Shown here piece after piece: positions 1-64,000 of a stretch of DNA of 64,000 bases; positions within the stretch are counted from its first letter, which is position 1, and every line of letters begins with the position of its first letter. Location of the stretch: assembly GCA_029862045.1 (NCBI GenBank), contig JAOTYE010000007.1:62001-126000 (forward strand), written 5' to 3'. This stretch comes from Gammaproteobacteria bacterium (GTDB lineage Bacteria > Pseudomonadota > Gammaproteobacteria > Steroidobacterales > Woeseiaceae). The notes below the pieces were generated by a model. The model did not search any database and was not told where the DNA came from. It worked only from the letters and a program-made list of their open reading frames with translations. The position numbers and the translations under genes were made by a program.

Positions 1-214
1 GGCCGAGCGTTTTCGCGCGCAGGCCGTTAATGAATTCCTGGTGTTCGGCATGTCGGCGACAGCGTCGTTGCTGGCTGGTACCGTAATGCACTATTTCGGC
101 TGGTATCGTTTGATGTGGATTCCCATTCCGGTCCTGCTGGTTGTGTGTGTCGCATTGATCGTGGTGCGAAAGGACGAACTCTTGCACCGCAGAAAAGTGC
201 CGGTGCCGGTTTAG
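1..214 (+). CDS. MFS transporter, C-terminal fragment (5' end outside window)
   Basis: The reading frame is open from base 2 and stops at 212-214, so only the last 70 residues are present. They read as two hydrophobic stretches joined by a short loop (MHYFGWYRLM) and a basic cytoplasmic tail (VRKDELLHRRK). The stretch before the first helix, NEFLVFGMSATASLLAG, is typical of helix 11 in major facilitator permeases, where a polar EF/DF pair opens the helix. The substrate cannot be read from the tail. The decarboxylase gene starts 24 bases later on the same strand, so co-transcription is possible. Family assignment rests on helix pattern and resemblance only. Confidence 0.6.
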   Translation, partial: AERFRAQAVNEFLVFGMSATASLLAGTVMHYFGWYRLMWIPIPVLLVVCVALIVVRKDELLHRRKVPVPV

Positions 215-237
215 TCGGCCGCACAAGACAATCGACA

Positions 238-1620
238 ATGAGTAGCGACGACAAGACAAGAGCCTTGCTCGAAGATGCGGCACGGCGCGGAATTGCATAC
301 CGTGAGACCTGCGTTAATCGTTCTGTGGCGCCATCAGCGGAAGCGATCGCGAATGTCCGCCGGTTCATCGAGCCGCTACCCGAAGACGGTAGCGACGCTG
401 CAGAGGTGCTCGCGATGCTTGACGAAATCGGTTCGCCGGCAAGCGTTACAATGGCGGGCCCGCGTTTTTTCGGCTTTGTGATCGGTGGCTCATTACCGGT
501 AACGGTTGCGACGAACTGGCTGTCAGCAGCATGGGACCAGAACGTGGTTATGCACGAGGTAACGCCGGCAACAGCGACTCTCGAGCAAGTAGCGCTCGGC
601 TGGCTGATCGAATTATTCGGTCTGCCGGCCCAGACCGGTGCCGGATTTGTCACGGGCGCAACCGTTGCCAATTTCACGGCGCTCGCCGCCGCCAGGCACC
701 GCGTATTTGCGGATGCCGGCTGGAATGTAGAGTCCGACGGACTCATCGGCGCACCACCTGTGACCTTGATCGTCAGTGACGAGGCACACCCGACTCTGTT
801 CAAGTCGCTCGGCATGCTCGGCCTGGGCCGCGACCGCGTCGTTCGTATAGCGACGGACGAGCAAGGACGCATGATTACAGCAGAGCTACCTGCCATTGAA
901 GGGCCTGCAATCGTCTGTACCCAGGCCGGCAACATCAATACGGGCGCCGTCGACCCAATCGGTGATATCTGCGACGCGGTTGCAAGCTCGGGTGCCTGGG
1001 TTCACGTCGATGGAGCGTTCGGCTTGTGGGCAGCCGTCTCAAAGAAACACCGCTCGCTAACTGACGGCATGCAGCACGCCGACTCTTGGGCAACTGACGC
1101 GCACAAATGGCTCAACGTGCCGTACGACAGCGGCGTTGCATTCGTGCGCAATGCCGCGGATCTTGCGTCGGCCATGGCAATTACAGCTGACTATTTGCTG
1201 ACCGAGACCGAGCATCGAAATCCATCCGATTACACACCGGAATTATCGCGAAGAGGTCGCGGCATCGATGTCTGGGCAGCGCTGCGCTCGCTCGGCAGGA
1301 ACGGCGTTGCGAGTCTCGTTGAAGGTTGCTGCCAGCATGCGCGACGATTTGCCGAGGGGTTTGTTGCCGCAGGCTTCGAGGTCTTCAACGAAGTGGTGCT
1401 GAATCAGGTGCTTGTTTCATTTGGTGACGATGCAACCACGCGCGCCGTGATCGAGGCGATTCAGCGCGATGGCACCTGTTGGTGCGGTGCCACGGTCTGG
1501 CAGGGCAAGACCGCGATGCGGATCAGTGTGAGCAGTTGGGCGACAACCGGGGAAGACGTAGAAAAAAGCCTCCGCGCAATGATTTCCATCGCGCGGAGGC
1601 TCGTTGGTTCTTCGGCTTAA
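238..1620 (+). CDS. PLP-dependent group II decarboxylase-like enzyme
   Basis: A 460-residue protein of the aromatic-amino-acid/glutamate decarboxylase fold. The cofactor signature is clear: HVDGAFG, whose Asp258 should contact the pyridine nitrogen, and TDAHKW, whose Lys290 should form the Schiff base. An SDEAHPT segment near residue 180 supplies the usual ring-stacking His. The family removes the carboxylate from amino acids, or in some members acts as an aldehyde synthase or sulfinate lyase; the substrate is not evident. The ATG at 238 is preferred over upstream in-frame starts because those run into the transporter gene; its Shine-Dalgarno is weak. The stop TAA at 1618-1620 overlaps the stop of the convergent outer-membrane gene. 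Confidence 0.85.
   Translation: MSSDDKTRALLEDAARRGIAYRETCVNRSVAPSAEAIANVRRFIEPLPEDGSDAAEVLAMLDEIGSPASVTMAGPRFFGFVIGGSLPVTVATNWLSAAWDQNVVMHEVTPATATLEQVALGWLIELFGLPAQTGAGFVTGATVANFTALAAARHRVFADAGWNVESDGLIGAPPVTLIVSDEAHPTLFKSLGMLGLGRDRVVRIATDEQGRMITAELPAIEGPAIVCTQAGNINTGAVDPIGDICDAVASSGAWVHVDGAFGLWAAVSKKHRSLTDGMQHADSWATDAHKWLNVPYDSGVAFVRNAADLASAMAITADYLLTETEHRNPSDYTPELSRRGRGIDVWAALRSLGRNGVASLVEGCCQHARRFAEGFVAAGFEVFNEVVLNQVLVSFGDDATTRAVIEAIQRDGTCWCGATVWQGKTAMRISVSSWATTGEDVEKSLRAMISIARRLVGSSA
1561..1600 (-). terminator. Rho-independent terminator of the outer-membrane gene, inside the decarboxylase CDS
   Basis: A perfect 10-bp inverted repeat (GCCTCCGCGC at 1568-1577, GCGCGGAGGC at 1591-1600, 13-nt loop) is followed, reading the minus strand, by six T (1567-1562). 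It starts 17 bases past the stop of the minus-strand outer-membrane gene and lies wholly within the last 20 codons of the convergent decarboxylase gene. Confidence 0.8.
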
Positions 1621-2285
1621 AAGTTGTAAACGAAACTCAGCGATACGACCGGATAGGCCTTGAAGCTGCTCAAGTCATCTTCGAGTTCCAGCGCCTCGGC
1701 ATCCAATGCCGCCCTGAGGGCCGGATCGTCCCCCGCTGTGCCCGATGCGTCGAGAGTGACCACCGGATCACCCTGCAACAACACGCCGACATCGAAGTTC
1801 AGTCCGGCTTTACCGAACAACTCGAAGTCGAAGCCAAGACCGACATACGGCGCTGTGTCGTCAAACGACGTTGTGCCCGACAAAACGCCGACTTGGGCTT
1901 GAGTCCAGTCCGTGGGATCGCTGCCGAAATTGTAGTCGCCTGTTTCCGCACCGACCAGGTTGATCTGATTACTATTCGCGAACGCACCGATCGTGATGCG
2001 AAACGGACTCAGCGGGAAATGAAAGTTCGCGGTCAGATAGTAGGTCTCGAGATCGACGTCACCGTCATAACGGATGCCCGCCTCGCGGCCGTCATAATTT
2101 AGGTCGTACGCATTGGCACCCAGGCGCAGATCCATATACGGCAGCCCGGACCAGCGGCCCTCGAGGCCCAGTCCCAATGTGCCAGCCTTGATGCCGATGC
2201 CCAATTCGCTGTCATCGGCGTTCGCGACGCCGCTGGAAAGGAATGCCAGCAGCAACACGCCAGCCATGCTCTTGAAAATCTTCAT
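1617..2285 (-). CDS. Outer-membrane beta-barrel protein
   Basis: 222 residues with a clear signal peptide (MKIFKSMAGVLLLAFLSSGVANA, cleavage about residue 23). The mature part alternates aromatic and small residues in short strands (for example YYLTANFHFPL and GLGFDFELFG) and ends in SFVYNF, the C-terminal Phe that the Bam machinery recognises. This pattern indicates a small barrel of 8-10 strands, as in OmpA/OmpW-like proteins. No binding function can be assigned. It is transcribed away from alkB on the same strand with a 188-base gap. A hairpin in its 5' leader pairs with the ribosome-binding region, and a strong terminator lies just beyond its stop. Confidence 0.8.
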   Translation of the reverse strand: MKIFKSMAGVLLLAFLSSGVANADDSELGIGIKAGTLGLGLEGRWSGLPYMDLRLGANAYDLNYDGREAGIRYDGDVDLETYYLTANFHFPLSPFRITIGAFANSNQINLVGAETGDYNFGSDPTDWTQAQVGVLSGTTSFDDTAPYVGLGFDFELFGKAGLNFDVGVLLQGDPVVTLDASGTAGDDPALRAALDAEALELEDDLSSFKAYPVVSLSFVYNF

Positions 2286-2289
2286 ATTT

Positions 2290-2336
2290 CACCCGTTTGC
2301 CCGAACGAATAGCTTCCTGTGCAGCGTAAACGGGTG
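2290..2336 (-). promoter_or_regulatory. 5'-leader hairpin that can pair with the Shine-Dalgarno of the outer-membrane gene
   Basis: CACCCGTTT (2290-2298) and AAACGGGTG (2328-2336) are perfectly complementary over 9 bp. On the minus-strand transcript the promoter-distal arm carries GGGTG, the only plausible ribosome-binding segment, four bases before the ATG at 2285. Folding would hide it. Whether it is a real control element is inference. Confidence 0.45.
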
Positions 2337-2473
2337 TCACAATCGGTTCTGTGCGGCAGATCACACGATCGGGACATTGCTTGAGAGCTGCCTGGAGTCG
2401 TATATGTCGAATTTCGACCAATTGCGGTAGGGGTTCTTCGAAGTCGAGTAGGACGTACTGGAATCGTTGCGAG

Positions 2474-3676
2474 CTAGCTCAAGGTCGGTTCCAACATTTT
2501 GTCCCGCCCGTGCTTGAGGAAGATCGCAGAGCGGGCATCGGGATCGATGTTGACCTTGTCCAGATCGCCCCGCACGTCCGGCAGGGCAAGTAAACGTCTG
2601 TCCATGACACGGAACCACAAGTCTGGCACGTAAGCCAGCAGGTAGGCGCCAAAGTAGCCGTTGGGCAATCTCGGGACGCCGTCAAAATTTCGCAGCGCCT
2701 GATAGCGCCGCAACGGATTCGTGTGATGATCCGAATGCCGCTCGAGGTGAAACAGGACAAGATTGCTGAAAACATGATTGCTGTTCCACGAGTGGTGCGG
2801 CTCGCAACGCTCGTATTTGCCGCTCTCGTCTTTGTGCCGCAGCAAGCCATAGTGCTCTATGTAATTGGCGCTGGTTAATTGCCAGTACGCGACGACGTTG
2901 TGCACGAGAAGGAACGGCAGCATGATCCATCCCAATAGCGAGATCAGGCCGATGCTCAGCAATGCCGTCAGGAGATACGACTGTAATATCTGGTTGTTCG
3001 GGTTCCAGACTGGCTTGCCGCGACGTTGCAGCCGGTCTTTCTCGATTGCCCAGGCCTCAAAAAACGCACCCGGAATTTCGCGCAACGCGAATTTGTAGAT
3101 GCTTTCCCCCATTCTGGCGCTGGCCGGGTCGCCGGGCGTCGCAACATTGCGGTGGTGACCAAGGTTGTGGTCGATCGTGAAGTGCCCGTAGGCGGGCAGC
3201 GCCAGCACGACTTTTGCCAACAACTTCTCGATTCTCGAGTTCTTATGGCCCAGCTCATGTCCCGTATTGATTGCGAGTCCCGCAACCATGCCGGCAACGA
3301 CCGCGAGCGCGAAAATTCCCCCGAAGCTGAGGTCCTGCGTCACGGCGTACCAGGCGGTGCCAATCAGGGTGACGAAATGCAACGGCACGATCGCATACGT
3401 TAGCCACCGATAGTAGTGATCCTGACTGAGTTGCATGACAACTTCTTCAGGCGGGTTGCTGAGGTCCTCGCCGACTACCCAGTCGATGATCGGGCCCAAC
3501 CCGTAATTGAGCGCGAGTGGCAGCAACAGCCAGAGCTCGTTGCCGGTGTTCCAGTGCAGCCAAATGCCGAGAAAGGGCTGCAGTGGATAGAGTACTGACA
3601 TCAGCCAGAGCCAACGCTTGCGGTCGACATAGATTATCGCCTCGCCACTTGGCAGCGTCGCGGTATAGCCCTTCAT
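2474..3676 (-). CDS. alkB: Alkane 1-monooxygenase (AlkB-type membrane hydroxylase)
   Basis: 400 residues, the usual length for AlkB. It carries the histidine boxes of the integral-membrane di-iron family: HELGHK (first His about residue 140), HNLGHH about 30 residues later, and ERHSDHH near residue 315, plus the AlkB signature NYIEHYGL. The LERHSDHHTNPLRRYQALR segment separates AlkB from fatty-acid desaturases and xylene monooxygenases. It has about six hydrophobic segments. The enzyme hydroxylates the terminal carbon of alkanes using O2 and electrons normally passed by rubredoxin, which is not encoded nearby; a membrane-anchored cytochrome c is divergent instead. Chain-length range cannot be judged from the sequence. 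Confidence 0.9.
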   Translation of the reverse strand: MKGYTATLPSGEAIIYVDRKRWLWLMSVLYPLQPFLGIWLHWNTGNELWLLLPLALNYGLGPIIDWVVGEDLSNPPEEVVMQLSQDHYYRWLTYAIVPLHFVTLIGTAWYAVTQDLSFGGIFALAVVAGMVAGLAINTGHELGHKNSRIEKLLAKVVLALPAYGHFTIDHNLGHHRNVATPGDPASARMGESIYKFALREIPGAFFEAWAIEKDRLQRRGKPVWNPNNQILQSYLLTALLSIGLISLLGWIMLPFLLVHNVVAYWQLTSANYIEHYGLLRHKDESGKYERCEPHHSWNSNHVFSNLVLFHLERHSDHHTNPLRRYQALRNFDGVPRLPNGYFGAYLLAYVPDLWFRVMDRRLLALPDVRGDLDKVNIDPDARSAIFLKHGRDKMLEPTLS

Positions 3677-3830
3677 CTCGTTATCTCAGTTTAACAAGTT
3701 ACAAACGACTCTATTATCACTCTTTACAGGCCAAGGCTCCACGGGCTGTCGGAATGCTATACAACAAATTGCCGCGTTTTTTGCTAAAAATGGTGTAACG
3801 GCCCGACAGAAGGCACGACGAGAGGACCAG

Positions 3831-4328
3831 ATGAGGCACGGCAAGACCGTTCGGTTGATGATAGCCATGAGCTTGATCGCCGCATGTGGCGGTGAGGAGG
3901 CGACGGGTTTTACGCCGCGGCAAACCGTTTTGACGGCGGAGACGCTGGGTGATCAGACGGTGGCGGAGGCAAGCCAATACCTCTCCAATACCCGCTATGC
4001 CGATACTAATCGCAGCAACGGTGCGACCCAGGCGCAGATTTGCCGCGCCTGCCATAGCCTCGAGAATGGGGGCCCAAACATGATTGGTCCCAATCTGTTC
4101 GGTATGTTCGGCAGGCCGGCGGGGCAGAGTGCCGGCTTTGGGTATTCCGAGGTTCTCGCCGGGGCCGGGTTTATCTGGACACCACGCGCACTGGACGCGT
4201 GGCTTGCCCAGCCCGCGAGGTTTCTGCCGGGCAACCGCATGACATTCCCGGGTGTGATGAGCGAGACTGATCGTAATGATCTGATCGCGTATCTGCTCGA
4301 GGTCACCGACGCTGGCCCGGGTGGATAA
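3831..4328 (+). CDS. Lipoprotein c-type cytochrome
   Basis: 165 residues. The N-terminus is a lipoprotein signal ending in the lipobox IAAC (Cys about residue 19), so the protein should be anchored to a membrane facing the periplasm. One heme-attachment motif, CRACH, follows near residue 67, and a methionine in NRMTFPG further on fits the sixth heme ligand of class I cytochromes c. The fold and the C-terminal DLIAYLLEV helix match the small soluble cytochrome c family. GAGAGG upstream of the ATG is a good ribosome-binding site. It is divergent from alkB across 154 bases and is followed after 15 bases by a membrane-protein gene. Its redox partner is unknown. Confidence 0.85.
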   Translation: MRHGKTVRLMIAMSLIAACGGEEATGFTPRQTVLTAETLGDQTVAEASQYLSNTRYADTNRSNGATQAQICRACHSLENGGPNMIGPNLFGMFGRPAGQSAGFGYSEVLAGAGFIWTPRALDAWLAQPARFLPGNRMTFPGVMSETDRNDLIAYLLEVTDAGPGG

Positions 4329-4343
4329 AGGAGTTTGGAAGCA

Positions 4344-4805
4344 ATGGAATTGAGCGAGGCGGTAATCGACCAGAGAGCGGTGTGTGAGCGGCGTGGTTTT
4401 TCGTGGCGGACCGTCTATTATGGATTCATGCGTTCGCGACGGCACAATCTGCGCCGTGAAGAGGATGCTGAGGTGCTGTTCCTCGATTGGCACCACCCCT
4501 GGCTGTTCTTTCTCGCCGTGGGCACGATGATCTTGAGTTGCCTCGATGCTTTCATGACCCTGCAGTTGCTGGAGCGCGGCATGGTTGAGGCCAATCCGGT
4601 GATGGCAGCGATTCTGGGTCAGAGTACGACGGCTTTTGCGGTCAGCAAGATGACCATGACCGGGACCGGCATACTCGTCCTCGTGTTTCTGGCCAAGGCG
4701 CGTTTCATGAACCGAATACGAATCGGATTGTTCCTGACGATTTTCTTCAGTATTTACTCCTGCCTCGTCTGCTACGAATTTGTGCACCTAATCAAGGATA
4801 TGTGA
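4344..4805 (+). CDS. Small integral membrane protein, DUF5658-like
   Basis: 153 residues with a polar N-terminal 50 residues and three hydrophobic segments. The loop after the first helix reads LSCLDAFMTLQLLERGMVEANPVMA, the pattern of the DUF5658 family (a D-A-x-x-T helix then E-x-N-P). No function is known for this family. The ATG at 4344 is chosen because AAGGAG sits ten bases upstream; an in-frame TTG at 4335 lies too close to that site. It follows the cytochrome gene by 15 bases and is probably co-transcribed with it. Confidence 0.65.
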   Translation: MELSEAVIDQRAVCERRGFSWRTVYYGFMRSRRHNLRREEDAEVLFLDWHHPWLFFLAVGTMILSCLDAFMTLQLLERGMVEANPVMAAILGQSTTAFAVSKMTMTGTGILVLVFLAKARFMNRIRIGLFLTIFFSIYSCLVCYEFVHLIKDM

Positions 4806-4816
4806 ACGCAATTCCG

Positions 4817-4845
4817 TTCCCAATATCAGTGGCTTGGGCTAAACT
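4817..4845 (+). promoter_or_regulatory. Candidate sigma-70 promoter of sucAB-lpdA
   Basis: TTCCCA (4817-4822), a 17-base spacer and TAAACT (4840-4845) give 4/6 matches to each consensus box. It lies about 75 bases before the sucA start. A CTAGCG/CGCTAG inverted repeat follows at 4844-4864 and could be part of the leader or a weak terminator of the upstream gene. Confidence 0.4.
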
Positions 4846-4918
4846 AGCGCCCCTTTTTCGCTAGCCCGACGGACGCATGCATGCCGGGGCCCCGGTGCCC
4901 CGAAAATCTCGCTACCTC

Positions 4919-7801
4919 ATGAGTGATTCCCTCAAGGAACAGTACGCCTCGACGCCGCTTTTCGGCAGCAATGCCACTGCGATTGAAGCCCTGTACGAGA
5001 AATACCTGCAAGATCCCGGGTCCGTGCCCGCCGCATGGCGTGATTATTTCGACACGCTCGATGCGCCCGACACCGAAGTCGCGCACTCAGCGATACGCGA
5101 GGACCTGCTAAAGGGTGCGCGCGATAGCGGCCGCCGAAAAGCACGCGGCCGCGCACCGGGCTCGCGCGCCGTCGTCACATCGGGAGAAAAACAGGCGGCT
5201 GTGTCACGCTTGATTCAGGTCTACAGCCTGCGCGGGCACCAGATCGCCAACATCGATCCTCTGGGTCTGATGGCAAGGCCTGTTCCCGGCGTCCTGAAGC
5301 TCGACTACCTGGGGCTGACCGAGGCCGATATGGATAGCGAGTTCTTCACCGGTGGCCTTGCGGGTATGGGCGACCAGCGCATGAAACTGCGCGACATTCT
5401 CGCGCTGCTGAAGTCGATCTATTGCGGCGAGGTTGGCGCTGAGTTCGCGCACATTTCGCGCGCTCGTGAGCGCCTTTGGTTGCGCAAGCGATTTGAACAG
5501 GGCGCGACGTCCGAAACACTTGCCACTGCAGAGCGACTCTGGATTCTCGAGCAACTGACGAGCGCCGAGGGTATTGAGCGCTATCTGCATACGCGCTATG
5601 TCGGCCAGAAGCGATTTTCTCTCGAGGGCGGCGAGAGTCTGATCCCGATGCTTGATGACCTGATTCAGCAGGGCGGCACCTCCGGTATTCGCGAAATAGT
5701 CATCGGCATGGCACACCGGGGCCGTATCAATGTACTCGTTAATGTCCTGGGCAAGTCGCCGGAGGAACTGTTCGAAGAATTTGAAGGCAACTACGACCTG
5801 GACGAACTCAAAGGCTCTGGTGACGTTAAATACCACAAGGGATTCTCAGCCGACATGAAGACGCCGGGCGGCAACGTGCACATCGCGTTGGCGTTCAATC
5901 CGTCGCACCTGGAAATCGTGAATCCGGTTGTTGAAGGATCGGTTCGAGCTCGCCAGCAACGCCGTGGCGACAAAGAGCGGCAAGAGGTCCTGCCCGTGCT
6001 CATACACGGGGATGCTGCGTTTTCGGGACAGGGTGTCGTCACCGAGACTTTTCAGATGTCGCAGACCAACGGTTTCCGGACGGGCGGCACGGTACACATC
6101 GTCATCAACAATCAGATTGGTTTTACGACAAGCAGGCCGTCGGACGCACGTTCGACGGACTACTGCAGTGACGTCGCGAAGATGATCGAGGCGCCGATCT
6201 TCCACGTCAATGGTGATGAACCCGAAGCAGCCCTGTTTGTGACGCGTCTGGCGCTCAAATACCGTCAAAAATTCAAGAAAGACGTCGTCATCGATCTTGT
6301 GTGTTATCGCCGTCATGGGCACAACGAAGCGGACGAGCCCGCCGCAACGCAACCGGTCATGTACGGAAAGATCCGCGCTCAGGACACTACGCGTAAGTTG
6401 TACGCGGACAGGCTAGTCGAAAAACAGATCATCACTGATTCCGGTGTTGAGAAGCTGCAAGACGAGTATCGGGATCGCCTTGACCGCGGCGAACCTGTTC
6501 CTCAGTCGTCACTCGGCATGATTGGCGACGAATTCACGGTTGACTGGAGCCCATTCGCCAAAGCGAACTGGGATGACGCTGTCGACACGACGATCAGCCC
6601 GGCAACCACAGCCGATTTGAGTGACGCGATAACCACGGTGCCGCCCGACATGAAACTCCACGGGCGAGTGCAACGCATAATCGATGAGCGCAAGCGTATG
6701 GCGGCTGGCGACATCGACATGGATTGGGGCTTTGCCGAAACGATGGCATATGCATCGTTGATCCGGGACGGTTTCGATTGCCGGCTCGTTGGTCAGGACA
6801 GTGGGCGAGGGACGTTTTTTCACCGTCACGCCGTGTTGCATAACCAGGTCAACAATCGCGAATACACGCCGCTCAGACACCTGGTCGAGCGCGCCGATGC
6901 GTTTCGCGTCATCGATTCATTGCTTTCTGAGGAAGCGGTGCTCGGTTTCGAATACGGTTATGCGACGACGGAACCGAATACGCTCGTGATTTGGGAAGGG
7001 CAGTTTGGCGACTTCGTCAATGGCGCGCAGGTCGTTATCGATCAGTTCATTAGCTCGGGCGATGCCAAGTGGGGACGCCTGTGTGGTATCACGCTGCTAT
7101 TGCCCCATGGATACGAGGGCCAGGGCCCCGAACACTCATCAGCGCGACTTGAGCGTTTCCTGCAACTCTGTGCTGAGCATAATCTGCAGGTTTGCGTGCC
7201 ATCGACGCCGGCACAGATGTTCCACATGCTGCGGCGGCAAATGGTGCGTCCGTACCGCGCGCCGCTCATTGTCATGACGCCGAAAAGCCTGCTGCGGCAC
7301 AAAATGGCCGTGTCGCCGTTGACCGCGCTTTCTGCCGGTGAATTCGAACTGATCATTCCCGAGGTTGAGAACATTGCAGCCAAGAACGCGCGGCGCGTCG
7401 TTTTCTGCAGCGGCAAGGTCTATTACGATCTGCTCGAAGCCCGGCAGGTCCAAGGTATTGACGATATCGCGCTCATCCGGATCGAGCAGCTGTATCCGTT
7501 CCCGATTCCTGGCTACGCCGGTCTTCTCAAACAATACGCGCACGTCGAGGACATTGTCTGGTGTCAGGAAGAACCGCAGAATCAGGGTGCCTGGTATCAG
7601 ATTCGACATAGGCTGCAAGAACCGCTGCAGGACCATCAGCAGCTTTACTATGCTGGCCGTCCGGGTGCGGCCGCCCCGGCATCAGGTGTTTTCAAGATCC
7701 ACCTACAGCAGCAACAGGCATTGGTCGAAGCTGCACTCGACATTGAGAAAAAAGCCAGCAAGTCGGCGAAGCCCAGAAAAACAAAACGGAAGTCCAAATG
7801 A
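4919..7801 (+). CDS. sucA: 2-Oxoglutarate dehydrogenase E1 component
   Basis: 960 residues, close to the usual 930-950. The thiamine-dependent E1 subunit decarboxylates 2-oxoglutarate and transfers the succinyl group to the lipoyl arm of E2. Visible family features: the N-terminal E2-binding stretch [28 protein letters not shown] near residue 262, [10 protein letters not shown] near residue 362, [17 protein letters not shown], and the C-terminal [19 protein letters not shown]. The start at 4919 (MSDSLKEQY) matches where homologues begin; an in-frame ATG 42 bases earlier is less likely. It overlaps sucB by four bases (ATGA), indicating translational coupling in a sucA-sucB-lpdA operon. The sdh and sucCD genes are not in the window. 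Confidence 0.97.
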
Positions 7802-9018
7802 GTATTGAGATCAAAGTGCCACCCTTGCCCGAGTCGGTTAGCGATGCGACGTTGGTCGCCTGGCACAAGAATGTCGGCGATTCGGTAGCGCGGGACGAAA
7901 ACCTCGTGGATCTCGAGACCGACAAAGTCGTGCTGGAAGTTCCCGCACCCTCGGCAGGCGTGCTTCAGGAGATCAAGGTAAACGATGGAGCGACCGTAAC
8001 GGCCGGCGACGTTCTGGCAGTTCTCGAGGAAGGAACTGCGTCGGTAGCGGAAAACAAAACACCTGTCGCGAAGAAAACGGTGGAGGCCGCACAGCCGCAG
8101 GCAAAGGACGAGAGCAAACCGATCAAGACCAGCCCGGCAGTTCGGCGCTTACTCGACGAGCACGATCTCGAAGAAACGACGGTGATCGGGACCGGCAAGG
8201 ATGGCCGTATCACGAAAGCCGATGTTCTTGCGTTTCTCAAGTCGGACGAGAGCAGTAATGTTACGCCCGGTGATCCGGCGCCCGCAGTGGTCGACGAAGG
8301 AGAGACAGTCGGTCTGGAACGCACCGAGCAGCGCGTACCAATGACGCGCTTGCGCGCGCGTATCGCCGAGCGTCTCATCGAGGCCCAGCAGTCGGCAGCA
8401 ATGTTGACGACATTCAATGAAGTCGACCTGACGAAAGTCATGTCGCTGCGCAGCCGTTACCGCGATTCGTTCGAAAAAGAACACGGTGTTCGGCTTGGCT
8501 TCATGTCGTTTTTTGCGAAGGCTGCCGTGGAAGCGTTGCAGAGGTTTCCGGTGGTTAACGCCTCGATAGAAGGAACCGATGTCATCTACCACAACTATTA
8601 CGACATCGGCATCGCGGTGTCGACGGAGCGCGGTCTCATGGTGCCGGTGATTCGTGATGTGGATCAGATGAGCTTTGCCGAATTCGAGCGGGAACTTGGT
8701 GAGATCGCAAAGAAAGCGCAGGCCGGAACGATCGGTATGGAAGAGTTGACCGGTGGCACGTTCACGATTACGAACGGTGGAATATTCGGTTCGATGATGT
8801 CAACGCCAATCCTGAATCAGCCGCAAAGCGCGATACTGGGCATGCACACTATTCAAAAACGGCCGATGGTCGTGGACGATGAGATCGTCGTGCGCCCAAT
8901 GATGTACCTCGCATTGACTTACGATCACCGCATTATCGATGGCAAGGATTCCGTGCAGTTTCTCGTTGCAATAAAGGAATTGCTCGAAGATCCCGGTCGC
9001 CTGTTACTTCAGGTCTAG
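7798..9018 (+). CDS. sucB: Dihydrolipoyllysine-residue succinyltransferase (E2 of 2-oxoglutarate dehydrogenase)
   Basis: 406 residues, normal for SucB. Domains in order: one lipoyl domain (residues 1-80, ETDKVVLEV with the lipoylated Lys), a charged linker, a peripheral subunit-binding domain (about 105-140, [13 protein letters not shown]), and the catalytic acyltransferase core ending in [11 protein letters not shown], whose His and Asp are the active-site pair. It forms the core of the 2-oxoglutarate dehydrogenase complex and passes succinyl to CoA. It overlaps the end of sucA by four bases; lpdA follows after 32 bases. Confidence 0.97.
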
Positions 9019-9050
9019 AACACACGCATCGCACAACGGACAAGCAAGAT

Positions 9051-10478
9051 ATGAGCAAGAGTTATGACGTAGTAGTCATCGGCGCGGGCCCGGCAGGTTA
9101 CATCGCAGCTATTCGTGCGGCACAACTTGGTATGAATGTCGCGTGCATTGACGAATGGAAGAACACGGATGGCAAGAACGCATTCGGTGGCACCTGCCTC
9201 AACGCGGGCTGCATACCCTCCAAAGCTCTGCTCGAATCGTCTGAGCTCTATTATCGCGCGCAACATGAATTCAAGAAGCATGGCATAACGACAGGTGATG
9301 TCGAAATGGATATCGCCGCCATGCAGAAACGGCGCGTCAGTATCGTACGGCAGTTGACCGGCGGCATAGCAGGACTCTTTAAAGCCAACAAGGTCGATGG
9401 CCTCGTAGGCCACGGCAAGCTACTGGCCGGCAAACAAGTCGAATTCACACCGGTAGATGGTGAGTCGGAGGTCATTGCGGCCACGAATGTAATCCTCGCA
9501 TCGGGTTCGGCACCGATCGAGCTCGGCGTAGCACCTTTCGATAGTGAGAAGATCGTCGATTCCTGGGATGCGCTCGAGTTTGACGCCGTGCCCGCGACCC
9601 TTGGCGTAATCGGCGCCGGTGTCATCGGTCTCGAGCTCGGTAGCGTGTGGGCGCGGCTCGGAGCAAAAGTCACGATCATCGAGGCGATGGATGACTTCCT
9701 GTTCATGGCGGATCGCGATGTCGCGAATGTCGCTGCGAAGGACTTTAAAAAGCAGGGGCTCGACATCAAACTCGGCGCCAAGATGACGTCAGCCAAGACC
9801 GGCAAAAACGGAGTTACTGTTGAGTACGTGGATCAGTCGGGCACGCAGTCGTTCGATGTCGAAAAGCTTATTGTTGCTGTTGGTCGCAGACCATTCACCG
9901 ATGGCTTGCTCGCCGAGGATTCAGGGATTCAACTTGATGAGCGAGGATTCATCGTCGTCGATGACGAGTGCAGGACGCGGGTAAAAGGCGTGTATGCGAT
10001 CGGCGATTCTGTGCGCGGACCGATGCTCGCTCACAAGGCATCGGAAGAGGGCGTAATGGTTGCCGATCTGATTGCAGGCGAACTCGCCGAGGTGAACTAC
10101 AACGTCATTCCATCGGTCATCTACACAGCACCCGAGATCGCCTGGGTTGGCAAAACTGAAGAAGAAGTAAAAGCGAGCGGCCGTCCCTACAAGACGGGAT
10201 CATTCCCGTTTGCTGCGAATGGCAGGGCCAAAGCGCTGGAACAGACCAGCGGAATGGTCAAAGTTATTTCGGCGTCAGACGACGACGAAATACTCGGTAT
10301 TCACATCGTCGGGCCCATGGCCGGCGAACTCATCTCAGAAGCCGTACTTGCATTGGAGTTTTCGGCGAGCACCGAAGATCTGCAGCGTACGATTCATGCG
10401 CACCCGAGCCTGGCCGAAGCAATCCACGAAGCGGCTCTCGCGGCCGACAAGCGTGCTCTGAATTATATGAACCGATAG
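9051..10478 (+). CDS. lpdA: Dihydrolipoyl dehydrogenase (E3)
   Basis: 475 residues, standard length. This FAD enzyme reoxidises the dihydrolipoyl arm and reduces NAD. Seen: the FAD-binding [16 protein letters not shown] at the N-terminus, the redox-active disulfide motif [13 protein letters not shown] (Cys49 and Cys54), the NAD-binding [20 protein letters not shown], the second FAD motif [21 protein letters not shown], and the C-terminal [13 protein letters not shown] whose His is the catalytic base. It closes the sucAB-lpdA operon. No clear hairpin terminator follows; the repeat-rich accessory region begins instead. Confidence 0.97.
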
Positions 10479-10585
10479 CAGGTCGCGCGTTTGTTCCGCG
10501 AGGCGGTGACATCGACCCGATGCGGCCGATTGAGTCCGATGCAATCAATTGAAATATGTGGAACGACCTGTCCGTCGCGACTGAT

Positions 10586-10725
10586 TGTCGGCGCCTGGCC
10601 GTTCGCAGACTGTTTTATCGACACAAGCAGCACTAAGTGGATGACCGCTTTACGCCCGAAAGGGGACATTGAGCTAATATTGTCTTGAAGGGCCGCTAGT
10701 GACCCATTCCGGCCCCTCGACATTT
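10586..10725 (+). repeat. Composite hairpin repeat, copy 1 (three palindromic units)
   Basis: Three imperfect palindromes: H1 at 10586-10610 (degenerate, ending CTGGCCGTTCGCAGAC), H2 at 10642-10670 (TGACCGCTTTACGCCCGAAA then GGGGACATT) and H3 at about 10692-10724 (GCCGCTAGTGACCC...). H1 and H2 start 56 bases apart and H2 and H3 start 50 apart, matching the other copies in the region. It fills most of the 274-base gap after lpdA. Confidence 0.75.
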
Positions 10726-10752
10726 GTCGGTATACAACCGCATTCAGCGACT

Positions 10753-11256
10753 ATGGACGACGACGAAAAACAGAAAAATTACGAGTTGGCAGAAAAGCTG
10801 ATATCGGAACAGAATTTTACTGCGGCCGTCATCACCGGAGCTATCGCTATGCTCCTTGCCGCTGTCGCCTACGGCATTATCGTCGAAGCATGGCCAATTT
10901 CGTACGGCTTCGCGGCGGCAGGTGTCGGCGTTGTAATTGGATTCTCCATGGGTTTTCTCGGGCGCGGAATTTCGATGAAGTTCTCAATAGTGGCCGCGGT
11001 ATATACGATTGCCGGCTGCGTTCTCGGTAACTTGTTCGTGAAAATCGTTAATCTGATGCAAGCAACTGCGGCCTCTCCGATTGACGTTATCCAGAGGAAT
11101 CCCTTGCCGGTGCTCGCACAGTGGTCGGTTTCGGGCTTGTCCTTCATCCATCTTGTCTTCTGGTTTGTGGCTGTCTTCGCCGCAGTGTTCTTGGCCAAGA
11201 GGCCACTATCTCGTGCTCAGAGATTAGCAATCGGCATGCTTGAATTGAGAGCTTAA
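10753..11256 (+). CDS. Uncharacterised small membrane protein with four helices
   Basis: 167 residues. A charged, amphipathic N-terminus (MDDDEKQKNYELAEKL) precedes four hydrophobic helices at roughly residues 20-45, 50-70, 75-100 and 125-150, with a short loop MQATAASPIDVIQRNPLPVL before the last. I recognise no family signature; overall it resembles small inner-membrane proteins of unknown function. The ATG at 10753 is chosen because an upstream in-frame GTG at 10699 falls inside the repeat H3 unit and would add residues unlike the rest. It is the first of five plus-strand genes separated by composite repeats. Confidence 0.6.
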   Translation: MDDDEKQKNYELAEKLISEQNFTAAVITGAIAMLLAAVAYGIIVEAWPISYGFAAAGVGVVIGFSMGFLGRGISMKFSIVAAVYTIAGCVLGNLFVKIVNLMQATAASPIDVIQRNPLPVLAQWSVSGLSFIHLVFWFVAVFAAVFLAKRPLSRAQRLAIGMLELRA

Positions 11257-11294
11257 ATCGTGCCGTAAAATGGTTGCAGGCCGTTGAGTCTCGA

Positions 11295-11487
11295 TGACCG
11301 CTTGTGGCCGAAAGCTGCCCTTCGATTTGCGAGATTTTGAGCTGATTAAATGACCGCTTTCGGTGAAAGCAGACATTCAGCCTGAGGCTTTCGAAATCGG
11401 GCCGCCCAATGTCCGCTTAACGCCCTGCAGCAGACATTAGGCTAGTATTGGGCTAAAGGGCCGCTAGTGACCCAAAGCGGACATTAG
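11295..11487 (+). repeat. Composite hairpin repeat, copy 2 (modules A and B)
   Basis: Module A: H1 at 11295-11319 (TGACCGCTTGTGGCCG then AAAGCTGCC), a 31-base spacer, H2 at 11351-11377 (TGACCGCTTTCGGTGAAAGC then AGACATT). After 32 bases module B: a 29-base unit at 11410-11438, a 21-base spacer and a 28-base unit at 11460-11487 (CCGCTAGTGACCCAAAGCGG). Each unit is an imperfect palindrome built on GCTT...AAGC. Together with short flanks they occupy most of the 437-base gap between two genes; I see no coding sequence in that gap. Confidence 0.8.
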
Positions 11488-11693
11488 GTACAAGCCAGTA
11501 TTGACCGTCTCTCGCCTGGATTCATACTTGTTCTGACAAAGGCAAATCCAGCCAAAGCTGGTGACGCAATGCCACGGGTCCTCGTCTCCTCCGCGACTAC
11601 ACGCCACGAAGAACCCAAGATCGCCGGGCTGCCGATTGTGCGAACGGGCTCACTATTCGCATGAAACTGCAAAAACACACTCGGGAGGTAAGC

Positions 11694-12335
11694 ATGAAAA
11701 GCTGTATGAGATTTGCTCCGCGGCTGGTTCTGGCCTGCGTTACGTTTCTGGTGGCGGCATCGGCTTGGGCCGAGAAACCAATGGATTACACCAGAGGCCC
11801 GCTCCACTTCGGCCCATTTCCGTTTTTTGACTGCACACAGTTTGACGGTATGGACTTCTGGGTTTGGGCCGAGGGCGACACGATGGAAGTCGGCAAGCTA
11901 TTTTTCGACAAGGACGGTGTGTTAACACAAGCGATCGGCACTAGTTACACAGCCAATGCATTGATATGGGCTCCTGCCGATCCGGGGTGTAACGAGGCGC
12001 CTTTCGCAGCGTGTTTCGACCCTTGGACGCCGATGCCCGGAACCGCTACACACTCGGCGGATGACAACGTTGGGCGAACCGAACACAGTACGGCGATCTA
12101 TCGAGATTGGATCTATGTCGAACCAGACTGGATCCCGACTTGGACGAAGAACTCGGGGCTTTCGTTACACATCGGCATTCCGGGTTACGGGAATATCTTC
12201 ACTAATGCGGGAACCGTCGAAACGCAGTTGAATCTCGCGACATTTCAATGGGAAGTCATCAAGATGACGCCAGACTGGAATGATGCGAAGATCAAAGACG
12301 TGTTTGCCCTGTGCTCGTACATTGGTAACCAGTAG
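11694..12335 (+). CDS. Secreted protein of unknown function
   Basis: 213 residues with a classical signal peptide (MKSCMRFAPRLVLACVTFLVAASAWA, cleavage about residue 26). The mature part is rich in Trp, Phe and Pro (FGPFPFFDCTQFDGMDFWVW, IYRDWIYVEPDWIPTW) and has six Cys, suggesting a disulfide-stabilised beta-rich periplasmic or extracellular domain. I do not recognise the family. GGGAGG lies a few bases before the ATG at 11694, which decides the start over an in-frame ATG at 11661. A terminator-like hairpin and a composite repeat follow. Confidence 0.7.
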   Translation: MKSCMRFAPRLVLACVTFLVAASAWAEKPMDYTRGPLHFGPFPFFDCTQFDGMDFWVWAEGDTMEVGKLFFDKDGVLTQAIGTSYTANALIWAPADPGCNEAPFAACFDPWTPMPGTATHSADDNVGRTEHSTAIYRDWIYVEPDWIPTWTKNSGLSLHIGIPGYGNIFTNAGTVETQLNLATFQWEVIKMTPDWNDAKIKDVFALCSYIGNQ

Positions 12336-12367
12336 CACATTTGCTGTCAGAATTTCGTATGACGAGT

Positions 12368-12396
12368 GGCCGGGGTGTTCCCACTCCGGCCCATTT
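12368..12396 (+). terminator. Hairpin terminator after the secreted-protein gene
   Basis: GGCCGG (12368-12373) pairs with CCGGCC (12386-12391) around a 12-base loop and is followed by CATTTCGTT. The U tract is weak, so activity is uncertain; its place 30 bases after the stop fits a terminator. Confidence 0.5.
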
Positions 12397-12408
12397 CGTT
12401 AGATTCAA

Positions 12409-12535
12409 TGGCTGCTTCTGGCCGAAAGCTGCCACTCTGAAACGTCGATAATCGACTGTCCTAATGACCGCTTTGGGTGAAAGCAGACATTAGGCTGATA
12501 TCGCCCTGAAGGGCCGCTAATGGCCTAAAGCATGG
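12409..12535 (+). repeat. Composite hairpin repeat, copy 3 (three units)
   Basis: H1 at 12409-12433 (TGGCTGCTTCTGGCCGAAAG then CTGCC), 31-base spacer, H2 at 12465-12491 (TGACCGCTTTGGGTGAAAGC then AGACATT), 21-base spacer, H3 from 12513 (GCCGCTAATGGCC). The H1-H2 distance is exactly 56 bases, as in the other copies; H2-H3 is 48 because this H2 is two bases shorter. It takes up almost half of the 292-base gap. Confidence 0.8.
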
Positions 12536-12627
12536 CAGTGGGCAATAGCAAACAATTGTGAATTTTGACTGGGTTAGGTGAATATCCAGATAAGTTGTCG
12601 GATTGAGGCTTTTCGATGGAGACAACA

Positions 12628-13014
12628 ATGAAGCGTAGAAACCTATGGACCCTGATATCACTGTCATTATTGATATCGCTTCCCGCGACCACCTTGGCGC
12701 AGACAGGAAAAGACAAGGCGAAATCGGCGCGGGAAAATGCAGACCGCACGGAACATGTGCGTTCTGAGACAGAAAATGCGCAGGCAAAGATGCCCTCCGA
12801 CGCTGAAGATGCCAAGACGAAAGGTAATGAACAGGCGCAAGAAATGCGAGAACGGCGCGACGAGCGAAAATCAATTCAGGAAGAATACAAGTCCGATCGG
12901 ACGCCGGGTCAGGAAGCCGACTCCGCTCTGACCCCCGATGATGACGAGGACGAAAAGGCTGAAGAGGCCAAAGAAAAACCCAAGAAAGCATGGTGGAAGT
13001 TCTGGGGAGGCTAG
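12628..13014 (+). CDS. Exported, highly charged low-complexity protein
   Basis: 128 residues. A signal peptide (MKRRNLWTLISLSLLISLPATTLAQ, cleavage about residue 25) is followed by about 85 residues dominated by Lys, Glu, Asp, Arg, Gln and Ala with almost no hydrophobic residues, so probably helical or disordered. An acidic stretch DDDEDEKAEEAKEK leads to an abrupt Trp-rich end, KKAWWKFWGG, which could insert in a membrane surface. I recognise no family. GGAG six bases upstream supports the ATG at 12628 over one at 12616. Codon use is AT-richer than in neighbours. A good terminator follows. Confidence 0.7.
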   Translation: MKRRNLWTLISLSLLISLPATTLAQTGKDKAKSARENADRTEHVRSETENAQAKMPSDAEDAKTKGNEQAQEMRERRDERKSIQEEYKSDRTPGQEADSALTPDDDEDEKAEEAKEKPKKAWWKFWGG

Positions 13015-13047
13015 AAGTGTCTCTGATACATTCCAACAGTTAGAAAG

Positions 13048-13072
13048 AACCCGTCCTCGTGGCGGGTTTTTT
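13048..13072 (+). terminator. Rho-independent terminator
   Basis: AACCCG (13048-13053) pairs with CGGGTT (13063-13068), 9-base loop, followed by a run of T to 13072. It lies 33 bases after the stop of the charged-protein gene. Confidence 0.8.
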
Positions 13073-13085
13073 GTGGCTGAGAAAA

Positions 13086-13289
13086 GGACCGCTTCTGGCC
13101 GAAAGCTGCCCTTCGATTTCCCCGATTTTTAGCTGATTGAATGACCGCTTTGGGTGAAAGCGGACATTCAAATGCGTTCAAATCGTAGCTGCCAAAAAAT
13201 CAGCCTCTGAGTGACCGCTATACACCCGAAAGCAGCCGGTCGCCTGATATGATGTTGACAGGCTGCTAATGACCCGAAGCAGACGGTCG
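13086..13289 (+). repeat. Composite hairpin repeat, copy 4 (modules A and B)
   Basis: Module A: H1 13086-13110 (GGACCGCTTCTGGCCGAAAG then CTGCC), 31-base spacer, H2 13142-13168 (TGACCGCTTTGGGTGAAAGC then GGACATT). After 43 bases module B: left unit 13212-13240 (TGACCGCTATACACCCGAAA...) and right unit from 13262 (GCTGCTAATGACCCGAAGCA), 50 bases apart start to start. The spacer of module A closely resembles that of copy 2. The whole 305-base intergenic gap is otherwise empty of genes. Confidence 0.8.
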
Positions 13290-13319
13290 CAAAATATTGC
13301 GAAATCGATCGGAGAGCGT

Positions 13320-13802
13320 ATGAATTTTCACCTGGCCCAACTTAATGTTGCTCGCTTCAAACTACCGCAGGCGCATCCTGATAATGCTGATTTCGTTAAT
13401 AGCTTAGACAGAGTTAATGCTATTGCCGAAACTCAACCCGGCTCTGTTTGGCGATTCACAGGGGATGGCAACGACGCACTAGATGTTCAGGCATTCGACG
13501 ATCCCAATATCGCTGTCAATCTCTCAGTTTGGACTGACTTAGACGCGCTGAGTGCTTTTGTTTATGAAAACGAAGAACATCTTGGGATAATGCGGCGTAG
13601 GAGAGAGTGGTTCGACAGGATGGAGTTTCATCTAGTTTTGTGGTGGGTAACGGCGGGCCACGTGCCTACGTTGGACGAGGCAAAGCAGAAGCTCGAGATC
13701 TTGGTGAAGCAGGGCCCTTCCGGGGATGCCTTTACGTTCAGGAAACCTTTTCCGCCGGAAGGCGCAGACGCTATTCAACCGATACTGGATGAGTGCGGGT
13801 AG
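13320..13802 (+). CDS. DUF3291 domain protein
   Basis: 160 residues. It begins HLAQLNVARFKLP and contains NLSVWTDLDALSAFVY and RRREWFDRM, the conserved pattern of DUF3291, a family in the dimeric alpha-beta barrel group that includes monooxygenase-like folds. The reaction is unknown. GGAG about five bases before the ATG at 13320 sets the start; an earlier in-frame ATG at 13269 lies inside the repeat. It is a single-gene unit between composite repeats. Confidence 0.75.
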   Translation: MNFHLAQLNVARFKLPQAHPDNADFVNSLDRVNAIAETQPGSVWRFTGDGNDALDVQAFDDPNIAVNLSVWTDLDALSAFVYENEEHLGIMRRRREWFDRMEFHLVLWWVTAGHVPTLDEAKQKLEILVKQGPSGDAFTFRKPFPPEGADAIQPILDECG

Positions 13803-13804
13803 TG

Positions 13805-13887
13805 TGGCCGCTTCTGGCCGTTAGCCGCCTGTCATATTATCGATTTCTGCGATGTTTGAATGACCGCTTTAGGTGAAAGCAGTCATT
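13805..13887 (+). repeat. Hairpin repeat, copy 5 (module A only)
   Basis: H1 13805-13829 (TGGCCGCTTCTGGCCGTTAG then CCGCC), 31-base spacer, H2 13861-13887 (TGACCGCTTTAGGTGAAAGC then AGTCATT). It starts three bases after the stop of the DUF3291 gene. No module B is seen before the next gene. Confidence 0.8.
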
Positions 13888-14027
13888 TCGAGGTACATCC
13901 CAGAATCGATGCGATTCGCCTATACGCGCAGGCCTGACGTTCCCGAAATCTTGCGCTACGCTTGTTAGTACCAGTTTTTTCACAAGACCGCGCGGTGAGC
14001 AAAGTTAATGGCGCGAAGGGAGTAGGT

Positions 14028-14969
14028 ATGATAACGAAGACGATGGTTTGTTCGGTGCTAGCAGGAATCTTACTTTGTGCGTGCACGCAATCTCAGGTTG
14101 ATGTCGGCGCCGAGCGGGCCGCGTTGCAGGCTGCTGCAGATGCTTATCATGCGGCCGGCGCAAGCATGGATGCCGCCGCTTTTGCAGGTTCGTACGCGAG
14201 CGACGGACTTCTACTTCCGCCGAATGAAGCCGCTGTGACCGGTCGTGACGGTGCGCTTGCCTTTATGACGGCATTTGCGGAGGCACCCGGTGCCAGTGTT
14301 AGCTTCTCCGACATGAACGTCGTGGTCGCGGCGAGCGGAGACATGGGTTATACGCTGGCGGACGCGGTCGTCGTTGTTGACGGACACGACGGCCAGCCAA
14401 TCGAGGAAGAGATTCGCGACTTTCATCTCTGGATAAAAGAAGACGGGGAATGGAAGATATCCGTCGATATCTGGAATGAAGCAGGGCCTGCGCCGGGCGG
14501 CGCAGCGGACGCATCTGATCCGATTGCCGACGCGCTCAGCGCCGCATGGCCTGGTATGGCAGAAGATGCGAAGGTGGTCGACTGGGACGGAAATGTGCTT
14601 CGAGAAGGCTCCAACGGGTATACGTGTCTGCCGACGCCACCAATGCTCTCCGGAACCGCGCCCATGTGCATGGATGGCGAATGGATGAAATGGGCCGGTG
14701 CATGGCAGAACAAGGGAGATTACGCAGCCGAATCACTAGGCATCTCTTACATGCTGAGCGGCGACGAGGGTGCCAGCAATATTGATCCTTATGCGGAAGG
14801 CCCGACTGAGGACAACGAATGGATCGTCGAAGGGCCACACTTGATGATTCTCGCGCCTACCGAGCTGCTGGAGGGCTATCCGGCAGATCCGGAGAACGGC
14901 GGCCCGTACGTCATGTGGAAAGGCACACCCTATGCACACCTGATGGTACCGGTCGGTTCACGTGACTGA
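14028..14969 (+). CDS. Lipoprotein with SnoaL/DUF4440-like domain and a novel C-terminal half
   Basis: 313 residues. A lipoprotein signal ends in LLCAC (Cys about residue 19). Residues about 30-155 read as a nuclear-transport-factor-2-like fold of the SnoaL/DUF4440 type: AALQAAADAYHAAGASMDAA, FAGSYASDGLLLPPNEAAVTGRD, and RDFHLWIKEDGEWKISVDIWN, the typical final strands. Residues about 170-313 form a second domain with WDGNVLREGSNGYTCLPTPP and a closing VMWKGTPYAHLMVPVG that I have seen in proteins of unknown function. The ATG at 14028 follows AGGGAG. A strong terminator follows. Function unknown; the first domain often binds small hydrophobic ligands. Confidence 0.7.
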   Translation: MITKTMVCSVLAGILLCACTQSQVDVGAERAALQAAADAYHAAGASMDAAAFAGSYASDGLLLPPNEAAVTGRDGALAFMTAFAEAPGASVSFSDMNVVVAASGDMGYTLADAVVVVDGHDGQPIEEEIRDFHLWIKEDGEWKISVDIWNEAGPAPGGAADASDPIADALSAAWPGMAEDAKVVDWDGNVLREGSNGYTCLPTPPMLSGTAPMCMDGEWMKWAGAWQNKGDYAAESLGISYMLSGDEGASNIDPYAEGPTEDNEWIVEGPHLMILAPTELLEGYPADPENGGPYVMWKGTPYAHLMVPVGSRD

Positions 14970-14991
14970 ATTCTGACTCAACGAGAATGGA

Positions 14992-15023
14992 AGTCCCGCC
15001 GTCAGTGGCGGGGCTTCTTGTTT
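14992..15023 (+). terminator. Rho-independent terminator
   Basis: AGTCCCGCC (14992-15000) pairs with GGCGGGGCT (15007-15015), nine pairs with one G-T, six-base loop, then TCTTGTTT. It ends the lipoprotein gene. Confidence 0.8.
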
Positions 15024-15032
15024 CTCGGCCCA

Positions 15033-15057
15033 TGTCCGTTCCTGGCCGAAATCGGCT
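15033..15057 (+). repeat. Hairpin repeat, copy 6 (H1 unit only)
   Basis: TGTCCGTTCCTGGCCGAAAT then CGGCT resembles H1 of the other copies. No H2 follows at the expected 56-base distance because the end of the minus-strand symporter gene starts at 15061. It marks the right border of the repeat region. Confidence 0.55.
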
Positions 15058-15060
15058 ACT

Positions 15061-16533
15061 TCACGATTTCTTCCAGAAGTCGGCGTTCTTGATGCCAAGC
15101 GCGTCGGGATCAAACGTGTATTCTTCGACACCTGCCTTGCGTTGTGCTTCGTAGTCTTTGAGCGCTTTCAACGCAGGCTTGCCCATGAAGAACAGGATCA
15201 AAATGCCGATAATATTGAGCCATGCCATGACGCCGACGCCGATGTCACCGAGCCCCCACGCAAGGTCGGCCGTGCGTACGGTTCCATAAAAGACCGAACC
15301 CAGTAGCAGCACTTTTAGAATCTGAATCTCGTGCGGGAAGCGGAATGTGCGCCGGATATACGCAACGTTGGTTTCGGCAATGTAGTAATAGGCGAGCAAG
15401 GTCGTGAACGCGAAGAAGAACAGTGCGACCGCGACGAAAATCTTGCCGAAGCCACCCATGACACTTTCGAGGGCGTACTGCGTAAACGCCGGGCTGTTCG
15501 CGAGTACGTCGGTCGGCATCGTGCCACCGCTAACGGCCGACTCCACACCCGTCACGTAGTATTGATTCGTGATCAGAATCATGAAAGCGGTTGCCGAGCA
15601 CACGAACAGCGTGTCGATGTAGACTGAGAACGCCTGCACGAGTCCCTGCTGTGCCGGATGCTGAACTTCCGAAGCCGCGGCCGCATGCGGGCCGGTACCT
15701 TGGCCAGCCTCATTCGAGTAAACACCGCGCTTGACGCCCCAACCGATCGCGGCGCCGATTCCCGCCATCGGGCCAAATGCATCCGTGACGATTAGCATGA
15801 AGACGCGGGGCAGCTCCGAGATGTGCATTGCAATGATAATGAGTGCCATCAGGATGTAACCAAGCGCCATAAACGGCACAACGATTTGGGTGAAATGCGC
15901 GATGCGCTTGACGCCACCAAAAATGATGAAGCCGAGAATCGAGACGACGATTGCGGCTGTGATGAGTTTGGTATAGGTGACCGATCCCAGCGCCGTTTCA
16001 AGAACGCCTGAGCCGCCAAACGCAAGTTCGGCCGCATTGCCGATGCTGTTGGACTGCACGGTAGGTAGCAGCAGACCGACGGCAATTATTGTCGTGATCG
16101 CGAAGATCCACGCATACCATTTCTGGCCCATGGCCTTTTCGATGTAATACGCCGGGCCACCGCGGTACTGGCCTTCGTCTTCCTCTTTGTAGATCTGACC
16201 GAGTGCCGATTCGACGTACGCCGTCGAGGCGCCGAGAAAGGCGACCACCCACATCCAGAACACGGCGCCGGGACCACCGAAGCCGATCGCGGCGGCGACG
16301 CCAGCGATATTGCCGGTGCCGACGCGACCGGACAAAGAGACTGACAAGGCCTGAAACGATGAAATGCCTCGATCCGATTCCTTGCTCGAGAACAACAGGT
16401 TGATCATCTCCTTGAACAGGCGCACCTGAACAAAGCGGGTGAGAATCGAGAAAAACAGCCCCGCGGCGAGACACAAATAGACGAGTGCCGGACTCCAGAC
16501 GTAGCTGTTTATCTGATTGACGATGTCCTGCAT
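15061..16533 (-). CDS. Sodium:alanine/glycine symporter (AGCS family)
   Basis: 490 residues with about 10-11 hydrophobic helices. Family signatures are clear: FQALSVSLSGRVGTGNIAGVA, GGPGAVFWMWVVAFLGASTAYVES, GGPAYYIEKAMG and GWGVKRGVYSNEAGQGTGPHAAA. AGCS proteins take up alanine or glycine with sodium at the inner membrane. The start at 16533 (MQDIVNQINSYVW) follows GAGGAAG; an upstream in-frame ATG would add 37 unrelated residues. It is divergent from the nfeD-SPFH pair. I looked for a glycine riboswitch in the leader and saw none. Confidence 0.93.
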   Translation of the reverse strand: MQDIVNQINSYVWSPALVYLCLAAGLFFSILTRFVQVRLFKEMINLLFSSKESDRGISSFQALSVSLSGRVGTGNIAGVAAAIGFGGPGAVFWMWVVAFLGASTAYVESALGQIYKEEDEGQYRGGPAYYIEKAMGQKWYAWIFAITTIIAVGLLLPTVQSNSIGNAAELAFGGSGVLETALGSVTYTKLITAAIVVSILGFIIFGGVKRIAHFTQIVVPFMALGYILMALIIIAMHISELPRVFMLIVTDAFGPMAGIGAAIGWGVKRGVYSNEAGQGTGPHAAAASEVQHPAQQGLVQAFSVYIDTLFVCSATAFMILITNQYYVTGVESAVSGGTMPTDVLANSPAFTQYALESVMGGFGKIFVAVALFFFAFTTLLAYYYIAETNVAYIRRTFRFPHEIQILKVLLLGSVFYGTVRTADLAWGLGDIGVGVMAWLNIIGILILFFMGKPALKALKDYEAQRKAGVEEYTFDPDALGIKNADFWKKS

Positions 16534-16625
16534 GCCGCTTCCTCTTGTTCTTGTTCTGTGTAGGCGCCACGGATAGTAACCGAAAATCGATGTTCGAGCG
16601 CCGCAGGTAGGGACTAATGCTGACT

Positions 16626-16654
16626 TTCCCGGCGTAAGCGGCACGCGCTATAGT
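16626..16654 (+). promoter_or_regulatory. Candidate promoter of the nfeD-SPFH operon
   Basis: TTCCCG (16626-16631), 17-base spacer and TATAGT (16649-16654) followed by a GC-rich discriminator GCGCC. The -10 sits in the palindrome GCGCTATAGTGCGC-like sequence. The -35 is weak. Confidence 0.4.
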
Positions 16655-16682
16655 GCGCCTACCCTCGAACAGGAGTCGGACT

Positions 16683-17114
16683 ATGACATGGTGGGCATGG
16701 TTGGTTTTGGGTGCAGTGCTATTGGGTGCGGAGCTCTTCGCGGTCGATGCGCAGTTTTACCTGGTCTTTCTCGGTGTATCCGCGGCCATCGTTGGTCTGG
16801 CTACGCTGTTTGGCGTGGTCATGCCCGAGTGGGCCCAGTGGCTCGCGTTTGCGGTCGTGTCGCTGTTGTTCTTTCTTACCTTTCGCAAAACTCTGTATGA
16901 CAAGATGCGCAGTGGCGGCCAGGGCTTTGAAAATACGATCGCAGGCGACTCCGTCACGGTGACAGACGATCTCGCTCCCGGTAGTAACGCGCGGGCGAAG
17001 TACCGCGGTAGCGAATGGACGATTCGCAATGTCGGTGATGCCACAATCGGCGCGGGTAGCCGGGCAAAAGTGGTTAAAGCAGACGGTGTAACTCTACACG
17101 TCGAGGCTGAGTAA
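16683..17114 (+). CDS. NfeD-like membrane protein (short form)
   Basis: 143 residues. Two to three hydrophobic helices (residues 1-75) are followed by a soluble OB-fold domain of about 65 residues: GQGFENTIAGDSVTVTDDLAPG, YRGSEWTIRN, VGDATIGAGSRAKVVKADGVTLHVE. This is the short NfeD form without a protease domain, as in YbbK/YbbL-type pairs (E. coli QmcA-YbbJ). Its usual partner, an SPFH protein, is encoded 20 bases downstream. AGGAGT precedes the ATG. The pair is thought to organise membrane microdomains or quality control; the exact role is unknown. Confidence 0.85.
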   Translation: MTWWAWLVLGAVLLGAELFAVDAQFYLVFLGVSAAIVGLATLFGVVMPEWAQWLAFAVVSLLFFLTFRKTLYDKMRSGGQGFENTIAGDSVTVTDDLAPGSNARAKYRGSEWTIRNVGDATIGAGSRAKVVKADGVTLHVEAE

Positions 17115-17134
17115 TTTCTTAGAAGGAAGTTCTG

Positions 17135-18073
17135 ATGGATATGTCGTTAATTGTTTCGCTGGCAGTTGTTGCTGTAATCGTCCTTGTTTTGTTCAAGACC
17201 GCTGTCGTCGTGCCGCAGCAGAATGCATTTGTTGTTGAACGGCTCGGCAAATTCAGCCGCAGGCTTAATGCCGGTTTTCACGTCCTGATTCCGTTTCTCG
17301 AGAGGGTGGCTTACAAGCATACGTTGAAGGAACAGGCGGTCGATATTGCGGAACAGATTTGCATTACGAATGATAACGTTCAGGTCGGCGTCGACGGCGT
17401 GCTGTACATGCAGGTGCTGGACCCGGCGCGCGCATCGTATGGTATTGGCAACTACATGTTCGCGATATCGCAGCTTGCACAAACGACACTGCGTTCGGAG
17501 ATTGGCAAGATCGATCTGGACAGGACGTTCGAAGAGCGCGGCACAATCAATGCGAACGTAGTGTCCGAACTCGACAAGGCGTCTGATCCATGGGGCGTCA
17601 AAGTCCTGCGCTACGAGATCAAGAACATCAATCCGCCACACGATGTGCTTAGTGCGATGGAGAAGCAGATGCGTGCCGAACGCGAAAAACGTGCGGTCGT
17701 TCTGACATCGGAAGGTGTACGTGACGCCAAGATCAACGAGGCTGAAGGCGAGAAACAGCGCGTTATCAAGGAATCCGAGGCCGCAAAAATGCAGCAGATC
17801 AACGAAGCGCAGGGTGAGGCCGAAGCAATACTTGCGGTGGCAACCGCGACGGCCGAGGGTCTGACCAGGGTTGCAAACGCCGTGATAGCACAAGGCGGCC
17901 CCGAGGCCATGCAGCTGCGTATTGCCGAACAGTACATTGGCGAGTTCGGCAATCTCGCGAAATCAGGTAATACTTACGTCGTGCCGGCCAATCTCGCCGA
18001 CCTGACGTCAATGATGGCGCTCGCAACCGACATCGCGAAAGGCAAGCGGGGAGGGGACGCGCCCGCAGTCTGA
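17135..18073 (+). CDS. qmcA: SPFH/Band 7 membrane protein, paraslipin (QmcA) type
   Basis: 312 residues, the length of QmcA. An N-terminal helix (residues 4-24) anchors it; the SPFH domain follows (VPQQNAFVVERLGKFSRRLNAGFHVLIPF, QICITNDNVQVGVDGVLYMQV), then a long coiled coil rich in Glu/Lys/Ala (about 190-245, NEAEGEKQRVIKESEAAKM). The C-terminus has the hydrophobic YVVPANLADLTSMMALA typical of this group. GAAGGA lies seven bases before the ATG. It forms a two-gene unit with the short NfeD upstream. Its stop is eight bases from the convergent relA stop, with a GTCAGGC/GCCTGAC hairpin at the junction. Confidence 0.9.
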   Translation: MDMSLIVSLAVVAVIVLVLFKTAVVVPQQNAFVVERLGKFSRRLNAGFHVLIPFLERVAYKHTLKEQAVDIAEQICITNDNVQVGVDGVLYMQVLDPARASYGIGNYMFAISQLAQTTLRSEIGKIDLDRTFEERGTINANVVSELDKASDPWGVKVLRYEIKNINPPHDVLSAMEKQMRAEREKRAVVLTSEGVRDAKINEAEGEKQRVIKESEAAKMQQINEAQGEAEAILAVATATAEGLTRVANAVIAQGGPEAMQLRIAEQYIGEFGNLAKSGNTYVVPANLADLTSMMALATDIAKGKRGGDAPAV

Positions 18074-18081
18074 TAAGCGCG

Positions 18082-20262
18082 TCAGGCCTTGCGCCTGACC
18101 GAGACGACATTGGGTATCTTTTCCAGTCGCGTTATCGCGGTGCTGAGCGTTGGCAGGTCGCTGATCTCGACACTGATGTCCATAATCGTTTGCATCGACT
18201 TCTTGTCGGTGCGACTCGTCAGGGCGGTTACGCTGGCGCCTTCGTCGGCAAGCACCGTGCTGATGTCCCGCAACAAGCCCGTGCGGTCATGCGCACGTAG
18301 CGTCAGGTCGACCGGGTAGGTTGCCGAATCCGATTGACCCCAGCCTACCTCGATGATGCGCTCCGGATGGCGCTGGTTGAGCCCCAGGAAATTGCCGCAG
18401 TCCTGACGATGAATACTGACGCCGCGGCCTTGCGTAATGTAGCCGGTGATCGGTTCCGGCGGCACGGGCCGGCAGCAACGCGCGAAATTGCATAGCAAGT
18501 CGCCGACGCCGCTGACGGCAATCGAGTCAGGTCTTTTGTTTTTAGGTTTCGGTCCGCGTCGCGGCCGGATCTTGTCAGGTAAATCTGTGCCGCGCAGGTT
18601 TTGCAATGCGGTCGCGATCGATGCCGATGTCAGGTCGCCGGCACCGAGCGCTACACATAATGTGTCGGTGTTCTTGTGTTTCAGCTGACGTGCAATGTCA
18701 TCGGTCGCAACGTCGCGGATATTGAGTCGCGACAGCTCACGATCCAGAATTTCACGGCCCTGACGCTGATGTTGGTCGCGATCTTGCTGTCGAAACCAGT
18801 TGCGGACCTTGGCCCGGTTACGAGCGCCTGCCAGATAGCCCAGCTTTGGGCTCAGCCAGTCGCGACTCGGATGCGACTGGCTGCCGGTGATGATCTCGAT
18901 TTTGTCGCCATTTCGCACCGTGTACGTCAGCGGCACGATGCGGCCATTCACCTTGGCACCGCGGCAGCGGTGTCCCACCTGCGTGTGGACGTGATAGGCA
19001 AAGTCGAGCGGCGTCGCTTTCGCCGGCAATTCAATAACGTCACCTTTTGGACTTATGGCGTAGACACGATCTTCGAAGACGTCATCACGTATCTGTGCGA
19101 GCAGATCTTCTGCCTCGCTCGTGGGCTCGAGCAACTGACGCAGAAAACGAATCTTCTGATCGAACGCGGCCACTGAGCCGCCACCTTCCTTGTAGCGCCA
19201 GTGCGCGGCGACACCGAGTTCCGCCTGTCGATGCATGTCGTGCGAACGAATCTGTACTTCGACCGTCTTGCCCTCGGGCCCGATAACCGCGGTGTGAAGT
19301 GATTGGTAGTCATTATCCTTCGGATTCGCAATGTAATCGTCGAACTCGCCGGGCAGGTAGGACCAGAGGTTGTGCACGGTGCCAAGGGCCGCGTAGCAAT
19401 CCTTGACGTCATCGACAAGTACGCGTACCGCGCGAATATCGTACAGGGACTCGAGGCCCCGATCCTTGCGTTGCATCTTCCGCCAGATGCTGAAAATGTG
19501 CTTCGGTCGGCCCGATATCTCGGCCTTGACGCCCTGGACTTCGAGTTCTGCCTGCAGCGTCGATTTCACGCGTTCGATAAAGCTCTCGCGCTCCGTGCGT
19601 TTTTCGTTGAGCGCTGTGGCGATTTCCATGTAGGTTTCGGGATCGAGGTAGCGAAACGCCAGATCCTCGAGTTCCCACTTGAGTTGCCAAACACCCAGCC
19701 GGTTGGCAAGCGCCGCGTATATTTCGCGCGTCTCGACGGCGATCGCCCGCTGCTCGTCTCTCGTGGCTTTCTTGGCCTTGCGCAGTCGATACAATTGTTC
19801 AGCAATTCGAACAAGCACGAGCCGAACGTCCGAGACCACCGCGAGCAGCATTTTCCGCAACGCTTCGGATTGCCTGGCCGCCAGTGCCTCACCCGGGCGC
19901 CATCCGCTTGGCAACGAAAAGCGGCCGAGCTGCACCAAATCTATAACAGTTCTAGAAAGAGACCTTAACTCATTATTTTCTAATGTATTAATGTCCGTTA
20001 GATTGTCACGAACCAAGGGGTATACGTGGACCGCGGCAAGCAGTTTCGGCGACAGACCGAGTGAATCGACAATGGCCGCAATTTCCCGGCCCTCGGTGAC
20101 GGCCGCCGCCGCTTCCGAATTGTCGGCCATTGACTCGAGGAATTGCCGCGTTGCCGCAACGATGTCGGCCTGATCGGTGCTATTCGCGGGATTTTCGTGT
20201 ATCGAACTCGACATTTCGCGCAGCTGTGATTGGATGCCTGTGTATGCAATAACCGTTATCAT
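18082..20262 (-). CDS. relA: (p)ppGpp synthetase RelA
   Basis: 726 residues. Domains in order: an N-terminal region (to about 200) where the HD hydrolase motif is missing ([14 protein letters not shown] where SpoT has HDVVEDT), the synthetase domain (about 240-345, [32 protein letters not shown]), a TGS domain (about 390-455, [27 protein letters not shown]), a zinc-finger/helical part and a C-terminal ACT domain. The acidic EFDD is the RelA form, so this should be the ribosome-linked synthetase that makes (p)ppGpp from ATP and GTP/GDP on amino-acid starvation. The start could be 20262 or the ATG at 20214; neither has a good ribosome site. A patch at 19938-20010 is markedly AT-rich. Confidence 0.93.
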
Positions 20263-20318
20263 ACGCGCAGATTTTGACCCGGGCGTTACCGGGTTTTGCT
20301 TGGGCGAAGCAGGGAATC

Positions 20319-21062
20319 ATGGCAGGACACAGTAAATGGGCGAATATTCAGCACCGCAAGGGCGCCCAGGACAAAAAGCGCGGCAAGCTCTTTACGAAGT
20401 TGATTCGGGAAATCACGGTCGCAGCCGGGATGGGCGGTAGCGACCTGAATGCCAATCCGCGTCTGCGGCTCGCGATCGATAAAGCCAAGGCGCAGAGCAT
20501 GCCGAAGGACAATATCGAGCGTGCGATCAAGCGTGGCGCAGGGGAACTCGACGGGGCCGAGTACGTGGAGATTCGTTACGAGGGATATGGTCCTGGTGGT
20601 GCCGCGGTCATGGTTGATTGCCTGACCGACAACCGCAACCGCACCGTCGCCGAGGTTCGGCACGCATTCTCCAAATTCGGCGGCAATTTGGGCGCCGACG
20701 GTTCGGTAAACTACCTGTTCAACAGTGTCGGGCAGCTGCTGTATCCATCCGGGAGTGATGAAGATGTGGTCATGGAGGCTGCGATAGATGCGGGTGCCGA
20801 AGACGTAGTCGTTGACGATGACCGTTCGATCGAGGTCCTGACGGAACCGGCGGAGTTTGAGCAGGTGCGTGACAAGATGGTCGATGCCGGGCTCGAGCCC
20901 GAGAATGCACAACTGACAATGCGCGCGTCGACGAGCGCGGGTCTCGATGTCAAAGCAGCTGCGTCGATGATCAAGTTACTTGAGATGCTCGAGGATCTCG
21001 ATGATGTTCAGGAAGTCTATAGCAACGCTGACATTTCAGATGATGTACTGGCGCAGATCTGA
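20319..21062 (+). CDS. yebC: YebC/PmpR family DNA-binding protein
   Basis: 247 residues, the standard length. The start [18 protein letters not shown] is the invariant N-terminus of the family, which fixes the ATG at 20319. Further matches are [39 protein letters not shown] and [23 protein letters not shown]. The family binds DNA and in some bacteria also eases ribosome stalling at proline runs. It heads the ruvC-ruvA-ruvB cluster, eight bases before ruvC, and is divergent from relA. Confidence 0.96.
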
Positions 21063-21070
21063 GGCCGCCA

Positions 21071-21592
21071 TTGACGGATAAACGACGCATTCTTGGCATC
21101 GATCCGGGGTCCCGCTTTACGGGTTTCGGTGTACTCGATTTTGAGGGCGACCGGCCGGTCTACGTTGCGAGCGGCACGATCAAGAGCCCGGCCGGCACGT
21201 TTCCGAATCGGCTCAAGAAGATCTTTGTATCGGTAAACGCCATCGTCGATGAGTATCGGCCCGATGTGGTGGCGATCGAAAGTGTCTTCATGGCGCGAAA
21301 TGCCGGCAGCGCACTCAAACTTGGCCACGCACGCTCCGCTGCGCTGTGTGCGACCTTCGCGTACGACGTCGAGGTATTCGAGTACGCACCACGCGAGATC
21401 AAACTGGCCGTCGTTGGCACCGGGGCGGCCAGCAAGGAGCAGGTGCAGCATATGGTCGTGTCCTTGCTGCAGCTCGATGGAATTCCCGCGACCGACGCAG
21501 CGGACGCTCTGGCGACCGCGATTTGCCATGGTCACCAGCACCGACTGCAGTCGCGACTCAGCAACGAAAACGTCATTGCGAGCTTACGATGA
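21071..21592 (+). CDS. ruvC: Holliday junction resolvase RuvC
   Basis: 173 residues. RuvC is the endonuclease that cuts four-way junctions after branch migration by RuvAB. The metal-binding acidic residues are visible in ILGIDPGSRFTGFG (Asp near residue 10), AIESVFMARN (Glu), and DAADALATAICHGH (two Asp). A TTG start at 21071 gives MTDKRRILGIDPG; no ATG exists in the right place. It overlaps ruvA by four bases (ATGA). Confidence 0.96.
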   Translation: MTDKRRILGIDPGSRFTGFGVLDFEGDRPVYVASGTIKSPAGTFPNRLKKIFVSVNAIVDEYRPDVVAIESVFMARNAGSALKLGHARSAALCATFAYDVEVFEYAPREIKLAVVGTGAASKEQVQHMVVSLLQLDGIPATDAADALATAICHGHQHRLQSRLSNENVIASLR

Positions 21593-22176
21593 TTGGTTCA
21601 CTGCGCGGCAATCTGACCGCCAAGCAGGCACCGCAAATCATTATCGAATGCCACGGTGTCGGCTACGAAGTCGAGACTCCGATGTCTACCTTTCTGGACC
21701 TGCCCGACATAGGTGCGGATCTGTTTCTACATACCCACTTGCTCGTGCGCGAGGATGCGCAAACCTTGTACGGATTTGGATCTGTCGAAGAACGCAGCCT
21801 GTTTCGGATGCTTCTGAGAATCTCCGGTGTTGGCGCCAAGATGAGTCTTGCGATTCTGTCGACGATGAGCGTTGCGGATTTCCAGCGTTGTGTTGAATTC
21901 GAAGATGCCGCAACGCTGGTCAGGATCCCTGGTGTTGGCAAGAAGACCGCCGAGCGACTGATCATTGAGATGCGTGACAAGATCGACAAGGCCGCGGATA
22001 CGCAAGGCGTGTCAATCGTGCAGGTCGAGGCCAGCCCGCGAAGCGAGGCCGTTGATGCGTTGATCGCGCTTGGCTACAAGGCAAGTGAGGTCAACAAACT
22101 GATCGGCGCGATGGATGTCAATGACAAGTCGGCCGAGGACATTATTCGGTCCGCCTTGCGACAGGCGGCGCAGTAG
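21589..22176 (+). CDS. ruvA: Holliday junction DNA helicase subunit RuvA
   Basis: 195 residues. Three domains: an OB fold (residues 1-65, MIGSLRGNLTAKQAPQIII, VGYEVETPMSTF), two helix-hairpin-helix motifs (about 70-140, LRISGVGAKMSLAILS and LVRIPGVGKKTAERLIIEM) and the C-terminal helical domain that binds RuvB (SEAVDALIALGYKASEVNKL). RuvA binds the junction and recruits RuvB. The ATG at 21589 overlaps the ruvC stop. Confidence 0.96.
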   Translation: MIGSLRGNLTAKQAPQIIIECHGVGYEVETPMSTFLDLPDIGADLFLHTHLLVREDAQTLYGFGSVEERSLFRMLLRISGVGAKMSLAILSTMSVADFQRCVEFEDAATLVRIPGVGKKTAERLIIEMRDKIDKAADTQGVSIVQVEASPRSEAVDALIALGYKASEVNKLIGAMDVNDKSAEDIIRSALRQAAQ

Positions 22177-22179
22177 ACG

Positions 22180-23229
22180 ATGGCCAGTATCGAACATGAC
22201 CGTCTGACCAGCGCGGAGTCCGGTTCCGAGGACAGGGCATTTGATCGCGCGATTCGGCCGAAGACGCTAGCCGAATACGTGGGGCAACCCGGCGTCAAAC
22301 AGCAAATGAGTATCTTCATCGAAGCGGCTCGCAGACGCAGTGAGGCGCTCGATCATGTTTTGATTTTCGGTCCACCGGGTCTTGGCAAGACGACGCTCGC
22401 GCATATCGTCGCGAATGAGATGGGCGTCAACCTGCGGCATACGTCCGGCCCGGTTCTCGAACGCCCCGGAGATCTTGCTGCAATTCTGACCAATCTTGAA
22501 GCGAACGACGTGTTGTTTGTTGACGAGATTCATCGACTCAGCCCGATCGTCGAAGAGGTCTTGTATCCGGCGCTGGAAGACTTCCAGCTCGACATCATGA
22601 TTGGTGAGGGACCGGCCGCGCGCTCAATCAAACTGGATTTGCTGCCGTTTACGCTCGTCGGCGCAACGACGCGGGCAGGCCTGTTGACGTCGCCGCTCAG
22701 AGATCGTTTCGGCATCGTGCAGCGGCTCGAGTTCTATTCGACGCAGGACCTCGAGGAGATAGCAGAACGATCCGCCGGCATTTTGAATCTGCCCATGGAG
22801 GAACAGGGTGCCAATGAGATTGCCAGACGTTCGCGAGGCACCCCGCGAATCGCGAATCGCCTGCTCCGTCGCGTGCGGGACTTCGCCGAGGTTCAGGCGG
22901 ACGGAGTGATCTCCGGTCAGGTCGCCGTCGATGCGATGGATATGCTGCAGGTTGATCCAAACGGTTTCGACGCGATGGATCGACACCTGCTCCAGACGAT
23001 CATCGGGAAGTTCGATGGTGGTCCCGTTGGCGTCGAAAGCCTGGCTGCCGCCGTTGGTGAGGAACGAGGCACGATCGAGGATGTCATCGAGCCGTACCTG
23101 ATCCAGCAAGGTTTCATGATGCGCACGGCAAGAGGCCGTGTCGCGACAAATAACGCGTATCTGCATTTTGGTCTCATCCCACCTGCGCATCGGCAGCCAA
23201 AGGAACTGCCGTTATTCGACCAGGAGTGA
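22180..23229 (+). CDS. ruvB: Holliday junction DNA helicase subunit RuvB
   Basis: 349 residues. AAA+ ATPase with Walker [14 protein letters not shown], Walker [12 protein letters not shown], the sensor GATTRAGLL and the arginine-finger segment PLRDRFGI, then a winged-helix DNA-binding domain at the C-terminus ([17 protein letters not shown]). It drives branch migration as a hexamer on RuvA. It starts four bases after ruvA and is followed seven bases later by ybgC, linking repair genes to the Tol-Pal operon as in many gammaproteobacteria. Confidence 0.97.
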
Positions 23230-23236
23230 TTGACGG

Positions 23237-23662
23237 ATGACTGTGACCCAGAACGCCAGACCCTTCGAGTGGCCCGTGCGCGTTTATTACGAGGATACCG
23301 ACGCGCAGGGTGTCGTGTACTACGCCAATTATTTTCGCTTCATGGAGCGTGCGCGCACGGAGTGGCTGCGCGCACTTGGCGTCGATCAGGTGGCGCTAAT
23401 AAACGACGAGCGGCGCATTTTCGTGGTGGTACAAACCAACGCGGACTTTGTCGAGCCGGCCCGATTCAATGATCAGATCATCGTCACGGCGCGTCTGACT
23501 CGGCTGACGCGGGCGACCTTTGACATCGAACAGAATATTTATCTCGACAGCCTGGATGGCAAGTTGTTGTTACGAGGCGGCATACGTGCGGCGTATCTCA
23601 ATGCCGATACAATGCGGCCGACCCGCGTCCCGGCATCGATCTTTGAGGAAACGAAATCATGA
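23237..23662 (+). CDS. ybgC: Acyl-CoA thioesterase YbgC (Tol-Pal associated)
   Basis: 141 residues, hot-dog fold. The N-terminal VRVYYEDTDAQGVVYYANYFRFMERARTEW contains the catalytic Asp in the DTDAQG motif and the helix typical of 4-hydroxybenzoyl-CoA thioesterase relatives. YbgC hydrolyses short acyl-CoA or acyl-ACP thioesters and may tie phospholipid metabolism to the Tol-Pal complex. It overlaps tolQ by four bases. Confidence 0.93.
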   Translation: MTVTQNARPFEWPVRVYYEDTDAQGVVYYANYFRFMERARTEWLRALGVDQVALINDERRIFVVVQTNADFVEPARFNDQIIVTARLTRLTRATFDIEQNIYLDSLDGKLLLRGGIRAAYLNADTMRPTRVPASIFEETKS

Positions 23663-24345
23663 CATCAGACATGTCCATTGTCGGCTTGCTGCTGGAAGCC
23701 AGCATGCCGGTGCAAATTGTAATGATCCTGCTGATTATCGCGTCGCTCATGTCCTGGAGCATTATCTTTACCAAGCGGCGCCTGCTGCGACGCACCACGG
23801 GCGCATCGGACGATTTCGAGGCAAGCTTTTGGTCCGGTGGTGACCTGAATACCCTGTACCGCAGCGCGACGCGCGAAAGCGGTGGCAGCGTCGGCATGTC
23901 CAGCATCTTCGAATCAGGCTTTCGCGAATTCAACCGCGCCCTGCAGCAGGGCGATATCAACGTCGAAAAGGTCATCGAAGAGTGCCGCCGCGCGATGCGT
24001 GTGGCGCAGATGCGTGAAGTCGATCGTCTCGAGCAAAGTCTTGCAACTCTGGCGACGATTGGCTCGACCAGCCCTTACGTTGGCCTATTCGGGACAGTGT
24101 GGGGAATCATGAACGCTTTCATGGGACTGGCGAACGTGCAATCGGCGACGCTCGCTGTTGTGGCGCCGCCGATCGCCGAAGCCCTGATTGCTACAGCAAT
24201 GGGATTGTTCGCGGCGATACCGGCTGTTATCGCCTACAACCGCTACGCGGACAAGGTTGTGCGCCTCGAGTATCGCTACGACGGATTCACCGAAGAGTTC
24301 TCGAGCATCCTGCAACGACATGCGCGCCACAAGAAGGGAATCTGA
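23659..24345 (+). CDS. tolQ: Tol-Pal system proton-channel subunit TolQ
   Basis: 228 residues, three membrane helices: about 15-40 (LEASMPVQIVMILLIIASLMSWSIIF), about 140-165 and 172-195. The latter contain LATIGSTSPYVGLFGTVWGIMNAF and APPIAEALIATAMGLFAAIPAV, the conserved MotA/TolQ/ExbB channel segments. With TolR it converts the proton motive force into TolA movement for outer-membrane constriction. It starts inside the end of ybgC and precedes tolR by one base. Confidence 0.97.
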   Translation: MTSDMSIVGLLLEASMPVQIVMILLIIASLMSWSIIFTKRRLLRRTTGASDDFEASFWSGGDLNTLYRSATRESGGSVGMSSIFESGFREFNRALQQGDINVEKVIEECRRAMRVAQMREVDRLEQSLATLATIGSTSPYVGLFGTVWGIMNAFMGLANVQSATLAVVAPPIAEALIATAMGLFAAIPAVIAYNRYADKVVRLEYRYDGFTEEFSSILQRHARHKKGI

Positions 24346-24346
24346 C

Positions 24347-24790
24347 ATGGCGACGCCGATGCAAAAGCGCAAGTTGATGGGTGAGATCAACGTCGTGCCC
24401 TACATTGACGTCATGCTCGTATTGCTCGTCATCTTCATGGTGACGGCGCCGTTGTTGACACAGGGCGTCAAGGTCGAGTTACCCAAGGCCGGTGCCGAAC
24501 CGATTGCAGATGTGCCCGATCATCCGCCACTGGTACTCAGTGTCGACTCGGAGGGCAATCTCTACGTCAACGTTGGCGACGATGAGGACGAGCCGGCAAC
24601 GGCGAAGGAAATTGTGGCACGAGTTGGGGCCGTGATACGTAATCGGCCTGATACGCCCATTCTGATCAAGGCAGATCGCTCTGTACCGTATGGCAACGTC
24701 GTCGGTGCAATGGTGTTGTTGCAACAAGGCGGCGCGGAAGCGGTCGGATTTGTAACAGACCCGTTGGATACCTACCCCGTACCTGAATAG
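24347..24790 (+). CDS. tolR: Tol-Pal system protein TolR
   Basis: 147 residues. One N-terminal membrane helix with the family signature INVVPYIDVMLVLLVIFMVTAP, where the Asp is the proton-carrying residue, and a periplasmic ExbD-like domain (VKVELPKAGAEP, ILIKADRSVPYGNVVGAM). The start at 24347 is the first ATG after the tolQ stop; homologues begin near here. It works with TolQ as the energising motor. Confidence 0.95.
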   Translation: MATPMQKRKLMGEINVVPYIDVMLVLLVIFMVTAPLLTQGVKVELPKAGAEPIADVPDHPPLVLSVDSEGNLYVNVGDDEDEPATAKEIVARVGAVIRNRPDTPILIKADRSVPYGNVVGAMVLLQQGGAEAVGFVTDPLDTYPVPE

Positions 24791-24801
24791 GTTGTTACCG
24801 A

Positions 24802-25611
24802 GTGGTTCGCGATACAAGAAACGTGATTCCAGTGACGCTGGCACTACTGTTGCACGTGCTGTTGTTCGGCTCGCTGATCGTCGTGATCGATTTCAGCGAT
24901 AGGGCGCGGCCGGCCGTGCCGCTCGCGATCAAGGGCACGCTCGTGACCGATAACGCGATCGTCATTCCGCCCAAGGTCAAGGAAGTCGTGCCACCCGAGC
25001 CGGATACCAGCGAGCAGGATCGCCTGCGGGCTGAAGAACAAAAGCGTCAGGAGGACGCCCGCATCGAGCAGGAACGACTCCACCGTATCCAGCAGCAGGA
25101 AGAGGAGCGCAAAAAGGCCGCGGCGGAGGCCGAGCGCAAACGGCAGGCTGATGCAGAAAAGCGACGTGTCGAGGACGAAGCCGAAAAGGAACGCAAACGC
25201 GTCGAAGCCGAGCGCGCCCGCGAGGCAGAAATCGACCGGCAGCGGATGGAGAATGAGCGTCTTCGCGCCGAGGCGCAGGCAGCACGGCAGGCGGAGATAG
25301 ATGCGGAGACCAATCGACTTGACGCGATGGCCGCCACGGCAGAAACCGCCTACATGTTTGCGATTCAACAGAGAATCAGCCGAAATTGGGTAAAGCCGCC
25401 GACTGCTACCGCTGGCATCGAGTGCGTCGTGAATATTCGACAGCTGCCAGGTGGTGAGGTCGTTTCCGTGAATATCGGTGCATGCAATGGTGATTCGGTC
25501 GTGCGACGCTCTATCGAAGCAGCAGTCCACAGGGCTTCGCCATTACCCGCACCGGCGGATCCGAGCGTTTTTGATCGCGATATCAGGTTAACATTCAGGC
25601 CGGAAGACTAG
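24802..25611 (+). CDS. tolA: Tol-Pal system protein TolA
   Basis: 269 residues. Domain I is one membrane helix (about 12-32, TLALLLHVLLFGSLIVVI), domain II a long charged helix (about 70-175, repeats of Glu, Arg, Lys, Ala) and domain III the globular C-terminus (about 180-269, TAYMFAIQQRISRNWVKPP, ECVVNIRQLPGGEVVSV). TolA spans the periplasm and links TolQR to Pal. The helical domain is shorter than in E. coli (421 residues in all). A GTG start at 24802 is used; no ATG is suitable. Confidence 0.94.
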   Translation: MVRDTRNVIPVTLALLLHVLLFGSLIVVIDFSDRARPAVPLAIKGTLVTDNAIVIPPKVKEVVPPEPDTSEQDRLRAEEQKRQEDARIEQERLHRIQQQEEERKKAAAEAERKRQADAEKRRVEDEAEKERKRVEAERAREAEIDRQRMENERLRAEAQAARQAEIDAETNRLDAMAATAETAYMFAIQQRISRNWVKPPTATAGIECVVNIRQLPGGEVVSVNIGACNGDSVVRRSIEAAVHRASPLPAPADPSVFDRDIRLTFRPED

Positions 25612-25642
25612 GCACAATGATCATTTTTAACATGGGGTTACC

Positions 25643-26941
25643 GTGCGCAGACTATTAGTCACAGTATGTTTGATTTCGACGTTCCTGACCGGTGTGGCTC
25701 AGGCGGAGCTTGATATCGTAATTACTGAAGGCATCAAGCGCCGGCCGATTGCGATCGTTCCATTCGGTTGGCAAGGGAGTTCGCAGAATATACCGCTGGA
25801 TGTTGCAGACGTGATCAGCGCCGATCTCACACGCAGCGGCCGGTTCGCGCCGATACCCAGAGACGACATGCTGCAAAAGCCGACGTCAGGCGTTGATATG
25901 GACTTTGACGACTGGTCTATTCTCGGCGTCGAGGCCGTCGTTGTGGGGCGTGTCACGCAAACCGGCGACGACGCTTATAGCGTTCAGTTTCAGTTATTCG
26001 ACGTTTTCGGTCGCGATCAGCTCGTGGGTTACCGCATGCCGGCGAGCAGCAGCACGATGCGTCGTGTCGCACACCGGGCAGCCGACATGATCTACGAAAA
26101 GCTCACCGGTATTGCAGGTGTATTCGATACCAAAGTGGCGTATGTGACCGCCGAGGAGCGCCGCAACGGCCGCTTGTATTCGCTGATCGTCTCGGACCAG
26201 GACGGCGAGAACGAGTACAAGATCATGGAGAGCAACGACCCGATCATGTCACCGGCATGGTCACCGGACAGTCGTCGCCTGGCGTATGTGTCATTTGAAG
26301 GCAATCGGTCGTCGATCTTCATTCAGACGCTGCGAACCGGCAATCGCCTGCAGGTATCGAGCAAGCCGGGTATCAACGGTGCGCCGGCATTTTCTCCGGA
26401 CGGCCGCAAACTGGTGCTCACGCTGGGTGGCGTAGACGGCAATCTCGATATCCATGTACTCGATGTCAATTCGCGTCAGTCGAAGCGTATTACGACACAT
26501 CGTGCCATCGATACGGAAGGAAGCTGGTCGCCGGATGGCCGCTACATCTATTTCACGTCGGATCGCAGTGGTGGTCCGCAGATCTACCGCGTGTCGGCCA
26601 ATGGCGGTACCCCCGAGCGCGTCACCTTCGAGGGGAGTTATAATGCGCGACCCCGCCTGTCGCCGGATGGCTCAAAACTCGCTATGGTGCACCTCGATCG
26701 CGGCAACTACAGGATCGCCGTCATGGACGTGGAACGCAAAGACCTGCTGGTGCTGTCGGCCGGGAGCCAGGACGAATCACCGAGCTTCGCACCCAACAGC
26801 GATACGCTGATTTATGCAACGCGCACGGGGCGTAACGGCGTATTGGAGAGTGTGACGGCGGATGGATTGATCCGGCAGCGGTTGGCATCGGGGCAGGGCG
26901 ACGTCCGGGAGCCGGTCTGGTCGCCGTTTCAACGCTTCTAA
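25643..26941 (+). CDS. tolB: Tol-Pal system beta-propeller protein TolB
   Basis: 432 residues. Signal peptide to about residue 21 (FLTGVAQA), an N-terminal alpha/beta domain, then a six-bladed propeller of WD40-like/PD40 repeats visible as WSPDSRRLAYVSFEG, FSPDGRKLVLTLGG, WSPDGRYIYFTSDRSGGPQIYR and LSPDGSKLAMVH. TolB binds Pal and TolA in the periplasm. A GTG start at 25643 follows GGGG. An AT-rich 88-base gap separates it from pal. Confidence 0.96.
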   Translation: MRRLLVTVCLISTFLTGVAQAELDIVITEGIKRRPIAIVPFGWQGSSQNIPLDVADVISADLTRSGRFAPIPRDDMLQKPTSGVDMDFDDWSILGVEAVVVGRVTQTGDDAYSVQFQLFDVFGRDQLVGYRMPASSSTMRRVAHRAADMIYEKLTGIAGVFDTKVAYVTAEERRNGRLYSLIVSDQDGENEYKIMESNDPIMSPAWSPDSRRLAYVSFEGNRSSIFIQTLRTGNRLQVSSKPGINGAPAFSPDGRKLVLTLGGVDGNLDIHVLDVNSRQSKRITTHRAIDTEGSWSPDGRYIYFTSDRSGGPQIYRVSANGGTPERVTFEGSYNARPRLSPDGSKLAMVHLDRGNYRIAVMDVERKDLLVLSAGSQDESPSFAPNSDTLIYATRTGRNGVLESVTADGLIRQRLASGQGDVREPVWSPFQRF

Positions 26942-27029
26942 GTAATGACAATTTAGATTAATAACACAGTTTAATATATTGTATTTAAATACCTTTTCTT
27001 ACAGAAAGACATCTTTCAAGGACTCTTAC

Positions 27030-27551
27030 ATGTCACCTTACAAAATACTCGTTGTGTCACTCTCTTTTGCCCTGCTGGCAGGCTGCGCGTCGCAGGATAT
27101 CCCGGATCCCGATCGGGACGATTCGGTCTACGGTAGCGAAGACGGCGCGAATACCGACGGCATGGGCGGCAGCGGCCTCGGCGATGGTGAAGCCATCGAC
27201 TACGATCCGACGGGCGGGGAACTCACCAACATCATCTATTTCGAATTTGATTCCTCGGAATTGCGACCCGATGACGCCGATGTCGTTGCCAGGCACGCGA
27301 TGCAACTCGCGAATAGCTCGCACCTGAGTGTTCGACTGGAAGGCCATGCTGATGAGCGCGGTTCTCGCGAATACAACATTGGTCTCGGCGAGCGTCGTTC
27401 GCAAACCGTGCGCCGCTTGCTGTTGATCCAGGGTGCGTCGGCGTCGCAGATCTCGACTGTGAGTTTCGGCGAAGAGCGCCCGGCGGCGATGGGTAGCGAT
27501 GAAGACTCGTGGGCGCAGAATCGCCGCGTCGAAATCAAGTACACGAATTGA
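27030..27551 (+). CDS. pal: Peptidoglycan-associated lipoprotein Pal
   Basis: 173 residues. Lipobox LLAGC (Cys about residue 18) for outer-membrane anchoring, an acidic Gly-rich linker, then an OmpA-like domain with IIYFEFDSSELRPDDA, LEGHADERGSREYNIGLGERR and NRRVEIKY, which binds peptidoglycan. The ATG at 27030 follows CAAGGA. The 5' region is unusually AT-rich. The stop overlaps the cpoB TTG start (TTGA). Confidence 0.97.
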   Translation: MSPYKILVVSLSFALLAGCASQDIPDPDRDDSVYGSEDGANTDGMGGSGLGDGEAIDYDPTGGELTNIIYFEFDSSELRPDDADVVARHAMQLANSSHLSVRLEGHADERGSREYNIGLGERRSQTVRRLLLIQGASASQISTVSFGEERPAAMGSDEDSWAQNRRVEIKYTN

Positions 27552-28318
27552 AAATACGCAAGTCCATAGCGCTAACCCTCTCCGCGCTTGCAATGAGTGG
27601 CTGCACATTGCTGCAGCCACCGTCCGAGGACCCTGCGTTGATCAGAATAGACGAACTCGAGCGTCGTCTTGAGACTATTGAGCGGATCGTCGATAACCAG
27701 GGCCTCGCTCAATTGACGCAGCAGGTTGATACGCTTGAGCGTCGTGCCGACCAGTTGCAGGGCAATGCGGAGATGCTGCAACACGATGCCGAGAACACGG
27801 CTGACCGGCAACGGCAGTTGTACGCCGATCTTGATTCGCGAATTCAGGCGCTGGAGAGGCGTCTGCAGGGGCGCGGCAGCAGCGTGCTCGAGGGCGGTAC
27901 GTTGCCACCGGGGCAGCTGCCGGTCCCGGACGGGTCCGATCGTGACAATTATCAGGTCGCCTTCGAACTCCTCAAAGAGGAGCGCTACGAGCTGGCTGCG
28001 GCGTCGTTCAAGCAGTTCCTGGTCACGTTTCCGGACAGCGGGCTGGCTGACAACGCTCAATACTGGTTGGCCGAGTCCTACTACGCTTCCGACAAGTTTG
28101 AGCAGGCGCTGCGCGATTTCCAGGTCGTGATTGATGACTATCCACGCTCGAGAAAGGTGCCTGACGCGCTGCTCAAAATGGGCTACTGCAATTACAGCCT
28201 CAAGCAATGGGATGCCGCGCGTGTGACGTTGACACGTGTGCAGGCTGAATACCCCGAGACAACAGCTGCGAGGCTGGCCGGGCAGTATCTCAAGCGCATG
28301 GATTCGGAGGGCGTCTGA
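27548..28318 (+). CDS. cpoB: Cell division coordinator CpoB (YbgF), predicted lipoprotein form
   Basis: 256 residues. The signal MKIRKSIALTLSALAMSGC ends in a lipobox (MSGC, Cys19), whereas E. coli CpoB is a soluble periplasmic protein; lipidation here is a prediction. A coiled coil (about 30-105, IDELERRLETIERIVDNQ and following) mediates trimerisation, then three TPR-like repeats (YQVAFELLKEERYELAAASF, NAQYWLAESYYASDKFEQAL, ALLKMGYCNYSLKQWDAAR). It couples peptidoglycan synthesis to Tol-Pal constriction. TTG at 27548 overlaps the pal stop by four bases and gives the proper signal sequence. Confidence 0.9.
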   Translation: MKIRKSIALTLSALAMSGCTLLQPPSEDPALIRIDELERRLETIERIVDNQGLAQLTQQVDTLERRADQLQGNAEMLQHDAENTADRQRQLYADLDSRIQALERRLQGRGSSVLEGGTLPPGQLPVPDGSDRDNYQVAFELLKEERYELAAASFKQFLVTFPDSGLADNAQYWLAESYYASDKFEQALRDFQVVIDDYPRSRKVPDALLKMGYCNYSLKQWDAARVTLTRVQAEYPETTAARLAGQYLKRMDSEGV

Positions 28319-28343
28319 GGCCAAATCCGCTTGTCATTTGGCC
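28319..28343 (+). terminator. Hairpin after cpoB
   Basis: GGCCAAAT (28319-28326) and ATTTGGCC (28336-28343) are perfectly complementary with a nine-base loop, directly after the cpoB stop. There is no U tract, so it may slow or process the transcript rather than end it. It overlaps the -35 box of the tRNA promoter. Confidence 0.45.
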
Positions 28344-28358
28344 GCGGTTCGGTATCAT
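28331..28358 (+). promoter_or_regulatory. Promoter of the tRNA-Lys gene
   Basis: TTGTCA (28331-28336), 16-base spacer and TATCAT (28353-28358), each 5/6 to consensus. It precedes the tRNA by 39 bases, a usual 5'-leader length. Confidence 0.6.
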
Positions 28359-28397
28359 GCCGCCGGCATTCCAGTGGCGGCCTGCCACAGACCCTGC

Positions 28398-28472
28398 GGG
28401 GCGTTAGCTCAGAGGTAGAGCATTCGGCTTTTAACCGACTGGTCGTAGGTTCGATCCCTACACGCCCCACCA
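28398..28472 (+). tRNA. tRNA-Lys (anticodon TTT)
   Basis: 75 bases including an encoded CCA. Acceptor stem GGGGCGT/ACGCCCC, D arm GCTC-AGAGGTA-GAGC, anticodon loop CTTTTAA with anticodon TTT, variable region TGGTC, T arm GTAGG-TTCGATC-CCTAC, discriminator A. One outer anticodon-stem pair is mismatched (T-C). The D loop is one base shorter than in E. coli tRNA-Lys. The last 25 bases are repeated 50 bases downstream. Confidence 0.95.
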
Positions 28473-28497
28473 TTTACTTCGCAACCTCGTTTGATCG

Positions 28498-28522
28498 GGT
28501 TCGATCCCTACACGCCCCACCA
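28498..28522 (+). repeat. Duplicated 3' end of tRNA-Lys
   Basis: An exact 25-base copy of the tRNA 3' end (tRNA bases 28448-28472: T arm, acceptor 3' strand and CCA) begins exactly 50 bases downstream. The rest of a second tRNA is absent; the 25 bases between the copies are unrelated. Possible origins are deletion within a tandem tRNA pair or an attachment-site scar left by an integrated element. Confidence 0.85.
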
Positions 28523-28533
28523 CTTCTCGGGTC

Positions 28534-28553
28534 GAAATATATTTCAAATGAAA
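28534..28553. promoter_or_regulatory. Candidate operator upstream of thrA
   Basis: GAAATATATTTC (28534-28545) is a perfect 12-base palindrome, and the overlapping TTTCAAATGAAA (28542-28553) is a second one. They lie 60-79 bases before the thrA start. No regulator is identified; no threonine/isoleucine-rich leader peptide is visible. Confidence 0.3.
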
Positions 28554-28612
28554 CAGGCGACGGCACAAAAATCAGCCGCTATCATGCACCGTTTTGCGCT
28601 TGGGGCGCTTCG

Positions 28613-31087
28613 TTGAAGAGTCGTTGGAAAATTCACAAGTTTGGCGGCAGCAGCCTTGCGGATGCTGACTGCTTTCGTCGTGTGGCGGGACTGTTGCTGG
28701 ACTACCCGGATTCTCGCATGGGAGTCGTGGTATCGGCCATGCGTGGCATGACGGATGCCTTGCTGCACCTTGCGATACTCGCAGAGCGTGACGATGATGC
28801 GTTCAACGACGAATTACATGCGATCGGCGAGCGGTATTCGGCGGCTGCGAGAGCGCTGCTCAAGGGTGACCGGCTGGTCGAAGTCCTCGACAGCTGGAGC
28901 CAGGACGCCACTGACATCAAAGATGTCCTCAAGGCCATCGCGCTGGTCAAGTCAGCCCCGCAACGCAGCCGCGATGTTGTTGCCGGTTATGGCGAGATCT
29001 GGTCAGCTCGATTGCTGGCGGGCCGCCTTGGTCAGGAATCGAGCGAGCGTGGCGGCACATGGATAGATGCCCGGGAGATTTTGACGGTCAGCCAGACCGA
29101 GCTTGGTCCAACTGTGCAGTGGCAAGCCTCACAAGCCAAATTTGACCGGCAAGTGCCGCAGGCCTTTAGCGGTATAGCGGTCATCACAGGGTTTATTGCG
29201 GCTGATGAGGAGGGCCTGCAAACGACTCTCGGTCGCAACGGCAGTGATTACTCGGCCGCTATCTTTGCGGCACTTAGCGATGCGGCCGAATTGAGTATCT
29301 GGTCCGATGTCGACGGCGTCATGAGCGCAGATCCGAATCGCGTTCCTGAGGCGCGTGTCATCGAGCAACTGACATACAACGAAGCTATGGAACTCGCGTA
29401 CTTCGGCGCCAGGGTCATTCACCCGCAGACGCTCGGCCCGGTGATCGAAAACGACATACCGGTCGTCATCCGCAACAGCTTCAATCCGTCTCATTCTGGC
29501 AGTCGTATCGAAGCGGCTCCGGCGACGGCCGACAACATCAAGGGAATTACCGCTATCAGCGGCATGGCGCTCGTCAATCTCGAGGGTTCGGGCATGATCG
29601 GCGTACCGGGCACGGCCGATCGGCTGTTTGCCGCGTTGAAGAACGCTGGTGTGTCTGTCACTTTGATATCACAGGCCAGTTCCGAGCACTCGATCTGTAT
29701 TGCTGTTCCGCAGGACGTTGCGCAACGCGCGAAGCAGGTTGTCAGTGAAGCTTTCGCCGACGAACTCGCAAGCGGCCAGATCCAGAGAGTCGACTTGACC
29801 GAGTCACAGAGCATCGTCGCGGTCGTGGGTGACGGCATGGCCGGTACGCCGGGCATTGCAGCACGGTTTTTCGGCACGCTGGGCCGCGCTGGCATCAACA
29901 TTCGGGCCATCGCGCAGGGATCTTCGGAGCGCAACATCTCGGCAGTTGTCGATTCAGACGAGTCGACCCGCGCACTGCGGGCGGCGCATTCCGGCTTCTA
30001 CCTGTCGTCAAAAACGATATCAATCGGTCTGATCGGCGCGGGCAACGTCGGCGCTACGTTGATTCTACAGCTCGAGAAACAAGCCAGGCGCCTGGCCGAA
30101 ATATTCAACCTGGATCTGCGTGTTCGGGGGATCGCGCGTTCGAAATCCATGCTGCTCGGGGATCGTCGTATCGACCTTGCTCACTGGCAACATGAGTATG
30201 AGCAATCGTCAGTAGATCTCGACCTCGAGGCATTCGAGCGGCACGTCAACCCCGATCATCTGCCGCACGCCGTCATCATCGACTGCACGGCGGAAGAATC
30301 GGTTGCGGCTCGATACGCAGATTGGCTGCAGCGGGGAATTCACGTGATTACCCCAAACAAGAAGGCGGGCAGCGGCCCGATCGCAGACTACGAGGTCGTG
30401 CAGGCCAACGGCAAACATGGCAGTTCGCATTTCTTTTATGAGACCACGGTTGGCGCGGCGTTACCGATTATCTCGACGCTGCAGGACCTGATCGACACCG
30501 GTGATGAGATCCATTCGGTGCAGGGAATCTTCTCCGGCACACTCGCGTACCTTTTTAACGTTTACGATGGTAAGACGCCGTTCTCGGCGATTGTACGGGA
30601 AGCGCGAGACAGCGGTTACACTGAACCTGATCCGCGCGATGACCTCTCCGGCATGGACGTTGCCAGAAAACTGACGATTCTGGCGCGCGAGATTGGGCAC
30701 AAGACCGAGCTCGGTGACTTTCCGGTGCAGAATCTGGTTCCTGAATCGCTGCGACGTTGCAGTATCGATGAGTTCCTGGGGCAGCTTGCCGAACATGATG
30801 ACGAGATGAAGGTGATGTACGAGGAAGCAGAAGCCACCGGCAAGAAATTGCGTTACGTCGGTCGGTTGAATGCGGCGGGCGAAGCCGCCGTTGGTCTCGA
30901 GTCGGTCGATGCAGATCATCCATTCAGCAACATCAATCTGACCGACAACATCGTGCAATTTGAAACAGATCGTTACTCGTCCAATCCGCTCGTTGTGCAA
31001 GGACCTGGCGCAGGGCCCGAGGTGACTGCCGGTGGTGTCTTCAGCGACCTGCTACGACTCGCCAAGTACCTGAACGAGGGCGACTGA
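28613..31087 (+). CDS. thrA: Bifunctional aspartokinase / homoserine dehydrogenase
   Basis: 824 residues, close to E. coli ThrA (820). The aspartokinase domain begins at once (KIHKFGGSSLADADCFRRVA, residues about 5-290), followed by ACT regulatory domains (about 310-450, GMALVNLEGSGMIGVPGTADRLF), then homoserine dehydrogenase (about 460-824, IGLIGAGNVGATLILQL for NAD(P), TPNKKAGSG, GIFSGTLAYLFN). It catalyses the first and third steps from aspartate to threonine/methionine. The TTG at 28613 is the only suitable start; the frame is open further upstream but runs through the tRNA. thrB starts one base after its stop. Confidence 0.96.
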   Translation: MKSRWKIHKFGGSSLADADCFRRVAGLLLDYPDSRMGVVVSAMRGMTDALLHLAILAERDDDAFNDELHAIGERYSAAARALLKGDRLVEVLDSWSQDATDIKDVLKAIALVKSAPQRSRDVVAGYGEIWSARLLAGRLGQESSERGGTWIDAREILTVSQTELGPTVQWQASQAKFDRQVPQAFSGIAVITGFIAADEEGLQTTLGRNGSDYSAAIFAALSDAAELSIWSDVDGVMSADPNRVPEARVIEQLTYNEAMELAYFGARVIHPQTLGPVIENDIPVVIRNSFNPSHSGSRIEAAPATADNIKGITAISGMALVNLEGSGMIGVPGTADRLFAALKNAGVSVTLISQASSEHSICIAVPQDVAQRAKQVVSEAFADELASGQIQRVDLTESQSIVAVVGDGMAGTPGIAARFFGTLGRAGINIRAIAQGSSERNISAVVDSDESTRALRAAHSGFYLSSKTISIGLIGAGNVGATLILQLEKQARRLAEIFNLDLRVRGIARSKSMLLGDRRIDLAHWQHEYEQSSVDLDLEAFERHVNPDHLPHAVIIDCTAEESVAARYADWLQRGIHVITPNKKAGSGPIADYEVVQANGKHGSSHFFYETTVGAALPIISTLQDLIDTGDEIHSVQGIFSGTLAYLFNVYDGKTPFSAIVREARDSGYTEPDPRDDLSGMDVARKLTILAREIGHKTELGDFPVQNLVPESLRRCSIDEFLGQLAEHDDEMKVMYEEAEATGKKLRYVGRLNAAGEAAVGLESVDADHPFSNINLTDNIVQFETDRYSSNPLVVQGPGAGPEVTAGGVFSDLLRLAKYLNEGD

Positions 31088-31088
31088 T

Positions 31089-32030
31089 ATGGGCGACAAA
31101 GTTACCGCTTTTGCACCGGCTTCCATCGGCAATGTTGGCGTTGGATTCGACATGCTTGGTCTTGCACTCGCAGGGGTTGGTGACCGCGTTTCGGCGCGCA
31201 AAACAGACGCGCCCGGAATTTCTGTAGCTGATGTTCGCGGACTTGATGGCGAGCCGCATCCGTACTTGTCGACTGATCCGGACCACAATACGGCGTCAAT
31301 TGCCGCGCAGGCACTGTGGAATGATTATGGTGATCGCCACGGGGTCGAGCTGAAAGTCTACAAGGGCGTCCCGCTGCAATCCGGCATGGGAAGTTCAGCT
31401 GCATCAGCCGTTGCTGCTGCGGTCGCTGCTAATCAACTGCTCAGAACGCCGCTGCCGACGGCAAGCTTGTTGCCTTACGCGCTGGCCGGCGAGAAATTTG
31501 CCAGTGGTGGATTGCATGCGGACAATGTTGCACCCAGCCTGATGGGGGGGATGGTCTTTTGCCCACAGGTATTGCTGCCGGAGATGGTCAGATTGCCGGT
31601 ACCCAACGGTGTCAGCGCCGTTCTTTTGCATCCTGAGTTGCAGGTCAATACGGCGCATGCGCGACGCAGTCTCGCAAGGGGCTATTCGATGGAGCAGTGG
31701 CTTGAGCAACAGGCGTACTTCGGCGGGTTTGTCGCCGCATGTGCCTCAAGTGATATTCAGTTGATCAGTAAAACGCTGAAGGACGTGATCATCGAACCGC
31801 AGCGGTCGGCTGCCGTACCCTGTTTCGAGGCGGTCAAAGAAGCGGCGGAACGCGGCGGTGCGCTCGGCGTCAGCCTGTCCGGCAGTGGCCCGAGCATCTT
31901 CGCACTATGCAAAGACAATGTGGCGAGCAATCTCGCTGTTGCGATGGAACAGGCGTGTCGCGGTGTGGGCATCGAGTGCCAGTCGTGGGTGAGCCCAATG
32001 GATGCACCGGGCGCACACGTGGAGAACTGA
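31089..32030 (+). CDS. thrB: Homoserine kinase
   Basis: 313 residues, GHMP kinase family. The N-terminal VTAFAPASIGNVGVGFDMLG and the ATP loop PLQSGMGSSAASAVAAAVA are the family motifs; the C-terminal VSLSGSGPSIFALC is the third GHMP motif. It phosphorylates homoserine with ATP. One base follows the thrA stop and thrC begins two bases after its own stop, so the three genes form a tight operon. Confidence 0.96.
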   Translation: MGDKVTAFAPASIGNVGVGFDMLGLALAGVGDRVSARKTDAPGISVADVRGLDGEPHPYLSTDPDHNTASIAAQALWNDYGDRHGVELKVYKGVPLQSGMGSSAASAVAAAVAANQLLRTPLPTASLLPYALAGEKFASGGLHADNVAPSLMGGMVFCPQVLLPEMVRLPVPNGVSAVLLHPELQVNTAHARRSLARGYSMEQWLEQQAYFGGFVAACASSDIQLISKTLKDVIIEPQRSAAVPCFEAVKEAAERGGALGVSLSGSGPSIFALCKDNVASNLAVAMEQACRGVGIECQSWVSPMDAPGAHVEN

Positions 32031-32032
32031 CA

Positions 32033-33340
32033 ATGCAATTTGTCAGCACGCGTGGGGATACACCGGTCAGCCTCGATGAAGCGTTGCTGAATGGCATCGC
32101 AGGCGATGGGGGACTTTACGTGCCGGTCGAACTGCCGTCGTTTTCGGTTGCTGAATTCGACGCTGCGCGAACCATTCCAGAGGTCGCCGCAGTACTGTTG
32201 CGACCTTTCTTCTCGGGCTCGTCGCTGATTGGCGAACTCGATCAAATCCTCGCTGAGACTTTCAGTTTCCCCATTCCACTGACGCCGTTGCCGACGAACA
32301 ATGGCAGTGCCGCGTTACTTGAGCTCTATCACGGGCCTACGGCGGCGTTCAAAGACATCGGTGCCGGATTCCTGGCAGCGTGCCTGACGCGTCTCGAGGG
32401 CGATGCAGCCGCGCCGCTGACGATACTCGTCGCGACCTCCGGAGACACGGGAGGAGCCGTCGCAGCGGCTTTTAATCAACGCCCAGGCATGCGTGTTGTT
32501 GTTCTGTTTCCCGATGGCCGCGTTTCGGCACGACAAGCGCATCAACTGACGTGCTGGAGCGACAACGTACTCTCAATAGCGGTACAGGGTGCGTTCGACG
32601 ACTGTCAGGCGCTCGTCAAATCCGTGTTGGCCGACGCAACGCTAGCGTCAAAATATCGATTCAGTTCAGCCAATAGCATCAACATTGGCAGGTTATTGCC
32701 GCAGAGCACATATTACGCAGATGCGAGCCTGCGTCATCATGCTGAAACCGGTAACAAACCGGGCTTCGTGATCCCAACCGGCAACCTGGGCAATGCGCTG
32801 GCATGTATCATGGCGCGGGAAATGGGCTTACCCATCGGACCGATATTGCTGGCAACCAATTCGAACAGAACGATTCCGGAGTATTTTGAGACGCTCAAGT
32901 GGATTCCTCGTGCGAGTGTTCAGACGCTGGCATCTGCGATGGACGTAGGCGATCCCAGCAACATGGAGCGGCTGCGCAGCATGCTCGGAGAAGCCGACGT
33001 GCTGCGCGAGTGTCTCGGCGTGTTGTCAGTTGACGATGAGCAGATCGAATCGGAGATCCAGAACGACTATGTAGAATTCGGTTTTGCGACTTGCCCGCAC
33101 ACGGCGACGGCGACTTACGCGTGGCGCCAGTTGGACGCCGACGTGCGCGAGCAGAATGACTGGATTCTCGTAGCTACTGCACACCCGGCAAAATTCGAGA
33201 CCATTGTCGAGCCGTTGATCGGTAGCGCTGTGCCGCTGCCCGAGGAGCTTTCGGCAATCCTGTCCCGGCCGAGCCGATCGGTGTCGATCCATGCGAATCT
33301 CGATGCGCTCGCGAACGCGATGGCGGAGCATTTTGGCTGA
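32033..33340 (+). CDS. thrC: Threonine synthase
   Basis: 435 residues. MQFVSTRGDTPVSLDEALLNGIAGDGGLYVP is the characteristic N-terminus, and HGPTAAFKDIGAGF holds the PLP-binding Lys. VATSGDTGGAVAAAF binds the cofactor phosphate. It converts O-phosphohomoserine to threonine. GGAG precedes the ATG. The stop overlaps the start of the next gene (TGATG). Confidence 0.96.
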   Translation: MQFVSTRGDTPVSLDEALLNGIAGDGGLYVPVELPSFSVAEFDAARTIPEVAAVLLRPFFSGSSLIGELDQILAETFSFPIPLTPLPTNNGSAALLELYHGPTAAFKDIGAGFLAACLTRLEGDAAAPLTILVATSGDTGGAVAAAFNQRPGMRVVVLFPDGRVSARQAHQLTCWSDNVLSIAVQGAFDDCQALVKSVLADATLASKYRFSSANSINIGRLLPQSTYYADASLRHHAETGNKPGFVIPTGNLGNALACIMAREMGLPIGPILLATNSNRTIPEYFETLKWIPRASVQTLASAMDVGDPSNMERLRSMLGEADVLRECLGVLSVDDEQIESEIQNDYVEFGFATCPHTATATYAWRQLDADVREQNDWILVATAHPAKFETIVEPLIGSAVPLPEELSAILSRPSRSVSIHANLDALANAMAEHFG

Positions 33341-33909
33341 TGGCAGATTTGATTTCAGTTGAGCAGGCCCGATGGATGCTACCGCTTCTTCTTGTGGCGC
33401 TGCTTTTCGTCGTCTGGTACGTGGTGCGTATTCGCCGGGGCGGCAATCGCCTGAAAAAAGTCCTGACAGAGATTGGTCACGAACGCATAGACGCCTTGTT
33501 GATTCCGAATGGCGATGAAGGCGAGATCCAGATCGATCATTTGATCCTGACATCGCGGGGTTTGTTGATCATCGATATCAAGGAAGCCGTTGGCACGGTT
33601 TTCGGCAGTGACAAGATGCAAGAGTGGGCGGTTATCAGCAAGGACCGTCGCTACACGTTTCCCAATCCTCAGGCGGCGCTGTACGATCGTATTGCGGCAG
33701 TGCGACACATTGTCCGCCAGGTGCCGGTTGCCGGGAGAATTTTGTTTCTCGATGGGGCCGAATTCACCAAAGGCGTGCCGAGCCTCGTCAGCAACCTTGA
33801 CGAACTGCTCGAAGAGTTCGGTGAACAGGATAAAGATGTGGCCAAGGTTAAGGTCGATGCCTTCAAGCCGCACTGGGACCTGATTCGCAAGGCAGATTTG
33901 AGCGCGTAG
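33340..33909 (+). CDS. NERD domain membrane protein
   Basis: 189 residues. One membrane helix (about 12-30, MLPLLLVALLFVVWYVV) followed by a NERD (nuclease-related) domain: IDHLILTSRGLLIIDIKEAVGTVFG, with the restriction-endonuclease-like Asp and D-x-K pattern, and the later WAVISKDRRYTFPNPQ. NERD proteins are assumed to act on DNA or RNA, but no activity is shown for this type. It overlaps the thrC stop, so it is probably translated with the thr operon, though a metabolic link is not evident. Confidence 0.8.
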   Translation: MADLISVEQARWMLPLLLVALLFVVWYVVRIRRGGNRLKKVLTEIGHERIDALLIPNGDEGEIQIDHLILTSRGLLIIDIKEAVGTVFGSDKMQEWAVISKDRRYTFPNPQAALYDRIAAVRHIVRQVPVAGRILFLDGAEFTKGVPSLVSNLDELLEEFGEQDKDVAKVKVDAFKPHWDLIRKADLSA

Positions 33910-33960
33910 AATCGTAAGATCGTAAATCGACGCAAGATATTGTTCGAGTCATTTAGTGTG

Positions 33961-34482
33961 ATGAAGTCCGCAATCGAAATTCGTGAGGCTGGCATTGACG
34001 ATGTCGAGGCAATTGCCGCTGTCGGTCACGCGTCATTTCAGAGGGCTTACGAGGAATGGTCCCATCCGGACGACCTGGTTGCGCATCTCGATGCTTTCTT
34101 CAGTGTTGACGCGATTCAGAAGGAAATGCGATTGCCGGGACACAGTTACCTGATCGCACTGCACGAAGGCGCTGCCGCGGGATTTGTGAAGATCCGCGAA
34201 AATACGCGTCCTGACGAAGTGCCGGCCACCAGGGCGCTGGAGCTGCACCAGGTATACGTCATGCCGGACCAGCAACGTAGCGGCGTAGGCGGTTTGTTGA
34301 TCGCAGCCGCGGCCAACTTTGCACGTGACAAAGCAGCTGATGGTATTTGGCTTACGGTTTGGGAAGATGCCTCCTGGGCCGTGAACTGCTACCGCAAGTA
34401 CGGCTTTGAAAAGGTCGGGACAACCGACTTTCAGCTTGGGCGGACCGTCTACAATGATTTGCTAATGTGGCGGCCCACCTGA
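33961..34482 (+). CDS. GNAT family N-acetyltransferase
   Basis: 173 residues. The acetyl-CoA motif is LELHQVYVMPDQQRSGVGGLLIAAA (Q-x-x-x-G-x-G around residue 105-112) and the closing motif is VNCYRKYGFEKVG. The substrate cannot be told; relatives act on small molecules or protein N-termini. The ATG at 33961 is preceded by a weak ribosome site; a GTG three bases earlier is an alternative. It ends ten bases before the CDGSH gene. Confidence 0.85.
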   Translation: MKSAIEIREAGIDDVEAIAAVGHASFQRAYEEWSHPDDLVAHLDAFFSVDAIQKEMRLPGHSYLIALHEGAAAGFVKIRENTRPDEVPATRALELHQVYVMPDQQRSGVGGLLIAAAANFARDKAADGIWLTVWEDASWAVNCYRKYGFEKVGTTDFQLGRTVYNDLLMWRPT

Positions 34483-34492
34483 AGGAAACGCA

Positions 34493-35146
34493 ATGGCGAA
34501 GCAAAAAGTATTCAAATACCCAGGTGAGCGCGCAACCGTTTCGTGGCATAGCCGACTCTGCATTCACATTGGTGAATGCGGACGTGCCAAAGGCGACTTG
34601 TTCGTCGGTGGGCGCCAGCCCTGGTGTCAACCGGACATGGCTGCAGACGACGACATCTACGATGTTGTGCTGCGCTGTCCAACCGGCGCATTAACGGTCG
34701 ATTACGAAGACGGTTCCCATGTCGAGATAGCGGATGCTGAGAATACGGTTCACGTTGCCTACAATGGTCCGCTGTTCGTCAAGGGGGATCTCGACATAGA
34801 CGGCGCACCGCAGAGCGCACCCGGTCTCAGATTTCGCGCAGCCCTGTGTCGTTGCGGCAAGTCCGCAAACAAGCCTTTTTGTGACAACTCACATGAGAAG
34901 GATGGTTTTCAGGACTACGGAGCAGTCGGTGAAGAAGGTGCTGAGGACGCAGCCAGGGGTGGAACGCTCGCGATCAAGCCGATCAAGAATGGCCCACTGA
35001 TGCTCAGTGGCAACGTAACCATCGCGGCCAGCAGCGGACGCGAATCCTGGCACGGCAGTAAAGTTGCTTTGTGTCGTTGTGGCGCATCGAACAACAAGCC
35101 GTTCTGTGATGGCCAGCACAAGCAGATTGGCTTCGAGAGCGACTAG
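34493..35146 (+). CDS. Triple iron-sulfur protein: mono-cluster ferredoxin-like plus two CDGSH domains
   Basis: 217 residues with three cluster modules. Residues about 1-80 match the divergent 4Fe-4S mono-cluster domain (SRLCIHIGECGRAKGDLF, WCQPD, VVLRCPTGAL). Two CDGSH zinc-finger-like [2Fe-2S] motifs follow: CRCGKSANKPFCDNSH near 120 and CRCGASNNKPFCDGQH near 200, each with three Cys and one His. Such proteins are thought to be redox or Fe-S sensors/transfer factors. It is cytoplasmic, with no signal. The stop shares CTAG with the convergent tatD stop. Confidence 0.85.
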   Translation: MAKQKVFKYPGERATVSWHSRLCIHIGECGRAKGDLFVGGRQPWCQPDMAADDDIYDVVLRCPTGALTVDYEDGSHVEIADAENTVHVAYNGPLFVKGDLDIDGAPQSAPGLRFRAALCRCGKSANKPFCDNSHEKDGFQDYGAVGEEGAEDAARGGTLAIKPIKNGPLMLSGNVTIAASSGRESWHGSKVALCRCGASNNKPFCDGQHKQIGFESD

Positions 35147-35937
35147 TTCAGGCCAAAGAACCGCATTGCATTCTCGGTGGTGATTCTGGCCACGTGTTCC
35201 GCACTTTGATCACGCGCTTCGGCCACAACTCGCAACACCTCGGGTAAATACGCAGGCTCGTTGCGGCGCGTCTTGGGCTGCGGCTGAATCGTGCGTGGTA
35301 ACAGGTACGGTGCATCGGTCTCGATCAGGAGTCGGTCGTCAGGAATCGTTGCGACGATGTCATGTAAATGGGCGCCACGCCGTTCATCGCAAATCCACCC
35401 GGTGATACCGATCCACAATCCCATCGCCAGGTATTCTCGCAGCGACTCGCCTTCGCCCGTAAAGCAGTGCGCAACGGCCCGTGTCAGTTTGGGCAGCATC
35501 GGTTCCAGCACCTCGACAAAATCGTCATGGGCATCGCGCTGGTGCAGGAAAACCGGCAGAGCAGTCTCAGCTGCAATCTTGAGTTGGGATCGGAAAGCAT
35601 CGAGCTGTGCCTGTCTGGGCGAGAAGTTGCGGCAATAGTCGAGACCGCATTCGCCCACCGCAACGACAACTTCTTTCGCGGCCAATCGGGTAATCAGCTC
35701 GATGCTGGATGCGTCGAAATCCGTGGCATGATGGGGATGCACACCGGCCGTGGCGTACAGGCGACCTGGCTCAGTCTCGGCGAGTCTGACAGCATCGATA
35801 CTGCCCTGATTGCTGCTCCCGGTGACGATCATCCTGTGCACACCGGCATCACTTGCGCGCTGCATGACCTCGGCACGGTCGTCATCGAAACTGTCGTGAG
35901 TTAGATTGGCTCCAATATCGATTAGGGGGTAGGGCAT
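35143..35937 (-). CDS. TatD family metal-dependent hydrolase (DNase)
   Basis: 264 residues, TIM-barrel amidohydrolase fold. Metal ligands are visible in IDIGANLTHDSFDDDR, GVHPHHATDF, VAVGECGLDYCRNFS, VFLHQRDAH, AVAHCFTGEG and LIETDAPYLLP. Homologues have 3'-5' exonuclease activity and act in DNA repair or fragmentation. It overlaps the CDGSH gene by four bases tail to tail, with no room for separate terminators. Confidence 0.93.
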   Translation of the reverse strand: MPYPLIDIGANLTHDSFDDDRAEVMQRASDAGVHRMIVTGSSNQGSIDAVRLAETEPGRLYATAGVHPHHATDFDASSIELITRLAAKEVVVAVGECGLDYCRNFSPRQAQLDAFRSQLKIAAETALPVFLHQRDAHDDFVEVLEPMLPKLTRAVAHCFTGEGESLREYLAMGLWIGITGWICDERRGAHLHDIVATIPDDRLLIETDAPYLLPRTIQPQPKTRRNEPAYLPEVLRVVAEARDQSAEHVARITTENAMRFFGLN

Positions 35938-36010
35938 TTATTGGTCTCTGATTGCAACCGTTCGGCCGGCAGGGGTATCTAAAGAGTACATATTCCGTGG
36001 GGATTTGAAG

Positions 36011-36736
36011 ATGAGCAAGGCATTAGTCAAAAGCGCGTTTACCGTCGGATTGCTGATTATTCTGATGGCTGTCCCGGTGTACGGCGCCAGCGTCAACAAG
36101 AGCATCAAAGTTGCTGCGGGCAGTGAATCCGATGGGGCGACAACTGTCAACGGCAGTATTTCTGTCGGTGAGGGAGCCGTTGTGACCGGCACGCTCAAGA
36201 CCGTCAACGGCAAGATCCGTGTTGACGAGAATACGACCATCGAAGATGCGGTAACAGTGAATGGTAGCCTGGGTATTGCCGACGGCGTCAAGGCAGACAA
36301 TCTGAGCACAGTAAACGGCTCCGTCAGCGTCGGTGAAGACTGCACGGTTGACGGCGAGATCGGTACCGTTAATGGCCGCATCAAGCTCGAGAAAGGCAGC
36401 AAAGTCGCGCAGGATGTTGGCAATGTGAACGGCGACATCGAGCTTGCGGGCAGCGAAGTCGGCGGCAACGTCAAAACAGTAAGCGGTAACGTCGATCTGA
36501 GTGAGGCTGCGGTTATCAAGGGCGACCTGATCATCGAGGAGCCGAGCATGTGGAGCTTTGGCAACAAGAGTTCACGCGTCCCCGAGGTCGTAATCGGTCC
36601 CGGATCTGCTGTTGAGGGCACCATTCGGCTCGAACGTGAGGTCAAGCTGTATATCAGCGAGTCAGCCAAGGTCGGCGGAGTCGAGGGTGAGATGTCGATG
36701 AGTGACGCAGTTCGCTTCAGCGGCGATCATCCATAG
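36011..36736 (+). CDS. Exported bactofilin-like beta-helix repeat protein
   Basis: 241 residues. Signal peptide (SKALVKSAFTVGLLIILMAVPVYGA, cleavage about residue 25). The mature part is a run of at least seven repeats of 18-22 residues centred on TVNG followed by a hydrophobic strand: TVNGSISV, TVNGKIRV, TVNGSLGI, TVNGSVSV, TVNGRIKL, NVNGDIEL, TVSGNVDL. This spacing predicts a right-handed beta helix, as in bactofilins and related polymer-forming proteins. Typical bactofilins are cytoplasmic, so the signal peptide is unusual. GGGGAT precedes the ATG at 36011. Function unknown; it may form an envelope filament or fold on a membrane. Confidence 0.75.
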   Translation: MSKALVKSAFTVGLLIILMAVPVYGASVNKSIKVAAGSESDGATTVNGSISVGEGAVVTGTLKTVNGKIRVDENTTIEDAVTVNGSLGIADGVKADNLSTVNGSVSVGEDCTVDGEIGTVNGRIKLEKGSKVAQDVGNVNGDIELAGSEVGGNVKTVSGNVDLSEAAVIKGDLIIEEPSMWSFGNKSSRVPEVVIGPGSAVEGTIRLEREVKLYISESAKVGGVEGEMSMSDAVRFSGDHP

Positions 36737-36785
36737 CACAAGAACGTCGTTCGCTTCCCGTGCGAACGTCCGTAGAATAGGCCCC

Positions 36786-37541
36786 GTGCACGGCGCGGCA
36801 GAACAACTCAGTCTGTTTTCGGATACCGAGGAGCCCGGCGATACGCCGGGTTTTTCCGTGCGCGAGAGTGCGCGGGCCAGGCGGTTGTCAATCAAGGTAT
36901 ACCCGCGTGGCCGCGTCGAGGTTGTGGTGCCGCGGCGAACGCGAGCACGGGATGTTCAGGCGTTCGTCGATGAACACCTCGAGTGGATCGCGAAATCGAG
37001 GCAGTCATTCGCTCAGGTGCTCCCGCCGGAACCATTCGTATTGCCCAATAGCATCGAGCTGCCGGCCATCGGCCAGGGATTTCGCGTGCGCTACGAGCGA
37101 CGCGCGGATGCCACAACTGTGCGCTTTGGCTGTAAGGACAGCGTCGTTACGTTGAGTGGCCGCACAGGTGACGACAAACTGTGCATCGCTGCCCTGAAGC
37201 GTTGGCTGGCATCCGTCGCCAAAACTGAGTTCCGACCGCGTCTGGAGTCGCTGTCCGCACTGACCGATAACCCGTTCAAGGCCATGCACGTGCGGGGTCA
37301 AAGGACTTGCTGGGGCAGTCATTCATCGAGTGGCACGATCAGCATCAATTACTGCCTGCTTTTTCTGCAACCTGCGCTGCTGCGCTATCTGCTGCTGCAC
37401 GAACTTTGCCATGCGCGGCACATGAACCATTCGCGCCGCTTCTGGCAGCACGTCGGGCGCTTCGAGCCCGATTACAAACGACTCGACAAGGCCCTGGGCG
37501 ATTCCTGGAAGCAGATTCCGACTTGGTTAGGAATCTATTAA
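36786..37541 (+). CDS. YgjP-like zinc metallopeptidase (DUF45)
   Basis: 251 residues. The C-terminal half has LRYLLLHELCHARHMNHSRRFWQHV, a HExxH-type site (HELCH) with a downstream His, the hallmark of the UPF/YgjP (DUF45) group related to gluzincins. The middle has RGQRTCWGSHSSSGTISINYCLLFL, also conserved in this family. The native substrate is unknown. GTG at 36786 (MHGAAEQLSLFSDTEE) is the likely start; a GTG at 36702 would overlap the preceding gene. It is convergent with the DUF2333 gene over an AT-rich 36-base gap. Confidence 0.85.
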   Translation: MHGAAEQLSLFSDTEEPGDTPGFSVRESARARRLSIKVYPRGRVEVVVPRRTRARDVQAFVDEHLEWIAKSRQSFAQVLPPEPFVLPNSIELPAIGQGFRVRYERRADATTVRFGCKDSVVTLSGRTGDDKLCIAALKRWLASVAKTEFRPRLESLSALTDNPFKAMHVRGQRTCWGSHSSSGTISINYCLLFLQPALLRYLLLHELCHARHMNHSRRFWQHVGRFEPDYKRLDKALGDSWKQIPTWLGIY

Positions 37542-37577
37542 AAACAAATAGTTATAGTAGTTAGTTAAACTTATTTC

Positions 37578-38579
37578 TCACCCTTGATCCAGGAGCTCTC
37601 TGAGGTTGATGACGGCCGCATTGGCGCGCGCCAGGTAATTCGCCATGACCAGCGAGTGATTTGCGAAAAAGCCGTAGCCGCTGCCATTCAGGATAACGGG
37701 CGATCCCAGAGATTGCTGGGTGGCCTCGAGCTCGCGGATGATCTGTCTGACGCTCGCATTGGCGTTCTTGTCCTCGAGCACATGTGCGAAATCGAATTCG
37801 GCGGCGCGGAAGAAGTGCAAGAGCGCCCAGGCCGTGCCGCGGGATTCGAAGAACACGTCGTCGACCTCGAACCAGGACGTGCGGACATCAATCTTATCCG
37901 GCTGAGGATTTGATGCCTCTGCTGATGGGTCGCCAGCGAGGTCCTCGTTGATCCGTGTGGTCGCAACACTGTCCCCAAGGCGGCGCGTAAGACTGCCCAG
38001 GCGTTTCTCAACCTGTGCGAGCCATTCTCTGAGGTTGTCCGCTCGCGCATAGAATTGGGCCTCGGTGTCCATGTCGTCAGCAAGACGATCCCGGTAGCGG
38101 GCAAATCCTGCGATAGCTTTGCGGTATTCGGTTTCGGCGGCTGGAAATATCCAGGATTTGTTGTCGATAAAGAACGCCTGTTCGCCGTCCCGGACATCCG
38201 GGTCTTCCTTGGACTGTGACTGACTGCGGCTGTAATCGTTGCGAATGACACGGGCGAGATCCCGAACCTGCTGCAACACGCCGAGTTCCCAATTTGGCAC
38301 GTTGTCGAGAAACACGCTTGGCGGCATACGGTCATTTGTCAGATACCCGCCAGGTTTGTCCAGCATCGTCTCTGCCACACGTATCAACGTATCGGTCGTC
38401 GAATAACCGACCACGACGCGTTCGTTATCAATGGTGTGATTGACCCAGAAGATATTGGGCGGGCGAGACCAGTAGATACCGAAGATGATAAATATGACCG
38501 CCAGACCGCCGAGTACCAGGGCGACTAACCGGGTCCATCGGGGCTTCGAGAGGATGCTTTCAGCTGACTTTTCTTTCAC
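37578..38579 (-). CDS. DUF2333 family inner-membrane protein
   Basis: 333 residues. One N-terminal membrane helix (about 17-38, LVALVLGGLAVIFIIFGIYW) and a large periplasmic domain of mostly helices. The stretches YLTNDRMPPSVFLDNVPNWE, ARYRDRL and WALLHFFRAAEFDF agree with the DUF2333 family found in gammaproteobacteria. No function is known. It follows cobB by 27 bases on the same strand. Confidence 0.75.
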   Translation of the reverse strand: MKEKSAESILSKPRWTRLVALVLGGLAVIFIIFGIYWSRPPNIFWVNHTIDNERVVVGYSTTDTLIRVAETMLDKPGGYLTNDRMPPSVFLDNVPNWELGVLQQVRDLARVIRNDYSRSQSQSKEDPDVRDGEQAFFIDNKSWIFPAAETEYRKAIAGFARYRDRLADDMDTEAQFYARADNLREWLAQVEKRLGSLTRRLGDSVATTRINEDLAGDPSAEASNPQPDKIDVRTSWFEVDDVFFESRGTAWALLHFFRAAEFDFAHVLEDKNANASVRQIIRELEATQQSLGSPVILNGSGYGFFANHSLVMANYLARANAAVINLRELLDQG

Positions 38580-38605
38580 GGTGATCTCGTGATCCGGGCA
38601 ATAGT

Positions 38606-39346
38606 TTAGTCTGTCAGAGAGTCTATCAGTTCCGGCAGAACCGACCCGGCGTTGCCTGCAATTGCGTAGTCGAATCCCGCAGACATGCCGGTTGGATTCG
38701 GATTCACCTCGATGACTACCGCACCGGCTTCGTTCGCGACCTCCGCGAGTCCGGCGGCCGGGAATACCAGTGACGAGGTGCCGATCGAGAGAAACACGTC
38801 ACAGTCAGCCGCCGCCGCGAAGGACCGGTCCAGCGCCTGTTCAGGGATCGCTTCGCCAAACCAAACGACGCCAGGACGAACGTTGCTGCCGCAGCCCGGG
38901 CATATTGGTACGTCGGCGTCGGCGGTGCAGTCGACAATACGGTCCTCGGCAAAGCACCGGTCGTCAAACAAGTTACCGTGAAACTCGATGACGTCGGTGC
39001 TGCCCGCTCGCTGATGCAGGCCGTCCACATTCTGCGTAACGAGCGTCAGGCGAGGAACGAGCGTTGCGAATGTCGCGAGTGCCTGGTGGGCCGGATTGGG
39101 TTGCGCCTTCGCAACAAGCTCGCGACGCCAGCGATACCAGCGCCAGATGAGTTTCGGGTCACGCAGGAACGCCTCTGGCGTTGCGAGATCGAGTGGATCG
39201 TACTTCTCCCACAGGCCGCTTTGTGCATCGCGAAACGTTGGCACACCGCTTTCAGCCGATATGCCGGCGCCCGTTAACACACAAATGTGCTGCGCACCCC
39301 GAAGTGTTGCGATCAGCGCGGTCGGGATGCGGGTTGTTACCGCCAA
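38606..39346 (-). CDS. cobB: NAD-dependent protein deacylase (sirtuin, class III type)
   Basis: 246 residues, Rossmann-fold sirtuin. NAD-binding GAGISAESGVPTFR, TQNVDGLHQRAG with the catalytic His in EFHGNLF, and VVWFGE are present. Tyr and Arg in WYRWRRE are spaced as the Tyr-x-x-Arg pair that makes class III sirtuins prefer succinyl- or malonyl-lysine. The Cys that bind zinc are less regular than usual (one CPGC pair and C...C). It removes acyl groups from lysines, releasing 2'-O-acyl-ADP-ribose. It ends before acnA starts in the same orientation, seven bases apart. Confidence 0.9.
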   Translation of the reverse strand: MAVTTRIPTALIATLRGAQHICVLTGAGISAESGVPTFRDAQSGLWEKYDPLDLATPEAFLRDPKLIWRWYRWRRELVAKAQPNPAHQALATFATLVPRLTLVTQNVDGLHQRAGSTDVIEFHGNLFDDRCFAEDRIVDCTADADVPICPGCGSNVRPGVVWFGEAIPEQALDRSFAAAADCDVFLSIGTSSLVFPAAGLAEVANEAGAVVIEVNPNPTGMSAGFDYAIAGNAGSVLPELIDSLTD

Positions 39347-39353
39347 CTAGCGA

Positions 39354-42017
<2,664 letters not shown>

Positions 42018-42103
42018 CGTGTGTTCTCCGGGATTGTCGTTGTTAACCGTGACCCGCCAGGTCACCGGGCGGGCGCATTATAGCGAATGAGGCAGCGCGT
42101 CGC

Positions 42104-43243
42104 CTATCGAATTGACGCCATCTGGACCTCGTTGTCGTGCGTAATCACCGGCCTGATTTGATCGATGACCGCGCCGCCGAGACAGTGGTCCGCAGCGTAG
42201 AAAACCACGAACTGGCCAGGCGCGGCTGCCCGTTGCGCGGTGTCAAATCGGACGAGCAGCGTATCGTCGGCAGCGTTCTCCACTGTGCACGCCTGATCTT
42301 CCTGTCGGTAGCGAATCTTGCTCATGCAGCGGTAGCCCTCTGCGAGGGCTGCAGGCGCCACGCCAATCCAGCTTGGGTTGGTGGCAACGAGGCTCTCACT
42401 CAGGAGCAAATCGGTATCGCCCTGATCGACGATCAGGGCATTGTCGTCAATTCGTTTGTCCACGACGTACCAGGGCGCATCGCTTGAATCGTGGCGACCA
42501 CCAATTCCCAGACCCTGCCTCTGACCCAGCGTGTAGTACATCAGCCCATGATGTTGGCCGACTTCGCGGCCGTCAGGTGTACGAATCGGACCGGGATTTG
42601 CCGGCAGGTACTTGCTGAGGAACTCCCGGAACGGTCGTTCGCCAATAAAACAAATGCCGGTACTGTCCTTCTTATCGTGCACAGCCAGGCCGTAGTCACG
42701 TGCAATTCTTCGCACCTCGTCCTTTTGCAGGTCGCCCAGCGGAAAGACAGTTTCCGCCAGAGCGTCTGCACTGACCGCGTGCAGGAAGTAGCTCTGATCC
42801 TTGTTCAGGTCGGCCGCTTTCAGCAGTACCGGCTGGTCAGCGACGACCGCTGTCCGCGCGTAATGGCCCGTGGCCAGCAGCTCGCCGCCGAGCCGCTTCG
42901 CATAGTCGCGAAACACGCCGAATTTTATTTCGCGATTACAAAGCACATCGGGATTCGGCGTGCGTCCGGCACGATACTCGTCGAGAAAGTATTCGAATAC
43001 ACGATCTCGATACTGTTTCGCGAAATTTACGTGATGCAACGGGATCTGTAATTGCTCGCAAACGTTGCGAGCGTCTTGCAGGTCTTCGGCCGCCGTACAG
43101 TAGCCGTCCTCATCTTCCCAGTTGGTCATGTGCAGGGCCTGGACGTCGGCGCCGGCCTCTTTGAGCAGCACGGCGGCAACGGCCGAGTCGACCCCGCCGG
43201 ACAGACCAAGGATCACTTTCCGATTTTTTAGATTCCGTTCCAC
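42104..43243 (-). CDS. mnmA: tRNA-specific 2-thiouridylase MnmA
   Basis: 379 residues. PP-loop ATPase GLSGGVDSAVAAVLLKEAG at the N-terminus, TPNPDVLCNREIKFG with the first catalytic Cys and STGICFIGERPF with the second, and a C-terminal beta domain. It thiolates U34 in tRNA-Lys, -Glu and -Gln using sulfur relayed from IscS. The neighbouring nudJ-type gene on the same strand reproduces the E. coli order. A structured repeat lies between them. Confidence 0.96.
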   Translation of the reverse strand: MERNLKNRKVILGLSGGVDSAVAAVLLKEAGADVQALHMTNWEDEDGYCTAAEDLQDARNVCEQLQIPLHHVNFAKQYRDRVFEYFLDEYRAGRTPNPDVLCNREIKFGVFRDYAKRLGGELLATGHYARTAVVADQPVLLKAADLNKDQSYFLHAVSADALAETVFPLGDLQKDEVRRIARDYGLAVHDKKDSTGICFIGERPFREFLSKYLPANPGPIRTPDGREVGQHHGLMYYTLGQRQGLGIGGRHDSSDAPWYVVDKRIDDNALIVDQGDTDLLLSESLVATNPSWIGVAPAALAEGYRCMSKIRYRQEDQACTVENAADDTLLVRFDTAQRAAAPGQFVVFYAADHCLGGAVIDQIRPVITHDNEVQMASIR

Positions 43244-43262
43244 AACCGGGGAAGTTTACCAA

Positions 43263-43343
43263 GGCCGTGGGCTGAATGTTTATCGACCGAAGTAAAGCGC
43301 AGCGGAGCGAGCCATGAGGGAGATGAACATTCGGCCTATGGCC
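43263..43343 (+). repeat. Hairpin repeat with conserved loop, copy 1
   Basis: A 22-bp stem (43263-43284 with 43322-43343) pairs completely on the plus strand if four G-U wobbles are allowed; on the minus strand those would be A-C mismatches. The 37-base loop contains GAAGTAAAGCGCAGCGGAGC followed by GAGCCATGA, shared with the copy at 54734. It sits between mnmA and nudJ. Confidence 0.75.
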
Positions 43344-43351
43344 TCGGGGTT

Positions 43352-43843
43352 CTATACCAGGTCGGCGTTTGCAAGAACGGCGTCGACGTTTTGTTGTAAG
43401 GGCAGCATTCCGGACAGCAGGCCGTCGGCCTGGCGCCGGCCCGCCTCGTAATCGTGGACGCAGCGCAACACGGCTGGTGAGCGTAGCGTACTGCTGCGCT
43501 TCTCCATGTCCTCACGCGGCAACCAGCGTCGGCGGATGATGCTATCGTCGAGCGTCCGGGTTTCATCACAGCCCAGAAACTCAGCAACAAAGACGATGCG
43601 CAGGAACTGCTGGCGGGTTTGCGGATGAATCCATAAGTAGACCCCCACGAGTTCGCCGCAGGCAACATGGCAGCCAGTCTCTTCGAGCACTTCGCGAATC
43701 ACGGCCGCTTCGGGTGATTCACCTGATTCGATATGGCCGCCGGGTTGATTCAGCACGACCTGTCCCATCGCGTGTTCTTCAACGAGCAAGTAGCGGCCAT
43801 TATCTTCGACGACAGCTGAAACTGTCAGGTCTGTTGGGTGCAT
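43352..43843 (-). CDS. nudJ: Nudix hydrolase, NudJ type
   Basis: 163 residues. The Nudix box is GGHIESGESPEAAVIREVLEETGC (G-x5-E-x7-R-E-x-x-E-E-x-G), near residues 36-60. HPTDLTVSAVVEDNGRYLLVEE at the N-terminus and the position beside mnmA support the NudJ phosphatase group, which releases phosphate from nucleoside di- and triphosphates and hydroxymethyl-pyrimidine pyrophosphate. A small GGGCC/GGCCC hairpin precedes the start on the minus strand. Confidence 0.88.
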   Translation of the reverse strand: MHPTDLTVSAVVEDNGRYLLVEEHAMGQVVLNQPGGHIESGESPEAAVIREVLEETGCHVACGELVGVYLWIHPQTRQQFLRIVFVAEFLGCDETRTLDDSIIRRRWLPREDMEKRSSTLRSPAVLRCVHDYEAGRRQADGLLSGMLPLQQNVDAVLANADLV

Positions 43844-43878
43844 TGTCTAATCGGGCCGAAGGGCCCTCCTGCTTTTTG

Positions 43879-44376
43879 TTATATGCCGAGTTGGCGGAAT
43901 TCCATTTCAACTTCGCTTGCCAGCCAGATTTCGTCGAACATCTTGCTGTACAGTTTTGCGACTGGCGGCTCGTACGTATCGGCGATGCCTTCCCAGCGGC
44001 TGGCTTGCAAGCGATAAACGAGAGCGGTTTCATCTGCAATACAGAATGATTCGGCATGTGTTCGCAGGTCCTCGCGAACGTGCCGGAATTCAATATAGGT
44101 GTTCAGGCGACGACCCAGATGAACAAAGTTGTTGCCGTTCTTGATCGCGCGCGTTGGGTCCGCAATCAGTACGCGAATGCGTGCGTAAGTTTGGGACAGC
44201 ACGAGACGCTTTATCACCTCGAGAAAATCCGGATCATCGTAGATGCCGGGTTCGAGATCATGCGTAAAAATCGACACCTTGCGCGAGGCTTCACGAGCGA
44301 CTTCGATGACAGCCTGACGCATCTCATCGCGCGTGGAAATGACCCACCGCCTGCCTTTTTCTCGTGCCTGTTCCAT
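43879..44376 (-). CDS. Conserved protein of unknown function
   Basis: 165 residues, no signal peptide, probably cytoplasmic. The segment ASRKVSIFTHDLEPGIYDD followed by ARIRVLIADPTRAIKNGNNF and AESFCIADETALVYRLQ resembles a domain also found at the C-terminus of some GNAT acetyltransferases in pseudomonads (possibly the family called DUF7931; name from memory). The alternation of buried strands and short helices has a faint likeness to phospholipase-D-fold proteins, but no HKD motif is present. It lies between purB and nudJ on the same strand. Confidence 0.6.
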   Translation of the reverse strand: MEQAREKGRRWVISTRDEMRQAVIEVAREASRKVSIFTHDLEPGIYDDPDFLEVIKRLVLSQTYARIRVLIADPTRAIKNGNNFVHLGRRLNTYIEFRHVREDLRTHAESFCIADETALVYRLQASRWEGIADTYEPPVAKLYSKMFDEIWLASEVEMEFRQLGI

Positions 44377-44614
44377 TTCTTGATCGGTGATAACGAACTC
44401 TTGAGGGACTATCGCAGGCCTGTCATCTTACCGGCCGGGCAGGTTTTACTTTGCCAACTGCGTCACGTTTTGGCCCCCGGCCCATTCGATGCGAATCATT
44501 CGTATCCTTTGTGGCACAGGCGCTACAGCGGTTTGGGTGGCCATTCAGGCGCGCCCTGTTCATTTCACATATGGTTCGCTTGGCGCAGGTATACGCCGGA
44601 AGTGGCGCCAGCCG

Positions 44615-45982
44615 TCAGATCTTGCCGGCAAGCTCGGCTGCAAGCCCTATGTAGGCTTCCGGCGTTAGCTCAATAAGGCGCTTTTTTTCAGCGTCCGGAA
44701 CATCGAGTGAGCCGACAAACTCATGCAGCAGTTCCTTGCTGACAGCCTGGCCGCGGGTGAGTGCTTTGAGCTTCTCGTAGGGCTCGGGAATTCCGTAGCG
44801 ACGCATGACCGTTTGCACGGCCTCGGCCAGCACCTCCCAGGCTTCGGAGATATCCGCCTGAATCGCCGCGTTGTTGACCTGCAGTTTGCCCAGCCCCTTG
44901 CGGGTCGACTGCATGGCGATCACGAGGTAGCCAAGCGCCACTCCAAAACTGCGTTGCACGGTCGAATCGGATAGATCACGTTGCCAGCGAGAGATTGGTA
45001 ATTTCTCTGCGAAGTGGCTCAGCATTGCATTCGCCATGCCGAGATTGCCCTCGGCATTCTCGAAATCGATCGGGTTGACCTTGTGTGGCATCGTCGAGGA
45101 ACCGACCTCGTTTTTGGCTACCTTCTGCGTGAAGTAGCCGAGCGAAACGTAACCCCAAACGTCGCGGCAAAAATCGATAAGAATCGTGTTGTATCTGACC
45201 AGCGCATGTGCGTATTCGGCCATCCAGTCATGCGGTTCTATTTGCGTCGTGTAGGGGTTCGGATCGAGCCCCAGCGACACGATGAATCGTTCACTAATTG
45301 CTGGCCAGTCCGCGTCCGGATAGGCGACGGCATGAGCGTTGAAGTTGCCCACCGCACCGTTGAACTTGCCACGGATTTCAAGTTCCCGGAACTGTTTTTG
45401 CGCCCGGTCGAGTCGCGCGATGACGTTCGCAAGTTCCTTGCCGAGCGTGGTCGGGCTTGCTGTCTGACCGTGAGTTCGCGACAACATGGGCAGTTTGGCG
45501 AATTCCCGCGCCATCGTCTGCAGTTTGGCGCGCAGGTCACGCATCAGTGGCAGCACGACATCCTGGCGTGCCGTGCGCAGCATCAGACCATAGGCGAGAT
45601 TATTGATGTCCTCGGACGTGCAGGCAAAATGCAGGAAGTCCTTGAGAGCCTGCGTTTCGGGCCCATCTCCAAGACGTTCGCGGATGAAATACTCGACAGC
45701 TTTGACGTCGTGATTCGTCGTCGCCTCGATGTCTTTGATACGTTCAGCATCGTCCAGTGAAAAGTCGTCAATAATGTGATTGAGGACGTCTTTCATCACC
45801 GTCGACAATGGCTGCAGTTCAGGCACCGATGCCTCGTCAGCGAGACTCTGCAGCCAACGTACTTCGATCAGCACGCGAAAGCGCATCAGACCGTACTCGC
45901 TAAAAATATCGCGTAGCCCGTTGACCTTGTCAGCGTAGCGACCGTCGGCGGGCGAGAGGGCTCTCAGCGTTGAGACTTTCAT
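44615..45982 (-). CDS. purB: Adenylosuccinate lyase
   Basis: 455 residues, as in E. coli PurB (456). The family signature GSSTMPHKVNPIDFENAEGN is present, along with the catalytic region RTHGQTASPTTLGKELANV and the N-terminal SPADGRYADKV. The enzyme cleaves SAICAR and adenylosuccinate in purine synthesis. The 238 bases downstream (44377-44614) hold no convincing gene or terminator. The start region is back to back with fumC. Confidence 0.97.
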   Translation of the reverse strand: MKVSTLRALSPADGRYADKVNGLRDIFSEYGLMRFRVLIEVRWLQSLADEASVPELQPLSTVMKDVLNHIIDDFSLDDAERIKDIEATTNHDVKAVEYFIRERLGDGPETQALKDFLHFACTSEDINNLAYGLMLRTARQDVVLPLMRDLRAKLQTMAREFAKLPMLSRTHGQTASPTTLGKELANVIARLDRAQKQFRELEIRGKFNGAVGNFNAHAVAYPDADWPAISERFIVSLGLDPNPYTTQIEPHDWMAEYAHALVRYNTILIDFCRDVWGYVSLGYFTQKVAKNEVGSSTMPHKVNPIDFENAEGNLGMANAMLSHFAEKLPISRWQRDLSDSTVQRSFGVALGYLVIAMQSTRKGLGKLQVNNAAIQADISEAWEVLAEAVQTVMRRYGIPEPYEKLKALTRGQAVSKELLHEFVGSLDVPDAEKKRLIELTPEAYIGLAAELAGKI

Positions 45983-46072
45983 GTGACGGAAACCGGTGTA
46001 GACTTGCGTGCGAACCGCAAATCATACATGCGCAGGAGCGCACATAATACCCACGACGGAGTACAGCAGGAA

Positions 46073-47461
46073 ATGAGTGACCAGGCATATCGCATAGAGC
46101 ACGACAGCATGGGGGAACTGCAGGTTCCCGAAGATGCACTGTGGGGTGCCACAACCCAGCGGGCAGTAGAGAATTTCCCAATCAGCGGCATACCGATGCC
46201 ACGGCAATTCATCGCGGCCATGGGACTGGTCAAGTGGGCGTGCGCCGGCGCCAACGCGGAGCTGGGACTGCTCAAGACTGACGTCGTGATCGCAATCCAG
46301 AAAGCGTCGCTGGAGGTCGCCGAAGGCAACCACGACGAGCACTTCCCGATCGACATATTCCAGACGGGGTCAGGCACGAGCTCAAATATGAATGCCAACG
46401 AAGTCATCGCTCACCTCGCAACGGCAAGCCTGGGTGCGGAGGTGCATCCGAATGATCACGTCAACATGAGCCAGAGCAGCAACGATGCGATACCGACCTG
46501 CGTTCACGTCAGCGCCGCAATCGCGATTCACGACCACCTGCTGCCCGCGTTGCGGCATTTGTCCGGGGCGCTGGAAAAGAAGGCCGATGCCGTCAGAGAC
46601 ATCGTCAAGACAGGTCGCACCCACCTGATGGATGCGATGCCTGTGACGCTGGGCCAGGAGTTGGACGGCTGGCGGGCCCAGATTGACCATGCCGCAGACC
46701 GTCTCAACGACACAATGAAACGCCTGACAGAACTGGCGATGGGCGGCACGGCGGTTGGCACCGGGATCAATGCCCACCCGAAATTTGGCGCAAAAGTGGC
46801 CGTGTTGCTGGGCGAGCGAACTGGCCTCGATTTCAAGTCCGCTGCATCCAAATTCGAGGGGCTGAGCAGTCAGGATGCCGCGGTCGAGGCTTCCGGGCAG
46901 TTGCGGGTGCTGGCCATCAGTCTGACGAAAATTGCCAATGACCTGCGCTGGATGAACTCGGGACCACTGGCCGGTATCGGTGAGATTGCGTTGCCGGCGT
47001 TGCAGCCCGGGTCGAGCATCATGCCCGGCAAGGTGAATCCGGTGATTCCTGAGGCAGTTGCTATGGTGGCCGCGCAGGTCATCGGCAATGACGCAACCAT
47101 TGCGATTGCGGGGCAGTCCGGTAATTTCCAGCTTAACGTCATGCTACCGGTCGCGACCTACAACCTGTTGCAGAGTATCGAGTTATTGGCGAACGCGAGT
47201 GTGGTTCTGGCCGACAAGGCCATCGCGGGATTTGAAGTCAATACCGACAGAATAAATGCGGCAGTCGGCAGGAATCCGATACTTGTCACGGCGCTCAACC
47301 CGGTCATCGGTTACGAGCTGGGTGCCAAGATTGCGAAAAAGGCCTATGCAGAGGGCAGAGCGCTAAAAGACGTTGCAAAAGAACTGACGGACCTGTCCGA
47401 TGACGAACTCGATCGATTGCTCGATCCGATGGCGCTCACTGAGGGTGGCATTAAGAACTAA
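46073..47461 (+). CDS. fumC: Fumarate hydratase class II
   Basis: 462 residues, the usual length. The superfamily signature GSSIMPGKVNPV is present, with the substrate-binding QTGSGTSSNMNANEVIAHL and NDHVNMSQSSNDAIPT and TGRTHLMDAMPVTLGQEL. It hydrates fumarate to malate without an iron-sulfur cluster. The start at 46073 (MSDQAYRIEHDSMGEL) agrees with homologues; an upstream ATG-free extension in frame is not credible. It is divergent from purB. Confidence 0.96.
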   Translation: MSDQAYRIEHDSMGELQVPEDALWGATTQRAVENFPISGIPMPRQFIAAMGLVKWACAGANAELGLLKTDVVIAIQKASLEVAEGNHDEHFPIDIFQTGSGTSSNMNANEVIAHLATASLGAEVHPNDHVNMSQSSNDAIPTCVHVSAAIAIHDHLLPALRHLSGALEKKADAVRDIVKTGRTHLMDAMPVTLGQELDGWRAQIDHAADRLNDTMKRLTELAMGGTAVGTGINAHPKFGAKVAVLLGERTGLDFKSAASKFEGLSSQDAAVEASGQLRVLAISLTKIANDLRWMNSGPLAGIGEIALPALQPGSSIMPGKVNPVIPEAVAMVAAQVIGNDATIAIAGQSGNFQLNVMLPVATYNLLQSIELLANASVVLADKAIAGFEVNTDRINAAVGRNPILVTALNPVIGYELGAKIAKKAYAEGRALKDVAKELTDLSDDELDRLLDPMALTEGGIKN

Positions 47462-47485
47462 ACCGGCCGCTGTGCCGTAAATTCC

Positions 47486-48124
47486 ATGTCTGCCTCTGAG
47501 ATGATTACTGCCGCCCATTTGCGCGATCGACTTGCGGGCACTCGCAAGCCACGCGATCCAACCGACGTGGTTATGCCGCCCGGCAGCGAGCACTGGCCGC
47601 AAGGGATGCGCGAGCAGCTAACGGCCTCGCTGCAGCCGGCTGGTGTGCTTATTCCCGTCATCGAGCATGGTGCGTCCGGATTGTCGCTGCTGTTGACTCA
47701 GCGGTCGGCCGAGCTCAAGCACCATGCGGGTCAGGTCAGCTTTCCGGGCGGTCGCATGGAGATTCATGATGCGGACATTGTGGCGACTGCATTGCGAGAG
47801 GCGCACGAGGAGGTTGGCATCGCGCAGGGCGATGTAACGGTCATTGGATGCCTCAGCCCGATGCCGACGATCACGGGCTATGCTGTAACGCCCATCGTTG
47901 GCCTGATCGACGGTGGGATCGAGTTGCAGCTCGATGCGACCGAGGTCGAGTACGCGTTTGAGGTACCGCTGATGTTCTTACTCGATCCGCGTAATAAGAA
48001 GATGGTCGAGCGCGACATAGACGGCAGGATGATGACACTGGCGGAATTTCACTACGGCGGGGAGCGGATCTGGGGCGCAACCGCTTTTATCATTCAGCAG
48101 CTCATTAAAATTCTTAATAAATAA
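47486..48124 (+). CDS. nudL: CoA pyrophosphatase, Nudix family (NudL)
   Basis: 212 residues. The CoA-type signature LLLTQRSAELKHHAGQVSFPGG precedes the Nudix box GGRMEIHDADIVATALREAHEEVGI, the combination that defines NudL/YeaB relatives. It hydrolyses CoA and its derivatives to phosphopantetheine compounds and 3',5'-ADP. It starts 25 bases after fumC. The last seven codons and the join to mazG are unusually AT-rich. Confidence 0.9.
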   Translation: MSASEMITAAHLRDRLAGTRKPRDPTDVVMPPGSEHWPQGMREQLTASLQPAGVLIPVIEHGASGLSLLLTQRSAELKHHAGQVSFPGGRMEIHDADIVATALREAHEEVGIAQGDVTVIGCLSPMPTITGYAVTPIVGLIDGGIELQLDATEVEYAFEVPLMFLLDPRNKKMVERDIDGRMMTLAEFHYGGERIWGATAFIIQQLIKILNK

Positions 48125-48130
48125 TAAGTT

Positions 48131-48910
48131 ATGAGTAGTATTAATAAATTACTTGAAGTTATGGCAAGCCTCAGAGACACGCAGAGTGGCTGCCCGTGGG
48201 ACCAAAAGCAGAGTTTCGCGACTATTGCGCCGTACACGGTCGAAGAGGCCTACGAGGTGGCGGATGCCATTTCGCGTGAGGATTTTGTCGGGCTGAAGGA
48301 CGAACTTGGCGACTTGCTGTTTCAGGTCGTTTTTCATGCCCGCATGGCTGAAGAGGCAGGTTTTTTCGACTTTGACGATGTTGCCGGGGCTATTGCCGAC
48401 AAAATGTTGCGGCGCCATCCGCACGTTTTCGGTGATGCGGCCCAGCGGGCGGCGGGGCCGGTCGCCGGGAGCTGGGAGCAAATCAAAGCAAACGAGCGTG
48501 CGCAAGGTGATGACGTGAGCACCTTAGCGGGTGTTGCGAAGGCGCTTCCAGCGCTTAAAAGGGCTCAGAAACTGGGTAAACGTGCCGGTACCGTGGGCTT
48601 CGACTGGCCGGATCGCCGCGGTGTGCAGGCCAAGATTCGCGAGGAACTGGACGAACTCGAGGCGGCCGTTGGCGGGCGTAGTGCGCCCGAAATTGAAGAG
48701 GAGTTCGGCGACTTGCTGTTTGCCGTCGTCAATCTCGCGCGGCACCTCGATGTTGATCCTGAGAAGGCGTTGGCGTCGGCCAACAACAAGTTCGAGCGGC
48801 GTTTCCGGGATATGGAGAGTGCAATTATCGAGGCCGGTGAGTCGCTCGAGGATCAGACGCTCGAGGTGTTGGATAAGGCGTGGCGAGCCGCTAAAAAACG
48901 GGTCGGCTGA
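48131..48910 (+). CDS. mazG: Nucleoside triphosphate pyrophosphohydrolase MazG
   Basis: 259 residues, two tandem MazG domains. The first carries CPWDQKQSFATIAPYTVEEAYEVADAI and ELGDLLFQVVFHARMAEE, the second IREELDELEAAVGGR and EEFGDLLFAVVNLARH; each has the E-E-x-x-E and E-x-x-D metal-binding pattern. It removes pyrophosphate from canonical and damaged nucleoside triphosphates. It begins seven bases after nudL. The 131 bases after it show nothing recognisable. Confidence 0.94.
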   Translation: MSSINKLLEVMASLRDTQSGCPWDQKQSFATIAPYTVEEAYEVADAISREDFVGLKDELGDLLFQVVFHARMAEEAGFFDFDDVAGAIADKMLRRHPHVFGDAAQRAAGPVAGSWEQIKANERAQGDDVSTLAGVAKALPALKRAQKLGKRAGTVGFDWPDRRGVQAKIREELDELEAAVGGRSAPEIEEEFGDLLFAVVNLARHLDVDPEKALASANNKFERRFRDMESAIIEAGESLEDQTLEVLDKAWRAAKKRVG

Positions 48911-49041
48911 GAATGGCGACTAACCTGAATCCGACCTAAACGAGCGGGCTGTTTCTATTCAGCGAGTGTTCATTGCCTGTGTTCTAAGCTTTATCTCAAG
49001 CTGGCAGAAGGCCGGTTGGAAGCTTGGGAAGGAGCAGGATG

Positions 49042-49587
49042 ATGAACAGCAAACGAATGATAGCAAGGCTCGCCGCAGCAACGATGCTGCTTGCTTTTTC
49101 AGTCGCCGGCAACGCGCAGCGGCCGGTCTATGACTACGCGAAGGTGATCAGTGCGCAGCCGATCATCCGCTACGTGTCCGTCAAGACGCCGGTGCGCGAA
49201 TGCTGGCAAGACACCGAGTATTACACGACCTATCACCGGCCGCCTGGCGCGGCGGGTAGTACGCTTGCCGGCGCAATTATCGGCGGTGTGGTCGGCCATC
49301 AGTTCGGCAGTGGCAGCGGCAACGACGCTGCGACGGTTGCCGGGACCCTGATCGGCGCGGCTATCGGCAATAATTCGGCGCACCGGCGGGCTGGAGTCGG
49401 CTACGGCCCAGTGCGCTACTCACGCCCCGTCGAGCGCTGCGGGACGCGTTATCGTGACCATCGGGAGCAACGCATCGATGGCTACAACGTTGTGTATCGC
49501 TATCACGGGCAGAAGTATGCGACGAGAATGCCCTACGATCCGGGTGACAGGATCAAGGTGCGCATCGATATTCGGCCGGCTGGATGA
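49042..49587 (+). CDS. Exported glycine-zipper 2TM domain protein
   Basis: 181 residues. Signal peptide (LAAATMLLAFSVAGNAQ, cleavage about residue 26). A central glycine zipper GSTLAGAIIGGVVGHQFGSGSGNDAATVAGTLIGAAIGNN (two glycine-spaced helices separated by a short loop) is the mark of the 17-kDa surface antigen/SlyB-like group. The remainder is rich in Tyr and Arg. Such proteins sit in or against the outer membrane. AAGGAG seven bases before 49042 favours this ATG over the one three bases earlier. It lies upstream of a PhoP/PhoQ-like pair, as slyB does in the PhoP regulon of enterics, but control here is inference. Confidence 0.8.
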   Translation: MNSKRMIARLAAATMLLAFSVAGNAQRPVYDYAKVISAQPIIRYVSVKTPVRECWQDTEYYTTYHRPPGAAGSTLAGAIIGGVVGHQFGSGSGNDAATVAGTLIGAAIGNNSAHRRAGVGYGPVRYSRPVERCGTRYRDHREQRIDGYNVVYRYHGQKYATRMPYDPGDRIKVRIDIRPAG

Positions 49588-49667
49588 GACCCGGTTCATT
49601 GCAAAACATCAGTTGTCGTACGACACTTGATGGCGGCGATTGACGAGTTGCGATGACCGGAGAAAGG

Positions 49668-50000
49668 ATGAATCTCGTGCGATTTTTACCGATAGTCTTG
49701 CTGGCTACTGTACTGGCGCTCACTCCGGTGAGTGCCAGTGCTTATGATCTCGAGCAGGCGCTGCGCGAACTACAGGATCAATACCAGGATGGCGCCAGGC
49801 CCGACTATCGCATCACTCAGAGAGGTGGCGGCAAGAGCCTGTCGGAAGCCGTCGACCAGGTCCGTCGACAGACGAAGGGCCGCATTCTGAGCGCTGAGAC
49901 CAAGGTCAACGGCAATCGCGAAGTCCACCACATCAAGGTGCTGACTGCGGACGGCAAGGTGAAAACGCACAAGGTACAGGGCCGCAAGCGCGGCGGCTGA
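49668..50000 (+). CDS. Small exported PepSY-like protein
   Basis: 110 residues. Signal peptide (FLPIVLLATVLALTPVSASA, cleavage about residue 25) and a short mature domain with SLSEAVDQVRRQTKGRILSAETKVNGNREVHHIKVLTADGKVKTHKV, the alternating pattern of PepSY domains (helix, then V-x-x-D/N-G-x-V strands). PepSY proteins often accompany or inhibit envelope sensors and proteases. It stops five bases before the response-regulator gene, so it probably belongs to the same transcript and may modulate the sensor kinase. Confidence 0.75.
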   Translation: MNLVRFLPIVLLATVLALTPVSASAYDLEQALRELQDQYQDGARPDYRITQRGGGKSLSEAVDQVRRQTKGRILSAETKVNGNREVHHIKVLTADGKVKTHKVQGRKRGG

Positions 50001-50005
50001 TCGGT

Positions 50006-50692
50006 ATGCGCCTGCTCGTAATCGAAGATGACGCAATTTTGCGCGAGTCTCTGACGGCGAAACTCGGTGAAGCCGGTTTCGCAGTCGAGCAGGCCGCCGA
50101 TGGCAAGGAAGGTCTGTATTTCGCGCTCGAGTATCCGATTGATCTCGCGATCGTAGACCTTGGTCTGCCCGAGATGTCGGGACTCGACATCATTCGCGAG
50201 GCGCGCGATCAGGGCAAGACCTACCCGATACTGATTCTGACCGCGCGTGATCGATGGGAGGACAAGGTCGACGGGCTGGATGCCGGTGCAGACGACTACG
50301 TCGTCAAACCATTTCATGTCGAAGAAGTCACCGCAAGAGTGAACGCATTGTTGCGCCGCAGCGGTGGCTGGGCGTCGTCGACATTGACGGCGGGTCCGGT
50401 GAGTCTGGATATGTCACGTCAGGAACTGACCGTAGACAATGCGGCGATCGAACTGACCAGTTTCGAGTACAAGATTATCGAATACCTGATGGTCCGTGCC
50501 GGGCAGGTCATATCCAAGACCGAGTTAACCGAGCGGCTCTACGATCAGGATTTTGAGCGCGATAGCAACGTGATCGAAGTGTTCATCGGTCGTCTGCGGA
50601 AAAAACTGGACCCTGACAATACGATCAAGCCCATCGAGACCCTGCGTGGGCGAGGCTATCGCTTTGCGTTAGAACGCGGCCCAAGCGACTGA
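50006..50692 (+). CDS. OmpR/PhoP-family response regulator
   Basis: 228 residues. Receiver domain with acidic pocket VIEDD, phospho-acceptor Asp51 in AIVDLGLPEMSG, conserved Thr in ILTARDRWEDKVDGLDAGADDYVVKPF, and a C-terminal winged-helix DNA-binding domain (ELTSFEYKIIEYLM, RDSNVIEVFIGRLRKKL, LRGRGYRFAL). RDRWEDKVDGLDAGADDYVVKPF with an unusual W is the form seen in PhoP. Activated by the kinase encoded immediately downstream (the stop TGA overlaps the next ATG). Confidence 0.93.
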   Translation: MRLLVIEDDAILRESLTAKLGEAGFAVEQAADGKEGLYFALEYPIDLAIVDLGLPEMSGLDIIREARDQGKTYPILILTARDRWEDKVDGLDAGADDYVVKPFHVEEVTARVNALLRRSGGWASSTLTAGPVSLDMSRQELTVDNAAIELTSFEYKIIEYLMVRAGQVISKTELTERLYDQDFERDSNVIEVFIGRLRKKLDPDNTIKPIETLRGRGYRFALERGPSD

Positions 50693-52050
50693 TGTCTTCA
50701 CTCAGCGCACGACTCCTGATTTCGGTCAGTGTGTTGCTGATGTTCTTTTTCGGTGTGACGATCGTCGTTCTCGATACCGCTTTTCGCAGCGCCGGTGAAC
50801 AGGCCCAGCAGGATATTCTTGACGGGCATTTGATGGCACTCCTGGCTGCAGCAGAACCCGGAGAACAAGGCGCGCTCGAAATGCCGCTGGATCTGCACGA
50901 GCCGCGCTTCGGCAATATCGATTCAGGCCTCTACGCGGAGTTGCGCGATGATCAGGGTGCAGTCGTGTGGCGCTCGCGATCGGCGCTTGGCTTCGACATG
51001 CCGGAAGGTCGGCAGCCCCGCAGTGGAGTTCGGTTATTTCTTGATGAATCCGTTGGCGATGGCACTCCATTACTGACACTCACTCTCGCCGTGCAATGGG
51101 AATTCCCGGACGGTGAGTTGCGGCCGTTCGTCTTCAAGGTTGCCGAGAGTCTCGACTCATTTAACGCCCAGATTGCGCAATTCCGACGACAGCTGTTCGG
51201 CTGGTTTGGGGCGGTCGCGCTGATCATGTTGCTGTCGATATCAATGTTGTTGCGGAGTTTGTTGCGCCCATTGCGACGCATCGAGAACGAGATCGTGGCC
51301 ATCGAGGAGGGCCGGCGCCAATCTCTGTCCGGAGAATTCCCGACCGAGCTGACCGGTGTGGCCCGCAACATGAACCTCCTGATCAATAGCGAACGTGCCC
51401 GGTCTGATCGTTATCGTGTCACGCTTGGTAATCTGGCGCACAGTCTCAAGACGCCGTTGGCTGCAATGCGCGCGTTGTTGAATCAGGGAAAAGCAGATGA
51501 TTTTGCCGACCGATTCAACGAACAGATCGATCGCATGGACGAGATCGTGCGTTACCAGTTACGTAAGCCGGCAACGTCAAGAGCCGACAAATTTGCGTTA
51601 ACACTGGTTCCGGTCAGGCATGAAACCGAGCGCCTCATCGACGGACTCAAAAAGGTCTACCACGACAAGGATCCAACGATTGAGGCCGACATCGCTGACG
51701 AAATGCATTTTCGCGGCGATAGCGGTGATTTTCTCGAAATCGCCGGCAATCTGCTCGATAATGCCTGCAAGTGGTGCAAACAACGCGTGCGGATAACGAT
51801 TCGCCCGGCAGCCGGCGCAGCAAAAGGTGGCGGCATGATCCTGGTCGTCGCCGATGACGGGCCCGGTATTCCGGCGGATGCAGCCGACGCTCTTCTGCAA
51901 CGTGGCACACGACTCGACGAGTCAACACCTGGTTATGGCATCGGCCTGGCTGTCGTCAAAGAACTCGCCGAGTCATACGGCGGTCAACTCCATATCGGGC
52001 GAGCGGATATCGGCGGTGCCGAAATCAGCGTTACGATTCCTTCGCCTTAG
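50692..52050 (+). CDS. PhoQ-like sensor histidine kinase
   Basis: 452 residues. Two membrane helices (about 10-30 and 170-195) enclose a periplasmic sensor of about 140 residues rich in acidic residues, a HAMP-like linker ([16 protein letters not shown]) and the phospho-acceptor site [10 protein letters not shown] with His250. The form HSLKTPL, rather than HELRTPL, is typical of PhoQ. The ATP-binding domain carries [12 protein letters not shown] (N box), VADDGPGIP (G1) and [12 protein letters not shown] (G2). PhoQ proteins sense divalent cations, antimicrobial peptides or acid; the ligand here is unknown. It overlaps the convergent slipin gene by 20 bases. Confidence 0.9.
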
Positions 52051-52792
52051 TCAACTTGAGGAAAGGCTTGACGAACTCGAGTGGCAGTGGGAAGACAATG
52101 GTATTCGTCCTTTCGTTAGAGATTTCCTTTAGCGTCTGGAGATAACGCAACTGCAATGCCTGTTCCTCCTTGGCGAGCATGTTCGCGGCCTCGGCAAGCA
52201 TCGTTGCCGCCTGTTTCTCAGCTTCGGCGTTGATAACCTTGGCACGCCGCGCGCGTTCGGCTTCCGCCTGTTGGGCAATAGCGCGGATCATGCTCTCATC
52301 GAGATCGACGTGCTTGATCTCGACGTTCGCTACTTTGATGCCCCAGTTGTCTGTGCGCTGATCGAGCAGGTTCTGTATGTCGGCGTTGAGCTTGTCGCGC
52401 TCGGCGAGCATGTCGTCGAGTTCGTGCTGACCGAGGACGGATCGCAAAGTTGTTTGCGACAGCTGGCTGGTTGCCTCGAATACATTGGCTACGCGAATGA
52501 CGGCTTTCTCGGGGTCGACGATGCGGAAGTAAATCACCGCATTAACCTTGACCGATACGTTGTCGCGCGAAATCACGTCTTGTGTCGGGACGTCCATTAC
52601 AATGACGCGCAAATCGACTTTCGTCATCTTTTGGATGCCTGGGACCAGGATGATGAGGCCGGGTCCTTTGACTGTTTGAAAGCGACCAAGAAAAAAGATC
52701 ACACCGCGCTCGTATTCTTTAAGGATCTTGATCGTGTTGTAGATAATAACGACCAATAGCGCTACACCAATTCCGACAAACGTTAAGGGCAT
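52031..52792 (-). CDS. Slipin (SPFH/stomatin family membrane protein)
   Basis: 253 residues. N-terminal membrane helix ([22 protein letters not shown]), the SPFH/Band 7 domain ([60 protein letters not shown]) and a short coiled coil ([25 protein letters not shown]). This is the slipin type usually paired with a protease-containing NfeD, which is encoded upstream on the same strand. GAGGAT precedes the ATG at 52792. It overlaps the end of the sensor-kinase gene by 20 bases tail to tail. Confidence 0.92.
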
Positions 52793-52819
52793 CTGAGTAT
52801 CCTCTGTGTAAATCAATGA

Positions 52820-54211
52820 CTAAGTTTGCAATTCACCGCCACCGATATCGGCAACAGTCGACGGCTCTACCTCAAGCACAAGCCCGTTAATAGCCAGTAC
52901 CAAAACTTGCTGGTTTTTCTCGATCGGCACGTTGCTGTGCGCCGCCCACGCTTCTCCCTCAAGCCAGATCTTGCCGTCGCCTGCGAAGTCGTGTAGCGCG
53001 GTGCCAATGCCACCGATGATCGAGTCTTTGCCGGACACGCTGCCGCGGCGGCGCAGTCGCAGGATGAAACCGACGAGCCAAATAATCAGCAAGGCCGCGA
53101 TCACAGCCAGCGATATGACGAACGTGAGTGAGATACCGAAACCGGGCACGCCGCTGTCGAACATCATGATCGAACCAAACACAAAAGCCGCGATTCCGCC
53201 GAGTCCGAGCGCGCCGAAACTGGGGGCGAACGCCTCCGCGGTCATCAATGCAATTCCCACAATGATCAACGCAAGCCCGGCGTAGTTGACTGGCAGTACC
53301 TGCAGCGCATACGCCGCAAGCAACAAGCAGATGATACCGACCACTCCCGGGACGATTGCGCCCGGGTTCCAGCCTTCGTACATGAGTCCGTACAGCCCGA
53401 TCAGGCCAAGAAGCAGAACGATCTCCGGATTCGCAATAGCCGAAAGGATCTTGATGCGCCAGTTCGGCTCGTATTCTTCGATGATGACGCTGCTCGTCGC
53501 GAGCGTCACTGCCCCGGACTCGACTTCTACCTCATATCCATCGACGAGTTCCAGAAGCTCGGCATGGTTCTTGGCGACGAACTCGATGACGTTTTCGGCA
53601 AGTGCATCTGTCGCTGTCAGGGTCGCCGCATCGCGTACTGCCTTTTCGGCCCAGTCAGCATTGCGTCCATGGCGCTCCGCAAGGCCTCGAATGTAGGCGA
53701 CAGCATCATTGAGCACTTTGCGCTCCATCGATGAACCCGGTTGCGACTGCGGCTCCTGTTCGGCCTCATCTTCCGACTCTTCGTCCGGTGATTCATCGGG
53801 CGGCTTGTTCGGCGTCGCATCGTCGCCGGTCAATGAGACGGGTGTTGCGGCGCCAAGATGGGTCGTCGGTGCCATCGCGGCGATGTGACTTGCGAGCAAT
53901 ATGTAGGTGCCGGCGCTGTCCGCCCGGGCACCCGCGGGCGTTACGTATGTGGCGACGGGCACGCTGGAACCCAGAATCGCCTGGATGATGTCTCGCATCG
54001 GCGCCATTAATCCGCCCGGGGTATCCATGTCGATGATGATCAGCTCCGCCGCAGTCTCTTCGGCATGCTCGATACCACTAATCACGTAATCGGCGGTCGC
54101 GACGCCAATGCCGCCCTTGATTTCCAGGACGACAACCTTGCCATCGGCGCGGACCTCGCCGGCGAACAAGGTAAGGAGCAGGGCGGTAATGAGGGCTATG
54201 GTTTTCATCAT
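52820..54211 (-). CDS. NfeD long form: ClpP-like membrane serine protease
   Basis: 463 residues. Signal peptide (about 1-22, FAGEVRADG), a ClpP/crotonase-fold protease domain (about 25-215) with MDTPGGLMAPMRDIIQAIL, VTPAGARADSAGTYILLASH where the Ser is nucleophilic, and SSMERKVLNDAVAYIRGLAE with the general-base Lys, then four or so membrane helices and an OB-fold domain at the C-terminus. It is a stomatin-specific protease; its partner slipin lies 27 bases downstream. The acidic stretch PDEESEDEAEQEPQ near residue 145 is unusual. Start is ATG at 54211 or 54208. Confidence 0.9.
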   Translation of the reverse strand: MMKTIALITALLLTLFAGEVRADGKVVVLEIKGGIGVATADYVISGIEHAEETAAELIIIDMDTPGGLMAPMRDIIQAILGSSVPVATYVTPAGARADSAGTYILLASHIAAMAPTTHLGAATPVSLTGDDATPNKPPDESPDEESEDEAEQEPQSQPGSSMERKVLNDAVAYIRGLAERHGRNADWAEKAVRDAATLTATDALAENVIEFVAKNHAELLELVDGYEVEVESGAVTLATSSVIIEEYEPNWRIKILSAIANPEIVLLLGLIGLYGLMYEGWNPGAIVPGVVGIICLLLAAYALQVLPVNYAGLALIIVGIALMTAEAFAPSFGALGLGGIAAFVFGSIMMFDSGVPGFGISLTFVISLAVIAALLIIWLVGFILRLRRRGSVSGKDSIIGGIGTALHDFAGDGKIWLEGEAWAAHSNVPIEKNQQVLVLAINGLVLEVEPSTVADIGGGELQT

Positions 54212-54231
54212 CTAATGATAGCATTGCGCGC

Positions 54232-54714
54232 ATGTTCATACGCTTCGTTACAACAGGCGGCACGATTGACAAGATCTACTTCGACGACCTGAGCCAGTTC
54301 GAGGTCGGTGAATCCCAGATCGAACACATCCTGACCGAGGGCCTCGTAGATTTTGACTACGAAATCGTACCGTTGTTGCACAAAGACAGTCTCGACATGA
54401 CGGACCAGGACCGTGAGCATCTGCGTGGCTTTATCGCCGCTGACGATGCCGAGCGTTATGTGGTCACTCACGGCAGCGACTCGATGGCGCAAACGGCTGA
54501 TGCCCTCACGGACCTGGGCGGCAAAACCATCGTGCTGACCGGGGCATTGACTCCGGCGCGCTTCAAGTCGACCGATGCCATGTTCAATGTCGGCATGGCG
54601 GTCGCGGCGGCGCAGGTGGCGCCACCTGGCGTCTATATCGCCATGAGCGGCCAGGTCTTTGCCGCAGGCGAGGTCCGAAAGAACCGCGCCGAAAACCGCT
54701 TCGAGAAGCTGTAG
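54232..54714 (+). CDS. Short asparaginase-like protein (N-terminal domain only)
   Basis: 160 residues, half the length of a type I/II L-asparaginase. The two Thr-containing active-site motifs are seen: FVTTGGTIDKIYF near residue 8 and VVTHGSDSMAQTADAL near residue 83. The C-terminal domain that normally completes the fold is absent, and the sequence ends naturally at RAENRFEKL. Short relatives of this kind are common in proteobacteria; whether they hydrolyse asparagine is not shown. It is divergent from the NfeD gene across 20 bases. Confidence 0.8.
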   Translation: MFIRFVTTGGTIDKIYFDDLSQFEVGESQIEHILTEGLVDFDYEIVPLLHKDSLDMTDQDREHLRGFIAADDAERYVVTHGSDSMAQTADALTDLGGKTIVLTGALTPARFKSTDAMFNVGMAVAAAQVAPPGVYIAMSGQVFAAGEVRKNRAENRFEKL

Positions 54715-54733
54715 GAATCCGACGCGGGGCTAG

Positions 54734-54814
54734 AGCCGAGGGCGGGACGTTCCGCATCGGAAGTAAAGCGCAGCGCAGCGAGCCATGAAGATGGGGAACG
54801 TCCCGGTCGCGGCT
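54734..54814 (+). repeat. Hairpin repeat with conserved loop, copy 2
   Basis: A 25-bp stem (54734-54758 with 54790-54814) with three mismatches and one G-U pair flanks a 31-base loop containing GAAGTAAAGCGCAGCGCAGC then GAGCCATGA. The loop core differs from copy 1 at 43263 by one base over 28, while the stems have different sequence. It lies between the convergent asparaginase-like and aldehyde dehydrogenase genes. Confidence 0.75.
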
Positions 54815-54838
54815 GAAGATGCGGCTACGGTCGGGTTC

Positions 54839-56359
54839 CTACAGGTCGAAGTTGATTCCCTGGGCCAACGGCAGGTCGGAGCCCCAGTTGATCGTGTTCG
54901 TCTGCCTGCGCATGTACGTTTTCCAGGAATCGGATCCTGCCTCACGGCCACCACCCGTTTCTTTTTCGCCGCCAAACGCACCACCGATCTCGGCGCCCGA
55001 TGTGCCGATATTGACGTTGGCGATACCGCAGTCTGAACCCGCGCTCGACAGGAAGTACTCGGCATTTTGCAGATTATCTGTGAAGATCGAGGATGACAGG
55101 CCTTGCACGACACCATTCTGCATCGCTATTGCTTCATCCAGCGTATCGAATTGAATCAGGTACAGAATTGGACCAAAAGTCTCTTCCTGGACGATGTCCC
55201 AATCGTTTTGAGCTACGGCGATAGCAGGTGAAATGAAATGGCCGGGGCCATCAATGCGTTCCCCGCCACACAGGATTTCGCCACCTGAATTGCGAACGGC
55301 TGCGCACGCGGCCTCGACCTGCTCTACGGCAGACTCGTTAATCAGCGGACCCATGAGTGTGTTTTTGTCCAGAGGATCTCCGATTCGCACCTGCCCATAC
55401 GCTTTGAGGAGGGCGCTCTTCAGTTCCTCGTAACGTGACTTGTGAACGATTACGCGACGTGTAGTCGTGCAACGCTGACCGGCAGTGCCGACCGCGCCAA
55501 ACACGATTGAAGGCACCGCGATATCGAGATTCGCGTGCTCGTCGATAATGACGGCGTTGTTGCCGCCGAGTTCGAGCAGCAGTTTGCCCATCCGCGCCGT
55601 GACTTGTCCGCCTATCCGCTTGCCGACGCCGCAAGACCCGGTGAACGAAATGAGATTAACGCGCTTATCTTCCACAAACTTCGTCGACAGCGTGTGGCTG
55701 GAGTCGTCGTTAAACAGGAAGAACACCGGCGGTAAGTCCATACCGGCTAGTGCCTCATTAACGATTTTCTGTACCGCGACGCCACACAACGCAACATTTG
55801 ATGACGGTTTCCAGATGTTCACGTTGCCGCAAATAGCCGCGATGCAAGAGTTCCACGCCCAGACAGCGACCGGGAAATTAAATGCGGTGATCGTGCCTAT
55901 GATTCCCAGCGGGTGCCACTGCTCGTACATGCGATGCTGTGGTCGCTCCGAATGCATCGTATTGCCGTACAGCATGCGTGACTGGCCGACAGCAAAGTCG
56001 GCAATGTCGATCATCTCCTGAACTTCGCCGTCTCCTTCCGCCTTGATCTTGCCATTCTCGAGTGAGACGAGGCTGCCGAGCGCGTCCTTGTTGTCGCGCA
56101 AGGCGTTGCCGATCAGGCGCACGGCGTTGCCCCGAACGGGTGCCGGTATCTTGCGCCAGGCACGAAAAGACTCCTCCGCTTGTCCAATGAGGGTCTCATA
56201 TTCGGAAGTGACAGTAGATCGTACACTGGCGATGACTTCGCCCGTTGCCGGGTTTATGGACTCAATCAACTCAGCGGAAGTGTCTTCGCTGCTTTCACTG
56301 CCGTACCAGGTGCCCGCGTTGACGGCCTCAAGGCCCAAGCTGTCCAGAATTTTTTTCAT
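54839..56359 (-). CDS. Aldehyde dehydrogenase, antiquitin/aminoadipate-semialdehyde type
   Basis: 506 residues. ALDH fold with [20 protein letters not shown] (catalytic Glu in LELGG), [22 protein letters not shown] (nucleophile Cys) and [38 protein letters not shown] and the ending [24 protein letters not shown] are characteristic of ALDH7 (antiquitin), which oxidises 2-aminoadipate-6-semialdehyde. The gene starts four bases after the stop of a saccharopine-dehydrogenase gene, so the pair probably degrades lysine or saccharopine to 2-aminoadipate. The ATG at 56359 has GGAGAG upstream. Confidence 0.88.
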
Positions 56360-56363
56360 TGTC

Positions 56364-57527
56364 TCACTCTCCGGTGACGCGCTGATGACCGGTCTCGCCT
56401 CGCGCAATTAGTTCTGCAGACTCGATATTCGTGCCGCCGTGCGCGTAGATTTGACCAAAGCGGTTCTCGACGATATCGCTCAAACGGAACTGCTCCTGCG
56501 GGACAAACCCCCCGTACTTGTCTGCTTCTGACAGTACGAGGTCGAGAATGCTGCAGACTCCAGCGGCTGTGGTCATCTGAATCGCCGACCACAATCTGCC
56601 CGCAACGACTTGCGGGTAGATCTTGTTGACGTAGTTCTCTTCACGCAACTCTCCATCCTGAATTCCTGTGACCGCTGCATAGATTACAACGACGTCCTGC
56701 AGGGTTTGTGGAACAGCGTTCTCGAGGATTCGTTTCAAGGTGCCACGATCATGATTCAGTTTCAGGCCATTCATGAGCAAACGCATCTGCTCGCAGTGAC
56801 CGGGATATCGAATCGTTTTGTAATTCATCGTATTGACGCGGTCGCCATAAGTCTCGCCAAGTGAACCGAGGCCACCGGAGGTGTTGAATGCCTCGTAACG
56901 CGTGCCGTCGATCTCGATTTTCTCAAGGCCTTCCAGCGGCAGCACGTCGACTTCCACGCCGTCCACGATGCTCTGACACAAATTGCCATACTCGTTTATG
57001 ATGCCGTCGGTTGACCACGTCAACGAATACTTGAGCACGTTGTTCGGATGTTGCGGTAATGCACCAACGCGCAGCTTGACGGACTTAAGTGAGTCGAAGT
57101 GTTGAATCAGCTCATTCGCCGCGATACTGATGAATCCCGGCGCAAGCCCGCATTGTGGAGCGAAGACTTTTTTCGACCCTGCGGCAAGACTGCGCACTGC
57201 CTCGGTGACCGCGACATCTTCGGTCAGGTCGAAGTAATGCAGATCTTCAGCGCGCGCAACCTCGGCAACGGCCAGATTACAGAAATAGGGCAGGCCCGAG
57301 ACGACAGCGATGGGCTTATGCTTGCGCACGTGCTTCGTCAACGCCGTTTTGTCACTGGCATCGAGTTCAAATGCCTTGATATCGGCGCTGCCATGAGCAT
57401 TGGCAACTTCGGCCGCGACACCGGGTTTTGAGTCCGCAAGCTGAACGCGATAGTCGCCACACTCGGCGAGCAGGCCGGATATCAGCACGCCGATCTTGCC
57501 GGCGCCCAGTACAAGTATGTCCTGCAT
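56364..57527 (-). CDS. Saccharopine dehydrogenase family protein (lysine degradation)
   Basis: 387 residues. N-terminal Rossmann fold [22 protein letters not shown] for NAD(P), [20 protein letters not shown], then a C-terminal catalytic domain with [18 protein letters not shown] and [21 protein letters not shown], as in Lys9-type saccharopine dehydrogenases (glutamate-forming). This enzyme splits saccharopine to aminoadipate semialdehyde and glutamate, matching the adjacent ALDH. The lysine-ketoglutarate reductase half is not visible in the window; a lysine 6-dehydrogenase role is an alternative. The ATG at 57527 has GGAG upstream; the longer open frame into the DAHP synthase gene is rejected. 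Confidence 0.85.
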
Positions 57528-57650
57528 GAAGTCTGCTCCAGAAATCAACAACCGCCGGTCGAGCGGCGGGAATATGGCGCGCATTGTGCCTATGTCCCGG
57601 CGAGCTTTCCACACAGCGCTAAACTGCTGATTACATGAGAAACTTTTGCA

Positions 57651-57662
57651 GCATTGCAATGC
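57651..57662. promoter_or_regulatory. Palindrome between the lysine-degradation and aroG-type genes
   Basis: GCATTGCAATGC is a perfect 12-base palindrome in the 186-base divergent region. A TTGCAG (-35-like) and CATAGT (-10-like) pair of the rightward gene flanks it. It is a candidate operator; the regulator is unknown. Confidence 0.35.
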
Positions 57663-57713
57663 AGCATGGCATAGTTCGCGGTTCGGACGGGCCTGCAGCC
57701 CGCGATTTGATGC

Positions 57714-59111
57714 ATGACCACAGGATTTGATGTGAGCCGAACCATCACCAAGACCGATTGGCACCCCGCAAGCTGGCAGAGGATGCCGGCCGCGCAACAG
57801 GCCAGCTATCCCGATCAGCCAGCGCTTGATCGTGCTGTAGCGGATCTGAGCCGACTGCCGCCGATTGTCACATCGTGGGAAGTGGACGCGCTCAAGGATC
57901 ACATTTCGAAGGCCCAGCGAGGGGAAGCCTTCGTCCTGCAAGGTGGCGATTGTGCCGAGACCTTCGACGAATGCACGTCCGAGAACATCGTCGCCAAGCT
58001 CAAGATTCTGCTGCAGATGAGCCTTGTCATGTTGTATGGGCTGAAGAAGCCGGTCGTCCGGGTCGGACGCATGGCGGGTCAATATGCGAAACCGCGCTCC
58101 GCCGACACCGAGACTCGCGCGGGTAATTCATTACCGAGTTTTCGCGGTGATCTCGTCAATCGCAGCTCGTTTACTGCCGCAGACCGCATCCCCGATCCGC
58201 AGATGATCCTGCGCGGTTACGAACGAGCCGCGCTGACTTTGAATTTTGTTCGTTCATTGATCGATGGTGGTTTCGCCGACTTGCATCACCCTGAATATTG
58301 GGATCTTGGATGGGTAGGACACTCGGCGATGGCCGATGAATACCATGAGATCGTCAAGTCGATATCGAATTCACTTGATTTCCTCGAGACGATTTCGGGC
58401 GAAGCGGTACACAAGACGCAACGCGCCGATATATACGCGGCTCACGAAGGACTGCATCTCTTGTACGAACAATCGCAGACGCGATACCTCGATCGTCGCG
58501 AACGCTGGTACAACCTGACGACTCACTTTCCATGGATCGGTATGCGTACCGCTGCGATGGACGGCGCGCATGTTGAGTATTTTCGTGGCATCGCAAATCC
58601 GATGGGCATCAAGATCGGCCCTGGCATGACCGGAGAGTGGCTACAGGACCTGATATCGGTCCTGAATCCGAATAACGAACCGGGACGATTGACGCTTATT
58701 CATCGCTTTGGATCGAAAGCGATCGAGGAGTGCCTGCCCGACATGATTACCGCTGTACGGGAGACCGGTTCGCCGGTGCTGTGGGTTTGCGATCCCATGC
58801 ATGGCAATACCGAAAGCACGGCGGACGGCACCAAGACCCGTCGTTTCGACAACATCGTGTCCGAATTGGAGCTGGCTTTTCGTGTCCATGAATCAATGGG
58901 CAGCTATCTGGGTGGCGTGCATCTGGAGCTCACGGGCGAGAACGTTACTGAATGCACTGGCGGAGCACGCGGTCTGACCGACGGCGATCTGGCGCGTGCG
59001 TACAAGTCAACCGTCGATCCACGACTCAACTACGAACAGGCCATGGAAGTCGCGATGCGGATTGCAGGCTTGCATCATGCGAACGCAAAGATCTCACGCA
59101 AGAAAACCTAG
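57714..59111 (+). CDS. Class II 3-deoxy-7-phosphoheptulonate (DAHP) synthase
   Basis: 465 residues, the plant/mycobacterial class II form rather than AroF/G/H. Signature runs: WHPASWQRMPAAQQASYPD at the N-terminus, FVLQGGDCAETFDECTSENI (Cys as metal ligand), VVRVGRMAGQYAKPRS, and VCDPMHGNTESTADGTKTRRFDN near the end (His and Asp ligands), then HLELTGENVTECTGGA (Glu). It condenses erythrose 4-phosphate with phosphoenolpyruvate, the entry to the shikimate pathway. Its stop shares CTAG with the convergent rluE stop. Confidence 0.94.
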   Translation: MTTGFDVSRTITKTDWHPASWQRMPAAQQASYPDQPALDRAVADLSRLPPIVTSWEVDALKDHISKAQRGEAFVLQGGDCAETFDECTSENIVAKLKILLQMSLVMLYGLKKPVVRVGRMAGQYAKPRSADTETRAGNSLPSFRGDLVNRSSFTAADRIPDPQMILRGYERAALTLNFVRSLIDGGFADLHHPEYWDLGWVGHSAMADEYHEIVKSISNSLDFLETISGEAVHKTQRADIYAAHEGLHLLYEQSQTRYLDRRERWYNLTTHFPWIGMRTAAMDGAHVEYFRGIANPMGIKIGPGMTGEWLQDLISVLNPNNEPGRLTLIHRFGSKAIEECLPDMITAVRETGSPVLWVCDPMHGNTESTADGTKTRRFDNIVSELELAFRVHESMGSYLGGVHLELTGENVTECTGGARGLTDGDLARAYKSTVDPRLNYEQAMEVAMRIAGLHHANAKISRKKT

Positions 59112-59683
59112 CTTGCGGTGCTGCGTAGCTGCGCCCAGGCTTCGCTATTTTCGATTACCCGTATTTTTCCGGGCTGCAGTTCGTCAAGCGACCACGGGCC
59201 GACGGAGCATCTGATCAGGCGCAATGTCGGCAAACCGACAGCGGCTGTCATGCGTCTGACCTGCCGGTTACGTCCTTCTGCCAGCACCACCTCAATCCAG
59301 CAATCCGCAACTTTGACGCGGTGTCGAATCGGCGGGTCGCGCTCCCATAGATCAGCAGGCGCATCGATTCGTTCGGCTGACCGGGCTGCAGCCGGTCCAT
59401 CGCGCAGAGAGACACCGCTTTGCAGCTGTGCGAGTTGCGTCTGCGTTGGGTCGCCTTCTACCTGTGCCCAATAGGTCTTCGTGATCCTGGATTTGGGCTG
59501 GCTCACACGCGCCTGCAGGCGACCGTCATCGGTCAGCAGCAGCAAGCCTTCGCTCTCGAAATCGAGTCTTCCTGCCGGGTAGACGTTCTTTTGTCTAACG
59601 AAGTCGGCAAGCGTCTGGCGCCCATCCCGGTCGCGAAACTGGCTGAGCACACGATAGGGCTTGTTTAGGAGAATGAGTGGCAT
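59108..59683 (-). CDS. rluE: 23S rRNA pseudouridine synthase RluE
   Basis: 191 residues. RsuA-family without an S4 domain, like E. coli RluE. The catalytic Asp is in [19 protein letters not shown], and [19 protein letters not shown] is the conserved third motif. It isomerises U2457 of 23S rRNA in E. coli. It is divergent from icd, as in E. coli, and overlaps the aroG-type gene at its 3' end. Confidence 0.93.
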
Positions 59684-59710
59684 GTCGACGTCGGAGTAAC
59701 CATGAAAGGC

Positions 59711-59739
59711 TTATCGCTATCCTGTTTGATCGGTACAAT
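59711..59739 (+). promoter_or_regulatory. Candidate promoter of icd
   Basis: TTATCG (59711-59716), 17-base spacer and TACAAT (59734-59739, 5/6). It lies about 45 bases before the icd start. The -35 is weak. Confidence 0.4.
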
Positions 59740-59784
59740 GCACGCCTTTCGCGGTCCAGTTGTCCGCCCCAGATGAGAGTCACG

Positions 59785-61125
59785 ATGCAGTATGACCACA
59801 TCAACGTCCCCACCGACGGTGAGGCCATAAAGGCGAATCGAGACCATACACTCGTCGTCCCCGATTATCCGATTATCCCGTACATTGAAGGTGACGGGAT
59901 CGGTATTGATGTTACGCCGGTCATGCTCGACGTTGTCAATGCGGCAGTCAGAAAAGCGTACGGCGACAGCCGTGAGATCAAATGGATGCAGGTGTATGCG
60001 GGGCAGGCCGCTGCAGACCTGTATGGCGAAACGTCGTACCTGCCGGACGAAACGCTGCATGCGTTGACTCGATACATCGTCTCGATCAAGGGCCCGCTGA
60101 CCACACCGGTTGGCGGCGGGATTCGTTCCCTGAATGTTTCGATCCGGCAGACCCTGGATCTGTATGCCTGTGTGCGACCGATACGCTACTTTCCGGGGGT
60201 CTCGACGCCGATGAAACAGTCGGATCTCGTCGACATGACGGTCTTTCGTGAAAATACTGAAGACATCTACGCGGGGATCGAGTACCCGACCGGATCGCGG
60301 GAAGTGCAAAAGCTGATTCACTTCCTGCAGACCGAACTTGGCGTTACAAAAATTCGTTTCCCTGCGAGCTCGGGTATTGGTATCAAACCCGTATCGCGCG
60401 AAGGCTCCGAGCGGCTTGTTCGCAAAGCGATTCAGTACTGCGTGGAACGCGACTACCGTTCCGTGTCACTTGTCCATAAGGGCAACATTATGAAATTTAC
60501 CGAAGGCGCGTTTTGCCAATGGGGCTATGACGTTGCCAGGGCGGAGTTTGGTGCCGTGGAAAAGGATGGTGGACCGTGGCTTGCGTTCGAGAACCCGGTT
60601 ACCGGCCGCGAGATCATCATCAAGGATGTTATTGCTGACAACTTCCTGCAACAGATCCTGATGAAGCCTGAAGACTACGACGTCATCGCGACAATGAACC
60701 TCAACGGCGACTACATTTCGGACGCGCTGGCTGCCCAGGTGGGTGGTATCGGCATTGCGCCGGGCGCGAACATTGGTGACTCGGTGGCTGTATTCGAGGC
60801 AACGCACGGTACGGCACCGGGCTTCGCGGGCAAGGACCGCGTGAATCCGGGCTCGTTGATTCTGTCGGCGGAAATGATGCTCCGCTACATGGGCTGGACC
60901 GAAGCGGCAGACAGCGTCATGAAAGGTGTCGCGAACACGATTGCCCACGGCGAATTAACGTTTGATCTGGCGAGATTGCGGGAAGCGATTTACCAGCCGA
61001 TTCGAAAAGACAGGCCGCACGACAAGAAAGAGGTCGAACAGGAACTGGAGCAGTTGATTCCGGGTGCGACGCTTGTTGGCACACGCGGCTTCGGTGACGC
61101 CGTAATTCGGCACATGGATGACTAG
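59785..61125 (+). CDS. icd: Isocitrate dehydrogenase (NADP)
   Basis: 446 residues. [18 protein letters not shown] and [18 protein letters not shown] are the E. coli Icd-type motifs, with [28 protein letters not shown] and [20 protein letters not shown] (metal-binding Asp and catalytic Tyr/Lys regions, phosphorylatable Ser in the RSLNVSIRQ segment near residue 120). It oxidises isocitrate to 2-oxoglutarate. The ATG at 59785 (MQYDHINVP) has GAGAG upstream; ATG 59773 is an alternative. It overlaps the next gene by eight bases. Confidence 0.96.
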
Positions 61126-61753
61126 GGCAGTCTTTGACAAGGACTGTCGCGCCTGCCCGCGACTTGCTGAGTTCCTCGATACAGTTGGCGAACGATTCCC
61201 GGACTACTATTGCCGGCCCGTGCCGCCGTTCGGCGATGCGGAGTCTGAATTTCTGATCGTGGGTCTGGCGCCCGGCATGCACGGTGCTAATCGTACGGGG
61301 CGACCATTCACCGGCGATCACGCCGGCATTTTGTTGTATCAGATGTTGCACAAGTTCGGCTTCGCAACACGCCAGGAATCGCTGGCAGCCGATGACGATC
61401 TTCGACTGACGAACTGTCGCATTACGAATGCCGTGAAGTGTTTGCCGCCCGACAACAAGCCAGTAGGTGCCGAAATCAACACGTGCAACACGTTTCTTGC
61501 GAACGAACTAACGCTGTTGCCAGAGTCATCGCTGGTGCTTGCGCTGGGTGGAATCGCACATCGGGCGATCATCAAGGCGCTCGTCTTGAGGCAGGCGGAT
61601 TTCAAATTTGCACACGCGGCTGTACATGACCTCGGTAACATTCGACTCCTGGATTCGTATCACTGCAGCCGCTACAACACGAATACGCGCCGGCTAACGA
61701 CCGAGATGTTCGAAGTAGTATTTGCGAAGGCACAGGGGTTGCTGGACAAATAG
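61118..61753 (+). CDS. Uracil-DNA glycosylase, family 5-like
   Basis: 211 residues. Four Cys that bind [4Fe-4S] are plausible (CRACPRL near residue 10, NAVKCLPP and C in the following helix). The catalytic motif [26 protein letters not shown] and the closing [19 protein letters not shown] are those of family 5 (UDGb) glycosylases, which remove uracil and other deaminated bases. It overlaps icd at 61118-61125 and ends four bases before the uvrC start. Confidence 0.9.
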
Positions 61754-61757
61754 CAAC

Positions 61758-63593
61758 GTGAGCAACGAACGTACATTTGACGAGAAGTCTTTTCTCCGCA
61801 GTCTGACGCATCGGCCGGGCGTCTATCGCATGCTCAACGCTAAGCACAAAATCATTTATGTCGGCAAGGCGCGTGACCTGAAGAAGCGCGTATCGAGTTA
61901 TTTCCACCGCACGCACGACTCTGTAAAGACGGCAGCCATGATGGAACTCGTCGCGAATGTCGAAGTTACGGTAACGAATACGGAAGCAGAGGCGCTGATT
62001 CTCGAATACAACCTGATCAAACAACACAAGCCACGCTTCAACGTCATTCTCCGCGATGACAAGAGCTACCCGTACATCTATGTATCAACCAAGCATCGTT
62101 TTCCGCGGCTGCAGTTTCACCGTGGACCGCGCAAAGGCAAGGGCCGCTACTTCGGTCCTTACCCGAGTACCAGCGCGGTTCGCCAAACTCTCAACGAATT
62201 ACAGAAACTGTTCCTGATTCGACAATGTCAGGACAGTTATTTCAGTAATCGCACGCGGCCTTGTTTGCAGTATCAGATCAAACGGTGCACGGCGCCGTGC
62301 GTTGATCTTATTAGCAGGGAGCAATACGCGCAGGATGTCGACACGGCTATCGAATTCCTGGAAGGCAGAAACCAGAGCGTTATCGACACGTTCGTCGAAC
62401 GGATGGACGAGGCGTCAGGCGCGCAGCGATACGAACAAGCTGCGCGATTCCGCGACCAGATAGCGCGCCTGAAGGAAATCGAGGCGCGGCAATTGATTTC
62501 GCGGTCTGCGCGCAAGGATCTCGACATCCTGGGTTTCGCGTCAAATGGTGCGATGCACTGCGTAACCGTGTTGTTTATTCGTAACGGCGCCGTCATCGGC
62601 AGCCGCGATCATTTTCCACGTCTTGCGGGCGCGGCGGATCAACAGAAGATACTCAATGGATTTGTTGCACAGTATTACCTGGGCCGAGATGCGCCTGCCG
62701 AGATTATTCTGGACTGTGAAATTGACGATGGTTCGCTGCTCGAAGCGGAGCTGAGCCAACGAATGGGCCGCAAGATCGCGATTAAGAACCGGGTTCGCGG
62801 CGATCGGTTGCGCTGGTTGCAGATGGCCCGAACGAATGCTGAGCAGGGTCTGAATTTACAGGTTGCGAGCAATGCGACGATACGAAAACAATTTGCTGCG
62901 CTCGCGGAGGCGTTGCAAATACACGAGCCTGCCGAACGTCTCGAGTGCTTCGACGTCAGCCATACGTCGGGTGAAGCGACGGTGGCGTCGTGCGTTGTAT
63001 TCAACGCGGCAGGACCCCTGAAAAGCGACTACCGCCGCTTCAACCTGAGTCCGGAGTCGGCCGGGGATGACTATGCTGCGATGGCTGAGGCGTTACGGCG
63101 CCGATATACCCGTGCTAAAAAGGGCGAGGTTCCGATGCCCGATGTTCTATTCGTCGATGGCGGCAAAGGACAGCTCGCCGCCGCCATGACGGTGCTCGAT
63201 GAGCTTGACCTCGATTGGCTCAAGGTCGTTGCTGTTGCAAAAGGGCGGGCCCGTAAGCCCGGGGCAGAGCGGCTGTTCATGGCGGGCGAAACGAGAGCTA
63301 TGCAACTGCCATCCGACTCGCCGGCGCTGCTATTGATTCAGCAAATACGCGATGAAGCACACCGATTCGCCATCATGGGCCATCGCCAGCGGCGCGCCAA
63401 GGCGCGTAACACATCGCGGCTTGAGCGAATCCCGGGTCTCGGGCCGAAGAAGCGCCGCGAGCTATTGCGACAGTTTGGGGGCTTGCAGGGTGTCATTGGG
63501 GCAGGCGTCGATGATCTGAGCAAAGTGCGGGGAATCAGTCGATCCCTGGCCGAATCGATATACAATGACCTGCATCTGGACGGACAAAACTAA
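61758..63593 (+). CDS. uvrC: Excinuclease ABC subunit C
   Basis: 611 residues, E. coli-like length (610). N-terminal GIY-YIG nuclease (PGVYRMLNAKHKIIYVGKA), a central UVR motif and Cys-rich segment (CLQYQIKRCTAPCVDLI), the C-terminal RNase-H-like nuclease (ECFDVSHTSGE, LFVDGGKGQLAAA with catalytic Asp) and two helix-hairpin-helix motifs (LERIPGLGPKKRRELLRQFG). It makes both incisions in nucleotide-excision repair. A GTG start at 61758 is used. pgsA follows, as in other gammaproteobacteria. Confidence 0.96.
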   Translation: MSNERTFDEKSFLRSLTHRPGVYRMLNAKHKIIYVGKARDLKKRVSSYFHRTHDSVKTAAMMELVANVEVTVTNTEAEALILEYNLIKQHKPRFNVILRDDKSYPYIYVSTKHRFPRLQFHRGPRKGKGRYFGPYPSTSAVRQTLNELQKLFLIRQCQDSYFSNRTRPCLQYQIKRCTAPCVDLISREQYAQDVDTAIEFLEGRNQSVIDTFVERMDEASGAQRYEQAARFRDQIARLKEIEARQLISRSARKDLDILGFASNGAMHCVTVLFIRNGAVIGSRDHFPRLAGAADQQKILNGFVAQYYLGRDAPAEIILDCEIDDGSLLEAELSQRMGRKIAIKNRVRGDRLRWLQMARTNAEQGLNLQVASNATIRKQFAALAEALQIHEPAERLECFDVSHTSGEATVASCVVFNAAGPLKSDYRRFNLSPESAGDDYAAMAEALRRRYTRAKKGEVPMPDVLFVDGGKGQLAAAMTVLDELDLDWLKVVAVAKGRARKPGAERLFMAGETRAMQLPSDSPALLLIQQIRDEAHRFAIMGHRQRRAKARNTSRLERIPGLGPKKRRELLRQFGGLQGVIGAGVDDLSKVRGISRSLAESIYNDLHLDGQN

Positions 63594-63611
63594 GAAAAAG
63601 CGACCCGGCCT

Positions 63612-64000
63612 TTGAAACTTAATCTCGCCATCCTTCTGACGCTGTTTCGTATCGCTGCGATACCGTTGGTGGTTGTGCTCTTTTATAGTCCGATGCAGCA
63701 CGCACGACCAGTCGCGGCAATTCTGTTTGGCATAGCGGCGGTTACTGACATTCTCGACGGGTGGGTAGCACGGCGCTTCGGCCAAATGTCGAAGTTCGGT
63801 GAGTTCCTGGATCCTGTGGCGGACAAGCTCATGGTGGCGATCGTGCTGGTCATGCTGGTGCAGGGCGACCCACTCTGGTATGTCGACATCATCGCCATGA
63901 TCATCATCGGGCGCGAGATCACGATCTCGGCGCTCAGGGAGTGGATGGCGACAATCGGCGAGCGCGCAAATGTCCAGGTAACCATGTCAGGAAAGATCAA
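63612..64000 (+). CDS. pgsA: CDP-diacylglycerol-glycerol-3-phosphate 3-phosphatidyltransferase, N-terminal part
   Basis: The window cuts the gene after 129 codons. The CDP-alcohol phosphotransferase motif is complete in TDILDGWVARRFGQMSKFGEFLDPVADK (D-x2-D-G-x2-A-R-x8-G-x3-D-x3-D), preceded by a hydrophobic helix. It makes phosphatidylglycerophosphate in the inner membrane. A TTG at 63612 (MKLNLAILLTLFRI) is the start that matches homologues. It lies 18 bases after uvrC. Confidence 0.9.
   Translation, partial: MKLNLAILLTLFRIAAIPLVVVLFYSPMQHARPVAAILFGIAAVTDILDGWVARRFGQMSKFGEFLDPVADKLMVAIVLVMLVQGDPLWYVDIIAMIIIGREITISALREWMATIGERANVQVTMSGKI

Follow-up and report, generated by a model that had tools for sequence, protein, structure and literature searches.

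A rigidly spaced palindromic repeat between single genes in arrays and a candidate small tyrosine recombinase for a proposed integron-like cassette platform

Integrons are the textbook example of how bacteria build up and rearrange a store of single genes, and their attC sites are recognized by the motifs GTTRRRY (R′) and RYYYAAC (R″). The tyrosine DNA invertases FimB and FimE, of about 200 aa, invert one promoter segment, and REP/BIME elements are intergenic composite palindromes with fixed internal spacing and an associated RAYT transposase (Y1 HUH). The dif site, as described in PMC6449649, measures 28 bp and is made of two 11-bp arms and a 6-bp centre.

The window analysed here, a stretch of 64,000 nucleotides from a gammaproteobacterium, contains an array in which genes alternate with a composite repeat. 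Its simple units, H1 and H3, are palindromes with arms GNCYGCTT and AAGCRGNC around a 6-nt core, which is TGGCCG in H1 and TGACCC in H3. Judging from sequence, the arrangement is best read, with a probability of roughly 0.63, as an integron-like platform of gene cassettes that would have its own minimal recombinase. As in integrons, there are same-strand arrays of single small genes, each stop codon directly followed by a site; the element has two simple sites; a recombinase gene is divergent, with a site between it and the first cassette; the cargo is mixed; and array pieces without a recombinase resemble CALINs. In contrast to integrons, the candidate enzyme, which is not IntI, has a catalytic domain only (208 aa), the cores differ from GTTRRRY/RYYYAAC, each end of the element resembles a junction, the long form of the element has two extra palindromes, and single-strand folding is not clearly selected. 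Gene modules flanked by palindromic sites of about 28 nt, 6 nt of which form the centre, are also typical of dif modules; however, the Acinetobacter sites have two different arms, lie in opposite orientation and are acted on by host XerC/XerD, whereas the present sites lie in one orientation (230 of 256 adjacent elements share a strand) and have a separate recombinase gene alongside. The enzyme resembles FimB/FimE in being a small tyrosine recombinase with a sub-threshold match to PRK09871, but it accompanies arrays of direct sites rather than a single inverted promoter segment. The composite intergenic palindromes with fixed internal spacing recall REP/BIME, from which the gene-fixed orientation, the clustering in arrays, the absence of the cassettes from relatives and the nearby tyrosine recombinase set them apart. 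The parts of the array and its flanks are as follows.

9051..10478, plus strand: lpd (dihydrolipoyl dehydrogenase), left flank, assigned by Pfam
10587..10717, plus strand: element 1, left array end, 108 nt from the lpd stop codon; profile matches to a degenerate H1 (10587-10610) and to an H3 with a degenerate right arm (10690-10717); H2′ by eye (about 10642-10666)
10753..11256, plus strand: cassette gene 1, without Pfam match; ORF listed from 10699, the start at the in-frame ATG at 10753 being our choice, read from the sequence
11294..11488, plus strand: element 2, full long form; H1 11296-11319, H2 11350-11377 and H3 11458-11485 by profile; H2′ by eye (about 11409-11433)
11531..11636, plus strand: c-di-GMP-I riboswitch aptamer (Rfam RF01051; score 52.7 bits, gathering score 35), lying after element 2 and ahead of cassette gene 2
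11661..12335, plus strand: cassette gene 2, 224 aa, without Pfam match; N terminus signal-peptide-like by eye
12410..12527, plus strand: element 3; H1 12410-12433 and H2 12464-12491 by profile; degenerate H3-like unit 12511-12527 with no H3 profile score
12616..13014, plus strand: cassette gene 3, 132 aa, without Pfam match
13087..13287, plus strand: element 4, long form; H1 13087-13110, H2 13141-13168 and H3 13260-13287 by profile; H2′ by eye (about 13212-13236)
13320..13802, plus strand: cassette gene 4, DUF3291; ORF listed from 13269, in-frame ATG at 13320
13806..13887, plus strand: element 5; H1 13806-13829, H2 13860-13887, no H3 score
14028..14969, plus strand: cassette gene 5, DUF4440/SnoaL-like; ORF listed from 13962, in-frame ATG at 14028
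15034..15057, plus strand: weak H1-like site (score 22.5), right array end, 3 nt before the symporter stop codon
15061..16644, minus strand: sodium:alanine symporter, right flank, assigned by Pfam

The units sit where the original prediction had placed them, and the repeat and its rigid spacing are confirmed. The offset of 56 nt that it gave for five H1-H2 pairs is right in its own numbering and corresponds to 54 nt between profile starts. The count of five H2 units needs to be amended, since the unit at 10642 differs from the other four and no H2 scores there. It belongs to a fourth kind of unit, H2′ (GNCCGCT.TACGCCC-like), also recognizable by eye at 11409 and 13212; the pairs said to be 50 nt apart are therefore H2′-H3. 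In the single case of 48 nt (12465/12513) a degenerate H3, unscored by the profile, directly follows H2. Parts of copies 1 and 3 are degenerate. Overall, the palindromic units measure 24-28 nt; in the short form H1 and H3 lie 22 nt apart, and the long form, H2 and H2′ included, occupies about 190 nt.

With up to three mismatches, the pattern ATGACCGCTTTNGGTGAAAGCNGACATT has four matches in the window and none in each of 100 shuffles; in the whole genome it has 24 matches and the reversed pattern 0. Profile matches over 75 loci (752,033 bases) numbered 225 for H1, 105 for H2 and 243 for H3, compared with 3, 0 and 1 on reversed sequence. These loci were selected for holding sites: they entered through sites or recombinase genes, 35 were used in profile training and the 40 held-out loci were picked around H3-pattern matches. 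Across the 75 loci, the neighbour offset was 54 nt in 83 of 88 H1-H2 pairs, 46 nt (the short form) in 48 of 85 H1-H3 pairs, and 108 nt in 32 and 89 nt in 13 of 63 H2-H3 pairs. Because the offsets take few exact values, the spacing does not drift freely. The composite repeat was found with the same rigid spacing across the genome and relatives, and the finding stood when freely varying spacing and the decay of a single duplication were considered.

Key evidence comes from outside the coordinates of the original prediction: one co-oriented gene separates each element from the next, and another contig carries a recombinase gene. With ORFs called mechanically by length, exactly one ORF of at least 80 aa occupies 120 of 151 same-strand intervals (9 have none, 15 two and 7 three), and 28 of 171 interval ORFs are oriented opposite to the element. 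The gene upstream of H1 is on the same strand in 165 of 197 cases and the gene downstream of H3 in 161 of 200; the corresponding values in the 40 held-out loci are 43 of 58 and 54 of 70. The median distance from stop codon to H1 is 28 nt. The most regular architecture is illustrated by locus L056, where 18 co-oriented genes have 17 H1-H3 elements between them, 16 of which are short forms of 74 nt. The cargo was surveyed in 110 proteins, hand-chosen without a fixed rule, which comprise 109 of the 143 co-oriented ORFs of at least 80 aa in the first 35 loci and one window gene outside that list. Their matches spread over 90 Pfam families, none in more than three proteins, and a common cargo function was rejected. 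A defence island was also rejected, the same proteins matching 13 PADLOC families (best E 2.5e-19), each in at most two proteins. Of 59 other relatives, 17 have a homologue of cassette gene 4, with 38-47% identity in 16 and a partial match at 63% in one.

Relatives lack the array at the orthologous place. Among 32 other genomes with an lpd match, 13 provided 14 related loci. In 10 of these loci the distance between lpd and the convergent symporter gene is -3 to 102 nt, whereas it is 4,582 nt in the window; none of the 10 has a scoring site. Of the remaining four, two end with their contig before a symporter gene is recognized (L109 and L119) and two hold other ORFs (L106 and L107).

In the mechanism we propose, the repeats would be recombination sites that join gene cassettes in arrays, H1 ending the upstream gene, H3 beginning the downstream gene and the stretch in between acting as a linker. 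Exchange at the core, H1 with H1 and H3 with H3, would result in excision, insertion and shuffling of gene-plus-linker cassettes while keeping them in a single orientation. We infer that cutting takes place in the core, probably by the 208-aa tyrosine recombinase of locus L027, and that cassettes move as circles. The inverted H3 between the recombinase gene and the first cassette would then have an attI-like role.

Identity between copies switches within the H1 and H3 units. At the variable arm positions (2, 4, 6, 8 and 9), the excess identity of H1 pairs that share the right but not the left flank (91 pairs, 69 sites) is only 0.02-0.22; from the core onward it is much higher. H3 copies with a common left flank and different right flanks (99 pairs, 88 sites) lose their excess identity past the core. 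Counting against switch points, the near-invariant arm positions (3, 5 and 7 of H1; 20, 21, 23 and 25 of H3) hold an excess identity of 0.43-0.91 on the "different" side. In the source genome, one gene end is followed by two different linkers, which diverge right after TGGCCG (L028/L033). Two genomes of different families, G016 and G044, have 2,388 nt in common with 3 mismatches, starting from GCTAATGAC inside an H3 unit with the atypical core TGACGG and adjoining different linkers in each; as the segments are near-identical and one end coincides with a contig start, contamination or mis-assembly is possible. Most switch points show linkers common to different genes, a pattern that gene conversion could also yield. 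The suggestion of a protein-bound DNA array or a mobile unit with fixed ends is supported by palindromes that join apparent cassettes and by the switch points within them.

The gene for the recombinase (L027:15686-16312, contig C11) lies at an array and is transcribed away from the first cassette, the inverted H3 lying between them; a second element is found immediately 3′ of its stop codon. An inverted H3 upstream of the gene is also seen in L047, L049 and L050 and, by eye and with a short ORF beyond, in L048, where the scored elements are 2.5 kb past the 3′ end of the recombinase gene and on its own strand, which counts against a link. Overall, the recombinase is in or near arrays in the source genome and four others, and five of the six recombinase-bearing genomes of the relative set have array sites on the same contig. 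The catalytic residues R-K-H-R-H-Y are present, R59, K87, H156, R159, H182 and Y191 being invariant in 18 of 18 members, and the catalytic region was aligned to XerD. PF00589 is the sole Pfam match, indicating a catalytic domain only, and an N-terminal domain was found neither by Pfam nor in the predicted structure (mean pLDDT 77). The match to the integrase model TIGR02249 is weak (19.5 bits over 64 residues) and that to the NCBIfam invertase model PRK09871 sub-threshold (E 3e-7); Xer models fit better than the latter, yet below their own cut-offs. When the flanks of 42 distant members were scored with the array-trained profiles, 28 downstream flanks (250 nt) exceeded the 95th percentile of controls and 20 the 99th; upstream, the 95th percentile was exceeded in 20 of 42, a value somewhat inflated because these flanks (up to 400 nt) are longer than the 250-nt control pieces. 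In this set L192 and L052 are identical in sequence, and two genomes contribute two loci each. At least eight H3 matches occur in 4 of 6 genomes with the recombinase and in 6 of 54 without (Fisher P = 0.005), but the association loses significance when a single match suffices (P = 0.24). No recombinase match at E ≤ 1e-20 was obtained in 23 of the 27 genomes having H3 matches, an absence that is weak evidence because many of the genomes are fragmented drafts with contigs often ending at repeats; conversely, G007 and G011 have a recombinase match and no match to that H3 pattern. Site-bearing genomes without the recombinase possibly hold decayed arrays or rely on another enzyme.

Selection for an RNA structure between co-transcribed genes, such as a terminator or a processing or stability element, is highly improbable. 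It would suit the placement between a stop codon and the next same-strand gene and the modest folding of 48 short forms (mean z-score -1.6 on the top and -1.4 on the bottom strand), but the two strands fold about equally, and the switch points and the absence from relatives would go unexplained. The folded RNA envisaged in the original prediction was not borne out: no Rfam family reaches its gathering score on the elements, the matches in the window being only a tRNA and the c-di-GMP-I riboswitch, and covariation, counted within and between units against two kinds of shuffles, is weak. Between the arms of single units it was not significant (H1, P = 0.09; H3, P = 0.054; H2, P = 0.33), and at the element level it gave P = 0.04 or weaker under within-genome shuffling, with no signal clearly surviving. 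Palindromic repeats of the REP/BIME or MITE type that jumped into intergenic spaces could account for linker bodies that are near-identical in different contexts (98.4% over 187 nt, L030:6730 and 9368). We regard this explanation as improbable: the sites cluster in arrays with their orientation fixed relative to genes, genes and repeats are both missing from the orthologous place, the common gene segment begins inside an H3 unit next to differing linkers, and the variable outer-arm positions follow the gene side and not the linker.

An ordinary integron or CALIN whose attC sites are too divergent for the usual motif is about as improbable as jumping repeats, despite the small single-gene cassettes, the site right after the stop codon, the divergent recombinase gene and the attI-like position. 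Pairing between H1 and H3 is possible for the outer arms as R″/R′ and for the inner arms as L″/L′. One short form folds with both pairings (L027:14202-14280), and the minimum-energy fold has the outer arms paired in 25 of 48 short forms; these arms, however, are also paired in 119 of 300 chimeric sites, and covariation is weak. Neither GTTRRRY nor RYYYAAC is enriched at H1 (8 and 4 among 225, shuffled means 10.2 and 6.3) or at H3 (9 and 9 among 243, shuffled means 8.8 and 13.6). IntI fragments below the cut-off are present in the site-bearing genomes G016 and G031, but no integrase in the source genome exceeds the TIGR02249 cut-off, the best matches being the XerD and XerC genes; an integrase above it is present in 11 of 60 relatives, of which only G044 has any H3 match. 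The recombinase, furthermore, is without an N-terminal domain. For the source genome, integron attC sites were rejected, both the motif and the integrase tests being negative. Slightly less improbable, though still unlikely, is movement of the cassette modules by host XerC/XerD at dif-like sites, with the small recombinase as a passenger. The size and plan of H1 and H3, including the 6-nt core, resemble dif, XerC and XerD are present in the source genome, and many array-bearing relatives have no match to the small recombinase; yet both site arms carry a single motif instead of two, and distant members of the small-recombinase family often have such a site beside their gene.

For the cassette platform with its own recombinase, the balance tilts only narrowly towards a capture system apart from integrons and dif modules. 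It would combine a catalytic-domain-only recombinase, paired palindromic sites used as double strands, genes and linkers as separate interchangeable modules and, in one lineage or more, chromosomal arrays with dozens of cassettes, some of which have their own c-di-GMP riboswitch. Among the papers listed in searches of open-access full text, none has a title or opening that presents the site or the recombinase as a cassette system. The sites and the enzyme escape the integron motif and integrase tests as used here. If the reading is correct, bacteria would have a further route to collect and swap genes, through different joints and an unusually small enzyme, and cassette capture would have arisen more than once. 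It would also hint at what a widespread family of recombinases does, provide a new pool of small genes without assigned function, and make the need for folded single strands in cassette exchange testable on a simpler enzyme.

In the wider Proteobacteria, the recombinase-associated site motif is no more frequent where the enzyme is present (33 matches in 17 genomes, against 16 in 10 without; reversed controls 8 and 4), so no large arrays are seen there. The fetched regions of the plasmid members pMOL30, pLM6, pRSB223 and pTX1 contain no consensus site match; array-trained profiles gave single weaker matches beside the recombinase gene. The recombinase family, labelled only "tyrosine-type recombinase/integrase", is common on proteobacterial plasmids and chromosomes, including plasmids that carry metal or drug resistance genes.

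The palindromic units originally predicted at 10586-13887, with exact spacing between them, are borne out. They follow the form GNCYGCTT - core - AAGCRGNC, and four types can be distinguished.

H1: core TGGCCG
H2: similar to an inverted H3
H2′: GNCCGCT.TACGCCC-like, recognised by eye
H3: core TGACCC or CGACCC

Across 75 fetched loci, 573 unit matches were observed against 4 in a reversed-sequence control, and the offsets between units are restricted to a few values. The elements occur in a long form (H1 +54 H2 +108 H3, with H2′ in between; ~190 nt) and a short form (H1 +46 H3; 74 nt). The H2 pattern has 24 matches genome-wide, grouped on a few contigs and in several cases close to contig ends.

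The repeat units are explained by their surroundings. In most fetched clusters, a single gene on the element's strand occupies each gap between neighbouring elements, and H1 starts a median of 28 nt behind the stop codon, counting genes on its own strand. In a genome of the same genus (locus L056), 17 H1-H3 elements, 16 of them in the 74-nt form, lie between 18 co-oriented genes. Gene-cassette arrays have this layout.

Comparison with relatives indicates that the array in the window is an insertion. Of 14 related loci, taken from 13 genomes, ten have the dihydrolipoyl dehydrogenase gene (lpd) directly followed by a convergent sodium:alanine symporter gene, with stop codons -3 to 102 nt apart and no scoring site in the fetched flanks; of the remaining four, two stop short of the symporter and two carry other ORFs. 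The window has 4,582 nt between the two genes, a stretch that contains five others. With a weak H1-like site 3 nt from the symporter stop, H1 seems to mark both the left and the right end of the array.

Sites were compared pairwise (25,200 H1 and 29,403 H3 pairs), and the points at which identity switches lie within the H1 and H3 units. Ninety-one H1 pairs are alike in the right flank and unlike in the left; at variable positions 2, 4, 6, 8 and 9 left of the core they show an excess identity of 0.02 to 0.22, which climbs at the core, while the near-invariant positions 3, 5 and 7 (0.43 to 0.75) are little informative. Ninety-nine H3 pairs are alike in the left flank and unlike in the right, with excess identity of -0.26 to 0.36 at variable post-core positions 17-19, 22, 24 and 26; at conserved positions 20, 21, 23 and 25 it stays at 0.54 to 0.91. 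In most of these pairs a shared linker (the stretch between H1 and H3) stands beside different genes. Shared genes beside different linkers are rarer: the right flank alone is common to five scored H3 pairs (7 sites), and the left flank alone to one H1 pair. Within the window's genome, contig C36 begins with a gene end that differs from one on C26 by one mismatch, and the two sequences diverge immediately past TGGCCG. A two-gene segment is common to G016 and G044, two genomes placed in different families.

L065:5224-7611 and L069:1-2388, G016/G044 two-gene segment

The 2,388 nt contain 3 mismatches and no gap, and run from GCTAATGAC within an H3 unit, which has the unusual core TGACGG, to the G044 contig start; the left-hand linkers differ. 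The segment may have been transferred recently, or it may come from a contaminated or mis-assembled draft genome.

A folded RNA, one option of the original prediction, was not upheld, as the arms within units lack significant covariation. A single-stranded DNA substrate is a further option. One short form folds much like attC, and the inner arms of an element's two ends gave a raw covariation z of 4.3, which fell to P = 0.04 after within-genome shuffling. However, outer arms were paired in 119 of 300 chimeric controls versus 25 of 48 real short forms. We favour double-stranded exchange, although a single-strand mechanism may apply.

The likely enzyme of the cassette system is a 208-aa tyrosine recombinase, one of six PF00589 matches in the window's genome, which sits in an array on contig C11. 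It comprises the catalytic domain without the N-terminal SAM-like domain, and R59, K87, H156, R159, H182 and Y191 are invariant among 18 aligned members. Its predicted structure (mean pLDDT 77) retrieved Xer, Cre and IntI structures with query TM-scores up to 0.53; the top rows have an rmsd of 12-16 Angstrom, which makes the model a rough one. The gene and the first cassette are separated by an inverted H3, from which the gene reads outward, away from the cassette; an H2′-H3 element lies behind its stop codon. The recombinase is present in 6 of 60 genomes of the relative set, including the window's own, and in five (G000, G016, G036, G044 and G007) sites were scored on its contig within about 3 kb. 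In G036 (L048), scored elements lie 2.5 kb past the 3′ end of the recombinase gene and an upstream inverted H3 was seen by eye. No site was scored on its contig in G011, the most divergent of the six.

Against this link, H3 matches occur in 27 of the 60 genomes, only 4 of which have the recombinase. The association depends on the threshold (at least one match, P = 0.24; at least five, P = 0.012; at least eight, P = 0.005). Draft assemblies may break at such repeats, as passages of PMC9024848 describe for integrons in drafts; arrays may also have decayed or be driven by a foreign enzyme. Among 27 wider genomes, the recombinase-associated site motif showed no association (33 matches in 17 with the enzyme, 16 in 10 without; 8 and 4 for the reversed motif), and no large arrays were seen.

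Integrons and dif modules work in a similar way. The tests made here place the system with neither: no IntI above cut-off was found in the window's genome, GTTRRRY/RYYYAAC is not enriched at H1/H3 sites, the recombinase is a catalytic domain alone and the elements are oriented one way. No description of this system was found in the open-access full text searched.

The median cassette ORF is 184 aa long (143 co-oriented ORFs of at least 80 aa, first 35 loci), and no Pfam family occurred in more than 3 of 110 cassette proteins scanned. The window's genome has 15 c-di-GMP-I riboswitches over cut-off, and seven of them are in or at arrays.

Window 11531-11636, c-di-GMP-I riboswitch
L027:11783-11888 and 9795-9901, c-di-GMP-I riboswitches
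L028:18618-18731, c-di-GMP-I riboswitch
L029:7767-7880, c-di-GMP-I riboswitch
L030:8459-8563 and 10687-10800, c-di-GMP-I riboswitches

Five lie right ahead of a gene that shares the element's strand, another has no ORF nearby, and the one at L030:10687 is on the opposite strand. It would be unusual for cassettes to bring their own second-messenger control. Two array ends (L027:9844-10289 and L029:7823-8267) have a common 446-nt module, 91% identical, that overlaps a riboswitch. It starts at H2, so H2 may act as a junction as well.

Beyond close relatives, the recombinase was found in 8 of 274 genomes at class level (E <= 1e-50) and 55 of 398 at phylum level (E <= 1e-60), the window's genome included in both. 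It matches 1,458 plasmid records, 704 covering at least 80% of the protein and 1,269 at below 60% identity. At 42 distant loci (38 genomic, 4 plasmid), array-trained profiles scored above the 95th percentile of the control in 28 of the downstream and 20 of the upstream flanks. G102, a single-contig genome, carries two recombinase copies and 14 H3 matches versus 0 for the control pattern. There, H3 sites are paired in inverted orientation, their starts 84 nt apart (L136:4882-4993, L137:5797-5908), a different element form; the two recombinase genes are 3.5 to 5 kb away. In G322, repeats with low scores near a recombinase relative (L142:3562-3719 and 10505-10658) have cores CGACCC and TGGCCGG and different arms, as if the arms had changed and the cores been kept. 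In G384, with no recombinase match at E <= 1e-60, a 112-kb region (C1:3332086-3444284) holds 6 of the genome's 8 matches to the recombinase-associated site motif. A site also lies directly behind the recombinase gene of the metal-resistance plasmid pMOL30 of Cupriavidus metallidurans CH34 (L052:6613-6637), a handy model for binding tests.
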